Shown one piece after another: positions 1 through 64,000 of a stretch of DNA of 64,000 nt. How positions within the stretch are numbered: position 1 is the first letter of the stretch; every line of letters begins with the position of its first letter. Both the position numbers and the translations under genes were made by a program. The notes below the pieces were generated by a model that saw nothing but the letters and a program-made list of their open reading frames with translations, was not told where the DNA came from and did no database searches. This stretch comes from Acidobacteriota bacterium. Lineage in GTDB: Bacteria > Acidobacteriota > Terriglobia > Terriglobales > Acidobacteriaceae. The DNA lies in assembly GCA_018268755.1 (NCBI GenBank), contig JAFDVW010000019.1, positions 26,348-90,347 on the forward strand. Direction: 5' to 3'.

Positions 1-653
1 CCGAATTCGTTGTTGGTGCCGTAGGTGACGTCGGAGGCGTAGGCGTCTTTGCGCTGCTGGTCATCGAGATCGTGCACGATGACGCCGACGCTGAGGCCGA
101 GAAAGCGGTAAAGCCGGCCCATCCACTCCGAGTCGCGTTTGGCCAGGTAGTCGTTGACCGTGACCACGTGCACGCCCAGGCCGCTGAGCGCATTGAGGTA
201 AACCGGGAGGGTGGCGACCAGGGTCTTGCCTTCGCCGGTCTTCATTTCGGCGATTTTGCCCTGGTGCAGCACCATGCCGCCAATCAACTGCACGTCAAAG
301 TGGCGCATGTTGAGGACGCGGCGGCCGGCCTCGCGGACCACGGCGAAGGCCTCCTCCAGAATCTCGTCGAGGACTTCGTTGATGGCCTGGTGGCGGACCG
401 CTTCGAACTGCTTACGGCGGTCGGAGGCGTTGGATTCTTCGCCTTCGGGAACCGCTTCCGGGGTGGCGGGGAGGCGGCCCAGGCGCTCCTGGATGCGCCC
501 GCGGAACTCTTCGGTTTTGGCGCGAAGTTGTTCATCCGAAAGCTTTTGCATTTCGGGTTCGAGGGCATTGATGGCGGCGACGCGGGGCATCAGGCGCTTT
601 ACGTCGCGCTCATTCTTGGTGCCAAAGATTTTAGCGGCAATGGCTTGGATCAA
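1..653 (-). CDS. secA: SecA preprotein translocase ATPase, N-terminal part (3' end cut by window edge)
   Basis: SecA is the cytoplasmic ATPase that drives unfolded preproteins through the SecYEG channel. About 217 N-terminal residues are visible. The frame opens with a TTG codon (651-653) giving [17 protein letters not shown], the usual SecA start, and an in-frame TGA lies two codons upstream, so no longer start is possible. GAAGGA about 10 bases upstream can serve as ribosome binding site. Walker A is seen as [14 protein letters not shown] near residue 137, then [14 protein letters not shown], and the frame runs off at YGTNNEFG. Walker A lies about 30 residues later than in E. coli SecA because of an extra segment ([17 protein letters not shown]) after residue 60. 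Acidic, charged N-terminal insertions like this are tolerated in the family. The identification is firm. Confidence 0.96.
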
Positions 654-811
654 AGCTCAGGTTCCTTCGGCGAGCACACGCCCACGAAAAAGTGACTTCT
701 GAAAGCCTAGCATATTGGATGCGAAATGAGGGGGATGGGATTGAAGCCCGGAATGCACAGGATGAACCAGCAATATGAATCCGCAACACTTATGGACCAG
801 CAATCCTTGTA

Positions 812-948
812 TGGGCGCGGGCGGGATGCCCGTGCCCACACAAGCTGGGATGCGCCGCACGGGCGAGGGCGCCCACACCACACACATGCCGCTGTGGTGC
901 GGGCACTCTTGCCTGCAAAGCCCAGGCGGACAGAAGTGTCCGCCCCAC
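812..948. repeat. Intergenic palindromic repeat cluster between secA and the acyl-CoA synthetase gene
   Basis: The 333-base gap between the divergent secA and synthetase genes holds no gene. It contains degenerate copies of two short palindromes that recur in the window. One is a GCGGGCGAGGGCGCCCGC-like element followed by a CCACAC tail (family A). The other is GGCGGACAGAAGTGTCCGCC (family F, about 925-945). Promoters of both genes must lie in or beside the cluster, but I see no convincing -35/-10 pair. Confidence 0.75.
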
Positions 949-986
949 TTAATCATGTAAGATCACGGCGGACCCCAACCCCGATC

Positions 987-3881
987 ATGGCGACCTTTTA
1001 TGACCGATTTGTGGAGTGCGCGGAGCGCTGGCCGCAGAATGCGGCGCTCGAGATCCAGCGCGAAGACCAGGTAGAAAGCTACACCTATGCCGAGACCCGG
1101 CGGATGGCGGAATCCGTGGGCCGGTGGCTCGAGGCGCGCCAGCTCGAGCCCGGCTCGCGCTGCGCGATTCTGGCCAATAACCATCCGCGATGGGTGGCCG
1201 TGTATCTGGGGGTGATTGCGGCGGGGCATACGGCGGTGCCGCTGGATACGGCCTTGCATGCCGATCAGGTGCGGAAGCTGCTCAAAGACAGCGGTGCGGT
1301 GCTGCTGTTTTGTGATGAGAAGCATTGGGCGGTGGGAGAAGATGCAGCGGGAACGGCCGTAGAGATGATCCGGATACACGCGGGCGAGACGCCCGCGCCC
1401 ACACAACCTGAGACGGGCCACGCGGGCGAGGGCGCCCGCACCACACAACCTGAGACGAGCCACGCGGGCGAGACGCCCGCGCCCACACAACCTGAGACGG
1501 GCCATGCGGGCGAGGGCGCCCGCACCACACAACCTGAGACGAGCCATGCGGGCGAGGGCGCCCGCACCACACCGGCAAATCTGGATGAGATTTTTGCGGC
1601 GGGGGCGGAGGGCTTCCGGCCGGTGGATTCCCCGCTGGATGCCGTGGCCTCACTTCTTTATACGTCGGGAACCACCGCCGATCCCAAGGGCGTGATGCTG
1701 ACCCACGCCAACATGCTGGGCGAGGTCGAGGCCGTCTTCGACTGGGCGCACCTGGGACCGGAGGACGCGGTGCTGGGCATTCTGCCCATGTTCCACGTGC
1801 TGGCGCAGATGGCCAACCTGCTGCTGCCGCTGACGGCGGGAGCGCGGGCGGTGTACCTGGAAACCCTGAACACCACCGAACTGCTGCGGGCGCTGCGCGA
1901 GCGCAAGATCACGGCTTTCGCGGTGGTGCCACAGTTTTTCTATTTGATCCACGAAAAGATTTTCAAGGAAGCGGCCAAGAAAGGCGCGGCGCTGGAGAAA
2001 GTTTTACGGGCGCTGATGAAGCTGAACCGCGGGCTGCGCAAGCTGGGCATCAATGCCGGGCGGGTGTTTTTCGGGAAGGTCCACGAAACCTTCGGCGACC
2101 GCATGCGCTTGCTGGTGACGGGCGGCTCGCGTTTTGACCCTACCGTGGGCCAAGATTTCTACGCGCTGGGCATTGATATTTTGCAGGCCTACGGCCTGAC
2201 GGAGACCACGGCGGCGGCCTTCATCACCTCTCCCGGCGACAATGTGATTGGCTCAGTGGGCAAGGCGCTGAAAGGCATCGAAGGCAAAATCGTGAACCCG
2301 CAGCCTTCGGAAGACGGCGGGCAGCCGGTGGGCGAGATTGCGCTGCGCGGCACTACCATCATGAAAGGCTACTGGAACCGTGCGGACGCGACCGCCGCGG
2401 TGTTGATCGACGGCTGGCTGCACACCGGCGACCTGGGTTACTTCGACGCGCACGGCAACCTGTTCATCACCGGCCGGCAAAAGGAAGTCATCGTCCTGAG
2501 CAACGGGAAGAATGTCTATCCCGAGGAGATCGAGTCGCACTACCTGAAGTCGCCCTACATCAAGGAACTCTGCGTGATGGGGATTGAGGGCCGGCCGGGC
2601 GATCCGCTGTCGGACCGGCTGCACGCGGTGGTGGTGCCGAATTTCGACGCCTTGCGGCAGCAGAAGATCGTGAACACCAAGGAAGTGATCCGCTTCGATA
2701 TGGAAGGACTTTCGGCACAGCTGCCGACCACCAAGCGGATAGCCAGCTACGAAATCTGGCAGGAAGATTTGCCGCGCACCACCACGCGCAAGATCAAGCG
2801 CTTTGAAGTACAGAAGCGCGTGTTGGCCAACCAGGGGAAAGGCACGGCCTCCGACGCGGACGTTCCGGCGGAGAAGCCGTTGACCGCGGAGGAGTCGGCC
2901 TGGCTGGAGCAGCCCGAGGTGCAGCGCGGGCTGAAAGTGATTCGCGAGGCGGCGAAGGAACCTCCCGACGTGATGCGGCCGGGGCTGAATCTGGAGCTCG
3001 ATCTGGGCCTGGATTCCATGCAGCGGGTGGAGCTGCTGGTGGCGCTGGAAGAAGAGCTGGGCGGAGATGTCGAGGAATCGCGGTCGGCGGAGATTTATAC
3101 CGTCCGCGAGTTGCTGGATGCAGTGCTGGAGAGCGCGGCCAGTGGCAAGGGCGGCGCGCGTCCGCAGTTTGCCGGCTGGAATGTGGTGCTGCGGGAAGAG
3201 GTGGCCGACCCAGAGGTGCAGGCGCTGGTGAAGCCGCGCCCGGTGGGCGAAGCGGTATGGTTTGCGGTGAGCCGGCTGGCGCAGATCGCGGCCCGCGACT
3301 TGTTTGCGCTGCGGGTAAGCGGCCTGGAGAACCTGCCGAAAGCAGGCCCGTACATTCTGTGCTCGAACCATCAGAGCTTTATCGATCCGGTGGTGCTGGC
3401 CAGTGTCCTGCCGTGGGAGGTCTTGCGGCGCACCTTTGCCGTGGGCACGAGCGACATTTTTGGCTCGGGGTTCATGCGGGGGCTGGCGCGGGAGCTGCGC
3501 GTGGTGGTTCTGGATCCGGATGCCAACCTGATTCCGGCCATGCGGGCGGGGGCGTTCGGGCTGCGCAACGGGAAAGTGCTGATTCTGTATCCGGAGGGTG
3601 AGCGCTCGATTGACGGCACACCGCGAATCTTCAAGAAGGGCGCGGCGATTTTATCGATCCACATGCAGGCCCCGATTGTCCCCATTGCAATTGAGGGATT
3701 TTATGAGGCATGGCCGCGGGGGAAGAAATTCTTTCAGAAGAGGACGCAGCTGAAGATGAGGATTGGGAAGCCGATTGTGCCTCCGGCGGAGAGTGCGGCG
3801 TCGGAAGAGACCTACACGCGGCTGATGGCCGAGGTGAAGGAGAAGGTGGTGGAGATGTGGGAAGGGCTGCGGGGCGCGTGA
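987..3881 (+). CDS. Acyl-CoA/acyl-ACP synthetase - acyl carrier protein - PlsC acyltransferase fusion
   Basis: This 964-residue protein joins three lipid-metabolism modules. Residues about 10-600 form an AMP-dependent synthetase with the P-loop LLYTSGTTADPKGVML near residue 222 and the adenylate motif GWLHTGDLGYFD. Residues about 635-715 form an acyl carrier domain with the phosphopantetheine serine in LGLDSMQRVELL. Residues about 750-960 form a PlsC/LPLAT acyltransferase with NHQSFIDP and the YPEGERS motif. The likely role is to activate a fatty acid, hold it as a thioester and transfer it to a lysophospholipid, as Aas does. I chose ATG 987 because MATFYDRFVECAERWPQNAA matches the family start; upstream codons translate intergenic repeats. 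Oddly, residues 131-195 are a translated intergenic repeat, entered separately. Substrate is not determinable. Confidence 0.9.
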   Translation: MATFYDRFVECAERWPQNAALEIQREDQVESYTYAETRRMAESVGRWLEARQLEPGSRCAILANNHPRWVAVYLGVIAAGHTAVPLDTALHADQVRKLLKDSGAVLLFCDEKHWAVGEDAAGTAVEMIRIHAGETPAPTQPETGHAGEGARTTQPETSHAGETPAPTQPETGHAGEGARTTQPETSHAGEGARTTPANLDEIFAAGAEGFRPVDSPLDAVASLLYTSGTTADPKGVMLTHANMLGEVEAVFDWAHLGPEDAVLGILPMFHVLAQMANLLLPLTAGARAVYLETLNTTELLRALRERKITAFAVVPQFFYLIHEKIFKEAAKKGAALEKVLRALMKLNRGLRKLGINAGRVFFGKVHETFGDRMRLLVTGGSRFDPTVGQDFYALGIDILQAYGLTETTAAAFITSPGDNVIGSVGKALKGIEGKIVNPQPSEDGGQPVGEIALRGTTIMKGYWNRADATAAVLIDGWLHTGDLGYFDAHGNLFITGRQKEVIVLSNGKNVYPEEIESHYLKSPYIKELCVMGIEGRPGDPLSDRLHAVVVPNFDALRQQKIVNTKEVIRFDMEGLSAQLPTTKRIASYEIWQEDLPRTTTRKIKRFEVQKRVLANQGKGTASDADVPAEKPLTAEESAWLEQPEVQRGLKVIREAAKEPPDVMRPGLNLELDLGLDSMQRVELLVALEEELGGDVEESRSAEIYTVRELLDAVLESAASGKGGARPQFAGWNVVLREEVADPEVQALVKPRPVGEAVWFAVSRLAQIAARDLFALRVSGLENLPKAGPYILCSNHQSFIDPVVLASVLPWEVLRRTFAVGTSDIFGSGFMRGLARELRVVVLDPDANLIPAMRAGAFGLRNGKVLILYPEGERSIDGTPRIFKKGAAILSIHMQAPIVPIAIEGFYEAWPRGKKFFQKRTQLKMRIGKPIVPPAESAASEETYTRLMAEVKEKVVEMWEGLRGA
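1377..1571. repeat. Intergenic repeat family A inserted in frame inside the synthetase gene
   Basis: Four full 42-base units (1377-1418, 1419-1460, 1461-1502, 1503-1544) and a 27-base partial unit run head to tail in the reading frame. Units alternate between two versions, translated HAGETPAPTQPETG and HAGEGARTTQPETS. The core CGGGCGAGGGCGCCCG palindrome and CCACAC tail match the elements found between genes at 4139, 8857 and 24700. Since 42 is a multiple of three, the insertion keeps the frame. It lies in the N-terminal synthetase domain, before the ATP-binding P-loop. Confidence 0.92.
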
Positions 3882-4366
3882 TTTTCTGTCATTCTGAGGT
3901 GAGTAATCCCTACCTCCTGCATAAGCCTCAGCCCAAGACGCCCGATTTAGTCAGCCAATGATCCAGTAGGGATTGCTTCGGCTACGCCTCGGAAGGACAG
4001 GGTGAAAGAAACTGCAGATCCCTCTCTGACTCTCACCGCGCAAGCGCGGCTCGAGCGGCGCTCGGGATGACAAGAAAAGGCGGAGCTACGCTCCGCCGGG
4101 CAGGTGAGGACACCAGCCCGTACATGAGCTCGAGCAGACCACGCGGGCGAGGGCGCCCGCGCCACACTGGCACCGCGCCACACTGGCACCGCGCTACAGG
4201 GTTGGGATCCAGCGATCAGCAGCAAAGCAATGTTTGGGGTGAACACCAAGATGTGGGGCGGACACTCCTGTCCGCTGTTTTCGCGGGCGAGGGCGCCCGC
4301 GCCACACAACTCTGGGACGGGCAGGTGAGGACACCTGCCACTACATGAGCAGTGGAGAAGTTGTAA
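3882..4366. repeat. Gene-free 485-base gap with mixed short palindromes
   Basis: This gap separates the convergent synthetase and xerC genes. I see no gene. It holds two family A copies (about 4139-4166 and 4281-4307), one family F copy (CGGACACTCCTGTCCG, about 4258-4275) and two copies of a third palindrome, GGCAGGTGAGGACACCTGCC-like (family E, about 4098-4122 and 4318-4344). The mixture suggests repeated insertion beside existing repeats. Confidence 0.75.
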
Positions 4367-5281
4367 TTACTTGGCGCGGGGGTGGGTCTGGTCGTAGACG
4401 GCCAGGACGTGCTTCATGGAGAGCTGGGTGTAGCGCTGGGTGGTCGAGAGGCGTTCGTGGCCGAGCATCTCCTGAATGGCGCGCAGGTCAGCGCCCTCCT
4501 CCAACAAATGCGTGCCGAAAGCGTGACGCAGAGTGTGGGGATGCACATCGGGCGAAAGGCCTTTGGCCACGGCGATCTTCTTAATAATGCGGCCGACGCT
4601 GCGCGTGGTGAGACGGCCACCACGCTGGTTGAGGAGCAGGGCATTCGCAGCTTTCTTCGTTTCCCCAAGAATCTTCTGGCGCTCCGGCAAATAGGCTGCG
4701 AGCGCTGACTTCACCGAGTCCCCGAAGGGTACGTAGCGTTCTTTCTTTCCCTTGCCACGAATCAAAATCGCTTCGGCGCTAAGGCGGATATCGTCGAGAT
4801 TGATGCCGATCAATTCGGAATTACGGATTCCGGAGCCGTAAAGCAGCTCAAACATGAGGCGGTCGCGGGCCGGGAATGCGGCCGCTTCCGGCATGTCTCC
4901 ATCGAGCAGGGTGTTGATTTCTTCGATGGTGGGAACGCGCGGCAGTTTTTTGGGCAGCTTAGGCGTGGAGACGAGCGCGGCGGGATTCTGATCGACCACA
5001 CCCTCTTGGGCCAGCCAGCGATAGAGCGAGCGCACGGCAGCGAGGGCGCGGGCCACCGAAGTCTTGCTCAATCCTTTTTCGTAGAGATGGGAAAGAAAGC
5101 CGCGGACGGCGATGTGGTCGATGGCCGGCCAGTCGCGCGAGCCGACGTAGGCGGAGAAGACCTCAAGGTCTCCGGCATAAGCCTTGATGGTGTGGGCGGA
5201 GGCGTTGCGCTCGCGCAAAGTGCGGAGAAATTGGTCGACGCCTTTTTCGACAACTGTCCGGGATTGTTTTTTCTCAGTCAT
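4367..5281 (-). CDS. xerC: Tyrosine recombinase, XerC type
   Basis: This 304-residue protein has the Xer architecture: an N-terminal SAM-like core-binding domain (about 15-100) and a C-terminal catalytic domain. All six catalytic residues are visible: Arg153 (GSGIRNSEL), Lys177 (RGKGKKER), His249 and Arg252 ([14 protein letters not shown]), His275 (LGHERLS) and the nucleophile Tyr284 (TQRYTQ). Length is normal for XerC/XerD, which resolve chromosome dimers at dif with FtsK. The neighbouring gene at 5572-6492 encodes a second recombinase in the same direction, so the two probably form the XerC/XerD pair. Which one is XerC and which XerD cannot be settled from sequence reading alone. No dif-like site was recognised nearby. 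Confidence 0.9.
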
Positions 5282-5284
5282 AAA

Positions 5285-5568
5285 ACCAATTCACCACGGA
5301 GGCACGGAGACACGGAGAAAAACAAGATTTAGATCTCTCTGTGGCTCTGCGGTGAAAAACATCAGTCTCCGGGATTGTTTTTCTTACTCTAGAACCAATT
5401 CACCACGGAAGCACGGAGACACAGAGAAAAACAAAATTCTATGTTTCTCAGTGTCTCCGCAGCCGCAGAGATATCTTACGTGTTGCCTTTCTCTGTGTCT
5501 CTGTGTCTCCGTGGTGAAAAAAATATTTGAATTTCTCCGTGGCTCTGTGTCTCGGTGGTAAAAAACAG
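5285..5568. repeat. CACGGAGRCACGGAGAAA repeat cluster between the two xer genes
   Basis: Direct and inverted copies of a CACCACGGAGGCACGGAGA-type element fill the whole gap. Forward copies start near 5292 and 5401, and reverse-complement copies (TCTCTGTGTCTCCGTGGTG type) sit near 5332-5357, 5490-5517 and 5536-5563. Pairs of opposite orientation could fold into long hairpins in RNA. The copies differ by a few bases, so they are not a recent duplication. Confidence 0.85.
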
Positions 5569-5571
5569 TAT

Positions 5572-6492
5572 TCATCTGGCTTTCGCCCTGGGATGGTGCT
5601 TCCGGTACACACTCTTCAAGCGGTCGAGTGCCAGATGTGTATAGACCTGCGTCGTCCCAATATCCGAGTGCCCCAGAATCGTCTGCACGGTCCGCAGGTC
5701 GGCGCCATTCTCCACCATGTGGGTGGCGCAGCTGTGGCGCAGCATGTGCGGGCTGGCATGACGTCCTCCGGCAGCCGAGGCCGCGCTGACCATCTGCCAG
5801 ACGCGCTGGCGGGTCAGCTTGCCGCCACCGCGCGCGGGAAAGAGCAGCGGCGAAGTCTTCCCTGCCAGCAGCGCGAGGCGCGCAATCTTCATATATTCGG
5901 CCAGCACTTCCTGCGCGGCGCGGCCCAGGGGCACGATACGTTCTTTGTCGCCCTTGCCGCGGACCAGCACGTAGCCCAGGTCCAGCTTGAGGTCTTCGAG
6001 TTTGACGCCGATGATTTCCGAGACGCGCAGCGCGCCGGCGTAAAAGACTTCCAGCATGGCGCGATCGCGCGCGGCCACGGCCTGCGAGTCCTTGCGGGGG
6101 GAAACCACGCGCGGGCCGCGCAGCATGCTCTCCATTTCATCGTGGGCCAGCGATTTGGGCAGGACCTTCCACTGTTTGGGCGAATTGATATTCAGCGTGG
6201 GATCGTGCGCGATGACCTTATCGAGCAGCAGATGCTTGTAGAGATGGCGCAGGGCGGAGAGCTTGCGGCCGACGGAGCGTCCGTCGACGGAATGGGCGAA
6301 GAGCTGCTGGATGAAATCTTTGACGTCCTCGCGGCGGGCGGAGGTGAGCAGACGCCGGCGCTTTTCCAGGAAGGCGGCGAATTGCCCGATGTCGGTGGTG
6401 TAGGCGGAGACGGTGAGCGCGGCGAGGCCCTTCTCGATTTTCAGGTAGTCGAGAAAGCCGGAGACGACGCGCGCATTGGCCTCAGAAGACAC
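5572..6492 (-). CDS. xerD: Tyrosine recombinase, XerD type
   Basis: A 306-residue Xer recombinase with an N-terminal core-binding domain and a catalytic domain carrying Arg156 (GALRVSEI), Lys180 (RGKGDKER), His249 and Arg252 (PHMLRHSCATHM), His275 (LGHSDIG) and nucleophile Tyr284 (TQVYTH). The start is a GTG at 6490-6492. The protein is clearly paralogous to the downstream recombinase at 4367-5281 but well diverged from it, which argues for the partner-recombinase pair of chromosome dimer resolution rather than a recent duplication. The two genes are unusually close for XerC and XerD. The repeat block between them is 290 bases. Confidence 0.9.
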   Translation of the reverse strand: MSSEANARVVSGFLDYLKIEKGLAALTVSAYTTDIGQFAAFLEKRRRLLTSARREDVKDFIQQLFAHSVDGRSVGRKLSALRHLYKHLLLDKVIAHDPTLNINSPKQWKVLPKSLAHDEMESMLRGPRVVSPRKDSQAVAARDRAMLEVFYAGALRVSEIIGVKLEDLKLDLGYVLVRGKGDKERIVPLGRAAQEVLAEYMKIARLALLAGKTSPLLFPARGGGKLTRQRVWQMVSAASAAGGRHASPHMLRHSCATHMVENGADLRTVQTILGHSDIGTTQVYTHLALDRLKSVYRKHHPRAKAR

Positions 6493-6608
6493 ATGTTGAG
6501 TATGCGCGTTATCGGACGCGGGGAGAAGTAGTGAGCAGGGTTCAGGGGCGCGGAAGGCATGGCCAAAACGGATGGGTTTGGCTTACGCGCGTCAGCGCCC
6601 GTGGTGGT

Positions 6609-6695
6609 TGCGCCGTTCCGGCGCGTGGGTTTCCCAACTTTTACCCAGCGCTTACGCGCTGGGCTGCACTCTGACGCCACTTCGTGGCTCACGCC
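6609..6695. repeat. Family D repeat (CCCAGCGCTTACGCGCTGGG element) overlapping a stop codon
   Basis: The element combines a palindrome CCCAGCGCTTACGCGCTGGG with a second inverted pair around GCCACTTCGTGGC. Similar copies occur at about 7485-7580, 16035-16120 (inverted) and 17440-17527. Here its end supplies the last codons and stop codon of the DUF72 gene (stop at 6689-6691). It probably acts in transcript end formation, or is simply inserted at the gene end. Confidence 0.75.
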
Positions 6696-7405
6696 TGAAA
6701 TTCTTTCAGGACTTCGACGGCGTAGAGCGCGCCTTGCGGAGTTTCTTCGTGCTTGAAGTATGCGTAGACATCCCTTCCCTGCTCGAGGAGTTCCCGGATG
6801 CGCGCGACCATGGCGCGGCGCTCGTCAGGCGAGTAAGTCGGCTTGCGATAGCGGAAGTAGGCGAAGTCGGTGGAGGTCACGACGTCCGGGGTGACGCGCT
6901 CTTCGGTCTCGGCCACGCAGAGAGCGCGGTTGTGATTCTTCAACAGATCGAAGATGGGGTCGGCAAACCAGGATTCGTGGCGAAACTCGAAGGCTGAGGG
7001 CACGGCTTTGGGCAGGGTGGAGAGAAACTCCTCAAGCACGGCGGCATCCGCCTTCATGTTGGGAGGAAGCTGAAAGAGCACGGGGCCGAGCTTGCCGGCG
7101 CGCATCAGAGGCTCGAGGGTGGCGATGAAGCGCGGCAGAAAATCCTGCGTGTTCTTGAGGCGCTTGATGTGGGTGAGGACCTGGTGCGCCTTGATGCCGA
7201 GGCGGAAGTGGGCGGGAGTTTCGGCGATCCACTTCTGCACGGTCGTGTCTTTGAGCAGCTGGCGGAAACTGAAGTTGACTTCGACGGTGTTGAGCTGCGC
7301 GGCGTAATGGGAGAGAAAATTTTTCTGCGCGAGTTTCGCGGGATAGAAGCCGGGCTTCCAGCTCGGGTAGGCCCACCCGGAGGTGCCGACGAAGAGTTGA
7401 GGCAT
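6689..7405 (-). CDS. DUF72 family protein (YecE-like)
   Basis: This 238-residue protein opens with MPQLFVGTSGWAYPSWKPGFYP, the signature of the DUF72/YecE family, and continues with LNTVEVNFSFRQL, FRLGIKAHQVLTHIKRL, PVLFQLPPNM and a C-terminal VYAYFKHEETPQGALYA segment. DUF72 proteins adopt a TIM-barrel fold; their biochemical role is not established. Length is normal for the family. The next gene in the same direction encodes a LigD-type polymerase, with 246 bases of repeat-containing DNA between, so cotranscription is uncertain. Identification is firm; function is unknown. Confidence 0.9.
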   Translation of the reverse strand: MPQLFVGTSGWAYPSWKPGFYPAKLAQKNFLSHYAAQLNTVEVNFSFRQLLKDTTVQKWIAETPAHFRLGIKAHQVLTHIKRLKNTQDFLPRFIATLEPLMRAGKLGPVLFQLPPNMKADAAVLEEFLSTLPKAVPSAFEFRHESWFADPIFDLLKNHNRALCVAETEERVTPDVVTSTDFAYFRYRKPTYSPDERRAMVARIRELLEQGRDVYAYFKHEETPQGALYAVEVLKEFQA

Positions 7406-7484
7406 GGATTCTCCAAGTTCGAAGCTTTACCACAGGAGGAAATTTCGGTGCGCCCTCTGTGGCCACAGGTAAGCGGACCATTGT

Positions 7485-7580
7485 CGCGCCCTTCGGGCGC
7501 GTAGCCATATCCACTCTTTCACCCACGGCTCACGCCGTGGGCTGCATTCTAGCGCCGCTTCGCGGCTCAACCCACGTGAT
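7485..7580. repeat. Family D repeat between the DUF72 and LigD-type genes
   Basis: The element has three nested inverted pairs: GCGCCCTTCGGGCGC, CCACGGCTCACGCCGTGG and GCGCCGCTTCGCGGC. Its overall plan and the linker GGCTGCATTCTAGCGCC match the copies at 6609 and 17440. No gene is seen in the 246-base gap it occupies. Confidence 0.75.
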
Positions 7581-7651
7581 CCTTGCACGAGCGAAAGCGA
7601 CATGGCTGAAGCCATCTCCTGACAGGAATCTCCAATACAAAAGATTACGAA

Positions 7652-8704
7652 TTATACCTTTCGGGTTTTCCTGTTCACCCTGGATTCCGGCTTTGACTTT
7701 GCGGAAACCTTAGACTTCGAGGCGCGCTTTGGGCTCTCCTGCGCCTGGGCGGCCAGATCGACAGCCTCGCTTTTGGCTTCGACGCCTGCAAGGTTGGGTA
7801 GCTTCTGCTTCAGCACTGCGGCGGGGGCGAAGAGGTCTCCGTGCTTTTCCACGCGGGCGAGGACCTGCTCGGTCTGAAAGCGCAGGAATGCGGGGTCTTT
7901 CTTTTTGAGGCAGGCTTCCACTTCCTCCCAGGTGATGGGGGTGGAGACGGTGGGGTGCTCGCGGGCGCGCAGCGAGTAGACCGAGATTGTGGTCTTGTGC
8001 TCGTCGTTCTGGCTCCAGTCGATAAAAACTTTTCCGCCGCGCACTTCCTTCTTCATCTCTGAGACCACGAGGTCGCGATGGGCATCTTCCAGCAAGTGCG
8101 CCAGGGCCCGGGCGAAAGTCTTGGTGACTTCGTAGCTGGTTGGCGTGTTCAGCGGCACGTAGATTTGCATGCCCTTGGAGCCGGAGGTCTTGGGAAAACT
8201 CTGTAGGTGAAAGCGCTCGAAGATATCGCGCAGCCACAACCCCACCTGGCAACACTGCACGATGGTCGCGGGCGGGCCGGGATCGAGGTCGAAGACCATC
8301 ATGGTGGGCGATGGCAACGCCGCGGCGCGGGAGAGCGAAGGATGCAACTCCAGACCAGCAAGATTGGCGATCCAGACCAGCGTGGGCAGATCGTCCGCCA
8401 GGATGTAGTGCACAGTGCGGCGATTGTGGCGACTCCAGACCGGCGTGGTCTTGACCCAATCCGGGCGATGGGTGGTGGCATTCTTTTCGAAGAAGAATTC
8501 TGCGTCCACCCCGTTGGGGTAGCGTTTGAGGGTAAGCGGGCGGTCTTTCAGGTGAGGAAGCAAGACGGGCGCGATGCGCGCGTAGTAATCAATGACCTGG
8601 CCCTTGGTGAAGCCGGTAGACGGGTAGAGGATTTTGTCGAGATTGGAGAGCTTAAGGTGCTTGCCCTGAATTTCAACAACCGGCGAGTTGGCAGGAGAGG
8701 GCAT
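7652..8704 (-). CDS. Stand-alone LigD-type primase-polymerase domain protein
   Basis: This 350-residue protein matches the polymerase domain of bacterial DNA ligase D, which fills gaps and adds ribonucleotides at double-strand breaks in Ku-dependent end joining. Visible motifs are the metal-binding pair Asp139/Asp141 in MMVFDLDPG, SGSKGMQIYVPL (172-184) and the third acidic residue Asp229 in KVFIDWSQND, followed by KTTISVYSLR. Gln180 occupies the place where many LigD polymerases have a histidine. There is no ligase or phosphoesterase domain, so it is a single-domain form, and the last 50 residues are basic and low-complexity. Neither Ku nor a ligase gene lies in the window. Activity is inferred from the motifs. 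Confidence 0.9.
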   Translation of the reverse strand: MPSPANSPVVEIQGKHLKLSNLDKILYPSTGFTKGQVIDYYARIAPVLLPHLKDRPLTLKRYPNGVDAEFFFEKNATTHRPDWVKTTPVWSRHNRRTVHYILADDLPTLVWIANLAGLELHPSLSRAAALPSPTMMVFDLDPGPPATIVQCCQVGLWLRDIFERFHLQSFPKTSGSKGMQIYVPLNTPTSYEVTKTFARALAHLLEDAHRDLVVSEMKKEVRGGKVFIDWSQNDEHKTTISVYSLRAREHPTVSTPITWEEVEACLKKKDPAFLRFQTEQVLARVEKHGDLFAPAAVLKQKLPNLAGVEAKSEAVDLAAQAQESPKRASKSKVSAKSKPESRVNRKTRKV

Positions 8705-8856
8705 GGGTGATTTTAATATGGGGGCGCTCTTTTGGCGCGATGGAGGCCATGCTGGAAGGGCATGTTGGGGAGAGGGTAGGGGTGATCGCCCCTCGGAAGG
8801 ACAAAGGGGGAGGAGGCTCCAAGCTAAAGAGGTCTGCCAGGCATGCTCTTATGCTT

Positions 8857-8980
8857 ACGCGGGCGAGGGCGCCCGCGCCACACGAGGGCCCGCGCCACAC
8901 GAGGGCCAGCGCCACACGAGGCTTACGCAACCTACGCGGGCGAGGGCGCCCGCGCCACACCAGGGGCCCGCGCCACACAC
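8857..8980. repeat. Family A repeat cluster upstream of the M16 peptidase pair
   Basis: Two full copies of the GCGGGCGAGGGCGCCCGCGC element with CCACAC tails (about 8859-8883 and 8938-8960) are joined by short GCGCCACACGAGG repeats. The 357-base gap between the divergent LigD-type and peptidase genes contains nothing else recognisable. Confidence 0.8.
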
Positions 8981-9061
8981 AGCTGGGTTTGACAAGGGGG
9001 GTTTTTCCCACGTAACTTCAAACCTCTGCCCATGTTGTGCGTCCAACCTCGTGGAGGTCTG

Positions 9062-10573
9062 ATGAAAACGCGCGTTTTGTCTTCTTTTCTCTTCTTCTTC
9101 TTGCTGGCCGGCCTGGCCTCGGCCCAGGACCTGGCGTCCTTTGAGAAGCGGGTCACGGTCAAAAAGCTGGCCAACGGCCTGACGGTCATTGTCTGCGAGC
9201 GGCCGGAAGCGCCGGTGTTCTCCTTCTATACCCATGTGGATGCGGGATCGGTGCAGGACCCGATGGGCAAAACCGGCCTGGCCCACATGTTCGAGCACAT
9301 GGCCTTCAAGGGCACGACCAACATCGGCACCACCGACTACGCCGCCGAAAAACCGCTGCTGGAAAAAATTGAGCAGGCTTATGCCGCCTACATCGCGGAG
9401 CGCGACAAGCGGGTGGGGCGCGACGAGCAGAAGCTGCAGCAGCTGGAAAAGGCCTGGAAGGACGACATTGCCTCGGCCAACAAATATGTGAAGCCCAACG
9501 AGTTTCCGCAGATCCTGGAGAACAACGGCGCGGAAGGGTTGAACGCATCGACCAGCAACGACGAGACCACCTACTACTATTCTTTTCCGGAGAACCGGCT
9601 GGAATTATGGGCCTACCTGGAATCCGAGCGGTTTCTGCATCCCGTAATGCGGCAGTTTTACGACGAGCGCAACGTGGTGATTGAAGAGCGCCGCATGCGC
9701 ACGGACAGCAATCCCATCGGGCGGCTGCTGGAGCAGTTCACGACCGCCAGTTTCGCCGCCCATCCCTATCACCGGCCGGGGATCGGCTGGCTCTCCGACC
9801 TGAATTCGTTTTCCGCGACCGACGCGGAGAACTTCTTCCACACCTATTACATCCCTTCCAACATGGTGGTGGCGGTGGTGGGGGATGTGAAGACGGCGGA
9901 GACGCTGGCGCTGGTGGAGAAATATTTTGGCCGCATTCCCTCGGGCGAGAAACCGGATGAGCGCACCACGGTGGAGCCTCCGCAGAACTCGGAGCGGCGG
10001 GTAGTGCTGCGCGAGCTGGCGCAGCCGCTGTATCTCGAAGGCTATCACCGTCCGGACTATCGCAGTAAAGATGACGCCGTGTACGACGCGATTGCCGACT
10101 TGATGTCGTCGGGCCGGACTTCGCGTCTGTACCGGGCCCTGGTGCGGGACAAGAAGATCGCTTCTTATTCCGCCGGGTTCAGCGGACTGCCGGGCAACAA
10201 GTATCCGCATCTTTTCGCCTTCTATGCCTTCCCTCTTCCCGGGCACAGCACCGAGGAAGTTTCGGCGGCCATTCATGCGGAAATTGACCGGCTGAAGAAG
10301 GAAGACGTCAGCGACGAAGAGCTGAAGATGATCAAGACGCGCGCCAAGGCCAACCTGCTGCGCGGCCTGGACAGCAATCAGGGCCTGGCCTCGCAGCTGG
10401 CGGTGTATTACTCGCGCTATGGCGACTGGCGAGAGTTATTCAAGACGGTGGACCGCATAGACCAGGTGACCAAGGCGGACATCCGCCGGGTGGCCAGCGA
10501 GACCTTTACTTCGGAGAACCGGACCGTGGGCATTATCGAAACCAAGACGGCGGGCAAAGGAGGTGCGCAATGA
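9062..10573 (+). CDS. Secreted/periplasmic M16 zinc peptidase, catalytic partner
   Basis: This 503-residue protein starts at ATG 9062, preceded by GGAGG; the N-terminus MKTRVLSSFLFFFLLAGLASAQ is a signal peptide. The inverted zinc motif HMFEH sits at residues 75-79, with the downstream glutamate helix YDERNVVIEERRMR about 75 residues beyond the usual first spacing because of an inserted charged segment (about 95-140). The C-terminal half carries the non-catalytic M16 repeat. M16 enzymes of this class degrade peptides in a clam-shell cavity. The next gene overlaps by four bases (ATGA) and encodes an M16 protein lacking the zinc motif, so the two probably form a heterodimer of catalytic and accessory subunits. 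Confidence 0.93.
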   Translation: MKTRVLSSFLFFFLLAGLASAQDLASFEKRVTVKKLANGLTVIVCERPEAPVFSFYTHVDAGSVQDPMGKTGLAHMFEHMAFKGTTNIGTTDYAAEKPLLEKIEQAYAAYIAERDKRVGRDEQKLQQLEKAWKDDIASANKYVKPNEFPQILENNGAEGLNASTSNDETTYYYSFPENRLELWAYLESERFLHPVMRQFYDERNVVIEERRMRTDSNPIGRLLEQFTTASFAAHPYHRPGIGWLSDLNSFSATDAENFFHTYYIPSNMVVAVVGDVKTAETLALVEKYFGRIPSGEKPDERTTVEPPQNSERRVVLRELAQPLYLEGYHRPDYRSKDDAVYDAIADLMSSGRTSRLYRALVRDKKIASYSAGFSGLPGNKYPHLFAFYAFPLPGHSTEEVSAAIHAEIDRLKKEDVSDEELKMIKTRAKANLLRGLDSNQGLASQLAVYYSRYGDWRELFKTVDRIDQVTKADIRRVASETFTSENRTVGIIETKTAGKGGAQ

Positions 10574-12714
10574 AGAAGCCCTTGCAGCAGACCTCTCTCT
10601 TGCTGGCGCTGGCCATCCTGCTGGGCAGCGGGTATTCCGCGGCGGCGCAGGCAACCGACTGGAAGCAGATCAAAATCGCGCCCTTGCCGGAGTTCCATCC
10701 CAAGGAGCCCAAGCGCATCCAACTGCCCAACGGCATGGTGATCTTCCTGCAGGAAGACCATGAGCTGCCGTTGATTGACGGCGTCGCGCGCATTCGCGGC
10801 GGATCGCGTTCCGAGCCGGCGGCCAAGACCGGCCTGCTCGACATTTATGGCGAGACCTGGCGCACGGGGGGAAGCAAGAGCCAGACCGGCGACCAGCTGG
10901 ATGATTTTCTGGAGGCACGCGCCGCCAAAGTCGAGACCGGCAGCAACGCCGACTCCACCACGATTTCCCTGTCCTGCTTGAAGGGCGACTTCGACGATGT
11001 GTTCAAAGTCTTCAGCGAGCTGCTGCGCCAGCCGCAGTTCCGCGAAGACAAGATCGACATTGTGCGCAAGCAGATGTTCGACGCCATTTCCCGCCGCAAT
11101 GACGACGTGGACGATATTGTGGGCCGGGAAGCCGTCAAGCTGGCCTATGGAGCGGACAATCCTTATGCGCGGGAGAACGAGTACGCGACGGTCGCGGCGG
11201 TGACGCGGCAGGACCTGCTCGACTGGCACCAGGCGCACGTAGCCCCCAACAACATCATTCTCGGCCTGGTGGGCGACTTTGATTCGGCCGCCATGGAAGC
11301 CAAGCTGCGCGCGGCGTTCGGCGCGTGGGCCAAGGGGCCGGAGGCCAAGAAAGAGGAGATCGCCTTCCATCCCGCGAAACCCGGCTACTACCTGGTCACG
11401 AAAGAGGACGTGAACCAGAGCAATATTCAAATGGTCACGCTGGGCACGGTGCGCAGCAATCCCGACTACTATGCCATCCGCGTCTTCAACGAAGCCTTTG
11501 GCGGGGGATTTTCCTCCCGGCTGTTCCGCGAAGTGCGCACCAACAAGGGGCTGGCCTATGCGGTAGGTGGAGGCATTGGCACCACATTCGATCATCCCGG
11601 CATTCTGCGGCTGGTGACCAGCACCAAGAGCCAGAGCACGGTGGAGGCGATCCAGGCAATTTTCGCGGAAATCGACAAGCTGGCCCAGTCTCCCCTGACC
11701 GACACGGAGATCCAGCAAGCCAAGGACTCGATCCTGAACGGGTTCGTTTTCAATTTCGATTCGGCCGAGAAAGTCCTGCAGGAGCGGATGGCCTATGAAT
11801 ATTACGGCTACCCGGCTAACTATCTGGAGCAGTTCCGTTCGGGCGTGGAGAAGGTGACGGCCGCGGACGTGGCGCGGGTGGCGGCGAAGTATCTGCATAG
11901 GGACCAGCTGGCGGTGCTGGTGGTGGGCAATCCTCCCGAGTTTGATAAGCCGCTTTCCTCGCTGGGCGCGGTGAAGGAGGTGGACATCACGATTCCTCCG
12001 CCGCCGGGCGCGGAGAAGGCGGAAGAAGCCAAGCCGTCGGCCTCGAACCCAGCCGGCAAAGCCCTGGCGGCAAAGATCGCTGCGGCTCTGGGCGGCGAGG
12101 CCAAACTGCAGGCGGTCAAGGCGGTGAAGATGGAAATCGCCAGCACGCAGAACTCGCCCCAGGGCGAAGTTCCCATCACGGTGAACAGCACGATTGTGTT
12201 TCCGGACCAGCTGCATGCCGCGCTGCAGGGGCCCATGGGAAATGTGACGCTGGTGGCCACGCCCAAAGCCGCCTTCATGGCCATGGAAGGCATGGGGGTG
12301 CGCGATTTGCCGGCAGCGCAAAAGACGGAGATGCTGGCCCAGATCAAGCGCGACCTGATCTATATCGGACAGCATGCCAGCGACCCGGCCTTTGTGTTCG
12401 CCGCGGCGGGCAGCGAGAAGATTGGCGCGACCGAAGCGCAAGTGCTGGACGTCAGCGGAGACGGGTTGGCGGTGCGCCTCTACGTCGACCCGAGCAATGG
12501 CCGGGTGCTGCGCGAAACCTACCAGACGGTGGGCCGCAGCGGGCCGGTGGAGGCGGTCACGGAGTTTGCCGACTGGCAGGAAGTGAGCGGGCTGACGCTT
12601 CCCCGGGTGCACAAGAATAAGCAGGGGGGCGAGGACTCGAGCGCCGCGCAGTATAAGTCAGTCCAGGTGAACCCCGCGGTGGATGCGAAATTGTTCGAGA
12701 AGCCGGCGGAGTAA
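10570..12714 (+). CDS. M16 peptidase-like accessory subunit with C-terminal extension
   Basis: This 714-residue protein begins with a signal peptide (MKKPLQQTSLLLALAILLGSGYSAAAQA). Residues about 50-470 form the two M16 half-repeats. At the place of HxxEH it reads GLLDIYGETWRTGG, so the zinc ligands are absent. The second half keeps the arginine-tyrosine type segment GGGFSSRLFREVRTNKGLAYAVGGG, which in M16 partners contributes to substrate binding. Residues about 485-714 are an extra domain rich in beta-type sequence, with an outer-membrane-lipoprotein-sorting flavour (VQVNPAVDAKLFEKP end). The four-base overlap with the upstream catalytic M16 gene indicates translational coupling. Function as the accessory chain is inferred from family knowledge. 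Confidence 0.9.
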   Translation: MKKPLQQTSLLLALAILLGSGYSAAAQATDWKQIKIAPLPEFHPKEPKRIQLPNGMVIFLQEDHELPLIDGVARIRGGSRSEPAAKTGLLDIYGETWRTGGSKSQTGDQLDDFLEARAAKVETGSNADSTTISLSCLKGDFDDVFKVFSELLRQPQFREDKIDIVRKQMFDAISRRNDDVDDIVGREAVKLAYGADNPYARENEYATVAAVTRQDLLDWHQAHVAPNNIILGLVGDFDSAAMEAKLRAAFGAWAKGPEAKKEEIAFHPAKPGYYLVTKEDVNQSNIQMVTLGTVRSNPDYYAIRVFNEAFGGGFSSRLFREVRTNKGLAYAVGGGIGTTFDHPGILRLVTSTKSQSTVEAIQAIFAEIDKLAQSPLTDTEIQQAKDSILNGFVFNFDSAEKVLQERMAYEYYGYPANYLEQFRSGVEKVTAADVARVAAKYLHRDQLAVLVVGNPPEFDKPLSSLGAVKEVDITIPPPPGAEKAEEAKPSASNPAGKALAAKIAAALGGEAKLQAVKAVKMEIASTQNSPQGEVPITVNSTIVFPDQLHAALQGPMGNVTLVATPKAAFMAMEGMGVRDLPAAQKTEMLAQIKRDLIYIGQHASDPAFVFAAAGSEKIGATEAQVLDVSGDGLAVRLYVDPSNGRVLRETYQTVGRSGPVEAVTEFADWQEVSGLTLPRVHKNKQGGEDSSAAQYKSVQVNPAVDAKLFEKPAE

Positions 12715-12724
12715 ACTTACTCTC

Positions 12725-13465
12725 ATCTTGTCATCCTGAGCGAAGGAATGCGCTTCGCGCATCCCGCGGCCTCTTTCTGTGCCACTCCATGCGTGGGTTG
12801 ATTCCGGGGCTTTGGTGGAAATTCCTCGCTGCGTCCGTGATAACGCCAAGTGAGTAGGGGTCCTTCGACTGCGCGGACACTTCGCGAAGCGAAGGGTCCG
12901 CTTCGCTCAGGATGACAGCGTGAGCGGTTAAAGCTTGTTGAAGGACCATTTCCGCAACAATCCATGGGTCGGTTGATGCCGGGGCCTTGGTGTGGGAATT
13001 CCTCGCTGCGTCCGTGATAACGCCAAGTGGGTAGGGGTCCTTCGACTGCGCGGACACTTCGCGAAGCGAAGGGTCCGCTGCGCTCAGGATGACAGTGTGA
13101 GCGGTTAAAGCTTGTTGAAGGATCATTTCCGCAACCATCTATGGGTCGGTTGATTCCGGGGCCTTGGTGTGGGAATTCCTCGCTGCGTCCGTGATAACGC
13201 CAAGTGGGCAGGGGTCCTTCGACTGCGCGGACACTTCGCGAAGCGAAGTGTCCCGCTGCGCTCAGGATGACAGTGTGAGCGGTTAAAGCTTGTTGAAGGA
13301 TCATTTCCGCAACCATCTATGGGTCGGTTGATTCCGGGGCCTTGGTGTGGAAATTCCTCGCTGCGTCCGTGATAACGCCAAGTGGGTAGGGGTCCTTCGA
13401 CTGCGCGGACACTTCGCGAAGCGAAGGATCCGCTGCGCTCAGGATGACAGTGTGAGCGAAAGCCT
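12725..13465. repeat. Tandem array of four ~177-bp units containing REP-like palindromes
   Basis: The marker ATTCCTCGCTGCGTCCGTGA starts at 12821, 12998, 13175 and 13353, giving periods of 177, 177 and 178 bases. Each unit contains CCTTCGACTGCGCGGACACTT, a TTCGCGAAGCGAA hairpin and CGCTCAGGATGACA, so each can fold into a long stem. Units differ at a few positions. The 937-base gap between the peptidase and radical SAM genes has no credible gene; open frames across it are the repeats themselves. Confidence 0.9.
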
Positions 13466-13651
13466 GTCATGCTGAGCGCAGCGGATGCTTGGGAGCATCC
13501 GCAAGTCGAAGCATCCCTGCCGACTGCCTATCCAGCCCCTTCCACAACAGTTTGCGAACTTCTCTAAGCTCCCCAAAATCAAGACCCAAAAATCCTGCTT
13601 GACGAGCTCCCGCCTCGGCGCTATGGTAGGCGAACAAAAGGCGAATATGTC

Positions 13652-14665
13652 ATGGCTTCTCCATTGCTCTTTCCCGATGCTGGGCCCCGGCTGGTGGGCA
13701 TCGCTCGTCTGGCCGCGCATAGCGATCCCGTGCGCGAGGGGCACCAGGTGGAATACTTCGGGCTGCCCGCCCGGTCTCTGCTGAACCGCTGCGTCAGCAA
13801 GCGGGAGGTGCCCTTCACCTGGACGATCAATCCGTATCGCGGCTGCGAGTTCGGCTGCAAATACTGCTATGCCCGTTACACCCATGAGTTCATGGAGATG
13901 CGCGACGGCGTGGCCTTTGAGCAGAAGATTTACGTGAAGCAACACGCCGCCGCGCTGCTGCACCAGGAGCTGAAGCAGGTGAGGCCGGGCGAGTCGATCG
14001 CCATGGGGGCGGCCACCGATCCCTATCAGCCGGCGGAGCGGCACTATCAGGTCTCGCAAGGCATTCTGGAGGAGTTCGCGCGGCAGGACGGATATGAGCT
14101 GGGCATGATCACCAAGTCGGACCTGGTGCTGCGCGATCTGGATTTGCTGCAGCGGGTGGCGCGGCGCAATGAGTTTTTCGTGCATCTGACCATCACCACG
14201 CTGAACATTCCGCTGGCGCGGATACTGGAGCCGCGGGCGCCGCGTCCGGATTTGCGCATGCTGGCGGTGCGCAAGCTGGCCGAAGCCGGCATTGCCGTGG
14301 GGGTCAGCTGCTCGCCGGTAATGCCCGGCATCAACGATTCACCCAAGGACCTGGAGGCCATGGTGAAGGCGACGGCCGAGGCCGGAGCCCGCAGTATCTT
14401 TGCCAATCCGCTGTTTCTGAAGCCCTGCTCGGCGGCGGTATTTCTGCCGTTCGTGGAAAAGGAGTTTCCTCAGCTGGCGGCCAATTACCGGGCGCGCTAT
14501 GCCGAGCATGCGTTTCTGCCCAAGGCCTACGGGAAGAGGATTGGGGAGCTGATGCACCAATTCCGCGCGAAATATGGGCTGACGCGAGGGCGGCGCGAGA
14601 TACGGAAGATTGAGCCGGAATATCTGGCCGAAGAAGAACAGATGGGGTTGTTTTCCGGGGGATAG
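13652..14665 (+). CDS. Radical SAM protein, Rv2578c/SPL-like family
   Basis: This 337-residue protein carries the radical SAM cluster motif C-x3-C-x2-C in YRGCEFGCKYCYARYTHEF near residue 70, which binds the 4Fe-4S cluster that cleaves S-adenosylmethionine. Downstream segments GAATDPYQPAERHY, VSCSPVMPGINDS and FANPLFLKPC are typical of the family that groups with spore photoproduct lyase-like proteins and is often annotated as Rv2578c-type. The substrate of this family is not known. The gene stands alone, after the repeat array and 67 bases before a phosphatase gene in the same direction. Confidence 0.9.
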   Translation: MASPLLFPDAGPRLVGIARLAAHSDPVREGHQVEYFGLPARSLLNRCVSKREVPFTWTINPYRGCEFGCKYCYARYTHEFMEMRDGVAFEQKIYVKQHAAALLHQELKQVRPGESIAMGAATDPYQPAERHYQVSQGILEEFARQDGYELGMITKSDLVLRDLDLLQRVARRNEFFVHLTITTLNIPLARILEPRAPRPDLRMLAVRKLAEAGIAVGVSCSPVMPGINDSPKDLEAMVKATAEAGARSIFANPLFLKPCSAAVFLPFVEKEFPQLAANYRARYAEHAFLPKAYGKRIGELMHQFRAKYGLTRGRREIRKIEPEYLAEEEQMGLFSGG

Positions 14666-14732
14666 GCGATGAGATGCTCCTCGCAATGACTCGCTCTAGA
14701 GAGCCACCCCACTTTCTTCGCGGAGAACTATA

Positions 14733-15908
14733 ATGCCTGCCATGGCAGCAGAAACCACATCCACCTCTTCGTCTTCTCGCCCGGGGCCGGGGGTTGCGCA
14801 AGCCCTGGGGCGCTTCTGGCACCGAGTGACGGAAGGCCTGGAGCTGCAACAGCTGTGGTCGCAATTTTTCAAAGACGCCAAAGCTAGCTACCGGTTGTAT
14901 GAGCGTGATGTCGACGCGCGGGCCACCCGGGAAGAGCGCAAGCACACCTTTTGGACCACGCTGCAGGCCTTCGCCTGGGCCATGCTGGAGAAACTGAGTC
15001 CGGCGCGCAGAGTGCTGTTGCTGCTGGGCGTGGTTTTATTGCTGCTGCCGGGCGGGGGATTTCGTTATTCGGAAGGGTCAGGGGCGGAGAGGGCCGTGGA
15101 GTTCGACTTCCATTTTCATGCCGGGGTGATTCTGTTTGTCCTGCTGATGCTGGAGGTGGCCGACCGGGTGGTGATGAAGCGCGATCTGGAAATTGCGCGC
15201 GACATCCAGAAGTGGCTGCTGCCGGCGACCGCACCCGAGGTGCCGGGGCTGAAGATCGCCTTCGCCACCCGCGCCGCCAACACGGTGGCGGGCGATTTTT
15301 ACGACGTGTTTGCCCGCCCGGCGGCGGAAGGCGACGCGCGCTATCTGCTGGCGGTGGCCGATGTAGCGGGCAAAAGCATACCGGCGGCCCTGCTGATGGC
15401 GACCTTCCAGGCCAGCCTGCGCACGCTTTCGACGACCGGATGTTCCTTGCTCGATCTGGTCGCGGGCATGAACCACTATGCCTGCACCAACAGCCAGTCG
15501 GGCGTGCGCTTCACCACGGCGTTTCTGGCGGAGTATGAACCGGCGACGCGGGCGCTGACCTATGTCAATGCCGGACACAATCATCCCATTCTGCGGCGGG
15601 CTTCCGGAGCGGTGGAGCGGTTGGAAACCGGAGGGCTGCCGCTGGGCATTCAGGAGTCGCCGTACCAGGCGGGGGTGACGGCGCTAGCGGCGGGCGACTG
15701 GCTGATGATTTTTACCGACGGGTTGGTGGAGGCGGAGAACGATCGCGGAGAAGAATATGGCGAGGCGCGCATCCTGCAGCTATTGCAGAACTGGACGGGT
15801 TCCCTGCCCGACGATCTGTTGCGGCGAATGATCGATGATGTGAACGGCTTTGCGGGGACGGCCCCGCAGCATGATGACATCACCTGCATGCTGGTGAAGG
15901 TGGAGTAG
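14733..15908 (+). CDS. Membrane-anchored SpoIIE/RsbU-type PP2C serine phosphatase
   Basis: This 391-residue protein has two hydrophobic segments (about 88-112 and 128-148) followed by a PPM-type phosphatase domain from about 170. Metal-binding motifs are visible: AGDFYDVF, LLAVADVAGKSIPAAL, NAGHNHP, MIFTDGLVEA and HDDITCMLVKV at the end. Such phosphatases reverse serine phosphorylation of anti-sigma factor antagonists in partner-switching stress responses. Here no sensory PAS, GAF or response-regulator domain is joined, and no antagonist or kinase gene is adjacent, so its target is unknown. ATG 14742 is an equally possible start, three codons in. Confidence 0.9.
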   Translation: MPAMAAETTSTSSSSRPGPGVAQALGRFWHRVTEGLELQQLWSQFFKDAKASYRLYERDVDARATREERKHTFWTTLQAFAWAMLEKLSPARRVLLLLGVVLLLLPGGGFRYSEGSGAERAVEFDFHFHAGVILFVLLMLEVADRVVMKRDLEIARDIQKWLLPATAPEVPGLKIAFATRAANTVAGDFYDVFARPAAEGDARYLLAVADVAGKSIPAALLMATFQASLRTLSTTGCSLLDLVAGMNHYACTNSQSGVRFTTAFLAEYEPATRALTYVNAGHNHPILRRASGAVERLETGGLPLGIQESPYQAGVTALAAGDWLMIFTDGLVEAENDRGEEYGEARILQLLQNWTGSLPDDLLRRMIDDVNGFAGTAPQHDDITCMLVKVE

Positions 15909-15914
15909 GAAGAG

Positions 15915-16130
15915 CCGCGGGCAGGTGAGGACACCTGCCCCTACAGGATCCCGAGAAGACCACGCGAACAGGAGTGTCCGCGCCACAGCGGGCAGGTGAG
16001 GACGACTTCGCCCACGACAGACTCTGCCCCTACAGCCACGAAGTGGCGCAAGAATGCAGCCCAGCGCGTAAGCGCTGGGTAAAAGTGGAACAAGCAACCA
16101 GCCCCGAAGGAGCGAAAGATGAGTTGCGAT
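15915..16130. repeat. Mixed short palindromes downstream of the phosphatase gene
   Basis: The 343-base gap between convergent genes holds a family E element (GGCAGGTGAGGACACCTGCC, about 15919-15940), a damaged second copy near 15990, a family F-like ACAGGAGTGTCCG element near 15967, and an inverted family D copy around CCCAGCGCGTAAGCGCTGGG (about 16060-16079). Bases 16130-16251 show a CTTCGACTAAGCTCAG half of the REP-like element and no gene. Confidence 0.75.
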
Positions 16131-16251
16131 ATCGTCTCTCGTGCGGTCACGGCGGACGATGGATATACACGCATCAGCGCCCGAGAGCTGGGGCTTCCTC
16201 GTTCGCTTCGACTAAGCTCAGCGTCCTCGGAATGACAATGATTGAAACTGA

Positions 16252-17346
16252 CTACTTGCCGATCACCGGCAAGGGCGCGGCGGCTTTGGGTTCGGCCTGG
16301 CGGTAATCCTGACCGATAAAGGCAGCCAGCGTGGCCGCGATTTGCGCCTGCACCACCGGCGGAACTTTTTCCCGTTCGCCGAGCGCGGGCGTATCGGGAC
16401 CGAGGACCGCCATCCACACATTCTCTGATCCCTTTTCCTCCACACCGTGTTCTCGCCACTGCACGAGCCCGCCGCCGCGGCCGTGGTCGGTGGTGATGAG
16501 GAAGGTGGTCTGGTCGCGATACTCGGGCATGGACTGCATGGTCTGCCAAAGCTGCTGGATGAATTGGTCGGCCAGCCGCAGGCTTTCCAGGACCACATCG
16601 TAGCGGCCGGCGTGGGCCCAGCTATCGGGCTCGCCGTAGCCGACAAAAAGCACGCGGGGTTTCTGTTCACGCACGTAATCCAGCAGAGGAACTTGCAGGA
16701 GCGAGTCGGTGGCGTCCTCCGCATCCATGCGCGTGGTGGTCTCAAACAGCTGGTTGAGCAGTTGTTGGCGCGGAGTCAGGTCCGTTCCCCTCCCCGGCAG
16801 GTCCCAGCCAACCTGCATATAGAGGCGGCTGCGCTTCTGGTTGAAGATTTCGTGGAAGTTGGCCCAGGTGGCGAAGACGGCGACTTTGTCCTTGAATTCG
16901 GGGAGAGTGTTGAGCCACTCGAAGACGCTGCGATTGGGGTTGGGGCCGTATTCGTTGCTGTCGATGCGGGAGTCGGGATAGCCCACCGACATCTCGTTGT
17001 AGCCGGGATAGGAAAAGGCCATGCCGTTGCTGACGTGGGCGATGCTGCCTTTGTTCTGATTGCCGAAGATCTGTCCCTGTTGGGCGACCGTGCCCCAAAG
17101 GAAGGGGAACAGGGCCCGGCGGCGTTGCTCGACGTCGTCGCGCCAGTAGCGCTGTTTCAGGACTTTCTCGTCCAGCCAGATATTGCCATGCTCGGAGTTC
17201 ATGAGCGTGGGGTCGGCCCCGGTGAACACCTCCTGCCAACGCACGCCGTCCAAAACGATCAGAACAATGTTGCGGGTTTTGTTCTGGGCAAAAGCGGGCA
17301 AAGCCAGACATAGAAAAAGCAGGCTAAGAACGATGCGAGTTTTCAT
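16252..17346 (-). CDS. Secreted alkaline phosphatase superfamily protein (type I phosphodiesterase-like)
   Basis: This 364-residue protein begins with a signal peptide (MKTRIVLSLLFLCLALPAFAQ) and has the metal-binding motif IVLIVLDGVRWQEVFTGAD right after it, with Asp as ligand and the threonine of FTGAD as candidate nucleophile. A late segment reads FLITTDHGRGGG, the second metal site of the superfamily. The middle contains YPGYNEMSVGYPDSR and YGEPDSWAHAGRYD. These features fit the type I phosphodiesterase/phosphopentomutase-like branch of the alkaline phosphatase fold, acting outside the cytoplasm. Substrate cannot be told from the sequence. It is a single-gene unit convergent with the phosphatase gene. 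Confidence 0.85.
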   Translation of the reverse strand: MKTRIVLSLLFLCLALPAFAQNKTRNIVLIVLDGVRWQEVFTGADPTLMNSEHGNIWLDEKVLKQRYWRDDVEQRRRALFPFLWGTVAQQGQIFGNQNKGSIAHVSNGMAFSYPGYNEMSVGYPDSRIDSNEYGPNPNRSVFEWLNTLPEFKDKVAVFATWANFHEIFNQKRSRLYMQVGWDLPGRGTDLTPRQQLLNQLFETTTRMDAEDATDSLLQVPLLDYVREQKPRVLFVGYGEPDSWAHAGRYDVVLESLRLADQFIQQLWQTMQSMPEYRDQTTFLITTDHGRGGGLVQWREHGVEEKGSENVWMAVLGPDTPALGEREKVPPVVQAQIAATLAAFIGQDYRQAEPKAAAPLPVIGK

Positions 17347-17439
17347 GAGTGCTATTAGACCTCGTCTGAGTTACAGGGTTGTGAAAACGGAGCGCGCGCG
17401 CTGCTTTGTGCGTACGGCTGAAGAGACTGTGTCACAACT

Positions 17440-17530
17440 CATCTTTCGCCCCTTCGGGCTCGCTGCGTTTTCCACTTTTACCCAGCGCTTACGCGCTGGG
17501 CTGCATTCTTGCGCCATTTCGCGGCTACTG
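17440..17530. repeat. Family D repeat upstream of the phosphatase-superfamily gene
   Basis: Contains CCCAGCGCTTACGCGCTGGG (about 17482-17501) followed by GGCTGCATTCTTGCGCCA and a CATTTCGCGGCTA end, matching the elements at 6609 and 7485. The 212-base gap has no gene. Confidence 0.75.
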
Positions 17531-17558
17531 GGAGCGAACTAAGCTCCACCTGTACTAC

Positions 17559-18638
17559 TCATTTCTCCTGCATGGCCTCGGCATACATGCGGTGGAAGGC
17601 GTGCACGCCTTTTTCCTGTTTCAGGCTGTAGCGTCCGCGGGAATAGCTGCGCGAGCGCAGGTTCTTCTGCACGGTCTCGCAGATGGCGATGTCTTCTTTC
17701 TGCACCTGGTCGCTGAACTCCACGGAGGCAAGGGCGGCCGGGCTTTGCAAATCTTTTTCCAGCAAATACCACTCAAAGACGGCCAGCGTGCGCTCGGGCG
17801 CCAGGGGCAGCACGATGTTGAGCTGAAGGTTGTCGGGATAGCAGTTGAGCATCCAGTTGGGAAAGACCCAGAAGTAGTCGGTAGTCAGATCCGCGCGGGC
17901 CTCCTGGTAGCGGCGGGGCGCGGAGTCGCCGGGCTGCGCGCCGCGAATGGGGCTGAACTGGCGGATGTAGCGGGCATGCGGCTCGACCGTGTAAGCGTTG
18001 TAATCCAGCTCGCGATTCAGGCCGGGATGCACGCTGGGCAGGTGATAGCCTTCGAGGTAGTTATCGATGTAGGTCTTCCAGTTGCACCGCATGTCGTAGA
18101 CACGGCGCGTAAAAAACTTCAGGCCGGCGAAGTCGAAGCGCCCAGCCTGCTGCGGCAATTCGCCCAGACTCTCGACCAGTCCCCTGGCTCGCGGGTCCAG
18201 ATTCACGAAGACGAAGTGGAACCACTCCTCGGCCCGCACCGGGAGCAGCGAAAAATCTTCCGGGTGAAATTCCTGCACCCCTTCGACCTCGGGAGCGCTG
18301 ATCAGCTTGCCGTCCAGGCCGTAGGTCCAACCGTGATAACCGCAGCGGAACAATTTGCGCGTGCCGCAGCCTTCAGCGGGCGGGCCGGCGCGGTGGCGGC
18401 AGATGTTGTAGTAACCGCGCAGTTCCCTGTCGCGCACCACAAGCAACGGTTCGCCGTGAAGTTCCGTGGTGAAGTAATCTCCGGGCCCAGCCACTTGGCT
18501 GTGATGGCCGACTACCTGCCAGGCCCGGCGAAAGATGGTTTCCTTTTCCCGGACGAAGATGGCGGGATCGGAATAATAAAGAGCCGGGAGGGTCCAGGCG
18601 CGAGAGATATCTGGATCGATCTGAAATGGGTCCAGCAT
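17559..18638 (-). CDS. Rieske non-heme iron oxygenase, alpha subunit
   Basis: This 359-residue protein starts at ATG 18638 (MLDPFQIDPDISRAWTLP); upstream in-frame codons read through repeat-like DNA. The Rieske 2Fe-2S site is seen as CRHRAG and CGYHGW. The catalytic domain shows NWKTYIDNYLEGYHLPSVHPG, whose two histidines fit the mononuclear iron site of ring-hydroxylating and quaternary-amine oxygenases. The layout resembles choline monooxygenase and glycine betaine/stachydrine demethylases more than aromatic dioxygenases, but that is an inference. No reductase gene is adjacent. A permease gene is transcribed divergently 158 bases away, which suggests the permease imports the substrate. Confidence 0.88.
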   Translation of the reverse strand: MLDPFQIDPDISRAWTLPALYYSDPAIFVREKETIFRRAWQVVGHHSQVAGPGDYFTTELHGEPLLVVRDRELRGYYNICRHRAGPPAEGCGTRKLFRCGYHGWTYGLDGKLISAPEVEGVQEFHPEDFSLLPVRAEEWFHFVFVNLDPRARGLVESLGELPQQAGRFDFAGLKFFTRRVYDMRCNWKTYIDNYLEGYHLPSVHPGLNRELDYNAYTVEPHARYIRQFSPIRGAQPGDSAPRRYQEARADLTTDYFWVFPNWMLNCYPDNLQLNIVLPLAPERTLAVFEWYLLEKDLQSPAALASVEFSDQVQKEDIAICETVQKNLRSRSYSRGRYSLKQEKGVHAFHRMYAEAMQEK

Positions 18639-18796
18639 GCGAGGGCGCAATTGTAAGACGGCAGCCGGGGGTGTGTCGCATGGATCGCAAAAAATAACTG
18701 ACCGCGGGTCGGAGGTGGTGCGGACCAGGCGACACGGGCAAGACGCCCGCGTCCGCACAGTCTCTGGGGTAGAATCGTCCATCTCCGACCATTCCT

Positions 18797-20140
18797 ATGG
18801 CCACTCCTGACGCGGTAAGCAAGCACTCCGGCTCCTTGAAGAAAATTTCTCTGCTGCCGTTCGTGGCCGTGCTCTATGCCTACTGCGCGGGAGGACCATT
18901 CGGATTTGAGGCCATGGTCTCGACTTCCGGGCCGGGGATGGCCCTGCTCTTTATTCTGCTGGTGCCCTGGCTGTTCAGCGTCCCGGTGGCGCTGGCCACG
19001 GCGGAGATGGCGACCGCCATGCCGGTGGAAGGTGGGTTCTATCGTTGGACACGGGCGGCCTTCGGCGACTTCTGGGGCTTCCAAAGCGGATGGTGGAACT
19101 GGACGGGCACATTCTTCATGTGGGCTTCCTATGGGACGGTGCTGGCGGACTACGTCTCGCAGGTGTGGCCGATCCGTAATCCGTTCTTGCATTGGGCCAT
19201 CGCATTTGCGTTTTTATTGCTGGTGGCGCTGCTGAATGTGCTGGGCATCCGGCTGGTGGGCCATGTGACGTTGTGGATGGTCGCGCTGCAGATGGTCCCG
19301 GTGGCGATCTTCTGTTATTTAGCGCTGAACCAGGCGCGATTTTCTCCCTTTCAGCCCTGGATGCCACCCGCCAGGCCGTGGCGCGAGGTTTATGGCGTGG
19401 GGCTGGCGCTGGGATTGTGGATTTACTCTGGATACGAACAGCTCTCCACCGTGATCGAGGAGGTAGAGGAACCCCGGCGGAATTTTCCCCGCGGGCTGGC
19501 GCTGGTAGCGCCGCTGGCCATCCTCAGCTTCTTCGTGCCGGTGGCGGCGGGGCTGGCGGCGCTGGGCAACTGGCAAGCCTGGGAGACGGGATACATGGTC
19601 ACAGCGGCGCGCCTGATAGGCGGACATGCGCTGGAGGGGGCCATGTTGGCGGCGGCCGTGCTGTGCACATTCGTGTTACTCGATAGCACCGTACTCTCGG
19701 TGTCGCGGGTGCCCTTCGCCATGGCGGAAGATGGATATCTGCACGGCGCGCTGGCCAAGCTGCATCCGCGCTTTGGCACGCCGGTGCTCGCCATTCTGCT
19801 CTCCACAGCATTCTGCGGCGTGCTCGCCGGGCTCAGTGTCACCCAACTGATCGCGATTTACGCCTGGATGCGTGCGGCCACTTCGGTGTTGACGCTGCTC
19901 TCAGTGTGGCAGCTGCGCCGGACCCATCCGGAGTTGCCGCGCGGATTCCGCGTGCCGGGAGGAACGTGGGGGATGGCCAGCGTGGTAGTGGTCCCTACCT
20001 TGCTGTTTGGCTGGGCGCTGGTGAACAGCGACCGATCGGCGCGGTTATGGGGTCCGTTGTGCCTGGCGCTGGGGCCGGTGGCGTATGGAGTGCTGAAGAA
20101 GACTTTTCATCGCCGCGCCACCATTCGGCCAAGCTCCTAA
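18797..20140 (+). CDS. APC-superfamily amino acid/amine permease
   Basis: This 447-residue integral membrane protein has about twelve hydrophobic segments and the APC signature near the N-terminus (FVAVLYAYCAGGPFGFEAMVSTSGPG), followed by MATAMPVEGGFYRWTRAAFGDFWGF in pieces typical of the LAT/APC branch. It should move an amino acid or related amine across the cytoplasmic membrane. The gene is divergent from a Rieske oxygenase gene. The shared 158-base region contains a degenerate family A element (about 18728-18755). Substrate is not known; a methylated amine or betaine would fit the neighbour. Confidence 0.88.
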   Translation: MATPDAVSKHSGSLKKISLLPFVAVLYAYCAGGPFGFEAMVSTSGPGMALLFILLVPWLFSVPVALATAEMATAMPVEGGFYRWTRAAFGDFWGFQSGWWNWTGTFFMWASYGTVLADYVSQVWPIRNPFLHWAIAFAFLLLVALLNVLGIRLVGHVTLWMVALQMVPVAIFCYLALNQARFSPFQPWMPPARPWREVYGVGLALGLWIYSGYEQLSTVIEEVEEPRRNFPRGLALVAPLAILSFFVPVAAGLAALGNWQAWETGYMVTAARLIGGHALEGAMLAAAVLCTFVLLDSTVLSVSRVPFAMAEDGYLHGALAKLHPRFGTPVLAILLSTAFCGVLAGLSVTQLIAIYAWMRAATSVLTLLSVWQLRRTHPELPRGFRVPGGTWGMASVVVVPTLLFGWALVNSDRSARLWGPLCLALGPVAYGVLKKTFHRRATIRPSS

Positions 20141-20509
20141 GAGAGAGTTGCAAGAAGAGGCCGGAGATACGTTCTTCCTGTGCGGGCGAAAGGGCGTAGC
20201 GGCTACGGGGAAGGAGCGGCATGCTGAAGGGGGAAAGGCGTCTCGCGCAGCTGTTCCAAAGTGACACAAGTTGTCAGGGTTGAGACAAAAAGTGGCAGGA
20301 ATACCGGTTTTTGACCCGGCGCGGGCAGACCGGGAAGTGACCAAAGAGAGGCTAAGTCCTGAAAATAAAGTGGGTAGGAGGGGATGTCCGATCACTTTGG
20401 TAACTTCAGAATTTGGCGCGTAAAATGCGAATATACTCGCGGCTGGTCGATGAAGGCCAGGACATTGAATTCACAGATTTCCCAGAAGAGGGAAAAGAGG
20501 AAAAACGAG
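20141..20509. other. Gene-free 369-base region upstream of the first pilin gene
   Basis: No gene or repeat family member is recognisable. It includes the leader of the first pilin gene, ending with AGAGGAAAAACGAG just before ATG 20510, a good ribosome binding site. I looked for a sigma-54 GG-N10-GC promoter, common for pilins, and found no convincing match. Confidence 0.5.
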
Positions 20510-21022
20510 ATGCGGAAACAGAAGGGTTTCTCACTGATTGAGCTGCTGATTGTGGTCGCGATCATCCTGATCATCGCCGCCATTGCCATTCCGAACTTGC
20601 TGCGTGCGCGTATTGCTGCCAACGAATCGTCCGCCGCGGCTTCGGTGCGTACCATTTCCACAGCCGAACTGACCTATGCCACCTCGTATCCGACGGTTGG
20701 ATATGCGGCCGCTTTGACGAACCTTGGGCCGGCGAGCAGCGCGGCTTGCACTTCGCCCAGCGAAACCAACGCTTGCATTATCGACTACACCCTGTCGAAC
20801 TCCGGCACGCTGGCGAAGAGCGGTTATAAGTTCACCGCGACGCCCAGCGGCGGCACCCCGAAAGATCAGTTCACCGTGGATGCCCAGCCTGCCACTCTGA
20901 ACACCACTGGCGTGAAGGAATTCTGCGCGGTGGAAGACAACGTTGTGCGCTTCCTGACCCCGTCGGCCGGCACCTTGAATGCCCATGACACCTGCGCCGC
21001 GACCACGGCGATCGGGAACTAA
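20510..21022 (+). CDS. pilA: Type IV pilin (major pilin candidate)
   Basis: This 170-residue prepilin begins MRKQKGFSLIELLIVVAIIL: a short basic leader, the prepilin peptidase site between Gly6 and Phe7, Glu at mature position 5 and a long hydrophobic helix. The globular part has four cysteines (ACTSPSETNAC, EFCAVEDN, HDTCAATT), likely forming disulfides. ATG 20510 has a strong ribosome binding site (AGAGGA) and gives the expected short leader. An intrinsic terminator follows at 21063-21100. A second pilin gene with a very similar helix lies 270 bases downstream. Pilus machinery genes are at 26.5-33 kb. Confidence 0.93.
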   Translation: MRKQKGFSLIELLIVVAIILIIAAIAIPNLLRARIAANESSAAASVRTISTAELTYATSYPTVGYAAALTNLGPASSAACTSPSETNACIIDYTLSNSGTLAKSGYKFTATPSGGTPKDQFTVDAQPATLNTTGVKEFCAVEDNVVRFLTPSAGTLNAHDTCAATTAIGN

Positions 21023-21062
21023 TTAAAAGTTGGCGAAGTACCTGGGGGAGGGTACAAGCCAG

Positions 21063-21100
21063 GGGAGCAGCAGGGCAACCTGCTGCTCCCTTTAGCTTTT
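21063..21100 (+). terminator. Rho-independent terminator after the first pilin gene
   Basis: A perfect 12-bp stem, GGGAGCAGCAGG (21063-21074) and CCTGCTGCTCCC (21079-21090), closes a GCAA loop and is followed by TTTAGCTTTT. The stable loop and T-rich tail fit a strong terminator that isolates the first pilin transcript. Confidence 0.88.
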
Positions 21101-21291
21101 GTGTAATAAAGCAGGGGTCCCGCGGGGCCAGAAATGGCAAAACGCGGTTAGCGGCTTGACAGATTCTGTAATTCAGATCGGGAAGAGCATGGGGGAGGCG
21201 GGAAGCGAGTTGTATCTCTTTCACAACAAGTTACTTATGCCCCCAAGAAAGCGGAGAATTTGGCGATCGAATTGCAACATCCAAAACTGAG

Positions 21292-21831
21292 ATGCGCAAC
21301 CATACTTCAAATCGAACCCGAGCTGCGCTCAGCCAAGAAGCGGGCTTTTCGCTGATTGAACTGCTGATCGTCGTAGCCATTATCTTGATCATTGCGGCGA
21401 TTGCGATTCCCAGCCTGCTGCGGAGCCGGATTGCCGCCAATGAAGCGTCCGCGGCCAGCGCGGTGCGGACCATCACCTCGGCGCAATATGCCTATAACGC
21501 GGCCTATCCCACCATGGGGTTTGCCCCTGACCTGGCGAGCCTGGGTGGAGCGGGTGTGCCTTGCGTGCCCAGTGTCACCGCAGCTTGCATTCTGGACCCA
21601 TCGCTGGCGAGCGGGCAACGCAGTGGCTATAACTTTCTGGCGGGAGGATTTGCTTCCGGGGGTGGATTGAATACCTCGTTCGTCTCATCCTCGGCCCCGT
21701 CCAATTATGGGATCACCGGCGTGCGGAAGTTCTGCATGCTGGCCGACGGCTCGCTGCACATTCATCCGGGTAGCGATACCACGCCGGCGCCGGACGTCAG
21801 TACCTGCGTAAGCTATCCCATCGCGCAGTAG
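21292..21831 (+). CDS. Second type IV pilin-like protein
   Basis: This 179-residue prepilin has a longer leader (about 18 residues) ending in EAGFSLIEL, with cleavage expected between Gly and Phe and Glu at mature position 5. The helix FSLIELLIVVAIILIIAA is the same as in the upstream pilin, while the globular domains differ. It has cysteines in VPCVPSVTAAC, KFCMLAD and DVSTCVS, spaced much like those of the first pilin. The two probably arose by duplication. It may be an alternative or minor pilin. A terminator follows at 21856-21889. Confidence 0.9.
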   Translation: MRNHTSNRTRAALSQEAGFSLIELLIVVAIILIIAAIAIPSLLRSRIAANEASAASAVRTITSAQYAYNAAYPTMGFAPDLASLGGAGVPCVPSVTAACILDPSLASGQRSGYNFLAGGFASGGGLNTSFVSSSAPSNYGITGVRKFCMLADGSLHIHPGSDTTPAPDVSTCVSYPIAQ

Positions 21832-21855
21832 CGCAGATTCCATCTTCTGTGCCGA

Positions 21856-21889
21856 GGCGTCGCGGAAAATCCGCGACGCCTTTGCCTTT
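21856..21889 (+). terminator. Rho-independent terminator after the second pilin gene
   Basis: An 11-bp perfect stem, GGCGTCGCGGA (21856-21866) and TCCGCGACGCC (21870-21880), with an AAA loop, is followed by TTTGCCTTT. Confidence 0.85.
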
Positions 21890-21984
21890 GCCTGGAACAA
21901 ACTTTGGTAAGAGTCTCCCGCCCGCAAGAGGTCACCACCCCGAGGGCCCTCCGCTTATAATTTTTCCCGGGACGTGCAGCGAAC

Positions 21985-22926
21985 ATGCCAGCGATCGAAA
22001 TCCTGGGTCTGGAAAAAACCTACCACGTGGGCTTCTGGCGCAAGCAGGCCAAACGCGCCTTGCATCCCTTGCAGCTCACGGTGGCAGAGGGGGAGATTTT
22101 CGGCTTTCTAGGACCCAACGGGGCCGGCAAGACCACGACCATCAAGATGCTGATGGGGCTGGTCTTCCCTTCCGGAGGCACGGCGCGGGTGCTGGGAGGA
22201 TCCATCAGCGACCCGGCGGTACGGGCGCAAGTCGGGTTCCTGCCGGAACAACCTTACTTCTATGACTACCTGACCGCACGCGAGTTGCTGGAGTATTACG
22301 GTCAACTCTCCGGGATACCGGGGCAGGAGCGCCGGCAAAAAGTAAAGGCGATGCTGGAGCGGGTGGGATTGGGGGAGGCGGGGAATGTGCAGCTGCGCAA
22401 GTTCTCCAAGGGCATGCTGCAGCGGGTGGGGATTGCGCAGGCCATTCTGCATGATCCGAAAATCGTGATTTTCGACGAGCCGATGTCCGGCCTGGACCCC
22501 ATGGGACGGCGCGAGGTGCGCGACCTGATTGAGCAACTCAAGCAGGAAGGCAAGACGGTATTTTTTTCCACCCACATATTGTCGGACGCGGAGGCGCTGT
22601 GCGACCGGGTGGCGATCCTGCATCAAGGCCAGTTACGGGGAGTGGGAGCGGTGGCCGAATTGACGGCAAACGTGCAGGGGAAAATTGAATTGATCTGGAG
22701 CGGGACCACGGCTCCGGCCGCGCTGAAGGCGATTTCCGCCGAGCTGCACGTCAGCGGAGACACCGTGCGGGCCGTGCTGGCGGAGGACCGGCAGGAAAGC
22801 GCGCTGGACATCCTGAAGCAAAGCGGGCTGCGGCTGATTTCTCTGACTCCGGTGCGCTCCTCGCTGGAAGACTACTTTGTCTCCCAGGTGGGACCGGACA
22901 AGATATCGGCGGGGGCAGGGTCATGA
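21985..22926 (+). CDS. ABC transporter ATP-binding protein
   Basis: This 313-residue protein shows Walker [15 protein letters not shown] (about residues 46-59), the Q-loop segment [13 protein letters not shown], signature [14 protein letters not shown], Walker [15 protein letters not shown] and the H-loop FFSTHILSD. It belongs to the ABC-2 type exporter group related to NosF/GldA proteins. The next gene, a membrane permease, overlaps by four bases (ATGA at 22923), so the two form one transporter. A third gene overlaps the permease in turn. Substrate is unknown. Confidence 0.95.
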
Positions 22927-23699
22927 ATCGCAGGGTGCTTCACATTGCGCGCAATACGTTCCGGGAGGCGGTGCGCGACCGCGTGCTGTACAACCTGATC
23001 GCGTTCGCACTGCTGATGTCAGGCGCGGCCATCCTGGTGGGACAGATATCCATCGACATCGAGCGGCTGGTGGTGATCAACCTGGGGCTGACCGCAGTGT
23101 CGTTGTTCGGCGTGGTAATCGCCATTTTTATCGGCATCGGGCTGGTATCGAAGGAGATCGACCGGCGCACGCTGTACACGATCCTGACCCGGCCGGTGCG
23201 GCGCTGGGAATTCATTACCGGCAAGTTCTTTGGGTTGGCAGGGACCCTGCTGGTGAACACGCTGTGCATGGCAGTCGGCGTATTCGCGGCCCTGCTCTAT
23301 GTGTCGCACCGGTTCCAGCGGGCGGATGGCTGGGTGCTGGTGGCGCTGTATTTCATTGTGCTGCAGTTCCTGATTATCACGGCGCTGGCGCTGCTGTTCT
23401 CGGCCTTCTCCACCCCGCTGATGTCGGCGGTCTTTGCCTTCGCTCTGTTTGTGGTGGGATGTTTCTCGGAAGATTTGCGCGGCTTCGCCGCCATGGCGCA
23501 CGGCGCCGAGAAATGGCTGGCCACGGCGGCGGCCTACGTGATCCCAAATTTCTCGGCCCTGAACGTGATTACCTCGGTGGCGCATGGGCAGCCGGTAAGC
23601 GGACAACTGGTGCTCTACAACACCATCTATGCGCTGATCTATGTGCTGATGGCGCTGAGTGGAGCGGTATTAATCTTCGAGCGGCGCAATTTGAAATGA
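22923..23699 (+). CDS. ABC-2 type transporter permease
   Basis: This 258-residue protein has six predicted membrane segments, beginning with an N-terminal NTFREAVRDRVLYNLIAFALLM pattern (given here as NTFREAVRDRVLYN) typical of NosY/ABC-2 permeases, and the loop GLVSKEIDRRTLYTILTRP. It is translationally coupled to the ATPase gene upstream (ATGA overlap) and to the TPR protein gene downstream (ATG 23696 overlaps its stop). The trio is likely one operon producing an exporter and an associated membrane-anchored protein. Confidence 0.92.
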   Translation: MNRRVLHIARNTFREAVRDRVLYNLIAFALLMSGAAILVGQISIDIERLVVINLGLTAVSLFGVVIAIFIGIGLVSKEIDRRTLYTILTRPVRRWEFITGKFFGLAGTLLVNTLCMAVGVFAALLYVSHRFQRADGWVLVALYFIVLQFLIITALALLFSAFSTPLMSAVFAFALFVVGCFSEDLRGFAAMAHGAEKWLATAAAYVIPNFSALNVITSVAHGQPVSGQLVLYNTIYALIYVLMALSGAVLIFERRNLK

Positions 23700-24625
23700 A
23701 GGCCTCGGGCAAAGTCACGATCGTGGCGGGCCTGCTGCTTCTGGGCAGCCTGGCCGGATCGGTAGTGCTGCTGCGCAAGATCGACCGCATGCGCAGCCAC
23801 GCATCCCTGGAAGAAGTGCTTTATATTTCCTCCCCCAAGGCCTTGAAGCGGTTAAGCCTGGGGTACGACGGCCTGCTGGCGGACATTTACTGGACGCGCG
23901 CCGTGCAATATTTCGGGGCCACGCACAGCCAGGGATCGGAGCACTACGAACTGCTGGCGCCGCTGCTCGAGATCACCACCACCCTGGACCCACATCTTCT
24001 GGTGGCCTATGAATATGGGGCCAACTTCATGGCGGCAAAACGTCCCAATGGGGCGGGCCAGCCCGAGGAGGCGGCCAAACTGGTAGAGCGCGGGATCGAA
24101 AGCAATCCCCACGAGTGGCGCCTTTACTACAACCTGGGATTCATCTACTACATGGAGCTGAAAGACTATCCCAAGGCGGCCGCGGCCTTTTCCCAGGGAT
24201 CGCAAGTGTCGAACGCGCACCCCTTTCTGAAAGTCCTGGCCGCCCAGATGGCGCAACATGCCGGGGACGCAGAGATGGCGCGCATGTTGTGGACCACGAC
24301 GTATGAATCGACACAGGACCATATGATTCGGGCCAATGCCCTGGCGCATCTGCGGGCCTTGCGGGTAGACCAGGACATTACCGCGATGGAAGAACGGATC
24401 GAGATGTACCAGAAGCGGACGGGAAAACTGCCGGAGTCGTTTGCCGATTTGATCCAGTCCGGGCTGCTGCCGGGCGTGCCGCTGGATCCGCTGGGACATG
24501 CCTACAAGCTCATGGATGATGGGCGAGTAGAAGTACGCACACCGGATGATCTTCCTTTCATTGAAAAAGGCAAGCCTTTGGGCTATGTGCCACCCAAGGT
24601 GCCGAAGTTCCTGCCGTCGGACTAG
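23696..24625 (+). CDS. Membrane-anchored TPR-like protein coupled to the ABC exporter
   Basis: This 309-residue protein starts at ATG 23696, overlapping the permease stop. It has one N-terminal membrane segment (VTIVAGLLLLGSLAGSVVLL) and then helical repeats of TPR type, for example ESNPHEWRLYYNLGFIYYME and KDYPKAAAAFSQGSQ. The C-terminal part contains RTGKLPESFADLIQSGLLPG and DPLGHAYKL, which resembles the pseudopilin-like segments seen in type II secretion proteins. No enzyme motif is visible. It probably scaffolds or assists the coupled transporter. Confidence 0.8.
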   Translation: MKASGKVTIVAGLLLLGSLAGSVVLLRKIDRMRSHASLEEVLYISSPKALKRLSLGYDGLLADIYWTRAVQYFGATHSQGSEHYELLAPLLEITTTLDPHLLVAYEYGANFMAAKRPNGAGQPEEAAKLVERGIESNPHEWRLYYNLGFIYYMELKDYPKAAAAFSQGSQVSNAHPFLKVLAAQMAQHAGDAEMARMLWTTTYESTQDHMIRANALAHLRALRVDQDITAMEERIEMYQKRTGKLPESFADLIQSGLLPGVPLDPLGHAYKLMDDGRVEVRTPDDLPFIEKGKPLGYVPPKVPKFLPSD

Positions 24626-24691
24626 AGGACAAGCCATGGCGGAGAGCTCCGTGAGGCCCTAGGCTCTTGCCGGGCATTAGTGCTTGCAGGC

Positions 24692-24766
24692 CACGCGCGG
24701 GCGAGACGCCCGCGCCCACAGGGGCCAGCGCCCACACAGGCCTTGCGGGCAAGAGTGCCCACAGCA
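24692..24766. repeat. Family A repeat just upstream of the methyltransferase gene
   Basis: A CGCGGGCGAGACGCCCGCGCCCACA element is followed by shorter GGGCAAGAGTGCCC-type inverted sequence. An in-frame upstream ATG at 24667 would translate this repeat, as happens in the synthetase gene at 1377, but the conserved part of the protein starts after it. Confidence 0.7.
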
Positions 24767-24783
24767 CAGGGGCCTGCTTTACC

Positions 24784-25569
24784 ATGGAGAGGATGCCGCA
24801 AGAACCGGACCTGGGAAAACATATTGGGGAGTGGTGGAAGGAAAACTGCGCGCGCGCGGGATTCTGGCCCACCCTGCGCGTGTTGCTGCACATTTTTTGG
24901 CAGTTTGCGCGGGATTCGATGCCGTCGCGGCGGCGGCGCCGCTATGGCGACATGGATTTCGACTGGGACTTCCGCGTGGACACGACCAGCGCCACCGTCT
25001 CCTGGCGCGACCGGTTGCTGGGCGAGTTCCATTCCGCCTACCAGCCGACCGAGCCGGAAGCCTTTCACGCCATGCTCTCGGCAGTGGACCTCGACCTGAG
25101 CAGGCTCACGTTTCTGGATCTCGGTTCGGGCAAGGGACGGACATTGCTGATGGCGGCCGATTATCCCTTCCGGCGGGTAATGGGAGTGGAGTTGCTGCCG
25201 GCGCTGCATCGCATTGCGCAGGAGAACATCGAAAAATATCAGGCCGAGTCGCAGAAGTGCTTCACCCTGGAAGCGATCTGCTGCGATGCGCGGGAGTTTG
25301 TCTTTCCTCCCGAGCCGCTGCTGGTCTACCTGTTCAATCCCTTGCCGGAGTTGGCGCTGCGCAAGGTGGTGGCCAACCTGGAACGGTCTCTGGCGGAGCA
25401 TCCGCGGGCGGTGTGTGTGCTGTACCACAATGCCCTGCTGGAGCATGTGGTGGCGGAAAGCAAGCTGCTGCACAAGGCCGTAGATGCGGAGAACTATGCG
25501 CTGTATGTCACGGACGGCCCAGCGGCGCAGGACCGCATGGCCGCGAGCCGACAATCGCAGGCAAAGTGA
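24784..25569 (+). CDS. Class I SAM-dependent methyltransferase
   Basis: This 261-residue protein has the SAM-binding motif I FLDLGSGKGRTLLMAA (about residues 113-128), an acidic end of strand 2 in VMGVELLPALH and a motif II-like CDAREFVFPPEPLLVYLFNP. The start is set at ATG 24784 (MERMPQEPDLGKHIGEW), after a family A repeat; the longer frame from 24667 would add 39 residues of repeat translation. A basic patch RRRRRYGDMDFDWDF precedes the fold. Substrate is unknown. It sits between the exporter operon and lolA. Confidence 0.85.
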   Translation: MERMPQEPDLGKHIGEWWKENCARAGFWPTLRVLLHIFWQFARDSMPSRRRRRYGDMDFDWDFRVDTTSATVSWRDRLLGEFHSAYQPTEPEAFHAMLSAVDLDLSRLTFLDLGSGKGRTLLMAADYPFRRVMGVELLPALHRIAQENIEKYQAESQKCFTLEAICCDAREFVFPPEPLLVYLFNPLPELALRKVVANLERSLAEHPRAVCVLYHNALLEHVVAESKLLHKAVDAENYALYVTDGPAAQDRMAASRQSQAK

Positions 25570-25684
25570 GCGGATTGCCGACCCGCGAGCTGGTCCGGGG
25601 ATGCACAATCGGGGTCCCGCGGGGTGGGAAAGCGGCTTACAATAAATAAGGTCTCAAATCCCAATTTCGGGGCAAGCGATTCGC

Positions 25685-26362
25685 GTGCGCAGACAATACT
25701 TCCCTATCCTGGTCGCCGTTTGGGCGCTGCTCTTCTGGACGGTCGCGGTGTCCAAAGTAGAAGCGGACGTCGATGTGCACGCCATCGCACAAAAGGTAGA
25801 TGAACATTACAACCGGCTACGCTCCCTGCAGGTGGACTTTACCGAGGTGTACCGGGGGGCGGGTATGGCGCGGACGGAGTCGGGGACGCTGTGGCTAAAA
25901 AAACCCGGCAAGATGCGCTGGGAGTATCGTTCTCCCCGAGAGAAGCTTTTTATCAGCGATGGCAAGGATGCCTGGTTTTATGTGCCGGAAGACCGGCAGG
26001 CGCGACGAACGCCGGTGAAGCAGCTCGACGACCTTCGTTCTCCACTTGCATTCTTGCTGGGCAAGACCAAGCTGGAAAAGGAGTTAGAGGGACTTTCGCT
26101 GGCCCCTGACATGGCCCCGGCGCAGGCCGGAAACGTAGTGTTGCGGGGGGTCCCGAAGGCCATGAAGGACCGGGTAAGCCAAGTGGTTCTGGAGGTGACC
26201 GACAGCGGACTGCTGGCGCGCATCCTAATTGAAGAGGCGGAGGGCACGACGACCGAGTACCGCTTCCTCAATGCCCGGGAGAACGCGCCCGCTGCGGATC
26301 AGATCTTTCGCTTTGTTCCCCCGGCGGGCGTGGAAGTGCTGGCAGGAGAGCTGACGCCGTAG
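25685..26362 (+). CDS. lolA: LolA-type outer-membrane lipoprotein carrier
   Basis: This 225-residue protein starts at GTG 25685 and has a signal peptide (MRRQYFPILVAVWALLFW then AVSKVEAD). The mature part matches LolA: HYNRLRSLQVDFTEVY, GTLWLKKPGKMRWEY, FISDGKDAWFYVPEDRQ and SPLAFLLGKTKL. LolA carries lipoproteins across the periplasm from LolCDE to LolB, so a two-membrane envelope is implied. The pilus operon begins 186 bases downstream in the same direction. Confidence 0.9.
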   Translation: MRRQYFPILVAVWALLFWTVAVSKVEADVDVHAIAQKVDEHYNRLRSLQVDFTEVYRGAGMARTESGTLWLKKPGKMRWEYRSPREKLFISDGKDAWFYVPEDRQARRTPVKQLDDLRSPLAFLLGKTKLEKELEGLSLAPDMAPAQAGNVVLRGVPKAMKDRVSQVVLEVTDSGLLARILIEEAEGTTTEYRFLNARENAPAADQIFRFVPPAGVEVLAGELTP

Positions 26363-26548
26363 CGCTCGGTAGCAACTTGAAGAAAAGCATGCAATTGATA
26401 GATTTAAAGCTTGTTACAGGCCAGATAAGGATCGGATGGGATATTTTCGCGCGCAGGTTACCGGCGATATGCCGGGAGGAAGGCAAAGGCACGGATTAAC
26501 AATGAGTTAATGTCGCTGGATGCTACACTTGGCTAAACTGGGCATTTT

Positions 26549-27748
26549 ATGGCGGAATTCGTCGTAAAAATCGCGGATGAACAGGGCCACCTGCAACATC
26601 AGGTGGAGCACGGATACTCGGAAGCGGAAGTCCGCGAGCGGTTTGTGCAGCAGGGGTTTCTGGTTTACTCGGTGAAGCCGCAGGGCTTGTTAAGCGGGGG
26701 AGCGGTACGGCGGCGCAAGCTACGGCAAAGCCAGTTTCTGATTTTCAACCAGCAATTTCTGACCCTGATCAAGGCCGGCCTGCCCATCTTGAATTCGCTC
26801 GATCTGCTGATCAAGCGACAGAAGGACGCCAACCTGAAGGGCCTGCTGGAAAATGTGCGCGACCGGGTGAAGAGCGGCGAACTGCTCTCCGACTCCTTCG
26901 CAGCGCAGCGGGTGTTCCCCAAGCTCTACACCACGACCCTGCTGGCGGGGGAAAAAAGCGGCAACATCGAGGAAGTGCTGAGCCGGTATATCGCCTTCCA
27001 GCGCATGGCGCTGACCTTCAAAAAGAAGCTGGCGGTCTCGCTGGTGTATCCCACGCTGCTGGTATGTGTGGTCAGCGTGATGTTCATGTTTTTGATCACC
27101 TACGTGGTGCCGCAGTTTGCCAAGCTGTTTGACAATCTGGGCGGGCAACTGCCGTGGATCACCACGGTCATGCTGTCGATCGGGCTGGGAGCGCAGAAAT
27201 ACGCGCCGCTGGTGGTGATTGGATTGGCCGTGCTGGCGGTGGCCGCGTGGCGCTGGAAAAGCACCGACCAGGGTGCGGAAAAAATTGACGGATTTCTTTT
27301 GTCGCTGCCCATGTTGGGCGACATCTGGCTGAAATATCAGGTGGCGAATTTTTCCCGCATGCTTTCGACCCTGCTGGCGGGCGGCTTGCCGCTGGTGCCC
27401 TCGCTGGAAACTGCCGGGGCCTCCATGGGGAGCCGGCGGGTGCTGAACGCCATCGCGGAAAGCACGGTGCGGGTGCGCGAGGGCCAGCCGCTGGCCAAGA
27501 GCCTGGAACAGCAGAAGATTTTCCCCGAGCTTTCCGTGGAGATGATTGAAGTCGGCGAATCGACGGGGGCGCTGCCGGCGATGCTGAACTCGGTGGCGGA
27601 GTTTTACGAAGAAGACGTGCAAACGGCGTTGGGCGCGGCCATGGCCCTAATCGAGCCGATGATTCTGATTGTCATGGCGGTGTTTGTAGGCGGCATTTTG
27701 ATTTCTCTTTATATGCCGATCTTTACCCTGGGCTCCAGCATGCACTAG
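26549..27748 (+). CDS. pilC: Type IV pilus/type II secretion inner-membrane platform protein
   Basis: This 399-residue protein has the PilC/GspF layout: an N-terminal cytoplasmic segment (to about 60), two T2SSF domains and three or four membrane segments, with FNQQFLTLIKAGLPILNSLDLL, TTTLLAGEKSGNIEEVLSRY and the repeat version MIEVGESTGALPAMLN. It recruits the assembly ATPase to the pilus base. Order here is platform protein before ATPase, the reverse of many pil operons. The ATPase gene starts 46 bases downstream. Confidence 0.93.
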   Translation: MAEFVVKIADEQGHLQHQVEHGYSEAEVRERFVQQGFLVYSVKPQGLLSGGAVRRRKLRQSQFLIFNQQFLTLIKAGLPILNSLDLLIKRQKDANLKGLLENVRDRVKSGELLSDSFAAQRVFPKLYTTTLLAGEKSGNIEEVLSRYIAFQRMALTFKKKLAVSLVYPTLLVCVVSVMFMFLITYVVPQFAKLFDNLGGQLPWITTVMLSIGLGAQKYAPLVVIGLAVLAVAAWRWKSTDQGAEKIDGFLLSLPMLGDIWLKYQVANFSRMLSTLLAGGLPLVPSLETAGASMGSRRVLNAIAESTVRVREGQPLAKSLEQQKIFPELSVEMIEVGESTGALPAMLNSVAEFYEEDVQTALGAAMALIEPMILIVMAVFVGGILISLYMPIFTLGSSMH

Positions 27749-27793
27749 GAGCGGGTCGGAAGTTGGAAAAACAGGCGGGCTTGGGATTTCAGC

Positions 27794-29464
27794 ATGGCGG
27801 AAAAGAAAGCAGCAGTGGCGAATGGCGGAAGCGGGGCCCCGGTGGTGCCGGGCGCGCCGGCCGGCGATCTGGCGCGGGCGCAGGACGTGGCGCGGCGTTA
27901 TCGCTGCGAGTTTATTGACCTGCAAAATTTTCAGCTCCACCATGATCTGTTCAAGAAGATCCCGGTGCACCTGATGTTCCGCTACAACTTTGTTCCCCTG
28001 GAAGAGACGCGGGACGGCCGGCTGGCCATTGCCATCGCCGACCCCAGCCAGCTGATGATGATCGACGAGATCAGCCTGCTGCTGGGCAAGCGGATCATCA
28101 CCAAGGTTTCCACGCTCAATCAGATCAGCGAAATCCTGAAGAAGACGGAGCAGTCGCAACGCGTGTTGCAGGACGCCAGCGAAGGCTTCACGCTGGACGT
28201 GGTGCGCGATGAAGAGGGCGCCACCGATGAGAGCATCAGCATTGACCGGCTGACGGCGCAGGGGGACATCAGCCCCATCATCCGGCTGGTGGACACGACC
28301 ATCTTTACCGCTTTGCAGCGCCGGGCCAGCGACATTCATATCGAGACCCAGGACGATTCGGTGTGCATCAAGTTCCGCATTGACGGCGTACTGACCCAGG
28401 CCATGCCGCCCATCGCCAAGGAACACCACACCACCATCATCTCGCGCATCAAGGTGATGAGCGAGCTGGACATTTCGGAACGGCGAGTGCCGCAGGACGG
28501 GCGTTTCCGGGTGAAGTACGGAACTCCGGAGCGGCCGATCGATTTTCGTGTTTCCATCATGCCGTCGATCCATGGCGAAGACGCGGTGCTGCGCGTCCTG
28601 GACAAGGAGTCGATGAGCGAGAAGTTCCGCAAGCTCACGCTGGATGTGGTGGGCTTTGATGAGGACGATATCCGCAAGTTCCGCCGCTTTATTCATGAGC
28701 CTTACGGCATGGTGCTGGTGACGGGACCGACGGGCAGCGGCAAAACCACAACTCTGTACGCCGCGGTCAACGAGATCAAGACCGACGAAGACAAGATCAT
28801 CACCATCGAAGACCCGGTGGAGTACCAGCTGCGCGGCATCACGCAAATTCCGGTAAATGAAAAGAAGGGGCTGACCTTTGCGCGCGGACTGCGCTCGATT
28901 TTGCGGCATGATCCGGACAAAATCATGGTGGGCGAAATCCGCGACGCGGAGACGGCGCAGATCGCCATCCAGTCGGCGTTGACCGGCCACCTGGTATTCA
29001 CCACCGTCCACGCCAACAACGTGGTGGACGTGCTGGGGCGCTTCCTGAACATGGGGGTGGAGCCCTACAACTTCGTTTCGGCGCTGAACTGCATTCTGGC
29101 GCAGCGCCTGGTGCGACTGATCTGCGAGACCTGCCGCACGGCGGTACATTATCCACCGGAAGTGCTGGAGGCCAGCGGCCTGGACCCGGAGCAATGGGCG
29201 CGAGTTCCCTTCTACGAGGGCCAGGGCTGCATTGAGTGCGCGGGCACGGGGTTCCGGGGACGGACCGCGATACATGAACTGCTGGACCTGAGCGACCGCA
29301 TCCGGGAAATGATTCTGGCCAAGAAGCCGACTTCGGAGATCCGGCGCGCGGCGCGCGAGGAAGGCATGCGTTTCCTGCGCGAATCGGCGCTCGACAAGGT
29401 GCGCCTGGGGATGACCACGCTCAAGGAAATCAACAAGGTCACCTTCATCGAAAACATGCGGTAG
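27794..29464 (+). CDS. pilB: Pilus assembly/type II secretion ATPase
   Basis: This 556-residue hexameric ATPase has an N-terminal MshEN-like domain (about 25-150) and a secretion-ATPase core with Walker A VTGPTGSGKTTTLYAAV, Asp box IITIEDPVEYQ, Walker B IMVGEIRDAETAQIA and His box HLVFTTVHANNVVD. A C-terminal zinc site is visible as CETC and CIEC, typical of PilB/GspE and absent from PilT. It powers pilin extraction and fibre growth. There is no PilT retraction ATPase gene in the window. Confidence 0.94.
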   Translation: MAEKKAAVANGGSGAPVVPGAPAGDLARAQDVARRYRCEFIDLQNFQLHHDLFKKIPVHLMFRYNFVPLEETRDGRLAIAIADPSQLMMIDEISLLLGKRIITKVSTLNQISEILKKTEQSQRVLQDASEGFTLDVVRDEEGATDESISIDRLTAQGDISPIIRLVDTTIFTALQRRASDIHIETQDDSVCIKFRIDGVLTQAMPPIAKEHHTTIISRIKVMSELDISERRVPQDGRFRVKYGTPERPIDFRVSIMPSIHGEDAVLRVLDKESMSEKFRKLTLDVVGFDEDDIRKFRRFIHEPYGMVLVTGPTGSGKTTTLYAAVNEIKTDEDKIITIEDPVEYQLRGITQIPVNEKKGLTFARGLRSILRHDPDKIMVGEIRDAETAQIAIQSALTGHLVFTTVHANNVVDVLGRFLNMGVEPYNFVSALNCILAQRLVRLICETCRTAVHYPPEVLEASGLDPEQWARVPFYEGQGCIECAGTGFRGRTAIHELLDLSDRIREMILAKKPTSEIRRAAREEGMRFLRESALDKVRLGMTTLKEINKVTFIENMR

Positions 29465-29555
29465 AGGGGTGGGCTGTCCAATGGGTCAGGGGCAGTAGTG
29501 CCCTTCCAGCTATTGCGTAGACCCGCCTGGACAGGGTTTGATGGTGTAGAGACTG

Positions 29556-30452
29556 ATGAGTGGAAAATCCAGTTCCAGCGCCAAGCCTAAACTGGCTTGC
29601 GAGATCGCGGCGGACCGCATTCTGGCGGGACGTGTCTCCGACAATGGCGCCATGGTGGAATCCTGCGTTTCGCAGGAACTAGCCCCCGGCAGCGTGGTGC
29701 CGGACCTGACGGAAAACAACTTACGGCAGCGGGAGTCGGTGCAGCGGGCCATTCGGGACGCGCTGAGCAGTGTGGGCGGACGCTCGCGCGACGTGATCGC
29801 GGTATTACCCGACGCGGCGGTGCGGGTGGTGCTGCTGGATTTTGAGACCCTCCCCTCCAAGCAGGAAGAGGCGGAAGGGGTGGTGCGCTTCCGGCTGAAG
29901 AAGTCCCTGCCCTTTGACGTGGAGAAAGCCAAAGTTTCCTATCATGCCCAGGTGACGGAAGGCGCCATCCGCCTGGTGGCGGCGGTGTCGCTGAGCAGCG
30001 TGGTGGAAGATTACGAAGCGGCCTTTCGCGAGGCGGGCTACAGCCCAGGCGTAGTGTTGCCGTCCATGCTGGCGGCGCTGGGAGCGGCCCCAGCCGACAA
30101 ACCCACATTGGTGGTCAAGGTGGATGCGCGGACCACCAGCATCGCGGTACTCGACAAAGGACAGCTGCTGCTGTTCCGCACCCTGGAAAATCCGCGCGGG
30201 GTGGCCATTACCGGGGAACAACTGGCGGAAGAGGTTTATCCCTCAGTGGTATTTTTTCAGGACACCTACCAATTGAACATTGACCGGATTTTTCTCTCCG
30301 GGCTGCCCGAGATCAGCGGAGCGGGGGCGGCCCTGCACGCGCAGACGGGGGCCGAGGTGCGGGAGCTGATTTCCGCCTCGCAGCTGGGTGGGAGCCTGGG
30401 GGGGGCGCCGAAGTGGCGAATGGCCGGAGTGGTGGGGGCACTGCTTTCCTAA
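29556..30452 (+). CDS. pilM: PilM-like actin-fold pilus assembly protein
   Basis: This 298-residue protein has the PilM pattern of an actin-like fold: LACEIAADRILAGRV near the N-terminus, a VIAVLPDAAVRVVLLDFETLP strand (shown here in part), EAEGVVRFRLKKSLPFDVEKA and VVKVDARTTSIAVLDKG. PilM binds the cytoplasmic tail of PilN and links the ATPase to the inner-membrane ring. It is a little shorter than typical PilM (about 350). One base separates its stop codon from the PilN start, so the genes are coupled. Confidence 0.85.
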   Translation: MSGKSSSSAKPKLACEIAADRILAGRVSDNGAMVESCVSQELAPGSVVPDLTENNLRQRESVQRAIRDALSSVGGRSRDVIAVLPDAAVRVVLLDFETLPSKQEEAEGVVRFRLKKSLPFDVEKAKVSYHAQVTEGAIRLVAAVSLSSVVEDYEAAFREAGYSPGVVLPSMLAALGAAPADKPTLVVKVDARTTSIAVLDKGQLLLFRTLENPRGVAITGEQLAEEVYPSVVFFQDTYQLNIDRIFLSGLPEISGAGAALHAQTGAEVRELISASQLGGSLGGAPKWRMAGVVGALLS

Positions 30453-30453
30453 C

Positions 30454-31053
30454 ATGCGTCTGGACATCAATCTCGCATCGCAGCCCTATGAGGACTCCAG
30501 CCAATTTTGGCTGCGCTGGGGCGGCGGACTGGCGATCCTAAGCCTGTTCACGTTGATCCTGCTGTATTTCACTTTTTCGGGATGGTCGGCGGCGCGCAAG
30601 GACCGGGAATTGATCCGCAAAGCGCAAAGCGATCTTGCGGCGCGCGATCAGGAGCGCCGGGACGCGGAAGCGCTGTTGGACCGCGCGGAGAACCGCAGCA
30701 CGCGCGACCGTTCGGCGTTTTTGAATGACCTGTTCCAGCGCAAGGCGTTTTCCTGGACGCGGGTGTTCGAGGACCTGGAGCGCATGATGCCGCCCCGCCT
30801 GCACGTGGTTTCCATTTCCCCGGAGACGACTCCGGACAATGCGCTGGCCGTGAAGCTGACGGTGGCGGGAGAGTCGCGCGATCCGGCCATCGAGCTGGTA
30901 CGGCGGATGGAAGAGTCGCAGCACTTTCAGCAGACCCAGATCGAAAGCGAGATGGCGAACCCGTCCCCGGGCCCCGCAGACGCGGTGCAGTTCAACATCA
31001 CCGCGCTCTATTCCCCGGCCAACGTCCCGGCCCCGTCGCGGAGGGGACGCTAA
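30454..31053 (+). CDS. pilN: PilN-like alignment protein
   Basis: This 199-residue protein begins MRLDINLASQPYED, which matches the conserved PilN N-terminal peptide (INLLPY-type) that contacts PilM. A single membrane segment (LAILSLFTLILLYFTF) is followed by a charged coiled-coil region (RKDRELIRKAQSDLAARDQ) and a ferredoxin-like end. The frame could extend upstream, but ATG 30454 gives the expected short cytoplasmic tail. The stop codon overlaps the next start (TAATG). Confidence 0.88.
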   Translation: MRLDINLASQPYEDSSQFWLRWGGGLAILSLFTLILLYFTFSGWSAARKDRELIRKAQSDLAARDQERRDAEALLDRAENRSTRDRSAFLNDLFQRKAFSWTRVFEDLERMMPPRLHVVSISPETTPDNALAVKLTVAGESRDPAIELVRRMEESQHFQQTQIESEMANPSPGPADAVQFNITALYSPANVPAPSRRGR

Positions 31054-31592
31054 TGCCGGACCTGCGTGAAACTCGCAAGAAGTTAAAGCTGGCCATCGCG
31101 GCCATCGTTGTGGCGGACCTTGCGGCCATCGCGATGCTACTATCCCCGCTGGTGGGCTCGGAATCGGCGCGACGCCTGCAGTTGGCGCAACTTTGGCAGG
31201 AGCTGCAGCAGAAGACCAAGCAAGTGGAGCCGCTGCGCGGGATGGACAAGAAGATCGTGACCGCGCAGGAGCAGATCGCCACGTTCTACAAGAAGCGCAT
31301 TCCGGCGCAGGACTCGACGATCTCGGACAATCTGGGCAAGCTGGCGGCGCAAAACGGAGTGCGCATCGGCGGAGTGAAGTACAAGCTGGATGACGCCACC
31401 GACATGGGAGTGCGGCCGGTGGAGATCGAGGCCGACCTGTCCGGCGACTATCTGCACCTGGTGCGCTTCATCAACGCCCTGGAGCGCAGCGACGTGTTCT
31501 TCCTGGTGAACAAGGTCGACCTGGCGGGCGAACAGAACGGCGCAGTCAAGCTGCAAATCAAGATGGAAACTTATCTGCGAACGGGCGCATAA
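31053..31592 (+). CDS. pilO: PilO-like alignment protein
   Basis: This 179-residue protein starts within the PilN stop codon. It has one N-terminal membrane segment (LAIAAIVVADLAAIAML), a coiled coil (about 35-75) and a C-terminal ferredoxin-like domain with DYLHLVRFINALERSDVFF, characteristic of PilO. PilN and PilO form the periplasmic heterodimer of the alignment complex. Confidence 0.88.
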   Translation: MPDLRETRKKLKLAIAAIVVADLAAIAMLLSPLVGSESARRLQLAQLWQELQQKTKQVEPLRGMDKKIVTAQEQIATFYKKRIPAQDSTISDNLGKLAAQNGVRIGGVKYKLDDATDMGVRPVEIEADLSGDYLHLVRFINALERSDVFFLVNKVDLAGEQNGAVKLQIKMETYLRTGA

Positions 31593-31593
31593 G

Positions 31594-32193
31594 GTGAAAA
31601 TAGGAAGCGAAAGCCGGACCAAGCTGTATGCCGCCGTGGGGCTGATGGTGCTGGCCCTGGGTCTGGTGGCGAACTGGATTTTCAGTTCGGGAGGCGGTAC
31701 GCCGAGTTCCACGGCCGCCCCGCCGCCGCGAGTCACGCCGCAGGCGCTCGCGCGCAACACGCGGGCCCACGTCACCGCCCGGGACAAGAAAGCGGCCCCG
31801 CCGCGCTCGCTGGATCCCACGCTGCGCGAGGACTGGCTGGCGGCCGGGGAAGGCTCCCACTACGAAGGTACAGGGCGCAACATTTTCCAGGCGCAGGCGG
31901 AGATTCCGCAGCCGCACAATAACGGCACTACGGACCACGTGGCGGCCGCCGTCCCCACCGGTCCCCCACCCCCGCCCCCGCCGCCGCCCATCAACCTGAA
32001 GTTTTACGGCTTTGCCTCCAAACCGGGTGAATCGAAAAAAGTATTTCTTTCCGAGGGAGAGGACATCTTTGTGGCCTCGGAGGGAGACATTGTGGACCGC
32101 CGCTACAAGATCCTGCACATTTCCCCCACCTCGGTGGAGGTCGAAGACGTGCTCAATAACAATCGGCAAAGCATTCCCCTGAGCCAGGGATGA
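31594..32193 (+). CDS. PilP/GspC-like pilus assembly protein
   Basis: This 199-residue protein starts at GTG 31594, one base after the PilO stop. It has one membrane segment (LYAAVGLMVLALGLVANWIF), a long proline-rich linker with a run of nine prolines (about 125-135) and a C-terminal beta domain, LKFYGFASKPGESKKVFLS to SVEVEDVLNNNRQSIPL, that resembles the PilP/GspC homology region which contacts the secretin. It has no lipobox, unlike standard PilP, so GspC-like anchoring is more apt. The PilQ secretin gene is not in the window. Confidence 0.75.
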   Translation: MKIGSESRTKLYAAVGLMVLALGLVANWIFSSGGGTPSSTAAPPPRVTPQALARNTRAHVTARDKKAAPPRSLDPTLREDWLAAGEGSHYEGTGRNIFQAQAEIPQPHNNGTTDHVAAAVPTGPPPPPPPPPINLKFYGFASKPGESKKVFLSEGEDIFVASEGDIVDRRYKILHISPTSVEVEDVLNNNRQSIPLSQG

Positions 32194-32199
32194 GCAAAT

Positions 32200-32291
32200 T
32201 TTGTAATTTGGGAATCGGGTAATTTGGTAATTGAACACCCACTGGAACTCGGTTTTTAAATTACAAAATTACCCGATTCCCAAATTACAAA
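32200..32291. repeat. Perfect 26-bp inverted repeat inside the pilus operon
   Basis: The arm 32200-32225 (TTTGTAATTTGGG...TAATTT) is exactly reverse-complemented at 32266-32291, with a 40-base spacer. The arms are AT-rich in GC-rich surroundings. It lies between the PilP-like and pseudopilin genes, ending eight bases before the next start codon. It could fold to block or regulate translation of the pseudopilin, or be a miniature mobile element. Confidence 0.9.
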
Positions 32292-32298
32292 TCATCCT

Positions 32299-33150
32299 AT
32301 GCGGTTGAGTTTTCATTGGCGGAAGCAGCTGCCGGGGCGAAGACAGGAAAGCGGATATGTCCTGCTGACCATGTTTTTGTTTCTGGCCCTGCTGGTGATT
32401 GCCGCGAGCGCGGCCTTGCCCAGCCTTGCCTTCCAGCTGCGGCGCGACCGGGAAGAAGAGTTGGTCCATCGCGGAGTGCAGTATTCGCGGGCGATCCGGC
32501 GCTATGTTAAGAAGAACGGGCGCTTCCCCGGCCGGGTGGAAGACCTGCTGAATACCAACAACGTGCGCTATTTGCGCAAAAAGTACGAGGACCCCATCAC
32601 CGGCAAGGACTTTAAGCTGGTGCATGTGGGAGAAGTGCAGCTGACGGGAGGAGCAGGCCTGATGGGCGCAACCCCGGCCGCTAGTATGGCGCAGCCGCCG
32701 GGCGAATTTGCGCCGCGTGACACCGGCGAGGACACGCCGGACAACACGCTCAATCCCGGTCAAGACCAAGCCAACGGCCCGAATAAACCCAATCCGACGT
32801 CCCCTTCCGGGCAAATGGGCATCAGCAGCGGAGGACTGGGAGGACAGGTATTCGGCGGTGGGCCGATCATCGGCGTGGTGAGCACCAGCAAAGCGGAAAG
32901 CATCCGCCAGTTCGACAATAAGAACCGCTACAACAAGTGGTACTTCATCTACGATCCGACCATGGACCGGGGCGGGGCCATCACCGGCCCCTACCAGCCG
33001 ATGAAGGGAATGTTTCCGCAGACGGGCATACAGCCGCAGCAGGGCGGGAACCGTGGTTCCTTCCCCGGCCTGGGCGGACAGAACAACAATTCGCTGTCGC
33101 CCACGCAAAACCAGCCGGCCCCACCCGCCCAGACTCCGTCCGACCAATAG
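32299..33150 (+). CDS. Pseudopilin-like protein of the pilus/secretion operon
   Basis: This 283-residue protein has a 19-residue basic leader and then ESGYVLLTMFLFLALLVIA, a prepilin-type helix. Processing is expected between Gly and Tyr. Mature position 5 is Thr instead of the usual Glu, a feature of some tip pseudopilins. The following REEELVHRGVQYSRAIRRYVKKNGRFPG matches GspG-like segments in part (RRYVKKNGRFPGRVEDLL). The C-terminal 150 residues are rich in Gly, Pro, Gln and Asn and likely disordered. It may be a minor pseudopilin. Confidence 0.82.
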   Translation: MRLSFHWRKQLPGRRQESGYVLLTMFLFLALLVIAASAALPSLAFQLRRDREEELVHRGVQYSRAIRRYVKKNGRFPGRVEDLLNTNNVRYLRKKYEDPITGKDFKLVHVGEVQLTGGAGLMGATPAASMAQPPGEFAPRDTGEDTPDNTLNPGQDQANGPNKPNPTSPSGQMGISSGGLGGQVFGGGPIIGVVSTSKAESIRQFDNKNRYNKWYFIYDPTMDRGGAITGPYQPMKGMFPQTGIQPQQGGNRGSFPGLGGQNNNSLSPTQNQPAPPAQTPSDQ

Positions 33151-33235
33151 GCCGCACCCACATCACTACTTCCCGCATTTCCAGCTTCGCCCCAACATAC
33201 CTGTGCCCCTGCTTGAGGGCGAGGAGGTTGGGCAA

Positions 33236-33982
33236 ATGGAGCGGACGCGAGGAATTCTGGGGATAGCCGCCGGCCTGGTGCTATTGGTCTCCCTGGCCAA
33301 CGGGCAAATTGCCGGCCAGGGTATCAGCATTTCCGGGGACGCCGAGGTGAAAGTAGCGCCGGACCGCGTAACCTTGGTCTTTGGCGTGGAGACGCGCGAC
33401 AAAGATCTGGAAGCGGCCACTTCGCGCACGGATGTTCTGGTGCGGCAAGTGATGGCGGCGGCGCGCCAGCTGTCCGTGGACAACTCGGATATTCAGACCG
33501 ACTATATCCGGGTGGACATGAGCTACAACGACCGGAACCCCACGATTGTGGAGTACTACACGGCGACCAAGAGCATTCAGATTTTCCTGAAAGACGTGAG
33601 CAAATTTGAACCACTGCTGCATGCCGCGATTGCCGCGGGGGCCAACCACATTTATGGGGTGGACTTCAGTACATCGGAGTTGCGCAAGTATCGCGATCAG
33701 GCGCGGGCACTGGCGGCCAAAGCGGCCCTGGAAAAGGCCAGCGATCTGGCCGCAGCGGCCGGATTGAAAGTGGTGGGAAAACCGCTTTCGGTGAGTTCCT
33801 ATTCTTATGGGGGCGGCTTTTTGAACGCCTGCTGTGGATACCGCTATGGGGGATCAGGCGGCTTCGCCCAAAACGTGGTCCAGAATGTGGGAGGAAGCCC
33901 GGACCTGGGAACGGGCGCGTCGGTCGCGCTGGGCAAAATCAGCGTGACGGCCAGCGTGACCATGACATTTCAAATTCAGTAA
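33236..33982 (+). CDS. SIMPL/DUF541 domain periplasmic protein
   Basis: This 248-residue protein starts at ATG 33236 after GAGGAGG, with a signal peptide (GILGIAAGLVLLVSLANGQ). The SIMPL domain is recognised by ISISGDAEVKVAPDRVTL near the N-terminus, IQTDYIRVDMSYNDRNP, and ALAAKAALEKASDLAAAAGLKV with VSSYSYGGG after it. SIMPL proteins are found in the periplasm or outer surface; their role is unclear, with links to oxidative stress in E. coli YggE. A terminator follows. Confidence 0.9.
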   Translation: MERTRGILGIAAGLVLLVSLANGQIAGQGISISGDAEVKVAPDRVTLVFGVETRDKDLEAATSRTDVLVRQVMAAARQLSVDNSDIQTDYIRVDMSYNDRNPTIVEYYTATKSIQIFLKDVSKFEPLLHAAIAAGANHIYGVDFSTSELRKYRDQARALAAKAALEKASDLAAAAGLKVVGKPLSVSSYSYGGGFLNACCGYRYGGSGGFAQNVVQNVGGSPDLGTGASVALGKISVTASVTMTFQIQ

Positions 33983-33986
33983 AGAG

Positions 33987-34015
33987 AAAAGGCCTCGCCG
34001 GCGGCGAGGCCTTTC
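33987..34015. terminator. Bidirectional terminator between SIMPL and IscA-type genes
   Basis: The stem GGCCTCGCC (33991-33999) pairs with GGCGAGGCC (34003-34011), flanked by AAAA on the left and TTT on the right, so it can end transcription from both convergent genes. Confidence 0.82.
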
Positions 34016-34030
34016 CGCACATCGCGAAAT

Positions 34031-34396
34031 TTAGACGCTGAAGGAGGAGCCGCAACCGCAAGTGCTCTTCACGTTGGGGTTCTCAAACTTGAAGCCGGCG
34101 CCTTCCAGGGTCTCGACGTAGTCCACGATGCAACCGTTCAAGTACATCACGGAAGTCGCGTCGACGAAGACCTTGAGGCCGTCCATGTCGAACACCTTGT
34201 CCATCAGACCGGAGGCGTTCTCAAATTGCATGGAGTAGGAGAAACCGGAGCAGCCGCCACCGACTACGCCCACCCGCAGGCCGGCCGGAACGGGATTCTG
34301 TTGCGCCATGATTTCCTTTACCTTGGCCACGGCATTGGCGGTCAGGGAAATGGGGGCCGACTTGGTTTGGGGCTGCGGAGCAGTTGTGGTAGCCAT
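34031..34396 (-). CDS. erpA: A-type iron-sulfur carrier (IscA/ErpA family)
   Basis: This 121-residue protein has the three conserved cysteines of A-type carriers: VVGGGCSGFSYSM and the C-terminal STCGCGSSFSV. It receives Fe-S clusters from the assembly scaffold and passes them to target enzymes. About 15 residues precede the family core (APISLTANAVAKVKEIM). An AAGGAG site lies upstream of ATG 34396. It is a single gene, so assignment to ErpA rather than IscA or SufA rests on general similarity only. Confidence 0.9.
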   Translation of the reverse strand: MATTTAPQPQTKSAPISLTANAVAKVKEIMAQQNPVPAGLRVGVVGGGCSGFSYSMQFENASGLMDKVFDMDGLKVFVDATSVMYLNGCIVDYVETLEGAGFKFENPNVKSTCGCGSSFSV

Positions 34397-34663
34397 CTTG
34401 TATCTCCTTGAAACGGCTTAATCTGGAAATTATAGCAAAATCCAGGGGTACGAGCCCCAGGAATTTGCCCGGTTCCTGGCCGGTCAACCTATTGGATGTA
34501 GGCAGGTTGGGGAAAGTCGCAGAGTTGCGCCGGCCGGGGCGGGACTTGCGGGCGGGACTATAATAAGAGTCCGGGGCCCTCCCGAAGCCGGCAGGGGCCA
34601 CGGACGCACGCCTGCGTGGTTCTCCCGCCTCGGAACGGCTCGAACAAGGTGCCGAGGTGACCT

Positions 34664-34936
34664 ATGTCTCCATTGGTCGGCCTGCTGATTGTCTGGGGAG
34701 TTCTCACCGCCATCCTCGTGATCCTCATCATTTACCGCAGCACCCTCATCATGCATGAGGACGACCAGCTTTTTCTGGGCGAGTCGGAATCGCATATCCA
34801 GCGAGAGCAAACCGAACTCATGCACAAGGTGGACAAACTGAATCCCTTTGTCCGATGGCTGGGTGCGGCGTCGGGGCTGTTGATCCTGGTCATTGCCGGA
34901 CTGGCGATATACCAGGGACTCAACCAGGTGCAGTGA
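34664..34936 (+). CDS. Small two-segment membrane protein, function unknown
   Basis: This 90-residue protein has two hydrophobic segments (about 4-23, LVGLLIVWGVLTAILVILII in part, and 65-83, AASGLLILVIAGLAIYQGL) with a charged middle (MHEDDQLFLGESESHIQRE). GAGGTG precedes the ATG. Its balanced composition and clear ribosome binding site support a real gene. I do not recognise the family. It stands alone between an Fe-S carrier gene and tRNA-Leu. Confidence 0.75.
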   Translation: MSPLVGLLIVWGVLTAILVILIIYRSTLIMHEDDQLFLGESESHIQREQTELMHKVDKLNPFVRWLGAASGLLILVIAGLAIYQGLNQVQ

Positions 34937-35022
34937 GAGCCGGATAAGCGCCGCGTGAGGGAGCAAGAGGCGCGCAGGAGGAGAGTTCTGTCCGCCATGG
35001 GGTACAATCGAGCTGCTAAGGC

Positions 35023-35110
35023 GCGAAAGTGGCGGAATTGGCAGACGCACCAGACTTAGGATCTGGCGGGTTACCCCCGTGGGGGTTCGAGTCCCCCCTT
35101 TCGCACCAGA
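35023..35110 (+). tRNA. tRNA-Leu(UAG), CCA encoded
   Basis: The acceptor stem GCGAAAG (35023-35029) pairs with CTTTCGC (35100-35106). The anticodon loop ACTTAGGA within CAGACTTAGGATCTG gives anticodon TAG for leucine. The T arm reads GGGGGTTCGAGTCCCCC, a long variable arm (as in class II tRNAs) precedes it, and CCA is encoded at 35108-35110. A TACAAT -10-like hexamer lies at 35003-35008 and an intrinsic terminator follows. Confidence 0.97.
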
Positions 35111-35152
35111 AATTGTCATGCGCTAAAGGCGCATGGAAGAGTTCGTGACCAG

Positions 35153-35187
35153 GGCACGGCACAAGCCGTGCCCTGCTATTTTTTGTT
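35153..35187 (+). terminator. Rho-independent terminator after tRNA-Leu
   Basis: A perfect 10-bp stem AGGGCACGGC/GCCGTGCCCT (35153-35162 and 35167-35176) with an ACAA loop is followed by GCTATTTTTT. A second small hairpin, CATGCGC/GCGCATG (near 35119-35136), lies before it. Confidence 0.9.
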
Positions 35188-35317
35188 CCTGGAAAATTCC
35201 ACACGCGCACTTCCCCGAAGCTGTCGCTTCCGGAAAGGTTTCGAAAAGGCCTACACTTCCCCGCTTGGAATCGCCGATGGCGAGGCGGTGGCCCACCGCC
35301 TCGCGCATCGGATTGGG

Positions 35318-38300
35318 TTACTGCACCGTGAGGGTAAGGGCCGTGGACTGAGACACGCTGCCCGAGGTCGCGGTCACTGTGATGGTGTAGTTTGTCGGCG
35401 CAACCCGGTGGGTCGAAGTTCCACATCCCCAGATGGGCCCGATAAATACCAGCAAGAGCAGCAGGGCGAAAAACCTTCGCTGGAGCCCGCCTCGTCTGCG
35501 CCCCCAAGCAAAGGGGAGGAAGAGCATCCCCATGCAGGGAAACGCCAGAGCCAGAGTCCAGGCCTGGATCCGGCGAAGGGCCGCGCTGGCAGCCGGCACA
35601 TGGATGGAGACGGTCACGTTGGTGGCGGCCGATCCGGCCGCGATGGTCTGCGGTGTGATCGTGGTGGTGGACCCCGCCGGGGCCCCGCTGGCCGTGAGGG
35701 TCACGTCGGCGACCAGCGTGGATCCAGCCGAAGGACCGATGGTCAGGGTATAGGTGGCGGTACCGCCGGGCGAGACGGTCGCCGTAGTAGAGCCTCCGCT
35801 GGCGGCGTGGATGCTCAGATCTGACACGACTTGGGAGAGCGCCGAACTGGTCACTGACGAGAAATTGGTATCGCCGGCATAGACAGCCGTGATTGAGTGA
35901 GTACCGGCCGCCAGGCTCGAGGTCGTGTAGGTAGCCACGCCCGCAGCCAGCGTGCCCGAACCCAGCAGGGTGGCGCCATCGCGAAAGGCGACCGACCCGG
36001 TGGGGGTGCCCGCGGAAGAAGAAAGGGTGGCGGTGAGAGTAATGCTGCTGGATACCAACGCCGGATTGGCGGAAGAGGTCAGCCCGACGGAAGGAGAGAC
36101 TTGGTTGACGGTGAGCGGAACACTTCCCGTCGCGGTGGTGTAGGTAATGGCGTCCGAAGGAGTGAAGCTGACCGACAGGGTGTAGCTGCCCGCATCCAGG
36201 ACGGTTGCCGTGGTGACTACGGAAGGCGCGCCGCCTGACGGCGTCGCCGTGTAGGCAAAAGTGCCGGACACCGGCGTGGAACCATTGCTGGCGGTGGCGT
36301 TCAGTACATCGCTCAGCGTCGTGCCGTAGGCGATGGCCGCCGGGTCCGCCCAGGTGAGGGTCGGCGTAATCGGGCTCAGGCCGGTGCCGCTCACCGCGAT
36401 GCTCTGCGTGGCGCTGCTTGCATGCAGACTATTGTCGGTGAGCACCACGGTTGCGCTCAGACTTCCCGCCGATTGCGGCGTAAAGGACACCGACACATCG
36501 CAGACCTCCCCGGGGTCCAGCGAGGTGCCGGAGGCGCACAGGTTGGTGTCGGCAGAATTCTCGGAGAAATCCGCCGTGTAGCTGGGATTGGAGCTGAATA
36601 CCAGAGCTTCATTCCCCAGGTTGGTCACCGTGGTGGTCTTCGGGCTGTCGCTGCTGGTCCCACCTTGCTGGGTGGATGCGAACGTCAATTGGGAGCTGGA
36701 AACATCCACCTGGGTGATGCGATTGTTGGACCAATCCGCGACCAAGACGCTTCCGTTGGGTCCCGCCGTGACCCCATACAAGATGCTCCCCAGGGTCAGA
36801 CCTGGAGTCTGCACCACCGAAGCGGTCCCGGCCGTGGTCAACTCAACAATGCGGCGGTGACCGGAATCGGCAATATACAGGTTACCGCTGCCATCTGCGG
36901 ACACCCCCTGCGGGGCACTCAAAGTAAGCCCACTCAGGCTGACTACGGAGGTCGCGCCCGACGGGGCCACCTTCAGGATGCGGTTGGCAACGCGGTCCGC
37001 GATGTAGACATTCCCACTGGGATCGGCCGCCACTCCTGTCACCCCTGTCGAGCTCAGGCTATAGCTGCCGGTTGCCAGCACGGACCCAGCTCCGGAGGGG
37101 GTCACCTCGACCACTCGATTGTTGCCCCAATCGGCGATGTAGAGATTTCCTGCCGCATCCAGGCCAAGGGCCGCGGGCTGATTGATGGCTGTACCCAGGC
37201 CGGTGATGGTCAGCAGCGAGGCGGCCCCGGTGGATGCCACGACAACGATGCGGCTGTGGCCATAGTCGGAAATGTATAGGTTCCCCGCCCCGTCGACGGC
37301 CACACCGGCAGCCTCATTGAGGGAATAGGCGCCGGTGCTCACCACCGAGGCGCTGCCGCCGCCAGCGGCAATCTTCACCACGTTGCTGCCTGTGTAATTT
37401 CCTACATAGACGTTCCCTGCGCCGTCGATGGCCGTCGCAAAAGGCGCGTTCAGCGAGACCCCTCCCGTGCTAAGGCTGGTGGCGGCCCCTGGTGACAAGG
37501 CCGCCAACGGCGATCCGCCGGTGCCATAAATCGGCACCACCGCCAGCAGAGCTGAACTCTGGTCAAACAAAGCCACCCCACCCCGGCGTTGACCGGCGGT
37601 GACCGGCAGGAACTTCACTTCGATGTTGCAGGTGGTATTGGTTGTGCCGTTGGCGCAGGTGGTTCCAGCGCCCAAGGTGAAATCGAGGCTCTGCGCCCCT
37701 AACAGCAAAGCTTGTACGCTCCCCAGCGTGGCCCCGACGCCAACCGTGAAGGGCAAAGTCAGAGATTTGCCGGAGGAGGCCGCCACCTGCACTTGCCCAA
37801 AGCCCACCGCCGACGCCATCAGCAAGGCCACCCGGCTGTTGGAAGTATCCGCCACGTAGACGGTACCCAAGGGATCCACGGCGACCGAGTCGGGAGCGCT
37901 CAGGGTGAGGCTGCCCGTGCCGGGAACGGAGCCCGCCCCGCCCGCGGTCACCTTCACGATGCGGTTGTTGCCCGCGTCGGCGATGAAGAGGTTTCCCAGC
38001 GGATCGACCGCCACGCCGGTACAAGCGCTCAGCGCGGTGCCCAGGCCGCTGATGCTCAACGCCGAACCCGCGCCCCCGGTGGTGACCTTCACGATGCGGC
38101 TATTGCCGGTATCGGCGATGTAGAGATTGCCGGCCACATCGGCGGCCAAGCCTCGCGGAGAACTGAGGGCCGTGCCTAACCCGGTGATGCTGAGCAGTGC
38201 CGCGGAGCCGCCGGAAGGCAGCTTCACCACGCGGTTGTTGCCGGTATCCGCGATAAAGAGGTTGCCGGAGGCATCCACGGCCACGCCCCGGGGGGAACTC

Positions 38301-38731
38301 AGCGTGATGCTGCCCATGTCCACCACGGAGCCGGCCTGGGCCGGGGTGACGGACACGATGCGGCTGTTGCCGGTGTCGGCGATGTAGAGATTGTCCGCAC
38401 TATCCAGGGCGAGGCCCTGCGGGGCGCTGAGCCCGGGACTCAATCCCGTGAGGTTCAACACCGAGGCAACGCCTGCCGGAGTGACCTTCACAATCTGATT
38501 GTGGGCGGTATCTGCGATATAGATATTGCCGGAGCTGTCGACCATCACTCCCTGCGGGTGATTGAGCGCGGCGCTTCCCGTATCCAGGACTGTGGCCACC
38601 CCATTGAACACCACCGTGACAGAGGCGGCGCACTGGGTGGCCGGCGAGCCGAGCAAGACACAACCTAAAAAGATCGCCAACAGGACATGGAGTCGCGTGG
38701 TGAAACGAGGGGCGATAGCGAAGCGCAACAT
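35318..38731 (-). CDS. Large secreted NHL-repeat/Ig-like protein
   Basis: This 1137-residue protein starts at ATG 38731 after AAGGAGG. A signal peptide (about 1-37) is followed by NHL repeats in two blocks (about 40-310 and 400-690), with recurring GVAVDASGNLFIADTGNNRV-type units that form beta-propellers. Residues about 700-810 resemble a HYDIN/ASPM-like beta domain, 815-985 are two bacterial Ig-like domains (VNQVSPSVGLTSSANP), and about 1065-1110 is a hydrophobic stretch with WGRRRGGLQRR and a lone cysteine (IWGCGTS). Proteins of this build are common at acidobacterial surfaces, perhaps for carbohydrate or cell binding. The role is unknown. Confidence 0.88.
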   Translation of the reverse strand: MLRFAIAPRFTTRLHVLLAIFLGCVLLGSPATQCAASVTVVFNGVATVLDTGSAALNHPQGVMVDSSGNIYIADTAHNQIVKVTPAGVASVLNLTGLSPGLSAPQGLALDSADNLYIADTGNSRIVSVTPAQAGSVVDMGSITLSSPRGVAVDASGNLFIADTGNNRVVKLPSGGSAALLSITGLGTALSSPRGLAADVAGNLYIADTGNSRIVKVTTGGAGSALSISGLGTALSACTGVAVDPLGNLFIADAGNNRIVKVTAGGAGSVPGTGSLTLSAPDSVAVDPLGTVYVADTSNSRVALLMASAVGFGQVQVAASSGKSLTLPFTVGVGATLGSVQALLLGAQSLDFTLGAGTTCANGTTNTTCNIEVKFLPVTAGQRRGGVALFDQSSALLAVVPIYGTGGSPLAALSPGAATSLSTGGVSLNAPFATAIDGAGNVYVGNYTGSNVVKIAAGGGSASVVSTGAYSLNEAAGVAVDGAGNLYISDYGHSRIVVVASTGAASLLTITGLGTAINQPAALGLDAAGNLYIADWGNNRVVEVTPSGAGSVLATGSYSLSSTGVTGVAADPSGNVYIADRVANRILKVAPSGATSVVSLSGLTLSAPQGVSADGSGNLYIADSGHRRIVELTTAGTASVVQTPGLTLGSILYGVTAGPNGSVLVADWSNNRITQVDVSSSQLTFASTQQGGTSSDSPKTTTVTNLGNEALVFSSNPSYTADFSENSADTNLCASGTSLDPGEVCDVSVSFTPQSAGSLSATVVLTDNSLHASSATQSIAVSGTGLSPITPTLTWADPAAIAYGTTLSDVLNATASNGSTPVSGTFAYTATPSGGAPSVVTTATVLDAGSYTLSVSFTPSDAITYTTATGSVPLTVNQVSPSVGLTSSANPALVSSSITLTATLSSSAGTPTGSVAFRDGATLLGSGTLAAGVATYTTSSLAAGTHSITAVYAGDTNFSSVTSSALSQVVSDLSIHAASGGSTTATVSPGGTATYTLTIGPSAGSTLVADVTLTASGAPAGSTTTITPQTIAAGSAATNVTVSIHVPAASAALRRIQAWTLALAFPCMGMLFLPFAWGRRRGGLQRRFFALLLLLVFIGPIWGCGTSTHRVAPTNYTITVTATSGSVSQSTALTLTVQ

Positions 38732-39037
38732 AGGCCTCCTTGGCTGCGAGAAATAGGAGACGGTGGGTCCATCAACTTTTTCGACAGTAATCCTGGGAAT
38801 AGAGGGGGTCTAGCACCGGAGGGCAAAGGAGGGCGGCAGAAGGGACGATGCTTCCCAAAATGAAATCGCCCCGAGCGGGGAGGCGAAAAACGTTCCAAGC
38901 GGCGGCGTGGCCTGGCTGGTCCGGCGATGCGGGCCGCCTGACGCGACCGACGCCGAGAGCACAGGTTCTCGCGACGTCCGGCAGCTCCGAGGCTTAGAAA
39001 AGCAGCGCGTCCTTTGCGAAGGGGAGGCGGCCGTTTG
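38732..39037. other. Gene-free 306-base region, possibly structured
   Basis: No convincing gene is present. Near 38866-38886 is a CGCCCCGAGCGGGG hairpin, and at about 38957-38976 a CGAGAGCACAGGTTCTCG hairpin sits among other GC-rich inverted pairs. It is the leader of the NHL protein gene on the minus strand. A structured RNA is possible, but I match no known riboswitch. Confidence 0.4.
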
Positions 39038-39376
39038 TCATTCAGAAGTCAATACTATGTCGTGGGCTTTTCGCAGAAGACCAAATCCAACAACTCCAGC
39101 ACAAACAAGCCAAATAAAGGCCGCTATACTTCGCTGGTAACTGTCGCCAATCAATTCTGGTCGCAGTAGCGCGAGCATCTTGACCATAGCCAACAGCGAG
39201 ATCAGTACGAGTATCACCTTCTCTGACGCGCAGGTAAACAGTTTCCACACAGAAACAAGTATCAAGACTGAAGCACCGAGCCACAACGGCGCCAGCGGAT
39301 CGTGCTTACCTGCAGGTATGCGGTCGACCAGCCTGAAGAGATTGAGTATGGCATTGCCTGTACACACCAAGATCAA
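39038..39376 (-). CDS. Putative small membrane protein downstream of the RHS cassettes
   Basis: This 112-residue frame has three hydrophobic segments (APLWLGASVLILVSVWKLF, VILVLISLLAMVKMLALL, IAAFIWLVCAGVVGFGLL). It begins with TTG; no ATG is available and an in-frame stop lies 21 codons upstream, so the start is doubtful. Base composition is more AT-rich than in the flanking housekeeping genes. It is the last of four small membrane-protein frames after two RHS cassettes and could be an orphan immunity gene. Confidence 0.5.
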   Translation of the reverse strand: MILVCTGNAILNLFRLVDRIPAGKHDPLAPLWLGASVLILVSVWKLFTCASEKVILVLISLLAMVKMLALLRPELIGDSYQRSIAAFIWLVCAGVVGFGLLRKAHDIVLTSE

Positions 39377-39547
39377 TATTGCTGCAAGCCACTTATTCTT
39401 AAGTAAACAAATCCTGTCGTGGTGCAGAGGCGGTCCTCTTACTTATGAAATCAAAAGTGCCCAGGTCCTTCGCATTGGGGACAGCCGGGTAGGCCACCCG
39501 CCTATTCGCCACGCCGTAAGCATAGGTCGCAGCCAAGGGCCTCCTCT

Positions 39548-39844
39548 TCAGACCATCATGGGCAGACCAGACACGATAAAAGCTACAACGGCCACTGCCA
39601 ACGACATGCCCCCCAGCTCTCGACGAGCGTCCACTATTATGGCAGCAATTGCAGAAACGACAGAAGTCAATCCACCGCAAAACCACACAGCTGATGTAAG
39701 CCTGAAAAGTGCGGCGTTCTGACCAGACAGGTGGACGACTACCACCCCGCCCCAAATGGTCGTGATTTCAAAAACGCAGATTGCGAGAGAAATAGATACC
39801 ATCTTGTGTTGCGTGCAAAATTTCGCAAAAGAGATCATTGGCAC
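39548..39844 (-). CDS. Putative small membrane protein downstream of the RHS cassettes
   Basis: This 98-residue frame starts with GTG 39844 or, more likely, ATG 39838, preceded by GGGAGGGGG. Three hydrophobic segments are visible (ISLAICVFEITTIWGGVVVV in part, LTSAVWFCGGLTSVVSAIAA, MSLAVAVVAFIVSGLPMMV). No family is recognised. Position and type fit a membrane immunity protein against a lost or unseen RHS tip. Confidence 0.55.
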   Translation of the reverse strand: MPMISFAKFCTQHKMVSISLAICVFEITTIWGGVVVVHLSGQNAALFRLTSAVWFCGGLTSVVSAIAAIIVDARRELGGMSLAVAVVAFIVSGLPMMV

Positions 39845-39974
39845 AACCCCCTCCCAGCGGGAAGAAGATACTGCCCTGTGACTCTATAGATTGACTGATT
39901 CGATAACCGTGTCGGCTCCGTTAGGCCGAGTAAACTTGCCACCCGCTCGCAGGAGGGTCCGCGTTTGGGGCTAT

Positions 39975-40211
39975 TCAGTAATCATCAGGTTTGTCAGGCC
40001 AGTATCCGGAATCTTTTCCGGAGGACAATATAACGGCTACCACAAGCAAAAGGGCAAACAGCAACACATAGGTTAGAATGCCCCTGCCGGTAGTGGGCGT
40101 CCACCTAAGCAAAACGAAGCCGAGAATGCCCCCAGCGACTATGGTTACTCTCAGAAGCGTCCTCCTCGTTAGCGCGGTTATTGCCACGGACTGCCAGCCC
40201 CTTTCGAGCAC
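39975..40211 (-). CDS. Small membrane protein coupled to RHS cassette 2 (immunity candidate)
   Basis: This 78-residue protein starts at GTG 40211, two bases after the stop codon of RHS cassette 2, so translation is probably coupled. Two hydrophobic segments occur (RVTIVAGGILGFVLL and GILTYVLLFALLLVVAVIL) with a charged C-terminal tail. RHS toxin tips are usually followed directly by their immunity gene, and the position here fits. There is no sequence-family match to support it. Confidence 0.6.
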   Translation of the reverse strand: MLERGWQSVAITALTRRTLLRVTIVAGGILGFVLLRWTPTTGRGILTYVLLFALLLVVAVILSSGKDSGYWPDKPDDY

Positions 40212-40213
40212 AT

Positions 40214-41154
40214 TTAAGGAAAGCTCAACGCCGCGGTTCCAGTAGCGATAGGGTCAGGACCCGCAGTTATCGCGCAAGTGCCGTGGGCGATTATGTCGCC
40301 TGCGGTGGCATAAGCCATCGCTGGAATCGCGGTTTTCTCAACCGCTCCGAGTGACACCTCAGTTCCAAGCTCCAGTTTCGAACCTACGGTTACGGTTCCC
40401 TTGAGGGTCGTGAGCTCTGTTGTTCCGGACATGGCGCCTGATCCAAACAAACCGCCTAACTTTCCAAAAATAGCGGTGCCCCACTCTTTCCAGTTGCTTC
40501 CAAACTCAGGGTTCCATCCGGGCAGCAACGCCACAGGACTGCCAAACTTCACAGCTGTCCCCGCCGAGGAATTGTAGAAGTTGCTCACGCACTCTTTTTC
40601 CTTTTGCTGTGGAGTTTGAGGATTTCCGTTGTTTGCGGGAGTCGAACCACCCCCAGCACCTCGATCCGGAGGTTGGGGATGCGCTTCGGGGTGCTTGACA
40701 CCAACCGGCCCCTGTCCCCCTCCGCCTCCAAAGTCCCCAGGCGTTGTTGTACCGTTTTGGGAGGGAGTACAGCTATTGGTAAGTGAACATACCGAGATCA
40801 ACAATCCGTCGAGGTCTATCGCGATGGTTGGACTGTTTCTCACGTAGGCATAGCGATTCCAGCTTTGGGGATCCGACGGATTCACCGCGTCTTGCCCGGC
40901 CGGGTCGGGGGGAGGTCCATCGCCCTTGGGTGATCGAATACTCCCGATAGAGAAAGTCGTAGAGGCCATTCTGCGTGTCGGTGCTCTGCCCCGTAAAGCT
41001 GGCATCCGTGGTGCCACTGCCCGCGTATTTTCCCCCAAAGGGCGCCACCGCTCCATCGTAAAACAAAGTGCGGTTGGCCAGTCCCTGGGGCGAGAATTTT
41101 TCTGGCTAGCACGGAAGGGTCAACCCGGGCGGCCGACCCACCCTAAATTTCGTT
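40214..41154 (-). pseudogene. RHS C-terminal cassette 2 (core duplicate plus unique tip), frameshifted
   Basis: The RHS-associated core reads YAGSGTTDASFTGQSTD and GLYDFLYREYSITQGRWTSP in one frame, then DPAGQDAVNPSDPQSWNRYAYVRN in another. The switch is at a G run near 40907-40913, which has one more G than the intact copy at 42250-42510. After the core comes a unique tip of about 190 residues: a Gly/Pro-rich linker, then KECVSNFYNSSAGTAVKFG and a Gly-rich end. There is no ATG at the front, and no full-length rhs gene is present, so it looks like a silent tip cassette. A base-calling error in the homopolymer is possible. Confidence 0.75.
40905..41154. repeat. Duplicated RHS core segment, copy 2
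   Basis: About 250 bases are near-identical to 42250-42510, ending at the shared CCCTAAATTTCG. The right edge supplies the stop codon of the 139-residue membrane protein gene, so that gene's end coincides with the duplication boundary. Differences between copies are scattered single bases plus a few indels, including the one in the G run. Confidence 0.88.
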
Positions 41155-41562
41155 CGAGCTATCCAAGAAGTAGGCCAAGTACGCCGCGAGAACTACGTAT
41201 TCGATCCCGGCCAGCACCGCGTAGAGCACCCAGGGCGCGGTTGCTACTCGCATAAGGAGGACTACTCCTAGGACGCAATGCACGGCAAAGAAAAGGCCGA
41301 GGAACAACCAGAATCTTTGCTTGTTCCATGATCGCCGACATGCACGGATGGCGTAACCGAAGACGATTGCGGTCGTTCCTGCAAACCCCAACCACTTCAG
41401 AGGCAGGTTCGGGGAGCCGCCCGTCCTGGCTTGGTGTATAGCAAACATCCAGACCGAGATCACGATCAGGACGGCGATTGCCACATAAAGCAGCCAGTCT
41501 TTGATCCTCCCCGATTTGGTCTGCCGAGGCATGCGGCTCCGCGTCGCGCTCGTGGGACTCAA
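41143..41562 (-). CDS. Four-segment membrane protein coupled to RHS cassette 1 (immunity candidate)
   Basis: This 139-residue protein overlaps the end of RHS cassette 1: a TTG at 41560-41562 lies across its stop codon, while ATG 41532 with an upstream GGAG is the more standard start (129 residues). Four hydrophobic segments are seen, for example WLLYVAIAVLIVISVWMFAI, LGFAGTTAIVFGYAI and VLYAVLAGIEYVVLAAYLAY. The stop codon lies inside the duplicated core of the next cassette. Immediate position after an RHS tip suggests an immunity protein; no family is recognised. Confidence 0.62.
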   Translation of the reverse strand: MSPTSATRSRMPRQTKSGRIKDWLLYVAIAVLIVISVWMFAIHQARTGGSPNLPLKWLGFAGTTAIVFGYAIRACRRSWNKQRFWLFLGLFFAVHCVLGVVLLMRVATAPWVLYAVLAGIEYVVLAAYLAYFLDSSNEI

Positions 41563-42512
41563 TGGCAGCCTCCGGTCGCCATGCTGTACATCTCAGTGCC
41601 AAACCCTTGAGCCAGAGCCAAGTCGACCGACATCATACCACCCGAAGCTGCCGTGGCGTTGGCGTCGGCAATCATGCCTCGCACAATGCTCGATTTCATG
41701 GGATAGATCAGTCCTGTCCCACCGAGATAGTTTGGTGCCGAGGCCGCATACTGCACGGCGGCGTTGTATTTGCTGGCAGCGAGAACGGCTGCGGTGCCTT
41801 CACCCGCTGATGACAGGCTTGGTGAGAACGGATTAAGGGCATCTGCAGTTGCTTTCCCAAAGACGTTTACGCAGCCGCCCTGCTTGAACTCGTCAGTAAA
41901 GTTCTTCCAGGAGAAGAGGTTCTTGGCGAACGCTTTCCACCAACCAAGGTTCCCGTTCTTTGCGGGCAAGAAAGGCGGAGCCGCCGGAAATCGTCGAAAG
42001 GGCATTTCATAATGAAGTTGGAACGGGTTAAGGATCATATGAGGCAGATCGTCAGCGTAATCATGGACCTCTGGCACTTTCTCCTTCTTGGGAGGATCAT
42101 CGGGCATCGGCGTCGCTACAACACAAGCGTCGTCTGTCGGTAGACAATCTCGCAATCCAAACGGATCTACCCGACTGAGCACGTTGTTTCGAACGTAGGC
42201 ATACCGGTTCCAGGTCTGGGGATTGGCGGGATCGGCCGCATTGATCCCGGCCGGGTCGGGGGAGGTCCATCGCCCTTGAGTGATCGAATACTCCCGATAG
42301 AGAAAGTCGTAGAGGCCGTTCTGGGTGTCGGTGCTCTGCCCTGTGAAGCTGGCATCGGTGGTGCCACTGCCCGCGTATTTTTCCCCAGAGGGCGCCACCG
42401 CTCCATCGTAAAACAAAGTGCGGTTGGCCAGTCCCTGGGGGCGAGGATTTTTCTGGCTAGCGAGGAAGGGTTCCGTCCAACCCGGGCGGCCGACCCACCC
42501 TAAATTTCGCAA
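41559..42512 (-). CDS. RHS C-terminal cassette 1 (core fragment plus unique tip)
   Basis: The frame encodes up to 317 residues. Residues about 35-120 are the end of an RHS core: YAGSGTTDASFTGQ, GLYDFLYREYS, RWTSPDPAG and NRYAYVRNNVLSRVDPFGL. The rest is a unique tip: FLPAKNGNLGWWKAFAKNL, FTDEFKQGGCVNVFGKATAD and a Gly/Ala-rich end with AQGFGTEMYSM. No nuclease, deaminase or other toxin motif is recognised. The frame opens with TTG and has an in-frame stop just upstream, so there is no proper start or secretion signal. This fits an orphan tip that would need recombination into a full rhs gene. None lies in the window. Confidence 0.72.
   Translation of the reverse strand: MRNLGWVGRPGWTEPFLASQKNPRPQGLANRTLFYDGAVAPSGEKYAGSGTTDASFTGQSTDTQNGLYDFLYREYSITQGRWTSPDPAGINAADPANPQTWNRYAYVRNNVLSRVDPFGLRDCLPTDDACVVATPMPDDPPKKEKVPEVHDYADDLPHMILNPFQLHYEMPFRRFPAAPPFLPAKNGNLGWWKAFAKNLFSWKNFTDEFKQGGCVNVFGKATADALNPFSPSLSSAGEGTAAVLAASKYNAAVQYAASAPNYLGGTGLIYPMKSSIVRGMIADANATAASGGMMSVDLALAQGFGTEMYSMATGGCH
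42250..42510. repeat. Duplicated RHS core segment, copy 1
   Basis: The intact copy of the segment also found at 40905-41154. Both copies encode the same RHS core end and stop being similar just after RYAYVRN, exactly where RHS tips diverge. Confidence 0.88.
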
Positions 42513-42539
42513 AGAACGCGAAATTTAGAATGGGGCACC

Positions 42540-44365
42540 CGGCTGTCATCCTGAGCGAAGTTCGGGCGGCGCGAAGCGCCGCCCGATGAGAAGCGCTGTA
42601 CTGCCGGGGTTCTTAATCAGAGCTGCGAGGCGTTCTCCCTGTGACTAGAGAGGTTTCGGGGAGAATTCCTGGAGGGGCCTCGGGCAGAGCTGGCGCCATA
42701 GGGGTCCTTCGACTACGCATGGAATCCGCGTTGCGGATTTCATGCTCCGCTCAGGATGACAGGGGTTTGTTCAGGGGGGCCCACATATCTTCGGGGCGTC
42801 ACTGGCGGACATCCGCCCTACGCCTGAGTTCTGGCGGGTGGCGTACCCTTTGAACTTTCTGGATCACAAACCCTGAGGGGTGCCGTCCTCCGCGTGGCGT
42901 AGAGCAGCTAGAGAATGCCTTGAGTCGTCCAATTAGGTTAGAAGTGCAGGGGTCCTTCGACTGCGCATGGAATCCGCGCTGCGGATTTCATGCTCCGCTC
43001 AGGATGACAGGGGTTTGTTCAGGGGGGCCCACATATCTTCGGGGCGTCCCCGGCGGACAGGAGTGTCCGCCCCACATGTGAGTTCTGGCGGGTGGTGCAG
43101 CCTTTGAACTTACCCTGAGGGTGCCGTGCTTCGCGTGACGTAGGGCAGCTAGAGAATGCCTTGAGTCGTCCAATATAAGTTAGAAGTGCAGGGGGCCTTC
43201 GACTGCGCATGAAATCCGCGTTGCGGATTTCATGCTCCGCTCAGGATGACAGAGATTTATTCAGGGGGGTGGCTACATATCTCCGGGGTGCCTCACTGGC
43301 GGACATCCGCCCTACACCTCAGTTCTGGCGGGTGGCGCAGCCTTTGAACTTACCCTGAGGGTGCCGTGCTTCGCGTGACGTAGGGCAGCTAGAGAATGCC
43401 TTGAGTCGTCCAATTAGGTTAGAAGTGCAGGGGGCCTTCGACTGCGCATGAAATCCGCGTTGCGGATTTCATGCTCCGCTCAGGATGACAGGGGTTTGTT
43501 CAGGGGGAGCCCACTTATCCTAGGAGCGTCCCCCGACGGACATCCGCCCTACACCTGAGTTCTGCGGGTGGCGCAGCCTTGAACTTTCAGATCACAAACC
43601 CTGAGGGTGCCGTCCTTCGCGTTGGGTAGGGCACAAAGAGAATGCCTTGAGTCGTCCAATATAGGGTTAGAAGTGCAGGGGTCCTTCGACTGCGCATGAA
43701 ATCCGCGCTGCGGATTTCATGCTCCGCTCAGGATGACAGAGGTTTGTTCAGGGGGGCCCACATATCCTCGGGGCGTCCCCCGACGGACATCCGCCCCACG
43801 CCTGAGTTCTGGCGGGTGGCGCACTCTTGAACTTTCAGATCACAAACCCTGAGGGTGCCGTGCTTCGCGTGGCAAAGGGCAGCTAGAGAATGCCTTGAGT
43901 CGTCCAATATAAGTTAGAAGTGCAGGGGTCCTTCGACTGCGCATGAAATCCGCGCTGCGGATTTCATGCTCCGCTCAGGATGACAGGGGTTGTGGGAGGA
44001 AACCGCTGCTGCAACCCATCTCTTGATCTTCGCAGGCAGAGCGGGCGGGGGCGCCCGCTCCACACCTGGGCAAGATTATCCCCATCCCTTAGACGCTGCT
44101 CGGTGCAGGCAGCGGATTGTGCAGAGCGCTGGCATTGGCGTTGGGATAGGACATCGTGTGCTGTGGGTCTTGGGGCACAAAGAGAATGCCTTGAGTCGTC
44201 CAATTAGGTTAGAAGTGCAGGGGTCCTTCGACTACGCATGGAATCCGCGCTGCGGATTTCATGCTCCGCTCACGATGACAGTGATTGTGGGAGAAAGCCG
44301 CTGCTGCAACCCATCTCTTGATCTTCGCAGGCAGAGCGGGCGGGGGCGCCCGCTCCACATCGCAG
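42540..44365. repeat. Noncoding tandem array of about 245-bp REP-containing units
   Basis: The marker CCTTCGACT begins at 42706, 42954, 43196, 43435, 43683, 43930 and 44225: spacings of 248, 242, 239, 248, 247 and 295 bases. Each unit holds a CATGAAATCCGCG...CGCGGATTTCATG hairpin, CGCTCAGGATGACA, a CGGACA...TGTCCG-like segment and GAATGCCTTGAGTCGTCCAAT. The last two units are altered and each contain a family A-like GCGGGCGGGGGCGCCCGC element (about 44041 and 44339). No credible gene lies in this 1.85-kb stretch. Confidence 0.9.
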
Positions 44366-44366
44366 C

Positions 44367-44765
44367 TCAGGGTTTGGCGGGCTTGAGCACCAGGGTATAG
44401 CTGGCTTGGCACTTTTCGGCGGGATCGTGAGTCTGGGTAGCGGAAAGGTCTCCGTGCGACGCTGAGAACTCCAGAGGGCGGCGGACTTTTTCCGGCAGGC
44501 CGATGAAGCGGGCTTTGCCATTGCTGTTAGCGCCGACTTCGAGATCCAGCTTGCGCAGTCCGAAGGCGCCATAAAGAATGCGCACGCGAATCTTGGTGTT
44601 ATAGACAGGAGCGGCGGCGTTGTCGGTGACCGTGAAGTCCACCGAGCAAGGGCCGAGACCTCCGTCGACGGAAGGAATGGTATTGGGATCGGGGGTTTGA
44701 TTAGCGCCAGCCAGCGCGCTCAGAAGAAAGAGAGACAGAATGAGAAGAAGACGAAGGCGAGCCAT
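44367..44765 (-). CDS. Small secreted protein, function unknown
   Basis: This 132-residue protein starts at ATG 44765 with a signal peptide (MARLRLLLILSLFLLSALAGA). The mature part has a beta-sandwich flavour: PCSVDFTVTDNAAAPVYNTK, RVRILYGAFGLRKLDLEVG and CQASYTLVLKP, resembling a carboxypeptidase-regulatory or transthyretin-like fold, with two cysteines that may pair. The start at 44921 would add a repeat-free but unlikely 52-residue extension. A 49-residue gene ends 43 bases upstream in the same direction. Confidence 0.8.
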   Translation of the reverse strand: MARLRLLLILSLFLLSALAGANQTPDPNTIPSVDGGLGPCSVDFTVTDNAAAPVYNTKIRVRILYGAFGLRKLDLEVGANSNGKARFIGLPEKVRRPLEFSASHGDLSATQTHDPAEKCQASYTLVLKPAKP

Positions 44766-44808
44766 AGGGTAAGGGTACCCCAAGCCGCCCCGCGCCTCCA
44801 AGGAGCCG

Positions 44809-44958
44809 CTAGGATTTGTGCCCGGGAGCGGAGGGATGGTGGGCCTTGCGGGCGCGGGCGCAGGTCGCGCGCTCGTCCTGGACTTCCACATGCATGGTGA
44901 GGGCGAAAAGCAGAACGGCACAGACCCAGAAGAAGATGGCGATGGCGATGCGCATCAT
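44809..44958 (-). CDS. Small 49-residue membrane protein
   Basis: A short frame starts at ATG 44958, preceded by GGAGG seven bases upstream, and encodes MMRIAIAIFFWVCAVLLFAL followed by a polar, basic tail ending in HHPSAPGHKS. It has one clear membrane segment and a strong ribosome binding site. It lies directly upstream of the secreted-protein gene at 44367-44765, so the two may be cotranscribed. No family is recognised. Confidence 0.6.
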   Translation of the reverse strand: MMRIAIAIFFWVCAVLLFALTMHVEVQDERATCARARKAHHPSAPGHKS

Positions 44959-45077
44959 GAAGCACCTCCGACGCTGCAAGAACAGGCTACACCGGGTGCC
45001 CGGTTTTGACTGTGATGGCGGTCACAATTTCATTCAGCCACGGCGAAGTGCCGTGGCCAGAGTAGTTTGCCAGGGGC

Positions 45078-46994
45078 TCAAGCGGCCTGGCGGCGGGCAC
45101 CGCGGGCGTGAAGAACCAGCACCCAGCAGGCTGGGCCTTCTCCCTGACTGCGGGAAATCACCGCTTCCAGGGGAAACTCTTCCCCGCTGACGTGACGCCC
45201 GGTGAGACAAACCAGCGCCGGAGCAGTTGCGGGAAGGTGCGCGGGAGCAGCCAGCAGGACAAGAATGGAGGCCGGATCGGGGATGAAATCCTGCAAGGGG
45301 CGTCCGGCGACCAGGGCCGCGGAGCAGCCGAAGGTCCGGGCAGCCACGGAATTGAAGGCCAGCACCTCTCCACTTTGGCCGAGGGTGATGACCGCCTGAT
45401 CGGAGAACTCGAGAAGGCCGTGCAATTGTGCTGGACTGAAATGCAGGGATGGTTCAGCAGCCTGGGCTGACTCCCGCAACAGAATGCCCATCCCGAACAG
45501 ATCGCCGTGAGCGTCGCCAACGGGATAAGCGCTCAGGAGAAACTTCCTAAGCTTGCCGGCGAAAAACACACCGACCTCCTGATCAAGGACTGGATGGTTG
45601 GTGCGCAGGATCTCATGCAAGGCGATGTGCAAGTTTCCCGCCAAGGCGGGAGTCACGTCCTCGGCTTGGCATCCAATGGGCTGCTCGGCGGGGACGCCGA
45701 AGATTTGGGCTAGGCGATCGGAGAGCACACGGTAGCGAAGTTCGGTGTCGAGGAAAGCCCAGCTCACGGGGGCGTAGCGAGTCATGGTTTCCAGCAACCG
45801 CTCAGCCGTCTCCTGCTCGCGAAGGACAGGCTTTTCGCCAGTCAGCTCCTGCCCATAGATGACAATGCCGCCGGTCTCGGCGCCGCCGTCTCCCCAGGGC
45901 TGCATTTCCCAGCGGCCGCGGCGTTTGCTTCCGTCAGGACGGGCCACTTCGCCTTCCAGAAGCACGGTGTTTCCGGCCAGACAACGGGCATGAGCGGCGC
46001 GCCAGGACTGGGGCAGGCCGGGGATGGCCTCGAACAAATTCCGGCCCAGAAGATCTTCCCGGCGCAGACCGAAGACCTGCAGGGAGAGATCGCTGACTTC
46101 GAGGAAACAGAGATGGCGATCAAACAGGGCAATGCGAGTGGCGGCATGGGCGACAAAGTTCTGGAGGAACTCGCGACGGCGCTGGAATTCGGCTTCGGCG
46201 TGGCGCTGCCCGGTCACATCGCTGCAAGTGCCGATCCAACGCACGGGGCGGCCCTGGGCGTTGCACACCAGGCGGGCGCGAGCGGAGATGAGGCGGACCG
46301 GACCGACCGGGGGCAGGGCGCGAAATTCGACGGACAGCTTGTGACCTTGTCTGGCCGCCCGCTGCATTTCCGCCAGCAGCCAGCGCTTGTCCTGGGGATG
46401 CACCAGGCGGAACCACTCCCGGGCGCGCACTTCATCGCGCGATGGAACATATCCCAGGACATCCGACATGCCGCGGCTCCAGTAGCCGGTACGACGGGAG
46501 ATGTCCCAATCAAAGAAGCCGACTTTGGTGGCGCGAGAAGCAGTCTGCAGGCGGAGGTGGCTGGACCGCAGCTCAGCTTCCATGCTCTGCAGGGTGGCGA
46601 GCTCGCGGAAGATGAGGCTTTCCCATTTCAGCCAGCGCGGCCAGCGGCCGCGCAAGCCCTTTTGCAGGTAGCGCAGGAAGACAGCCTGGAGCAGAAAGAA
46701 AAGGATGGTCAGCCAATCGTTGAGACTATAAATACTGATTGCGCCCGTGGGCGGATCAACCAGAGCGCATTCCACGCCACAGAGCAGGCCGAACAACAGA
46801 GACTCGGTAAGGTGAGCTTCCGCGGTCATGGGGACGAGCAGCAGGAAGTAAACCAGGAACACAGCCAGAGGCAGGGCACAGACGGGAAACAACAGGAAGG
46901 TGAGGGTGATGAAAACGCTTACCGCAACCAGTGTGGCCCAACGCTCTACCCTCATAGAACTGAGCAGAACCAGAACTCGATGCCAAGCGGACAT
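45078..46994 (-). CDS. Membrane-anchored multi-PAS protein without output domain
   Basis: This 638-residue protein starts at ATG 46994 (MSAWHRVLVLLSSMRVERW). About four membrane segments occupy residues 15-115, then a short coiled coil, then PAS-type domains at about 145-260 (GFFDWDISRRTGYWSRGMSD and WIGTCSDVTGQRHAE), 275-385, 395-510 and 520-630. No histidine kinase, GGDEF, EAL or HTH segment follows; the protein ends in LVLHARGARRQAA. It may sense a ligand or redox state and signal through another protein. No partner gene is adjacent. Confidence 0.85.
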   Translation of the reverse strand: MSAWHRVLVLLSSMRVERWATLVAVSVFITLTFLLFPVCALPLAVFLVYFLLLVPMTAEAHLTESLLFGLLCGVECALVDPPTGAISIYSLNDWLTILFFLLQAVFLRYLQKGLRGRWPRWLKWESLIFRELATLQSMEAELRSSHLRLQTASRATKVGFFDWDISRRTGYWSRGMSDVLGYVPSRDEVRAREWFRLVHPQDKRWLLAEMQRAARQGHKLSVEFRALPPVGPVRLISARARLVCNAQGRPVRWIGTCSDVTGQRHAEAEFQRRREFLQNFVAHAATRIALFDRHLCFLEVSDLSLQVFGLRREDLLGRNLFEAIPGLPQSWRAAHARCLAGNTVLLEGEVARPDGSKRRGRWEMQPWGDGGAETGGIVIYGQELTGEKPVLREQETAERLLETMTRYAPVSWAFLDTELRYRVLSDRLAQIFGVPAEQPIGCQAEDVTPALAGNLHIALHEILRTNHPVLDQEVGVFFAGKLRKFLLSAYPVGDAHGDLFGMGILLRESAQAAEPSLHFSPAQLHGLLEFSDQAVITLGQSGEVLAFNSVAARTFGCSAALVAGRPLQDFIPDPASILVLLAAPAHLPATAPALVCLTGRHVSGEEFPLEAVISRSQGEGPACWVLVLHARGARRQAA

Positions 46995-47246
46995 ATGCCG
47001 CACCCGGGCCCAAGAGTCTAAAGAAGAATCGAAGCTATCAAGTCCGTGCGGAAGTTGTCCACAAATTCCTGGGAAACGGCCGGTTTTTTTCCAGAGTGTG
47101 CTCTGCAGCGGCGAAGCTCGCCGGCTCCTGTCCAAACTTTAGACAAAATGGGGGCGACCTGGCCACTCCGAAACCGAAGGCGGGGACGACGGCGGGACGG
47201 GGCGTCGACTTTCCACCGCCCGGCGGTTCTCGATACACTGAGTTCC

Positions 47247-47543
47247 ATGACGACGCCGACGCAACCCAACATCAAGCTGCAAAATAGCGAGGACTACCGG
47301 GAGAACTACGCCAACAGCGTACAAGTCCGGGTCAATGTGTGGGACTTTTTCCTGGTGTTTGGCACCTTGCAGCAACAGACCGAGACGCAGGTGGATATTC
47401 AGAACTTTCAGGGCATCTATCTGAGCCCGCAGCAGGCCAAAGCGCTTTTGGGCATCCTGCAGCACAACGTGGCGGGGTATGAGAGCACCTTTGGCGAGAT
47501 CAAACTGGATCCGCGCATGGCGGCCCCGGGGCCGATCCACTAA
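47247..47543 (+). CDS. DUF3467 family protein
   Basis: This 98-residue protein starts at ATG 47247. Segments YRENYANSVQVRVNVWDFF and LSPQQAKALLGILQHNVAGYE fit the DUF3467 family of small cytoplasmic proteins of unknown role. The next gene begins directly after its stop codon (ATG 47544), so the two are likely coupled, although a link between DUF3467 and the membrane glycosyltransferase is not known. Confidence 0.85.
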   Translation: MTTPTQPNIKLQNSEDYRENYANSVQVRVNVWDFFLVFGTLQQQTETQVDIQNFQGIYLSPQQAKALLGILQHNVAGYESTFGEIKLDPRMAAPGPIH

Positions 47544-49142
47544 ATGGGCCCAACCATGACGGGCCGGGGCGGCGGGTGGCCGTTTTCCGTAGCGTTGTTC
47601 GCGCTGCTGTTCCTGGCGGTGTGGGGAACGCATGGACCGCTGCTGCACCTGCCCTATTTCTGGGACGAAGCGGGATACTATGTCCCCGCGGCCCGTGATC
47701 TGCTGACCACGGGCACGCTGATTCCCTTCTCTACTCCCTCGAATGCCCACCCGCCGCTGGTGATGGCTTATCTGGCGCTGGCCTGGAAGGTCGCCGGATT
47801 CGCGCCGTTCGTCACGCGCAGCGCCATGCTGGGACTGGCGGCGTTCTCCCTGCTTGGACTTTATCGGCTGGCGGAGACGGTGGCCAACCGCAGCGTGGCA
47901 TTGGCCACGGTGTTTCTGACCGCGCTGTGGCCGGTCTTCTTTGTGCAGAGTTCTCTGGCCCAGGTGGATATGGCGGCCGCGGGCTTTACCTTCTGGGGAC
48001 TGGCTGCGTACGTGAGGAAGCGCGGGGTAGGTACGGCAGTCTGGTTCTCGCTGGCCGCGCTTAGCAAGGAGACTGCCATCCTGGGTCCACTGGGCTTGCT
48101 GGCCTGGGAGTTGGCGCAGCAACTGGGGAAAGCGTGGACGCCGGAAGAGAAGCCGGAAAAAGCCATGCTGGCGGCGCTGGCCTTTCCCGTACTTCCACTG
48201 GCGGCGTGGTTTGCCTATCACTACTGGCGCACGGGATTCGTCTTCGGTAATCCGGAATTCTTTCGTTACAACGTGCAGGCCACGGCGCATCCCTTGCGGA
48301 TTGTGTTGGCTTTTGCCATGCGGATATGGCAGACCTTCGGCTACATGCACCTGTATGTGCTGACGCTGGCGGCGGGGCTAGCCCTGTGGCTGCCGGCGCG
48401 GTGGGAGTACGGGAAAGAGCGTCCGCGCATCGCGGTGAAAACCCAGGTGGCATTCCTGACGGTGTTGGCCACCTATTTGGGGGCCATGGCCGTGATCGGT
48501 GGAGCGGTGCTGGCGCGCTACATGCTGCCGGTAGCACCGCTGGGCATGTTGCTGGCAATTTCGGCGCTATGGCGACGGGTGCGGCGGTGGAAGGCGATCG
48601 TGGTCCTGGCCGGGCTGAGCTTTGTGCTGGCCCTGTTCACGCGGCCCCCCTTGGGATTCACGCTGGAGGACAACCTGGCCTATCGCGACTTCATCGAGAT
48701 GCACCAGCACGCGGCAAAGCTTATTGAGACGCGATATCCCACGGCGCGGGTGCTGACGGCGTGGCCGGGGAATGATGAATTGAGCACTCCTTATCTGGGA
48801 TACGTGACGCGCCCGGTGGGGACGCTGGGCATCGAGCATTTCGCACTCGATCAGATCATGGATGCGGCGCAAGCGCGGGGGCAATTTGATGTGGCTTTCG
48901 TGTTTTCCACGAAATTTCAGCCGCGATATACATGGATGGATGATTGGCCGGCATGGCGCGAATTGAAAACGCGGTATTTCGGATACCATCGCGACCTGCC
49001 GCCGGAGGCAGTGGCCCGCATACTCGGCGGGACGATTGTGTGGGAAGAGCAGCGCGAGGGGCAGTGGGCGGCCGTCGTAGTGATGGAGCAGGCGGCGGTC
49101 GAGGCAAGAAGTGGAGTCCGATTCGTGGCGAGATCGCGGTGA
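47544..49142 (+). CDS. GT39-like membrane glycosyltransferase
   Basis: This 532-residue membrane protein has about ten to twelve hydrophobic segments and the GT-C signature in its first loop, PYFWDEAGYYVPAARDLL, whose Asp-Glu pair is the catalytic/metal site of polyprenyl-phosphate-dependent transferases (ArnT/PMT family). SNAHPPLVMAYLALAWK follows. Such enzymes move a sugar from a lipid carrier to a protein or lipid on the periplasmic side. The start adjoins the stop of the DUF3467 gene. Donor and acceptor are unknown. Confidence 0.85.
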   Translation: MGPTMTGRGGGWPFSVALFALLFLAVWGTHGPLLHLPYFWDEAGYYVPAARDLLTTGTLIPFSTPSNAHPPLVMAYLALAWKVAGFAPFVTRSAMLGLAAFSLLGLYRLAETVANRSVALATVFLTALWPVFFVQSSLAQVDMAAAGFTFWGLAAYVRKRGVGTAVWFSLAALSKETAILGPLGLLAWELAQQLGKAWTPEEKPEKAMLAALAFPVLPLAAWFAYHYWRTGFVFGNPEFFRYNVQATAHPLRIVLAFAMRIWQTFGYMHLYVLTLAAGLALWLPARWEYGKERPRIAVKTQVAFLTVLATYLGAMAVIGGAVLARYMLPVAPLGMLLAISALWRRVRRWKAIVVLAGLSFVLALFTRPPLGFTLEDNLAYRDFIEMHQHAAKLIETRYPTARVLTAWPGNDELSTPYLGYVTRPVGTLGIEHFALDQIMDAAQARGQFDVAFVFSTKFQPRYTWMDDWPAWRELKTRYFGYHRDLPPEAVARILGGTIVWEEQREGQWAAVVVMEQAAVEARSGVRFVARSR

Positions 49143-49202
49143 GCTCCACGCCAGCAGGGAGATGCTTCCGACCTGCGGGACGCGCTTGATTCCTAATGCT
49201 GA

Positions 49203-49296
49203 CCGGGCAGGTGGGGACACCTGCCCCTACATGATCTTGTGAGGGACGTGGGCCTTGCAGATGCATAGAGACGTTGCGGAGCAACGTCTCTATGCA
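49203..49296. repeat. Family E element and a perfect 16-bp hairpin between convergent genes
   Basis: GGCAGGTGGGGACACCTGCC (about 49206-49225) is a family E copy. At 49262-49296, TGCATAGAGACGTTGC pairs perfectly with GCAACGTCTCTATGCA around a GGA loop. The hairpin lies 11 bases past the stop codon of the isomerase gene and could end or protect its transcript, though no T-run follows on either strand. Confidence 0.85.
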
Positions 49297-49307
49297 AACC
49301 AGCGGAG

Positions 49308-50918
49308 TTACAGGCCGGTGTCGCCGCAGAGGTAGACGGTGATGCCTAACTCGGCCATCATGGCAGCCTTGGCTGCCAGCGCCGAGGTGGCGGTCTTGGC
49401 GTCCCCCGCATAGACCACCTGCACGTGGTTGGATTTGTGGCGGGCCATGAGCTGGTCGCGGCTGACCCCATAAAACACGGCATTCATAATGGGCCACTGC
49501 GGCGTGGTGATGGACCAGCGGCGCTCGGTTTCCGCGATGGGGAGGGAAACTGAGCGGCCGCGGCCCAGGTCCGCTTTCACCTTTCCGTCTTCCACAAAGA
49601 CGCGGCTCCAGACAATCTCGCCGGGCTTACTGACACCTTTGATGCTCCCGCCGCCCAGGGGGAAATACATGGGGGGCTGGCGCTCGCTGACCGCGTCCGC
49701 GTATCCCTTGGCGAAATGAGCAGGAGGAACGGCGCCGGAAATTTCCAGGACCCACACAAATTCTTCTTTGCCGTCCACCGCGAAGTTCTCGCCGTAACGA
49801 ACATCGTGCAGGGTGTTTTCCGGGGCCAGTCCAAGGCGCCGCCAGAGGCGGTTGGTAACCAGGGCATCGACGCCGGCGCATTCATCCACTTCGTTGAAAT
49901 GCGGCAGGGCCTGGTCCTCGAAGAGCACGCGCTGGCCGGAGACATCTTTCACCGGCGGACGATCCACGTTATTGAGGATGCCTTCCACCAGATCGGAGGC
50001 CGGGCAGATGTCTTTCAGTCCCTGCTGATATTGAATGCCGATGGCATCGCAGCCGAAGTCGTCGGCGATGCGCAAAGCGGCGATATACATCCTGCACTGT
50101 TCGAGGATTTGAGCATCGGTGAGGTCGGTCGCGGGATTGGGGCCGGTATGAAACTTCATGCCCTTCTTGTCCAGCCAGGAGCGGACCTGCTGGGCTTCCG
50201 CGTCGGAGACGGCGCGCATGCCGGCGTAGAGCGCGGACTGGCTAAGGCGCTCTTTATAGAGCCCCAGCGGCTGCAGGAGTTCATCGGGAATGATGGCGTT
50301 GTACATTCCCATGCAGCCTTCATCGAAGACCCCAAGGATCGCTTTGTTCCGCTTGAGGTCGCGGCCCAGTTCGCGACCGGTGTTTTCCGGGCCGGCGGGC
50401 AACGGGACGGCGCTGAGCGGGCGCACGTGGCTGGCATCATGAACGACTTTTTCTCCCTTGAGCCAGCGGCGCAGGCCGTGCAGGAAGAATTCATCTGTGA
50501 AGTCTGCGCTCCATAGCGTGCTGTAGGAGACCCCGGCCTTGGTCATGGAGGCGTTGAGGTTCAGCATGCCGACCAGGCCAGGCCATTGGCCCGACCAGTT
50601 GGCAATGGTGAGGATCGGCCCTTTGTGGGTAATAAGGCCGGGGAGAACATGATGGCTGTATTGCCAGACCGCTTCGACCACGACGAGCGGAGCGTCGGGA
50701 GGGAGCTGGCGAAAGACCTCAATGCCGTGGCGCTGGCTATGGATGAAGCCGTGCTTGTCCTGCTCGTTGTAGGGATGGCCGCGGCGGACGGTACGGCCTT
50801 CCTTCTGGATGGCGGCGATGACCGCCTGTTCGGCTTCGTGCTGGGCCGGCCAGCAGACTTGATTGGCGGAGAGACGAAGGTCTCCGCTGGCGATAAGGAT
50901 AATTTCGGATTGAGCCAT
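49308..50918 (-). CDS. L-fucose/D-arabinose isomerase family protein
   Basis: This 536-residue protein fits the fucose/arabinose isomerase superfamily, which interconverts aldoses and ketoses (L-fucose to L-fuculose, D-arabinose to D-ribulose) with a divalent metal. Visible segments are LGVFDEGCMGMYNAIIPDEL, QQGLKDICPASDLVEG, LPHFNEVDECAGVDALVTN and a C-terminal HKSNHVQVVYAG; acidic residues in the first and third and the histidines of the last are candidate metal ligands. It is shorter than E. coli FucI (591). GGAG lies upstream of ATG 50918. It is the distal gene of the symporter/GH172 block, 173 bases after the 75-residue protein gene, and likely feeds the released sugar into metabolism. 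Confidence 0.85.
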   Translation of the reverse strand: MAQSEIILIASGDLRLSANQVCWPAQHEAEQAVIAAIQKEGRTVRRGHPYNEQDKHGFIHSQRHGIEVFRQLPPDAPLVVVEAVWQYSHHVLPGLITHKGPILTIANWSGQWPGLVGMLNLNASMTKAGVSYSTLWSADFTDEFFLHGLRRWLKGEKVVHDASHVRPLSAVPLPAGPENTGRELGRDLKRNKAILGVFDEGCMGMYNAIIPDELLQPLGLYKERLSQSALYAGMRAVSDAEAQQVRSWLDKKGMKFHTGPNPATDLTDAQILEQCRMYIAALRIADDFGCDAIGIQYQQGLKDICPASDLVEGILNNVDRPPVKDVSGQRVLFEDQALPHFNEVDECAGVDALVTNRLWRRLGLAPENTLHDVRYGENFAVDGKEEFVWVLEISGAVPPAHFAKGYADAVSERQPPMYFPLGGGSIKGVSKPGEIVWSRVFVEDGKVKADLGRGRSVSLPIAETERRWSITTPQWPIMNAVFYGVSRDQLMARHKSNHVQVVYAGDAKTATSALAAKAAMMAELGITVYLCGDTGL

Positions 50919-50949
50919 GAATTGGATCTCCGGATTGGTGGCACGGCGG

Positions 50950-51085
50950 AAGCCGCACCGTTTCCTTTTATTCGGACGGCCGAGGGCGGCCGTCCCTACG
51001 TGTTGCGCTTAGTTAACTGGGGCTGAAGCCCCGTGTTCTTCTGTGGGGTGCGTTTATGCAGGGCTGAAAGCCCTGCTCCACCCTA
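50950..51085. repeat. Short palindromes between isomerase and symporter-partner genes
   Basis: The gap holds GGACGGCCGAGGGCGGCCGTCC (given as GGACGGCC/GGCCGTCC, about 50974-50995), GGGGCTGAAGCCCC (about 51019-51032) and GCAGGGCTGAAAGCCCTGC (about 51058-51076). They could punctuate the operon transcript. Confidence 0.65.
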
Positions 51086-51091
51086 TTCATC

Positions 51092-51319
51092 TCACTTTGC
51101 GGCATCCGAGCGGGGCCAGAAGCGGATGACATAGATCAGCCCGAACACCAGCATGCCCGCTCCCCACCAGACGTCGACGTGCAGGTTGGCCAGCACCACC
51201 TCGGTGGGAGAGTGGGCGGCCCATTCGTAGACGCCGGCGCCTAAAATCAGCACGCCGTACACCACCAATAAAGAGCCGATGAAGAACCAGATGGAGATGA
51301 AGTGCTTATCAATATGCAT
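51092..51319 (-). CDS. Small membrane protein partnered with the symporter
   Basis: This 75-residue protein has two membrane segments (FISIWFFIGSLLVVYGVLIL and VWWGAGMLVFGLIYVIRFW). It begins 10 bases after the symporter stop codon and has its own GGAG site. Small membrane proteins next to SSS-family symporters in sugar loci may act as subunits or regulators. Position is the main evidence. Confidence 0.75.
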   Translation of the reverse strand: MHIDKHFISIWFFIGSLLVVYGVLILGAGVYEWAAHSPTEVVLANLHVDVWWGAGMLVFGLIYVIRFWPRSDAAK

Positions 51320-51329
51320 AATCCGGCTC

Positions 51330-53039
51330 CTACCAGAAGATCAGGTTCAGAATGACAAAGCCCACCGCCACCGCGATGGCCCAGGTGATGGGACGCTTGA
51401 AGAAGGGGAAATGCCCTTCCGCGGGAATCTCCGTCATGCCATAGACCAACCCTTTGAGTTCATGCGCGGGCTTGGGCTTGGTGAACAGAGTAATGACGAC
51501 GGTGGCCACCACGTTGGCGATCAGCGACCACATGGCGCGATAGATGTTCTCGGCCATGTCCTTGGCCTGGTCGGAGAAGGCAATGTACTTGAGCGCGCCG
51601 GGGTCGAGCTTCACCCAGAGCCACAGGCCCAGGGAGACGAGAATTCCGATGAGCAGTCCCCAGAAGCCGGCGGCGGGCGTGGTGCGCTTCCACAACATGC
51701 CCAGGATGACCGTGCCGAACATGGGCACGATGAAGAACACGAAGACGGCCTGGGCGTAGACGATGATGCTGGAGAAATTCATCACCAGATACGCAGTGCC
51801 GATGCTGACGAAAACCCCCAGCAGCGAGCACCAGCGGCCCATGGAGAGGTAATGGGCGTCGCTGGCCTGCTTGCGGATGAGCGGCTTGTAGATATCGTAA
51901 GTCCACACCGTGGCAAAGGCGCTGACATTGCCGGCCATGCCCGACATGAAGCCGGCCACCAGCGCGGTGATTCCGAGGCCCAGCAGTCCGGGGCCGCAGT
52001 AACGGGCCAGCATGAGGGGCAGCACTTCGTTATAGCTGTGCATGCCGGGACCCGCCATGCTCTCCGGCACCAGCTTGAAGGGGAGCACCGCCAGCCCCAG
52101 CAATCCGGGCAGGATGACGATCAGCGGCACCAGCATCTTGAAGAAGGCGCCAATGACGGTGCCCAGCTTGGCGGAGCGCAGGTCTTTCGCGGCCATGACG
52201 CGCTGCACCACGAGGAAGTCGGTGGTCCAGTAACCAAAGGAGATCGCCAGGCCCCAGCCGAAGACAATGCCGGTCCAATGCACGCCCATGGGATTGCCGG
52301 CAAAGGAGCCGGTGGTGCTCCACATGTGGATGAAATCCTGGCCGGGAAAATTCTGCTGGATGCGCTGCACCATGCCGTCCCAGCCGCCAGTCTCGATGAG
52401 CCCGACGATAGGAATGACCAGGCAGCCGATCCAAATGAGAAAGAACTGCAGGACCTCATTGAAGATGGCGGAAAGCAGGCCGCCGGCCATGACATAGACG
52501 GCCACGGTGAGCGACGAGACCCAGATGCTGAAATGGATGTTCCAGCCCAGAATGACCTTCATGATGATGGCCATGGAGAACATGTTGATGCCGCTCATCA
52601 GGATGGTCATGACCGCGAAGGAGATGGCGGAGACGGAACGCGCGCCTTCTCCGTAGCGCAGGTGGAGGTAGCCGGGCACGGAGTGGGTCTGGCAGATGTA
52701 ATAGAAGGGCAACATCACCAGGGCGAGAAAGAGAATGGCGGGGATGGCGGCGATCCAGTAAGCATGGGCGACGAGGATGCCGTACTGATAGGTGGCGGCG
52801 GCGTAGCCCATCATTTCCAGCGAGCCCAGGTTGGCGGAGATGAAGCTGAGCCCGGCGATCCAGGCCGTCATCTGGCGGCCGGCCATAAAGAATTCTTCGC
52901 TGGTGCTGGCGTAGCGGCGCAGATAGAGGCCCAGGCCCAGCACCAGGACAAAGTAGATGACGATGATGAGCAGGTCGACGGGCTTGAGCGACATGAGCCG
53001 CGCCCCGGCGGCGGCGAACCACAAGGCCATAGCCGGCAT
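51330..53039 (-). CDS. Sodium:solute symporter (SSS family), probable sugar transporter
   Basis: This 569-residue protein has about 13-14 membrane segments and SSS features: VDLLIIVIYFVLVLGLGLYL, EEFFMAGRQMTAWIAGLSF, GYAAATYQYGILVAHAYW and a mid-protein GWGLAISFGYWTTDFLVVQR. It should import a solute with sodium. ATG 53039 overlaps the stop codon of the DUF4380 gene (ATGA); an internal ATG at 52994 (MSLKPVD) is closer to the usual SSS start. The context of GH172, DUF4380 and a sugar isomerase implies a sugar substrate. Confidence 0.9.
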   Translation of the reverse strand: MPAMALWFAAAGARLMSLKPVDLLIIVIYFVLVLGLGLYLRRYASTSEEFFMAGRQMTAWIAGLSFISANLGSLEMMGYAAATYQYGILVAHAYWIAAIPAILFLALVMLPFYYICQTHSVPGYLHLRYGEGARSVSAISFAVMTILMSGINMFSMAIIMKVILGWNIHFSIWVSSLTVAVYVMAGGLLSAIFNEVLQFFLIWIGCLVIPIVGLIETGGWDGMVQRIQQNFPGQDFIHMWSTTGSFAGNPMGVHWTGIVFGWGLAISFGYWTTDFLVVQRVMAAKDLRSAKLGTVIGAFFKMLVPLIVILPGLLGLAVLPFKLVPESMAGPGMHSYNEVLPLMLARYCGPGLLGLGITALVAGFMSGMAGNVSAFATVWTYDIYKPLIRKQASDAHYLSMGRWCSLLGVFVSIGTAYLVMNFSSIIVYAQAVFVFFIVPMFGTVILGMLWKRTTPAAGFWGLLIGILVSLGLWLWVKLDPGALKYIAFSDQAKDMAENIYRAMWSLIANVVATVVITLFTKPKPAHELKGLVYGMTEIPAEGHFPFFKRPITWAIAVAVGFVILNLIFW

Positions 53040-54070
53040 CAGTCAAGGCCTCCCACGGTCTTGAGCGCCGGCAGGAGGACGCGGTCGAGTTCTTCATCGC
53101 TGATCGCCGAAGGCTTTACATTGCGGAAGAGGCCCCAGTGCTCGACCAGCTCCACGCTTTGACCCGGCACCAGTTTGGTCATGGGGCCGAGGCTTTCGAT
53201 CTCCAGGAAATCATGGTTGGTGAAGGTCTCAAAGGAACAGCCGAAGTCGGTATAAGTTTTCGAGGGATCGGCGGTGGTGCGCTTGATGAAGGCCTCGCCG
53301 TTCAGCAAGTACGCTCCCCAGGTGTCCGGGTTGAACGAGCCTAGTTTCTGCGGTTCGCTGTTGTTGGGGTCCTGGCGAAGGGTGAGATATTTGCGGGTGA
53401 ACTTCCAGCGCGGGTCGGCCAGATTGGTATAAGCCCACATGACCAGGGGGTTGGTGGCTTCGAGGTTGGCGGGATGATGTCCGCGCGGGGGGAAGCCGAA
53501 GACGGCGGTGCCGCCCTGCGCCATCATGGTCAGGGCCCAGGGCGCGAATTCGAGGGGATAGAGCGTGTGATTGGTGATGCGGTGCGAGACCTTCACGGCG
53601 CTGCCGGAGGCGGCCATGCTGACCTCGATTTCCTTCTGCAATCCAGAGAGGGGCTCGACGGGCTCGCGGGCGATGAGGCCGGTGGGCGTCACTTTGACTT
53701 CGACCGGCACATTATCGGGGGCCCAGGTGACGATGGGATCCTCCGGGGCCTTCCACACCCGGTCGCCGCCGCGGGGCTGGAACTTCTCTTCCCCGCTCTT
53801 GCCGATCTGCTCGCTGAACTCCTTGAAGAGGTTCTGTCCACCGACAAAACCGTAGCGGATGACGCGCGGCCCCACGTCGCCGGTGACGATGACCTCGACT
53901 TCCCCGTTGCTGACGCGATAGCAGTTCTTCCAGCCTTTGTATTCCGTCTTTTCCACTTTTACGGCAGCATGCATTGTCATAGTTGTCAGCACCAGGAAGG
54001 CCAGTACCAGCCGGGACCGGACCAGGAAAAATTGCAAACCAGGAGACAGGAGCTTATGCGACACAACCAT
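53039..54070 (-). CDS. Secreted DUF4380 family protein
   Basis: This 343-residue protein has a signal peptide (about 1-35, RLVLAFLVLTTMTMHAAV) and a DUF4380-type core: YRVSNGEVEVIVTGDVGPRV, then FGFPPRGHHPANL and LEIESLGPMTKLVPGQSVEL. The last part resembles the galactose mutarotase-like sandwich of aldose-1-epimerase relatives, where a GPRV/GRI-type strand and a late acidic residue occur. It may bind or epimerise the released sugar, which is an inference. GGAGGAAC precedes the ATG. Its stop overlaps the symporter start. Confidence 0.78.
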   Translation of the reverse strand: MVVSHKLLSPGLQFFLVRSRLVLAFLVLTTMTMHAAVKVEKTEYKGWKNCYRVSNGEVEVIVTGDVGPRVIRYGFVGGQNLFKEFSEQIGKSGEEKFQPRGGDRVWKAPEDPIVTWAPDNVPVEVKVTPTGLIAREPVEPLSGLQKEIEVSMAASGSAVKVSHRITNHTLYPLEFAPWALTMMAQGGTAVFGFPPRGHHPANLEATNPLVMWAYTNLADPRWKFTRKYLTLRQDPNNSEPQKLGSFNPDTWGAYLLNGEAFIKRTTADPSKTYTDFGCSFETFTNHDFLEIESLGPMTKLVPGQSVELVEHWGLFRNVKPSAISDEELDRVLLPALKTVGGLD

Positions 54071-54092
54071 CGAGTTCCTCCTCGAAGTGAAG

Positions 54093-54118
54093 GGCGCGCG
54101 TCGTCGGGGACGCGCGCC
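54093..54118. other. Stable hairpin inside the GH172-DUF4380 operon
   Basis: GGCGCGCGTC (54093-54102) pairs with GACGCGCGCC (54109-54118) around GTCGGG. It lies just after the GH172 stop codon with no T-run, so it may protect the upstream mRNA or set the GH172:DUF4380 expression ratio rather than end transcription. Confidence 0.6.
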
Positions 54119-54121
54119 GCC

Positions 54122-55270
54122 TTAGTTGACTTCCAGCGAATCTTTGGACGGCAATTTCGGGAACGCATGATGCGGCTCAGCCTGGTACCAGTAGACGACG
54201 GAGGCGATGTCATCCTGCAGCGGCAGATAGCGGCCGCCGCTGCGCCAGCCCAGGGCCTGGATGGTCACGCGCAGGTCATCACTGAAGCGTACGGGATCGG
54301 TAATGTGCCAGCGATACAAGCCGAACCTCTGTTGGGTTTTGTAGAGCCCGTCGGATTGTAATACCTGAATGAGCCCCGAGTAAGGACCGGAAAACTCCAC
54401 ATACTCGTGTTTTTCCGGGTGCTCGAAGTCATAGGAACCGTTGAAGTAGTCTTCCGTGCCGGTGCCGGCGATGGTGGGAAAGTCCTTGTCGCCGTCAATA
54501 TAGAACTTGATTTCGCCTTCTCCCCACCAGCCGTTGTTGTGCACGCCCCAGGCCATGTAGGTGCCGACGTATTGTCCTTTGCCCTTAATTCCGTCCACCA
54601 GGGTGTAGACATCCTTGTAGGGCAGCGGGTTCACGCGGCGGAACTGGGCATGGAAGTAGGCGGCGTCCTTGGGGACCTGGGTGCGGATGAAGTCGATCTG
54701 GTAGTAGACCGACATGGGCTTGTCGTCGAGGTTCTCCATGGTGATGCGGGCTTTGCGGCGGAAGGGCATGGGCCAATAGCAGTTGAAGGCACTGCCGGGA
54801 TTTACGGCTACGGGCAGCGAGCTGATCTGGGCGTATTTGCCCCAGCCCATGCCGAAGAAATCGCCCACCGGCACTTCCACCGAGGGTTCGGTTTCGTCGT
54901 CCCAATACACGCGAAGGATGGAGTAACGCCAGTTGCCGGTGGGAGTCATCCAGATGTGCTGGATGGAGCCGGAGCCGCTAATTTCGGCCAGCGTGAAGGT
55001 CTTGCCGGGATCGATGACCACATAGGGATTGATCTTCCAACCCTGGCCCAGATCGCGGGCGGCTTTGGAGGCGACCCCTTCCTTCGCCATGGCGCCTTTT
55101 CCCTTTTCCCCAGTGAAGTTCTCGGGGCTGATGGAATAGGACTGGGCATCGGAGAGGCGGTAGAGGTTGCTGAGATTGCTGTCAATGCCGCTAAAAGAAC
55201 CGTCCTGGGCGGAAGAAGCCAAGGACAGGGCCAGAAGAAGGGCGAAGGGCAAAAGGATCTTTGCTTTCAT
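54122..55270 (-). CDS. GH172 (DUF2961) glycoside hydrolase, copy 1
   Basis: This 382-residue protein starts at ATG 55270 (GGAG upstream) with a signal peptide (ILLPFALLLALSLASSAQ). DUF2961 proteins are now placed in GH172, whose studied members act on alpha-D-fructofuranosides or alpha-D-arabinofuranosides. Visible family blocks are IQHIWMTPTGNWRYSILRVYW, EVPVGDFFGMGWG, WPMPFRRKARITMEN and the pair of glutamates in WWGEGEIKFYIDGD (about 252) and GTGTEDYFNGSYDF (about 273), which I take as the catalytic residues. An inverted operator-like 15-mer lies 32-46 bases upstream. It is the first gene of the DUF4380-symporter unit. Confidence 0.92.
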   Translation of the reverse strand: MKAKILLPFALLLALSLASSAQDGSFSGIDSNLSNLYRLSDAQSYSISPENFTGEKGKGAMAKEGVASKAARDLGQGWKINPYVVIDPGKTFTLAEISGSGSIQHIWMTPTGNWRYSILRVYWDDETEPSVEVPVGDFFGMGWGKYAQISSLPVAVNPGSAFNCYWPMPFRRKARITMENLDDKPMSVYYQIDFIRTQVPKDAAYFHAQFRRVNPLPYKDVYTLVDGIKGKGQYVGTYMAWGVHNNGWWGEGEIKFYIDGDKDFPTIAGTGTEDYFNGSYDFEHPEKHEYVEFSGPYSGLIQVLQSDGLYKTQQRFGLYRWHITDPVRFSDDLRVTIQALGWRSGGRYLPLQDDIASVVYWYQAEPHHAFPKLPSKDSLEVN

Positions 55271-55301
55271 AGGAATGCTCCCGAGATGGCGGTCAGGATA
55301 G

Positions 55302-55316
55302 AAATCGTAACGTTTC
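55302..55316. promoter_or_regulatory. Probable LacI-family operator, GH172 side
   Basis: AAATCGTAACGTTTC is the exact reverse complement of the 15-mer at 55407-55421. It has the AACGTT centre typical of LacI-family operators and lies 32-46 bases upstream of the GH172 start codon. Confidence 0.7.
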
Positions 55317-55406
55317 AATAAACTGCTCTTCGTGCCGGAAAAAGAAAAAAATAAGCGTTAAATCAAGCCCTTAGGCTTTTACAGGAAGGCCATTGCGGTG
55401 TCAAGC

Positions 55407-55421
55407 GAAACGTTACGATTT
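55407..55421. promoter_or_regulatory. Probable LacI-family operator, lacI side
   Basis: GAAACGTTACGATTT, the inverted twin of the site at 55302-55316, lies 77-91 bases upstream of the regulator's start codon. The two centres are 105 bases apart, so a tetramer or two dimers could loop the divergent promoter region and also autoregulate. Confidence 0.7.
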
Positions 55422-55497
55422 TGCTTTTTTGGGCCGATCTACGAGCTTTCATGCTACATTTTGGCCACAGGCGCCCGTAAGGCGGGGTGCATGCTTG

Positions 55498-56526
55498 ATG
55501 GCCATCAAACCCAGAGCGAAATACACCATGCGAGATGTGGCCCGGTTGGCCGGGGTCTCCACTTCCACCGTGTCAGCGGTCATCAATGGCAGCGTGCCGG
55601 TCAGCTCGGCGCGGGCGGAAAAAGTGCGGGCCGCCATGGCCGCGCTGGATTATCACCCGGACGAAGTGGCCCGCAGCCTGAAGACCGGCCGGACCAACGT
55701 CGTCGGGGTCATTGTCCCTGACATCACCAACGCGTTTTATCCCGAGGTGGTGCGCGGGGTGGAGGAAGCGGCCGGCAAGGCCGGATACTCGGTGCTGCTG
55801 TGCGATTCCAGCGAAGACGCGCGCACCGAGGAAAAGCATCTGAATACTTTGTTCGCGCGGCGCGTGGATGGAGTGCTGCTGGCGTGCTGCGCCCACTCCA
55901 CAGCTTACGACACCATGGTGCGGCGGCGCTTCCCCATGGTGTTTGTGGACCGCGTGCCGGCGGCGGCGCCGGAAGGCACCATCGCCACCGACAATGTGGG
56001 GAGCGGGGCGATGGCGGCACGGCACCTGATTGCGCTGGGCCATGAGCGCATCGCCATGCTGGCGGGCAACCTGGAGCTCTCCCCGCACCGCGACCGGCTG
56101 GAAGGGTTTCGCAAGGCCATGCAGGAGGCGAACCTGCCCATCCGCGATGAATACCTGATCAGCGGGGGCGTGCAGGTGCAGGACGGCGATGACGCCGGCG
56201 TGCAACTGCTGGCGCTCCATCCCCGGCCCACGGCGATCATGGTCAGCAACAATCAGCTTTTCCTTGGACTGCTGCAGGCCTTGGAGAGGCGCCAGGTGCG
56301 CATTCCAGAAGAGGTCAGCGTGGTGGGATTTGACGACCACGTGTGGAACGCGCACTTTCATCCCAGCCTGACAGCGGTGGCGCAGGCGACCTTCGAGATG
56401 GGACGCCGCGGCTTTGAGCTGCTGCAACACATCATGGGCCGCAAGCCGGGCGAGGAGTTGCCGGAAAAGCATGTGCGGCTGGAAGCAGAGCTGCGCGTGA
56501 GGAATTCCACGGGGAGAGCGGGATAG
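55498..56526 (+). CDS. LacI-family transcriptional regulator
   Basis: This 342-residue protein has the LacI helix-turn-helix and hinge (YTMRDVARLAGVSTSTVSAV, then ALDYHPDEVARSLKTGRT) and a periplasmic-binding-protein-like sugar-sensing domain (NVVGVIVPDITNAFYPEVV, VDGVLLACC, VVGFDDHVWNAHFHPSLTAV). ATG 55498 gives the usual short N-terminus. It is divergent from GH172 copy 1, with two inverted copies of a candidate operator between them, and it probably represses the locus until a sugar product appears. The effector is unknown. Confidence 0.92.
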   Translation: MAIKPRAKYTMRDVARLAGVSTSTVSAVINGSVPVSSARAEKVRAAMAALDYHPDEVARSLKTGRTNVVGVIVPDITNAFYPEVVRGVEEAAGKAGYSVLLCDSSEDARTEEKHLNTLFARRVDGVLLACCAHSTAYDTMVRRRFPMVFVDRVPAAAPEGTIATDNVGSGAMAARHLIALGHERIAMLAGNLELSPHRDRLEGFRKAMQEANLPIRDEYLISGGVQVQDGDDAGVQLLALHPRPTAIMVSNNQLFLGLLQALERRQVRIPEEVSVVGFDDHVWNAHFHPSLTAVAQATFEMGRRGFELLQHIMGRKPGEELPEKHVRLEAELRVRNSTGRAG

Positions 56527-56534
56527 AGACGAGC

Positions 56535-56640
56535 TCTTCCGCATGGAGCTTCGCTCCACCGGACAGCCGAGCGGGCTGTCCCTACGTGAGCAGAGACGTA
56601 AGCGGAGAGCGGGCGAAACGCCCGCTCCCACACGGCTTGT
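56535..56640. repeat. Short palindromes between convergent lacI and GH38 genes
   Basis: GGAGCTTCGCTCC (about 56544-56556), GGACAGCCGAGCGGGCTGTCC (as GGACAGCC/GGCTGTCC, about 56561-56581) and GAGCGGGCGAAACGCCCGCTC (as GAGCGGGCG/CGCCCGCTC, about 56608-56628) lie in a row. The last is a family A variant. They may serve as terminators for both genes. Confidence 0.7.
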
Positions 56641-56651
56641 GCTCTCGCAAG

Positions 56652-59600
56652 CTACTTCTGCGGATAGTCCACGCGCACGGTCACGATCTCAAAGGGGTGC
56701 ACCGGCACGGTGAACTGGTTGTCCTGCCATGGCAAGGGCGAGCCTTCCGCTTTCTCCATGAGGTTGGTGGCCACCGCGGACGTGCCGCCCTCCGGCACAT
56801 GCACGGTCACATTGCCGCTCTTCCCTGCCCACTCAAAGAAACGGAAAAGTAAGCCATTGTCGTCCTCGGCTTTTTTCACCGCGGTGAGAACCACATTGGG
56901 CTGATCGAGGCTCACATAAGAGTGCTCCGCCGGCAGTTTGCCATCGTGCACCTGGGCCTGCGCGGCATGCAGCGTGTAGTTGAACTCATAGCCGCGACGC
57001 ATGGAGAGGGCCTGCTTCCAGTCTCCGGCGTGAGGATAGAGCGAATAGGTAAAACGCTGGCGCCCCTGGTCGGCTTCCGGGTCGGGTGAAGTGGGGGAGC
57101 GCAGCAAGGAAAGGCGCAGCACGTTGGCTTTGGCGTCGTATCCGTACTTAGCTTCGTTGATCAGACTGACGCCGTGCTGACCGTCGCCCAGGTCCGCCCA
57201 GCGGATGGCCGGGACCTCAAACTTCGCGGACTCCCAGCTATTGTTGCGGGTAGTGGGGCGCTGGATGGTCCCGTAGGCAATTTCGTAAGTGGCCTGCGGA
57301 CTGGAAGCGGCCAGCGGGAAGGCCGCTTTGAGCAGAATGTGGCGCTCATGCCAATCGATGTCGTTGGCGACATCGACGCGGTCGAGGCCGGCGTAGAGGC
57401 TGATCTCCTGCACAAACTTGGACTGCTGCCAGGTGCGGGCCACGCGAATGGTGGCGCGCAATGGGCCTTTTTCGGTGAGCGTCACCGAGTCGGCCATCTT
57501 CAATTCGGTAAATTCCTTTTCGAAGTCGGCGTCAATGTTCCAGGCGTCGTATTCTTTGGGATTGTCTTTGAAAGCAATCAGGCCATTGCCGCAAGCGCCG
57601 GCCGCCAGCGATTCAAAGTGGGAGCGCTTATCGAAAATGCTGGTGATACAGCCGGTCTTGGGATCGACCACAACGCGCAAGGCGCCGTTTTCCAGCGTGA
57701 GGCCGTTGACCATGAGATCGCTTTTCGGCTGCGCTTTGCCGGAAGTGGCCTGAAACAGCTTGTATCCCAGGGAAGGAACCTGCTCGGCACGAAGCAGGAC
57801 GCGATAGGTATGGGTCGCAGGGTTGCTGGAAAGCACCTGGATGGCTTGCGGCGCGCCGCGGGCATCCAGTATGGAGAGATCTCCCCGTGCGGCTTCGGAC
57901 AACTGGACTTCGGCAGTCACCAGATCGGTGCGCACCCAGGCGAGGGGGTTCCACACGATCAGAGGAACTCCGCCGAGAGAGCGGGTGTTGACCTCGCGCT
58001 CCAGGGTCTGCAAGGCGCGGGCATCCGACTCCTCGGCGGTCCAGCGGACAGCATCGTAGTCTTGTTGCGCGTCCTTGTAGATGATGCCGATGCCGGAGCC
58101 GGCGGCGAGATCGTGGAATTGCCCGAAGGCGATTTTCTTCCAGGCCTCGTTGAAGGCATGGCCGGGATAGGGCACGCCGCGTAGCCAGGCCAGCGAGGCA
58201 TACTTCTCGGCGTTCAGCAATTGCTCTTCGCTCTCGCGCATGTTGCGCTTGTGTTGGGCCTGGGTAGTGAATACCCCGCGATGGAACTCGAGGTAGAGCT
58301 CATCGTTCCACACCGGCACAGAGATCTTGCCGGAAGGCGGGGCAGGCAGCTGAGGACCTTTGGCTGCGATCGACTGATAGTTCCAGACTGGAAGGTTGGC
58401 CCGGTCGACCTTGCCTTCCACCTGGGAGAAAAATTCCTGCGCCACCCCGAAGTGCAGCTTGGGGAACACGCGCTGCGGAGACTCCCAACCCAGGCCGCGG
58501 TCGAGCATTTCCCGGGTCGGGCCTCCCCCGTGGTCGCCCACGCCATAGAGGTGCAGGATCTCGGGCAAGCCGGGGGCGAGAGAGCGGCCCTGGGTGAAAT
58601 CGGCGCTCAAGCGCAAGGGATCAATGGAACCCACGTAGCCACGGGGAAAATAGGTGAGTATGCGGCTGCCATCGGGCGATTGCCACCAGAACAATTTCAG
58701 GGGAAGCTGGTTGGTCTCATTCCAGCTCATTTTCTGGGTGACGAAGTAGTCTATGCCGGACTTTTTGTAGATTTGCGGCAGCTGCCAGGTATAGCCGAAA
58801 GAATCAGGGTTCCAGCCGATGCGCACATCCACGCCGAATTTCTGCTGGAAGTAACGCTTGCCCACCAGCAACTGGCGCACCAGGGATTCGCCGTCCGGCA
58901 TGTTGAGGTCGGGCTCGACCCACATGCCGCCGACCAGCTCCCAGCGGCCTTGCTGGACGCGCTGTTTAATTTCGTCAAACAGCGCGGGATACTTTTGTTC
59001 CATCCACTCGCTGTATTGGGCGGCAGACTGGCTGAAGGTGTAGCGCGGATACTCGCTCATCAGTTGCACTGCGGAGCCAAAGGTGCGGCGGACGACGTCC
59101 ACCGTTTCGCTGGCCGGCCAGAGCCAAGCGGCGTCGATGTGGGCGTTGCCCGCCGCTTGCACGGTGAGTCCCTTGAGCTGGGCGCGCACCGGATCCAGCA
59201 AGGCATGGGCCTGATTGAGCGAAGCGTCGAAGGCCGCCTGGTCGCCGCGGGCCAGGGCCTGCAAGTTGACGGCGGCGGCCGCAGACTCGACGGTGCGCAG
59301 GGTGGATGCCGCATCATTCGCCGCGGAGGGCCCTAGCTCTCCGGCTACGGAAAGCTCCTGGGCGGTCACCAGCGGGCTGGGACGATTGGCATTGGCCTCG
59401 ATGTTGAGGCGGGCGCCGCTGAAATATTTTTGCTCGGCGGCGCGCAGGGTCTTCACCGCGACCAAAACTTTGTCCCCGGGTTTTGCGTTCTCGAAGAGAA
59501 CCACCGGCTCTAAATCTTCGCCCAGGGCCACGCGGCGGCCGTTGAAGTACACAGCCTGCGCACCCATGCCGGAGGCGCCGATATCGAACTGGAACCAGAT

Positions 59601-59945
59601 TTTTGCGCCGGTCAGGTCGTACCCGTTCAGGGTTTTGGGCACTTCGATCCAGCGGCGATACCAGCAAGCTTCACTGGGACCGCGGGAGGGCGCTTTGACG
59701 GTTTCCCATTGCGAGTCATCCAAATCGGGAGACTCGGCGTGCGCGAGGTCGCCCGGATGCAGCTTCCACTCTTCAGCGGGCAGCACACCCAGGGGCGTGA
59801 GGACATCCACCACTTTCTGGACGGAAGCGGGAAGAACGGATTTATCAGTGTCCTGCGCCTGCGCCGTGATGGAAGAAAAAGCGATAAAAGCGGCAAACAC
59901 CAGCGATAAAAATGCTGAACAAAAGGTCCTTGTTCTCTCTTTCAT
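56652..59945 (-). CDS. Secreted GH38 alpha-mannosidase
   Basis: This 1097-residue protein starts at ATG 59945 with a signal peptide (TFCSAFLSLVFAAFIAFSS then ITAQAQ). An N-terminal sugar-binding beta domain (about 60-180) precedes the GH38 catalytic domain with GNAHIDAAWLWP (about 266-277), WVEPDLNMPDGES and the nucleophile Asp in GWNPDSFGYTW (about 379). The C-terminal half has the GH38 mid and beta-sandwich domains (IDWHERHILLKAAFPLA, RYGYDAKANVL-like segments). It should remove alpha-mannose residues from a glycan. It lies in the same direction as the SDR gene, but a hairpin at 60061-60087 separates them. Confidence 0.93.
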   Translation of the reverse strand: MKERTRTFCSAFLSLVFAAFIAFSSITAQAQDTDKSVLPASVQKVVDVLTPLGVLPAEEWKLHPGDLAHAESPDLDDSQWETVKAPSRGPSEACWYRRWIEVPKTLNGYDLTGAKIWFQFDIGASGMGAQAVYFNGRRVALGEDLEPVVLFENAKPGDKVLVAVKTLRAAEQKYFSGARLNIEANANRPSPLVTAQELSVAGELGPSAANDAASTLRTVESAAAAVNLQALARGDQAAFDASLNQAHALLDPVRAQLKGLTVQAAGNAHIDAAWLWPASETVDVVRRTFGSAVQLMSEYPRYTFSQSAAQYSEWMEQKYPALFDEIKQRVQQGRWELVGGMWVEPDLNMPDGESLVRQLLVGKRYFQQKFGVDVRIGWNPDSFGYTWQLPQIYKKSGIDYFVTQKMSWNETNQLPLKLFWWQSPDGSRILTYFPRGYVGSIDPLRLSADFTQGRSLAPGLPEILHLYGVGDHGGGPTREMLDRGLGWESPQRVFPKLHFGVAQEFFSQVEGKVDRANLPVWNYQSIAAKGPQLPAPPSGKISVPVWNDELYLEFHRGVFTTQAQHKRNMRESEEQLLNAEKYASLAWLRGVPYPGHAFNEAWKKIAFGQFHDLAAGSGIGIIYKDAQQDYDAVRWTAEESDARALQTLEREVNTRSLGGVPLIVWNPLAWVRTDLVTAEVQLSEAARGDLSILDARGAPQAIQVLSSNPATHTYRVLLRAEQVPSLGYKLFQATSGKAQPKSDLMVNGLTLENGALRVVVDPKTGCITSIFDKRSHFESLAAGACGNGLIAFKDNPKEYDAWNIDADFEKEFTELKMADSVTLTEKGPLRATIRVARTWQQSKFVQEISLYAGLDRVDVANDIDWHERHILLKAAFPLAASSPQATYEIAYGTIQRPTTRNNSWESAKFEVPAIRWADLGDGQHGVSLINEAKYGYDAKANVLRLSLLRSPTSPDPEADQGRQRFTYSLYPHAGDWKQALSMRRGYEFNYTLHAAQAQVHDGKLPAEHSYVSLDQPNVVLTAVKKAEDDNGLLFRFFEWAGKSGNVTVHVPEGGTSAVATNLMEKAEGSPLPWQDNQFTVPVHPFEIVTVRVDYPQK

Positions 59946-60060
59946 TCCTAAAAATACAAATTCCATAATGCCCCCTTCGCTAAGCTTTGATGACCCGTAA
60001 GAATCTGCATAATCAACAAGAATCTACACCGGAAGGAACAGGAAGGGAATGGAGGAAACA

Positions 60061-60087
60061 GGAACATCTCACGGCATGAGATGTTCC
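60061..60087 (-). terminator. Hairpin after the SDR gene
   Basis: GGAACATCTCA (60061-60071) pairs with TGAGATGTTCC (60077-60087). On the minus strand it is followed by TGTTTCCTCC, a weak T-tract. It probably ends the SDR transcript before the GH38 gene. Confidence 0.6.
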
Positions 60088-60107
60088 CGCAGGCAAAGAA
60101 AATCTGT

Positions 60108-60875
60108 TCAGCCCTGGGCGAGGATACCGCCATCGACGGCGAGGCTGGTGCCGGTGATGTAGCCGGCGAACTCGGAGGCCAGGAAGAGCACGCCGCGCCC
60201 GACTTCTTCCGGCGTGGCCAGACGTTTCAATGGAATGCTATCCAGAAGTTTGCGGCGCGTTTCCTCGGGATTGGCCGAGTCCTCAATATAGCCGCGTACC
60301 AGCCGGGTGTCGGTGGCCCCGGGAATGATGCAGTTGACGCGGATGCCGTCTTTGGCGAGATCCAGCGCCAGGCCGCGCATGTAGGCCAGTTCCCCGCCCT
60401 TGGTGGCGGCATAGGCGGAGCAATTGGGATAGGTCACGAGGGCATGGCCGGAGGAGCTGATAATGATGGCGCCCTTTTTCTGCCTGCGCATGACGAGAGC
60501 CACATACTTGCAGGTGAGGAAGACGCCTTTCAGATTCACGCTGTGCAGGAGGTCCCACTCCTGCTCGGTAATTTCGGTGGCTTCTTTGTTGATCTGCACC
60601 GCCGCATTGGCATGGAGAATATCAATGCGCTGGTAGCGGGCCACCACCGCTTCGACCATCTTCTGGACCGAAGACGACTGGCTGACATCGCACTGCACGG
60701 CAAAAGCCTTGCGACCCGCCGCGGTGATTTCGCCGGCAGCTTTTTCGGCCGCGGCGCCATCCACATCAGCCACCACAACTACTGCGCCTTCGGCGGCGAA
60801 GACGTCCGCGGTGGCGCGGCCGATGCCGTTCCCGGCCCCGGTAATGATGACAACTTTATCTTTTACTCCCCACAT
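60108..60875 (-). CDS. Short-chain dehydrogenase/reductase (SDR), probable sugar dehydrogenase
   Basis: This 255-residue protein starts at ATG 60875 and has the classical SDR features: VVIITGAGNGIGRATADVF (NAD(P)-binding), ADVDG after strand 2 (Asp suggests NAD preference), ANAAV in the NAG position, catalytic Ser in IIISSSGHALV and Tyr-Lys in YAATKGG, and GYITGTSLAVDGG. It resembles sugar and polyol dehydrogenases. With sugar hydrolases and an aldolase-fold protein around, oxidation of the released sugar is plausible. The upstream GH172 gene in the same direction ends 37 bases before it. Confidence 0.9.
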   Translation of the reverse strand: MWGVKDKVVIITGAGNGIGRATADVFAAEGAVVVVADVDGAAAEKAAGEITAAGRKAFAVQCDVSQSSSVQKMVEAVVARYQRIDILHANAAVQINKEATEITEQEWDLLHSVNLKGVFLTCKYVALVMRRQKKGAIIISSSGHALVTYPNCSAYAATKGGELAYMRGLALDLAKDGIRVNCIIPGATDTRLVRGYIEDSANPEETRRKLLDSIPLKRLATPEEVGRGVLFLASEFAGYITGTSLAVDGGILAQG

Positions 60876-60912
60876 GGGCTTCTTTCTCCGTTCAACATTT
60901 GAGCTACAGGGC

Positions 60913-62040
60913 TCAGCCAAGCTTCAGTGCGGGGATCCGCTCCGCGACCGGCGCGAGCGCGGGAAAATCCGTGTACGGCTCGGTCTGATACCAATACGCG
61001 ACGGAGTAAAAGCAGTCGGCGCGGTTGTTGGCGTGGCCATGCTCCATCGTGTGTTTGAGGTACGTGCGGAAGGTCACGGGATTGTCGGCGTGCCAGCGAT
61101 ACATGCAATAGCGTCCGCCGGCCTGTTCCCCGGCATAGATCAGGTGCGCGCCGTTGTAGAGATGGGCAAAGGGATTGGCGACGGGAGGAACGCCGAAGTC
61201 CCAGGCGCCGTTAAAGTAGTCCTCGGACCCGGTGCCGACGATGGCGGGCTTCGACTCGTCGTCGATGAAGATCATGTCATCGCCTTCGCCCATCCAGCGG
61301 TCTTTGTTCTGCAGCACTCCCAGGGTCACACCCATCAGGTGGCCGCGGCCGCGGGTTTCCACAAACACGTAGTTCTTTTTGCCGTCGGTGTTCAAACCCC
61401 GCTGTCCCGCCGGGTACACTTCCGCGAGGTTGGGCGCGGCCTGACGATATTGCGCATGGAAATACAGCGTGCGCTCAGGCAGTGCAGGCACCAACTGATA
61501 GTCGATGTTGGAATAGAAGTCACCGACTTCCTCCGCGCCCTGGTTGGTCACGGTGATGCGCGCGGACTTGCGGAAGGGCATGGCGAAATAACAGTTCAGG
61601 GCCTGGGCCGAAGAACAATTCAGGAAGGCGGACTGATAAATATTGTAGAGGCCCAGGTTCAACCCGAAGAAATCGCCGATGGGAGTTTCCACGCTGGGCT
61701 TGGAATGGCCGTCCCAATACATGCGCAACACCAGCTCTTTCAGATGATGGCGGCTGTTCGCGGCGATGGTGAACCAGATGTGGGTGATGACGCCGGGCCC
61801 GTCGGAGCGGAACACTTCCCTGGTTTCCCCGGCGGGAATGGGCCAGCTGTCTCCATTGCCCCCAGTGGGATCGTTGCTGGATTGCTTGAGGGAGCGGTAG
61901 TCCTGGGCAAGCGCGTATTCGGGAAGCTGGAAGTTTGCGGGAGACGATGCGGCGCCGGGCATTTCCGCTCCGGCAGCGACGCCGGCCGCCCCCAGTACAG
62001 CCAGATGACCCAGAAAACGTCTGCGCAGCAAGCGGTCCAT
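60913..62040 (-). CDS. GH172 (DUF2961) glycoside hydrolase, copy 2
   Basis: This 375-residue protein starts at ATG 62040 (AAGGGGG upstream). Its leader MDRLLRRRFLGHLAVLGAAG has an RRRFL pattern typical of the twin-arginine (Tat) export route, unlike the Sec leader of copy 1. Family blocks are VITHIWFTIAANSRHHLKEL, ETPIGDFFGLNLGLYN, YFAMPFRKSARITVTN and the two glutamates in WMGEGDDMIFIDD (about 251) and GTGSEDYFNGAWDF (about 272), 21 residues apart. Copies 2 and 3 share GDFFGLNLG and end in SYWYQTEPH-type segments, so they are closer to each other than to copy 1. Confidence 0.92.
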   Translation of the reverse strand: MDRLLRRRFLGHLAVLGAAGVAAGAEMPGAASSPANFQLPEYALAQDYRSLKQSSNDPTGGNGDSWPIPAGETREVFRSDGPGVITHIWFTIAANSRHHLKELVLRMYWDGHSKPSVETPIGDFFGLNLGLYNIYQSAFLNCSSAQALNCYFAMPFRKSARITVTNQGAEEVGDFYSNIDYQLVPALPERTLYFHAQYRQAAPNLAEVYPAGQRGLNTDGKKNYVFVETRGRGHLMGVTLGVLQNKDRWMGEGDDMIFIDDESKPAIVGTGSEDYFNGAWDFGVPPVANPFAHLYNGAHLIYAGEQAGGRYCMYRWHADNPVTFRTYLKHTMEHGHANNRADCFYSVAYWYQTEPYTDFPALAPVAERIPALKLG

Positions 62041-62210
62041 GGTGCCCCCTTGGGAATAAATGTCTCCGCAGCGACTATACCGCATCGATCCAGGCCATTT
62101 TCCGTGGAAAATCGCGCGCTGCAGCCCAGGGACCCCGGGCACCGGCCCCTAGCTACTGCGCCGATCCCCCGGGCAAAGCGATAGAAGGCGCGTGGCGAGA
62201 GCCACGATCC

Positions 62211-63110
62211 CTACACCAGGGCGATGCCTTCGCGGCCGAGGACCTCCCGAACTTCACGATCCGCATGGGGGCCCAGCACGTTATAAGGACTGCGCGGACC
62301 GCCGACGGCGCGGCCCTGGGCCGTGATAGCGACACGCAGGCGCGCTTCCCGTTCCGCGGGATTATTCAGAATGCGCCAGAAGCGGACCAGGCGGTCATGA
62401 TGAAAACGGGCGCGTTCATGCTCACCCTGTTGGAAGGCGGCATACAGGTCGGCAAGGTCGGCGGGAAATCCGGCGCCCAGGTCGGAGATCAAGCCATGCG
62501 CGCCCAGCAACAGGCCGATGTAATGCAGATCCTCGATACCGCTGTAAATGGGGACGCCTTTCAGCGAATAAAGCAGATCGACGAGGACGTGCGCGTCCGC
62601 CGCTTGCAGGACGCCATCGATGAGCTTTTCGCGAAGCAGGCGGGTGGTCGCCTTCAGGCCCACGACCGCCGTGGGAAAACAATCGGCAAGCAGCAAGGGG
62701 ACTTTGGTGGCCTGGCGCAGATCCGAAAACTGCGCCACCAGGCCCTCTTCATCGGGCTGACAGAGATAGTGGGGTTGGGCCACCAGCACGGCGGAAGCGC
62801 CTGCCCCGGTCACGGCGCGCACCATCTCGATAGCTTCGGGACGAGTATCGGGGAAGGCGGTGGCGAACAGCGGTTTGCGGGAGCTGCGGCGAACGGTTTC
62901 GCAGATCAGGGCCAGTTCCTGCGCTGAAGCCCCTTCGGTGCCACTCAGCATACCGCCCACAGAGAGGGCGTGCACCGGGGCCCGGTCGAGCAAGAGAGCT
63001 TCCTTGCGCAGAAGGTCGATATCAATTTCGTCGTTGGCGGCAAACGGGACCACAATGCTCGCCACGACGCCACTCGGTAGTTCACTAGCTGCCACAGGCT
63101 TTCCTTTCAC
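62211..63110 (-). CDS. DHDPS/aldolase-family protein lacking the Schiff-base lysine
   Basis: This 299-residue protein, with a GTG start at 63110, fits the dihydrodipicolinate synthase/N-acetylneuraminate lyase TIM-barrel family: VGGMLSGTEGASAQELALI in the usual GTTGE place, VAQPHYLCQPDEEGL in the YYNKP place, and HGLISDLGAGFPADLADLY near the end. The lysine that forms the Schiff base would lie in a GIK motif; here the segment is LIDGVLQAADAHV, with Gln169 at that position. The conserved tyrosine of the ILYNVP segment is also missing (LLLADCFP). It is therefore probably not a normal pyruvate aldolase. It sits 9 bases after GH172 copy 3. Confidence 0.85.
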   Translation of the reverse strand: MKGKPVAASELPSGVVASIVVPFAANDEIDIDLLRKEALLLDRAPVHALSVGGMLSGTEGASAQELALICETVRRSSRKPLFATAFPDTRPEAIEMVRAVTGAGASAVLVAQPHYLCQPDEEGLVAQFSDLRQATKVPLLLADCFPTAVVGLKATTRLLREKLIDGVLQAADAHVLVDLLYSLKGVPIYSGIEDLHYIGLLLGAHGLISDLGAGFPADLADLYAAFQQGEHERARFHHDRLVRFWRILNNPAEREARLRVAITAQGRAVGGPRSPYNVLGPHADREVREVLGREGIALV

Positions 63111-63119
63111 AGTCCGCAG

Positions 63120-64000
63120 TTAGTACATTCGGGGGTCCTGCCCAGGACCGGCCACGGGATTGATGCGTGGAATGCGGTCCGAAACGGATGGTAGAGCTGG
63201 AAACTCGGCGTGGGGTTCGGTCTGGTACCAATAAGCCGCCGAAAATATATTGTCGGAACGAAGATTGGCATGGCCGTCTTCAATGGTGGCGCGAATGGAT
63301 TTATGAAACCGCACCGGCGCTTCCAGATGCCAACGGTAGTGGGAAAAGCGCGAACCCGCTTCCCACCCCTGGAACTCGGTGAGGCCGATCAGGGGGAAAG
63401 AAAACAGTGAACTGAACCCCCAGGCGCCGTTGAAGTAGTCTTCGCCGCCGGTACCGTGAATGCGCGGCCGGGCCTCGCCGTCGATCCAGAACATTTCGTC
63501 GCCTTCGTTCCAGCCGCCCCACTGGTTCTGCAACACGGAGAAAGTCACGCCGATGAACTGCCCGTTGCCCTGGGCCTCGAGCATGACGTAGTTCTGGTCG
63601 CCGGAAGTATTTTTCCAGCGCGGGTCTTGCCGGGCCTCTTTGAAATTGTTGCCGTAGAAATTGCCGTGATACCAACCCTGGCAAGGAGAACACTGGCGAT
63701 ACTGGGCGTGGAAATAGGCGGTGTTGGCGGGCAGCGATGGCACGCGCACCCAATCGATGTTCCAGTAGAAATCGTCGGCGGTCCGGGTGCCGTCATTGGT
63801 GGCGGTAATGCGCGCCGAACGGGCGAAGGGCATGGGGAAATAGGCGTTCAAGCCCTTGTCCGGGGCGACCACCACCAGGGCGGAGTTGAACACTTTGTAG
63901 TTGCCCAGATTGAGGCCAAAGAAATCGCCAAGCGGGACTTCCACGCTGGGCTTGGTTTCGCCGTCCCAGTACATGCGTAAGACGATCTTCTTCAGATGGT
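63120..64000 (-). CDS. GH172 (DUF2961) glycoside hydrolase, copy 3 (5' end beyond window)
   Basis: About 293 C-terminal residues are in the window, and the frame is open through base 64000, so the start lies further right. Blocks are VPLGDFFGLNLGNYK, YFPMPFARSARITATN and the two glutamates in GGWNEGDEMFWIDGE and HGTGGEDYFNGAWGF, 21 residues apart. The stop codon precedes the DHDPS-family start by 9 bases, so the two are in one operon, possibly extending to GH172 copy 2. A signal peptide cannot be checked here. Confidence 0.9.
   Translation of the reverse strand, partial: HLKKIVLRMYWDGETKPSVEVPLGDFFGLNLGNYKVFNSALVVVAPDKGLNAYFPMPFARSARITATNDGTRTADDFYWNIDWVRVPSLPANTAYFHAQYRQCSPCQGWYHGNFYGNNFKEARQDPRWKNTSGDQNYVMLEAQGNGQFIGVTFSVLQNQWGGWNEGDEMFWIDGEARPRIHGTGGEDYFNGAWGFSSLFSFPLIGLTEFQGWEAGSRFSHYRWHLEAPVRFHKSIRATIEDGHANLRSDNIFSAAYWYQTEPHAEFPALPSVSDRIPRINPVAGPGQDPRMY

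Follow-up and report, generated by a model that had tools for sequence, protein, structure and literature searches.

Orphan Rhs core-tip cassettes with putative membrane immunity genes in an Acidobacteriota genome

Why does the genome of an Acidobacteriota bacterium carry two ends of an rhs gene, each joined to a different C-terminal tip and each followed by a gene for a small membrane protein? Displaced rhs tips, or orphan rhs-CT/rhsI modules, have been described in other bacteria (Jackson 2009, PMC2935791; Poole 2011, PMC3150448; Koskiniemi 2014, PMC3967940), and a preliminary description of the present locus read it as displaced toxin tips with their immunity genes, held in silent storage. 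The locus lies in a stretch of 64,000 nucleotides (the window) on contig C10; the draft genome comprises 5.36 Mb in 36 contigs and is rated 100% complete. Its features are listed below in window coordinates, from the highest to the lowest.

42500-42528, no strand assigned: dispersed palindrome CTAAATTTCGC-aaagaa-CGCGAAATTTAG, at the 5′ edge of cassette 1
42185-42509, minus strand: Rhs core end, copy 1 (TIGR03696), including about 75 non-coding leader bases; reading frame continues into tip 1
41562-42152, minus strand: tip 1, 197 aa after DPFGL, with a Cys-bracketed C-terminal domain (41562-41957) and the motif PMKSSIVR
41143-41532, minus strand: immunity gene 1, 129 aa from ATG, a four-helix membrane protein
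40834-41152, minus strand: Rhs core end, copy 2, with a leader as in copy 1; frameshifted
40217-40801, minus strand: tip 2, 195 aa, a Gly/Pro-rich linker followed by a Cys-bracketed hydrophobic domain (40217-40609)
39975-40211, minus strand: putative immunity gene 2, 78 aa, two predicted transmembrane (TM) stretches, starting 2 bases after tip 2
39548-39844, minus strand: small membrane-protein frame, 98 aa, a possible orphan immunity gene
39038-39376, minus strand: small membrane-protein frame, 112 aa, a possible orphan immunity gene

The two core copies, at 42509-42185 and 41152-40834 on the minus strand, are 88.7% identical across 326 alignment columns (BLASTN within the window, E = 9e-110). 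The preliminary description had correctly recognized two copies and gave their length as about 250 bases; the stretch common to both cassettes is about 325 bases, of which some 75 bases form a non-coding leader ending in the dispersed palindrome. Copy 1 scores above the curated cut-off of TIGR03696, the Rhs_assc_core model (E = 1.3e-16), and copy 2 is scored by the same model in pieces only, because its reading frame is broken. Copy 2 loses the frame twice, through a one-base deletion in its 5′ part and a 5G-to-6G insertion at 40907-40912, leaving only the final stretch of its core in the reading frame of tip 2. Cassette 1 has the structure of orphan rhs-CT/rhsI modules, an Rhs core fragment that continues in frame as a variable C-terminal tip, and cassette 2 has this structure for the last core part only.

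As first described, each core copy passes into a different tip just after the NRYAYVRN motif. The two tips are unrelated: the core alignment stops at the tip junction, and searches with either tip do not find the other. Identity between the core copies is 93% before a breakpoint near 42245 and 71% beyond it, shortly ahead of the tips, and the best two-segment fit to the alignment was matched by only one of 2000 column shuffles (permutation p = 0.0005). Read from the sequence, a common leader and core, differing tips and a decay of identity at the junction are what a crossover within the core would leave, which upholds the earlier proposal of recombination through the shared core. Such a crossover agrees with the published displacement model, which permits recombination between two dissociated tips (PMC2935791). 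Because both cassettes share the leader, it probably came after truncation at the palindrome. Another genome of the survey described below (G383, contig C75) carries two consecutive cassettes with a nearly identical leader and different tips, a further sign of exchange between orphan cassettes.

The shared part of the cassettes begins within the palindrome, near-identical copies of which occur on contigs C4, C5, C7 (two), C8 and C9. The edge of cassette 2 carries only half of the palindrome (41143-41152), and this half provides the TAG stop codon (41143-41145) of immunity gene 1; the cassettes are therefore fused end to end. Directly upstream of the cassettes, window positions 42630-44360 contain a direct repeat in seven imperfect copies, each about 150 bases long, at a spacing of about 245 bases and apparently non-coding. 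The same palindrome also accompanies a short piece of Rhs repeat at G000:C9:48125-49617; with two small unknown genes close by, this piece looks like another broken tip/immunity island.

We examined whether tip 1 and its neighbor are inherited together in a survey of 399 genomes of the class, with separate profile searches for tip 1 and for the membrane protein. The first tip 1 relative came from a genome of the same family (G001; 39% identity), where a membrane-protein homologue lies directly downstream. A small alignment found relatives in three Acidobacteria MAGs, including Candidatus Korobacter versatilis, among genomes where a single tip 1 sequence as query had found no match. The tip 1 profile identified 11 of the 399 genomes. 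An immunity relative lies directly downstream of the tip in 10 of these, and in all 10 that can be tested, the locus of the eleventh (G400) stopping at a contig edge. The two profile matches are adjacent by coordinates in 9 of the 11 genomes; in the tenth (G383), the frame downstream of the tip matches a larger immunity profile (E = 4e-11). Eight of the 10 co-inheriting genomes were absent from the building of either first profile. Most tip 1 family members stand behind an Rhs core with NRYAYV/DPxG. The family alignment shows two conserved cysteines enclosing about 100 residues, and nearly all members carry P[MLF][RK]SSx[VFY]R as a motif.

Neither the tips nor the membrane proteins had a match above the curated cut-off in Pfam, NCBIfam or PADLOC (for tip 1 and the immunity 1 family, in Pfam or NCBIfam), in agreement with the earlier statement that the tips carry no recognized toxin motif. 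Structure prediction, which had been proposed as a check, gave a model of four long helices for immunity protein 1 (mean pLDDT 83) and an all-helical, Ala/Gly-rich model of low confidence for tip 1 (mean pLDDT 64). Searches of the PDB with tip 1 gave nothing significant by sequence or by fold, the fold search being run on this weak model, and the tip has no classical TM stretch. Across 22 aligned immunity 1 sequences, the glutamate E111 is invariant and D12, F74-W75 and H85 are near-invariant.

The immunity 1 family is wider than the tip 1 family (39 versus 11 of the 399 genomes), often without an Rhs frame upstream. A second member is present in the window's own genome, at C8:224479-224880, with 70% amino acid identity to immunity gene 1. 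The DNA identity of the two copies is 77% over 405 bases, spanning just the gene; the C8 copy adjoins neither tip nor core, and the dispersed palindrome lies 0.25 kb away. With dN of 0.21 and dS of 0.72 (dN/dS about 0.3), most of the divergence between the copies arose under purifying selection, where the ratio spans their entire divergence, including any time spent beside tips. In two other genomes (G376 and G452), the tip has shrunk to a short frame and the immunity gene is intact. Some immunity 1 homologues that have no Rhs frame upstream could have another role. In three genomes of one genus (loci L105, L107 and L110), homologues follow a gene that we take from its sequence to be aroB-like, with no Rhs frame near, in a conserved orphan position.

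Small membrane proteins follow both tips at once, as had been noted (129 aa at 41143-41532 and 78 aa at 39975-40211), and the two further small hydrophobic frames are also present, at 39548-39844 and 39038-39376. Tip 2 has relatives in few genomes; all of them are Rhs tips and share its two-cysteine layout. Downstream of each comes a small hydrophobic frame that has no detectable homology to the 78-aa gene, and no homologue of that gene was detected beside the tip 2 relatives at the loci compared. The 98-aa frame has only weak matches in relatives, and of 144 further genomes in the family, none has a relative of the 112-aa frame. Because homologues of these three frames were uninformative or not found, their putative immunity role is assigned by position only. 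The pairing of displaced tips with immunity genes in the preliminary description is supported for cassette 1 by co-inheritance, and the neighbor in cassette 2 has no detectable homologue beside relatives of its tip.

Silent storage presupposes a gene into which the tips can be moved. Genome-wide searches, with the core DNA, the core model and the RHS repeat as queries, found no full-length rhs gene with the window's core; the preliminary description had itself named such an absence as an outcome that would refute it. A hidden full-length copy is unlikely in a 36-contig draft rated complete. Other Rhs matches are fragments or have different cores, on contigs C9, C11, C14, C17 and C35, and several of these fragments are broken. 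No type VI secretion system (T6SS) sheath gene was found in the genome. Two core-tip frames of 476 and 479 aa with another core (G000:C14:17944-18180 and 27539-27775) each precede a predicted 3-TM protein, and their tips have no Pfam match above cut-off. On C35, an 861-aa open frame (locus L026, positions 8483-11065) combines Rhs repeats and core with a portion of an outer-membrane beta-barrel protein (PF25183, E = 7e-45) and is evidently a rearranged gene.

Relatives show related arrangements. Three of them (G029, G030 and G031) carry a full-length rhs gene, with frames of 1700-2000 aa, followed by short core-tip frames, and two others (G039 and G053) carry arrays of four or five short core-tip frames. 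A gene with at least two TM stretches follows 15 of 24 tips in relatives and 8 of 149 other long frames, a rough control that contains mechanical frames, possibly not genes.

We consider it probable that the locus represents a relic array of orphan rhs-CT/rhsI modules whose immunity genes are retained for protection, and that tip 1 is a putative toxin, probably acting at the membrane. According to this model, tip exchange within a common core would have displaced the C-terminal tips of Rhs polymorphic toxins together with their respective immunity genes, and the window would hold the tail of an array of one full-length gene plus orphans whose main rhs gene has been lost. Tip and immunity protein would act as a contact-dependent toxin with self-protection wherever a strain possesses a complete rhs gene. 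Tip 1 would then be a probable membrane-acting antibacterial domain and its neighbor an integral-membrane immunity protein. With no full-length rhs here, the tips are probably silent, neither made nor delivered; the immunity genes would still be visible to selection and are probably kept against related bacteria that bear the same tip. Toxicity, membrane target and retention for protection are what we infer. The tips may attack at the membrane, because the immunity protein is a predicted membrane protein, the tip is predicted to be Ala/Gly-rich and helical, and membrane proteins are in excess behind the tips of relatives.

There is a variant of this model that differs in the toxin's activity. 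Tip 1 might be an enzyme with P-x-[RK]-S-S-x-x-R and the two cysteines as its active site, the membrane immunity protein shielding a membrane or periplasmic target. The strong local motif across about 10 divergent members and the lack of a classical TM stretch are in its favor, yet tip 1 matches no enzyme family or fold and its prediction is all-helical and rich in Ala and Gly. In addition, membrane immunity proteins are, to our knowledge, the rule among known ionophoric tips. We regard an enzymatic tip as unlikely.

Two further explanations concern the fate of the array. The cassettes could be mere debris of an rhs locus broken by repeat-mediated rearrangement, with membrane frames that are no longer used, which would fit the frameshift in copy 2, the several other broken Rhs fragments and the repeats on the upstream side. 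However, the frames of tip 1 and of the four membrane proteins are all still open, the second immunity copy has diverged under purifying selection, and other genomes repeatedly combine an intact immunity gene with a degraded tip, so that we judge pure decay unlikely. The original proposal, in which the tips can be swapped through the shared core into an active rhs gene of their own strain, could draw on the shared core with its crossover footprint, on the relatives in which orphans follow full-length genes, and on orphan/main rhs recombination reported in Salmonella (PMC3967940). Against it stand the assembly, which has neither a full-length gene with this core nor a detected T6SS sheath gene, and the frameshifted core of copy 2. 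The frameshift and the missing full-length gene together make reuse of the tips in this strain unlikely, and we consider storage for an active gene of the same genome very improbable.

The relic array can be compared with known systems. Like orphan rhs-CT/rhsI modules, it combines a partial core and a different tip at the NRYAYV/DPxGL region without a normal start, an immunity gene directly downstream, an array of dissociated tips and core-mediated recombination. Unlike them, it lies in a genome without a main rhs of the same core, the usual companion and outside the definition of the fragment; its cassette edges are fused to a dispersed palindrome, its toxin and immunity families are undescribed, and its host is an acidobacterium rather than an enterobacterium. 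Tse5/Tsi5 of Pseudomonas aeruginosa, a pore-forming tip that is likewise Rhs-borne (PMC10684867), is through Tse5's membrane depolarization the best parallel to a tip with a membrane protein as its guard, the membrane activity of tip 1 being putative. The absence of a PDB sequence or fold match between them is to be read with a Tse5 tip that is not resolved in its structure (PMC11630599) and a weak tip 1 model. The CDI ionophore toxins of the CdiA-CT EC93 family (PMC11630599) share polymorphic helical toxin domains and very polymorphic immunity proteins, but their carrier is CdiA, their ionophore domain has five helices and no sequence relation was detected. The tip-less immunity copy, here and in relatives, resembles orphan immunity genes of interbacterial effectors (PMC12247911, PMC10539506), except that the sheath gene search was negative in the window's genome and protection by the C8 copy is putative.

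Orphan Rhs tip arrays are an established arrangement. New are the family of tip 1 and immunity protein 1, a second immunity copy that has no tip, the drop in core identity before the tips and the occurrence of several orphan cassettes in a genome that lacks a complete rhs; a literature search that reached few subscription journals found no publication on the family. As a tentative and rather doubtful generalization, a broad class of two-cysteine Rhs tips in Acidobacteriota may insert into membranes and be countered by fast-diverging membrane immunity proteins, with weapon-less strains stocking free-standing immunity genes. Tip 1, immunity gene 1 and the tip-less second copy form a ready test set that includes cross-protection. 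Acidobacteriota are abundant in soil, and conflict between bacteria has received little study in this phylum. The locus contributes a toxin-immunity family that is clearly marked by its hallmarks, in a genome where immunity genes seem to outlast the weapon.

Follow-up and report, generated by a model that had tools for sequence, protein, structure and literature searches.

What can a protein of the DHDPS/NAL superfamily do in a sugar locus once it has no Schiff-base lysine, the residue that defines one of the best-studied enzyme superfamilies? The question is raised by a gene at 62211-63110 (- strand) of the window, the stretch of 64,000 nucleotides from the acidobacterial genome G000 that was analysed here. 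An automatic name such as "dihydrodipicolinate synthase family protein" would mislead for such a protein.

Gene and predicted fold

The reading frame at 62211-63110 (- strand) is intact and, read from the GTG at 63110, encodes 299 residues without an internal stop. The true start may instead be a second GTG in the same frame, at 63095, with AAAGGA before it. The protein matches PF00701 with 59.8 bits (curated cut-off 22.1) over residues 13-289, corresponding to profile positions 3-284 of 289, and reaches no equivalog cut-off in NCBIfam (76 bits for dapA, where 206 are needed). The initial annotation had proposed a check by alignment and structure prediction, and both were carried out. AlphaFold2, run on a 42-row alignment, gave a confident (beta/alpha)8 barrel of the DHDPS type with C-terminal helices (mean pLDDT 93.8, pTM 0.92), whose nearest solved structures (Foldseek, VIA-align) are DHDPS, YagE and HOGA, the best matches having a Z of 36-37 and an rmsd of 1.7-1.9 over 284-288 residues. 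By sequence profile and predicted fold, the protein belongs to the DHDPS/NAL superfamily. It consists of one domain, and the Pfam search revealed no DNA-binding or signalling part.

Catalytic positions lost and kept

In the 42-row alignment, the near-invariant lysine column (K161 in E. coli DHDPS) falls on position 168 of the window protein, which is a leucine (Leu168, CTG, 62607-62609, - strand); the neighbouring paralogue reads GVKQSG at this place and the window protein GVLQAA. The initial annotation was thus right about the missing lysine, but the residue it named in the lysine's place, Gln169 (CAA, 62604-62606, - strand), is one residue off. The alignments rule it out as a replacement, as it is the usual neighbour of the lysine column and is a glutamine in all 37 close Lys-bearing homologues. 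Since Gln169 is the wrong residue, the suggested search for family members with a glutamine there would mostly return ordinary aldolases. The catalytic tyrosine of the YNVP segment (E. coli Y133), also described as absent, is indeed replaced by Ala142 (62685-62687, - strand), and by serine in the three orthologues presented below. The GTTGE-like block had been described as retained, but it reads GMLSG (G53-M54-L55-S56-G57), with Met54-Leu55-Ser56-Gly57 (62940-62951, - strand) in place of T44-T45-G46-E47 of the E. coli enzyme. As for the YxxP-like block, P146 is kept in the window protein, as had been claimed, but the three orthologues have R, Q and R there.

The four Lys-less proteins were compared with 73 Lys-bearing homologues picked by similarity to the window protein, which comprise 3 members of clade KC, 5 of KA, 29 of KB and 36 others (L142, which equals L135 in sequence, was excluded). 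The lysine column is L/L/H/H in the four proteins vs lysine in all 73, and the tyrosine column A/S/S/S vs tyrosine in all 73. The GTTGE block reads GMLSG, SFMSE, GVISE and GIASE in the four; among the more distant homologues, 34 of 36 have G at position 56 and 34 of 36 have E at position 57. Fifteen positions are at least 95% conserved among the 73 homologues, a count that takes in only positions either kept or lost by all four Lys-less proteins: 11 are kept, namely glycines, prolines and other residues of the fold, and four are lost, namely Y142, K168, G84 and, in the GTTGE block, G56. These four positions sit in the catalytic pocket or beside it, G84 being placed near the pocket on account of its predicted location at the end of strand 3. 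Tyr115 (62766-62768, - strand), in the column of the tyrosine that enters the adjoining subunit in E. coli DHDPS (Y107; available part of PMC3369909), is a tyrosine in all four.

Judged from their sequences, the four proteins have lost all catalytic positions, and the window protein fails the marks of a class I enzyme: the catalytic lysine in strand 6, the relay tyrosine (or the glutamate of KdaD) and the GTTGE/GxxGE block. That it would still be a class I aldolase, with its Schiff-base lysine moved elsewhere, is hardly tenable. The protein does have eight lysines, but none is common to the four orthologues, and the model places all eight away from the C-terminal ends of strands: they are found in helices, in the N-terminus and in strand-preceding loops (DSSP string, not coordinates). 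Lys153, which the initial annotation had considered for the active site, is in helix 152-160 and the others are in the N-terminus, in helix 31-43 or in the loops, so a second Schiff-base lysine was discarded as a candidate.

The window protein is alone in its own genome in this respect. G000 has 10 PF00701 places, 9 of them above the cut-off and two being pieces of one gene, and all the other proteins keep a lysine in the equivalent stretch of their translations. Two of the Lys-bearing genes have peculiarities of their own. L007 (G000:C35:85995-86795, - strand) has a twin-arginine-like signal at its start (MNWSRREFIKAGAVLGSA), which suggests an exported aldolase-family protein. L010 (G000:C9:264478-265536, reverse strand) has a frame of 362 codons in which several dozen extra residues follow the Lys-bearing strand and split the profile match to the protein into two pieces.

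Orthologues and rarity

Three orthologues from other Acidobacteria are 47, 45 and 45% identical to the window protein in one alignment. One of them, in locus L072 of the gp3 MAG G446, directly follows a Lys-bearing KA-type gene (49% identity in the three-row alignment scan), the third Lys-less protein (L089) is from the gp11 MAG G447, and the fourth (L093/L122) is from G1011, one of 257 genomes searched in the order of G446. As the same losses occur in three orthologues from other genomes, chance or sequence error is excluded, and the predicted loss of Schiff-base chemistry is well supported by the four orthologues. A scan of genome contigs with the window protein as single query found no relative, and six were found with a three-row alignment. 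Among plasmids, 30 records of relatives were obtained, and the 2 examined both keep the lysine and the tyrosine.

The Lys-less members are rare and come from a handful of soil Acidobacteria. They were found in 1 of 396 genomes of a phylum sample (single-sequence query), 1 of 398 of the family sample, 2 of 399 of the window's class sample, 2 of 257 in the order of G446 and 1 of 399 of the class sample of G447, with the genome around which a sample was built counted each time; the samples overlap, and the distinct genomes amount to four in total. Judged by identical coordinates, five genomes carry two handles (G242/G448, G447/G1369, G1131/G1404, G1173/G1446 and G1101/G1374). The G446-order search gave 53 places in 49 genomes, and of the 29 loci in which residues were read (L093-L121), only L093 is Lys-less. 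The G447-class search gave 34 places, with five further loci read (L134-L138) in addition to L142, and the 33 places of the window-class search were assigned by score. Unread places were called Lys-bearing by E values of 1e-31 to 1e-44 in the G446-order and G447-class searches, and down to 1e-76 in the window-class search; the Lys-less members score 1e-117 or better, which leaves a wide gap to the other clades. The Lys-less proteins are a real, conserved branch of a known superfamily, and no such clade of the DHDPS/NAL superfamily is reported in the literature searched, which covers few subscription journals.

Phylogeny and selective constraint

The four Lys-less proteins form one clade (100/100), preceded by a long stem of 1.32 and 1.06 changes per column in the two trees. 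The first tree comprised 38 rows, including 9 of 27 KB and 20 of 36 outgroup rows; the second comprised 33 rows, including 7 of 27 KB rows, L137 and 12 of 36 outgroup rows, after removal of five long or distant outgroup rows. In the tree that includes clade KC, KC is the sister of the Lys-less clade (97/92) and KA comes next; in the tree without KC, the Lys-less clade lies beside KA (93/85). Grouping with KA instead of KC was not firmly rejected (p-AU 0.06). A simple local duplication of the upstream KA gene was considered and is not claimed, because of the grouping with KC. The trees pair the window genome with G446 as sisters among the KA proteins as well as among the Lys-less ones, which fits KA and Lys-less genes travelling together.

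The distribution of changes within the clade is uneven. Pairwise identity among the Lys-less proteins is 0.37 at five catalytic-core columns vs 0.46 in the rest of the protein, and the same five columns show 0.86-0.97 in three Lys-bearing groups; this low core identity indicates relaxed constraint at the catalytic core. Between orthologues, differences at second codon positions are about half as frequent as those at third positions (e.g. 0.30 vs 0.64), so the protein is under purifying selection. Taken with the core and rest identities, this argues for a protein that is constrained as a whole and in which the catalytic core has been released. A decaying duplicate without function could account for the long stem and for the few members found in the window's class sample (2 of 399) and in the order of G446 (2 of 257), but we give it very little credence, given four intact ORFs in four genomes, the much greater likeness of second than of third codon positions, 86 residues invariant in all four proteins and a module common to the four genomes.

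Genomic context

The sugar-locus setting recognized in the initial annotation is borne out by Pfam, as GH172/DUF2961 genes lie on both sides of the Lys-less gene. The one directly upstream (63120-63998, - strand; complete as L009:7468-8610:-) ends 9 bases short of the GTG at 63110, and the other is directly downstream (60913-62142, - strand). An SDR-family dehydrogenase gene (60108-60920, - strand) lies on the same strand; L072 and L122, which belong to two of the three orthologues, contain an SDR too. The cluster extends past the window. Two genes upstream of the Lys-less gene, on the same strand, is KA, a Lys-bearing PF00701 paralogue (G000:C10:90606-91499). Upstream on the same strand are also an unclassified probable glycosidase without NCBIfam match (C10:91699-93240), which may be GH27-like, an aldehyde dehydrogenase, a GH172, an IlvD-type dehydratase and an FAD protein. 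Farther along, the cluster has an enolase-superfamily dehydratase (C10:106061-107215) as well as a PF00701 protein that bears the lysine and resembles keto-deoxy-pentonate dehydratases (G000:C10:116166-117074); its best PDB hits are L-2-keto-3-deoxyarabonate dehydratases (3fkk, 7c0c). Beside a GH172 gene, the window also contains a gene (53039-54070, - strand) for a 343-aa protein with a signal-like N-terminus and no Pfam match at E 1e-3.

Much of this module is common to the four Lys-less genomes. All four have GH172, the dehydratase-like paralogue (64-73% identical to that of the window genome) and the enolase-superfamily dehydratase (74-77%; in G446, two end pieces with 75 and 80%). The location of these pieces on two contig ends of G446 suggests that the dehydratase-like gene and the KA/Lys-less pair belong to one cluster. 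In G1011, the Lys-less gene sits among module genes; in G1101, the module has a Lys-bearing KC protein. SSS and D-galactonate-type MFS transporters and IclR-type regulators recur in the loci, some being recognized by translation likeness only. The GH172 gene of G446 (L072:5055-5829, - strand) is split over two frames, through a frameshift or an assembly error.

According to the accessible part of PMC10115798, those GH172 enzymes that have been characterised release D-arabinose, and pentose routes through 2-keto-3-deoxypentonate are described in that of PMC6336799. Considering the gene families, the pathway is therefore likely that of D-arabinose, or of another pentose, via 2-keto-3-deoxypentonate.

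Possible role of the Lys-less protein

Our preferred reading, to which we assign a probability of about one half, is that the protein is a conserved pseudo-aldolase of the pentonate pathway and acts as a non-catalytic partner of a Lys-bearing paralogue. It would be a correctly folded DHDPS/NAL barrel that is unable to form the Schiff base (Lys to Leu/His) and whose proton relay would be lost as well (Tyr to Ala/Ser, Thr-Thr to hydrophobic residues), and selection would keep it inside a pentose/pentonate catabolic module. In this module, going by the gene families, GH172 would free a furanose such as D-arabinose, the SDR and the dehydratase would lead to 2-keto-3-deoxypentonate, and a Lys-bearing dehydratase or aldolase, then the aldehyde dehydrogenase, would act on the product. 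The Lys-less protein may assemble with a Lys-bearing paralogue as a non-catalytic subunit or a ligand-binding partner, the candidates being KA (G000:C10:90606-91499) and the keto-deoxy-pentonate-dehydratase-like protein.

The loss of both the lysine and the tyrosine rules out the ordinary mechanism. Catalysis by human HOGA is reported to require both of their equivalents, Lys196 and Tyr168, in the part of PMC3188589 that is available, and DHDPS mutated at K161 is reported to be largely impaired in activity (PMC3369909, likewise in part). What the protein has kept, namely the fold, Tyr115 and the module, suggests that it is the non-catalytic partner of a Lys-bearing paralogue. The candidate partner KA is present in three of the four Lys-less genomes and the dehydratase-like paralogue in all four. 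Three observations count against the partner reading. In G1011, an assembly of only 3.6 Mb, the search gave no close Lys-bearing partner from clades KA/KC; G242 (the same genome as G448) and G828 have the KA partner without the Lys-less protein; and S56, T147 and E193, which lie in the pocket or close to it and are invariant in and specific to the Lys-less proteins, could point to a rebuilt working site.

The last observation leads to the main rival reading, which we regard as tentative: the protein may be an enzyme in its own right, acting on a keto acid, lactone or sugar acid of this pathway by chemistry that needs no Schiff base. Its pocket might have been rebuilt, e.g. with S56, S/A142, N/D143, C/S144, T147 and E193, which we consider equally tentative. 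S56, T147 and E193 are invariant in the four proteins and rare or absent in the 73 Lys-bearing homologues, and the pocket columns together, selected by hand from E. coli numbering, show a higher identity within the four (0.61) than does the remainder of the protein (0.46). Moreover, the Lys-less gene of G1011 sits among module genes where the module of G1101 has KC, and neither KA nor KC was found in G1011. However, a conserved new active site would not be expected to vary as these proteins do at the catalytic heart (M/F/V/I, L/M/I/A and L/L/H/H), and G1011, with its dehydratase-like paralogue, may have a dehydratase route that needs no aldolase, so its Lys-less gene need not replace one.

Returning to the partner reading, a stricter form of it would be an aldolase made from two genes: the Lys-less protein would pair with KA in a mixed tight dimer and donate Tyr115 across the interface. 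The Tyr115 column is a Phe in all five KA proteins (L009:8607-9500:-, L071:9947-10885:+, L072:848-1783:+, L073:34-996:+ and L113), where nearly all relatives have the inter-subunit tyrosine. Nevertheless, we consider this form unlikely, since two genomes have KA, with its Phe, without the Lys-less protein, and the equivalent tyrosine of human HOGA is apparently not needed, according to the available part of PMC3188589. If true, a live subunit would have its active site completed by a dead one, an arrangement without precedent for the superfamily in the literature searched.

The initial annotation had proposed a different chemistry or a sensing role. This was a fair reading of a DHDPS fold without lysine, but no feature in support of the sensing part emerged, the protein being a single domain devoid of a DNA-binding part. 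A metabolite sensor acting on the regulators of the locus is very unlikely: regulators of the LacI and IclR types do lie nearby (a LacI-type regulator at 55393-56526 of the window and an IclR-type gene in L122), but the protein has no signalling part either and the LacI-type regulator has its own ligand-binding domain, as found with Pfam. Whether it serves as partner subunit or through other chemistry, a Lys-less clade retained within a sugar-acid pathway is a clean natural experiment on the repurposing of this barrel.

Comparison with known systems

The Lys-less protein has the PF00701 profile, the barrel, the C-terminal helices and the Y107-type tyrosine in common with DapA, NanA, KdgA, YagE and HOGA, but it lacks their Schiff-base lysine, relay tyrosine and GTTGE block. 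The GH172 (DUF2961) exo-D-arabinofuranosidases are the predicted family of its neighbouring genes, not its relatives. Its nearest relatives in the tree, clades KC (L134, L135 and L136) and KA, are surrounded by a similar module in G828 and G1101 and keep the K, YNV and GSTGEG-like blocks, whereas the Lys-less clade does not. The L-2-keto-3-deoxyarabonate dehydratases (3fkk, 7c0c) belong to the same superfamily, and the available part of PMC13398020 describes KdaD as also lacking the relay tyrosine, with a catalytic glutamate in its place. However, L-2-keto-3-deoxyarabonate dehydratase keeps the Schiff-base lysine, whereas the Lys-less protein has dispensed with both the lysine and the glutamate at these positions.
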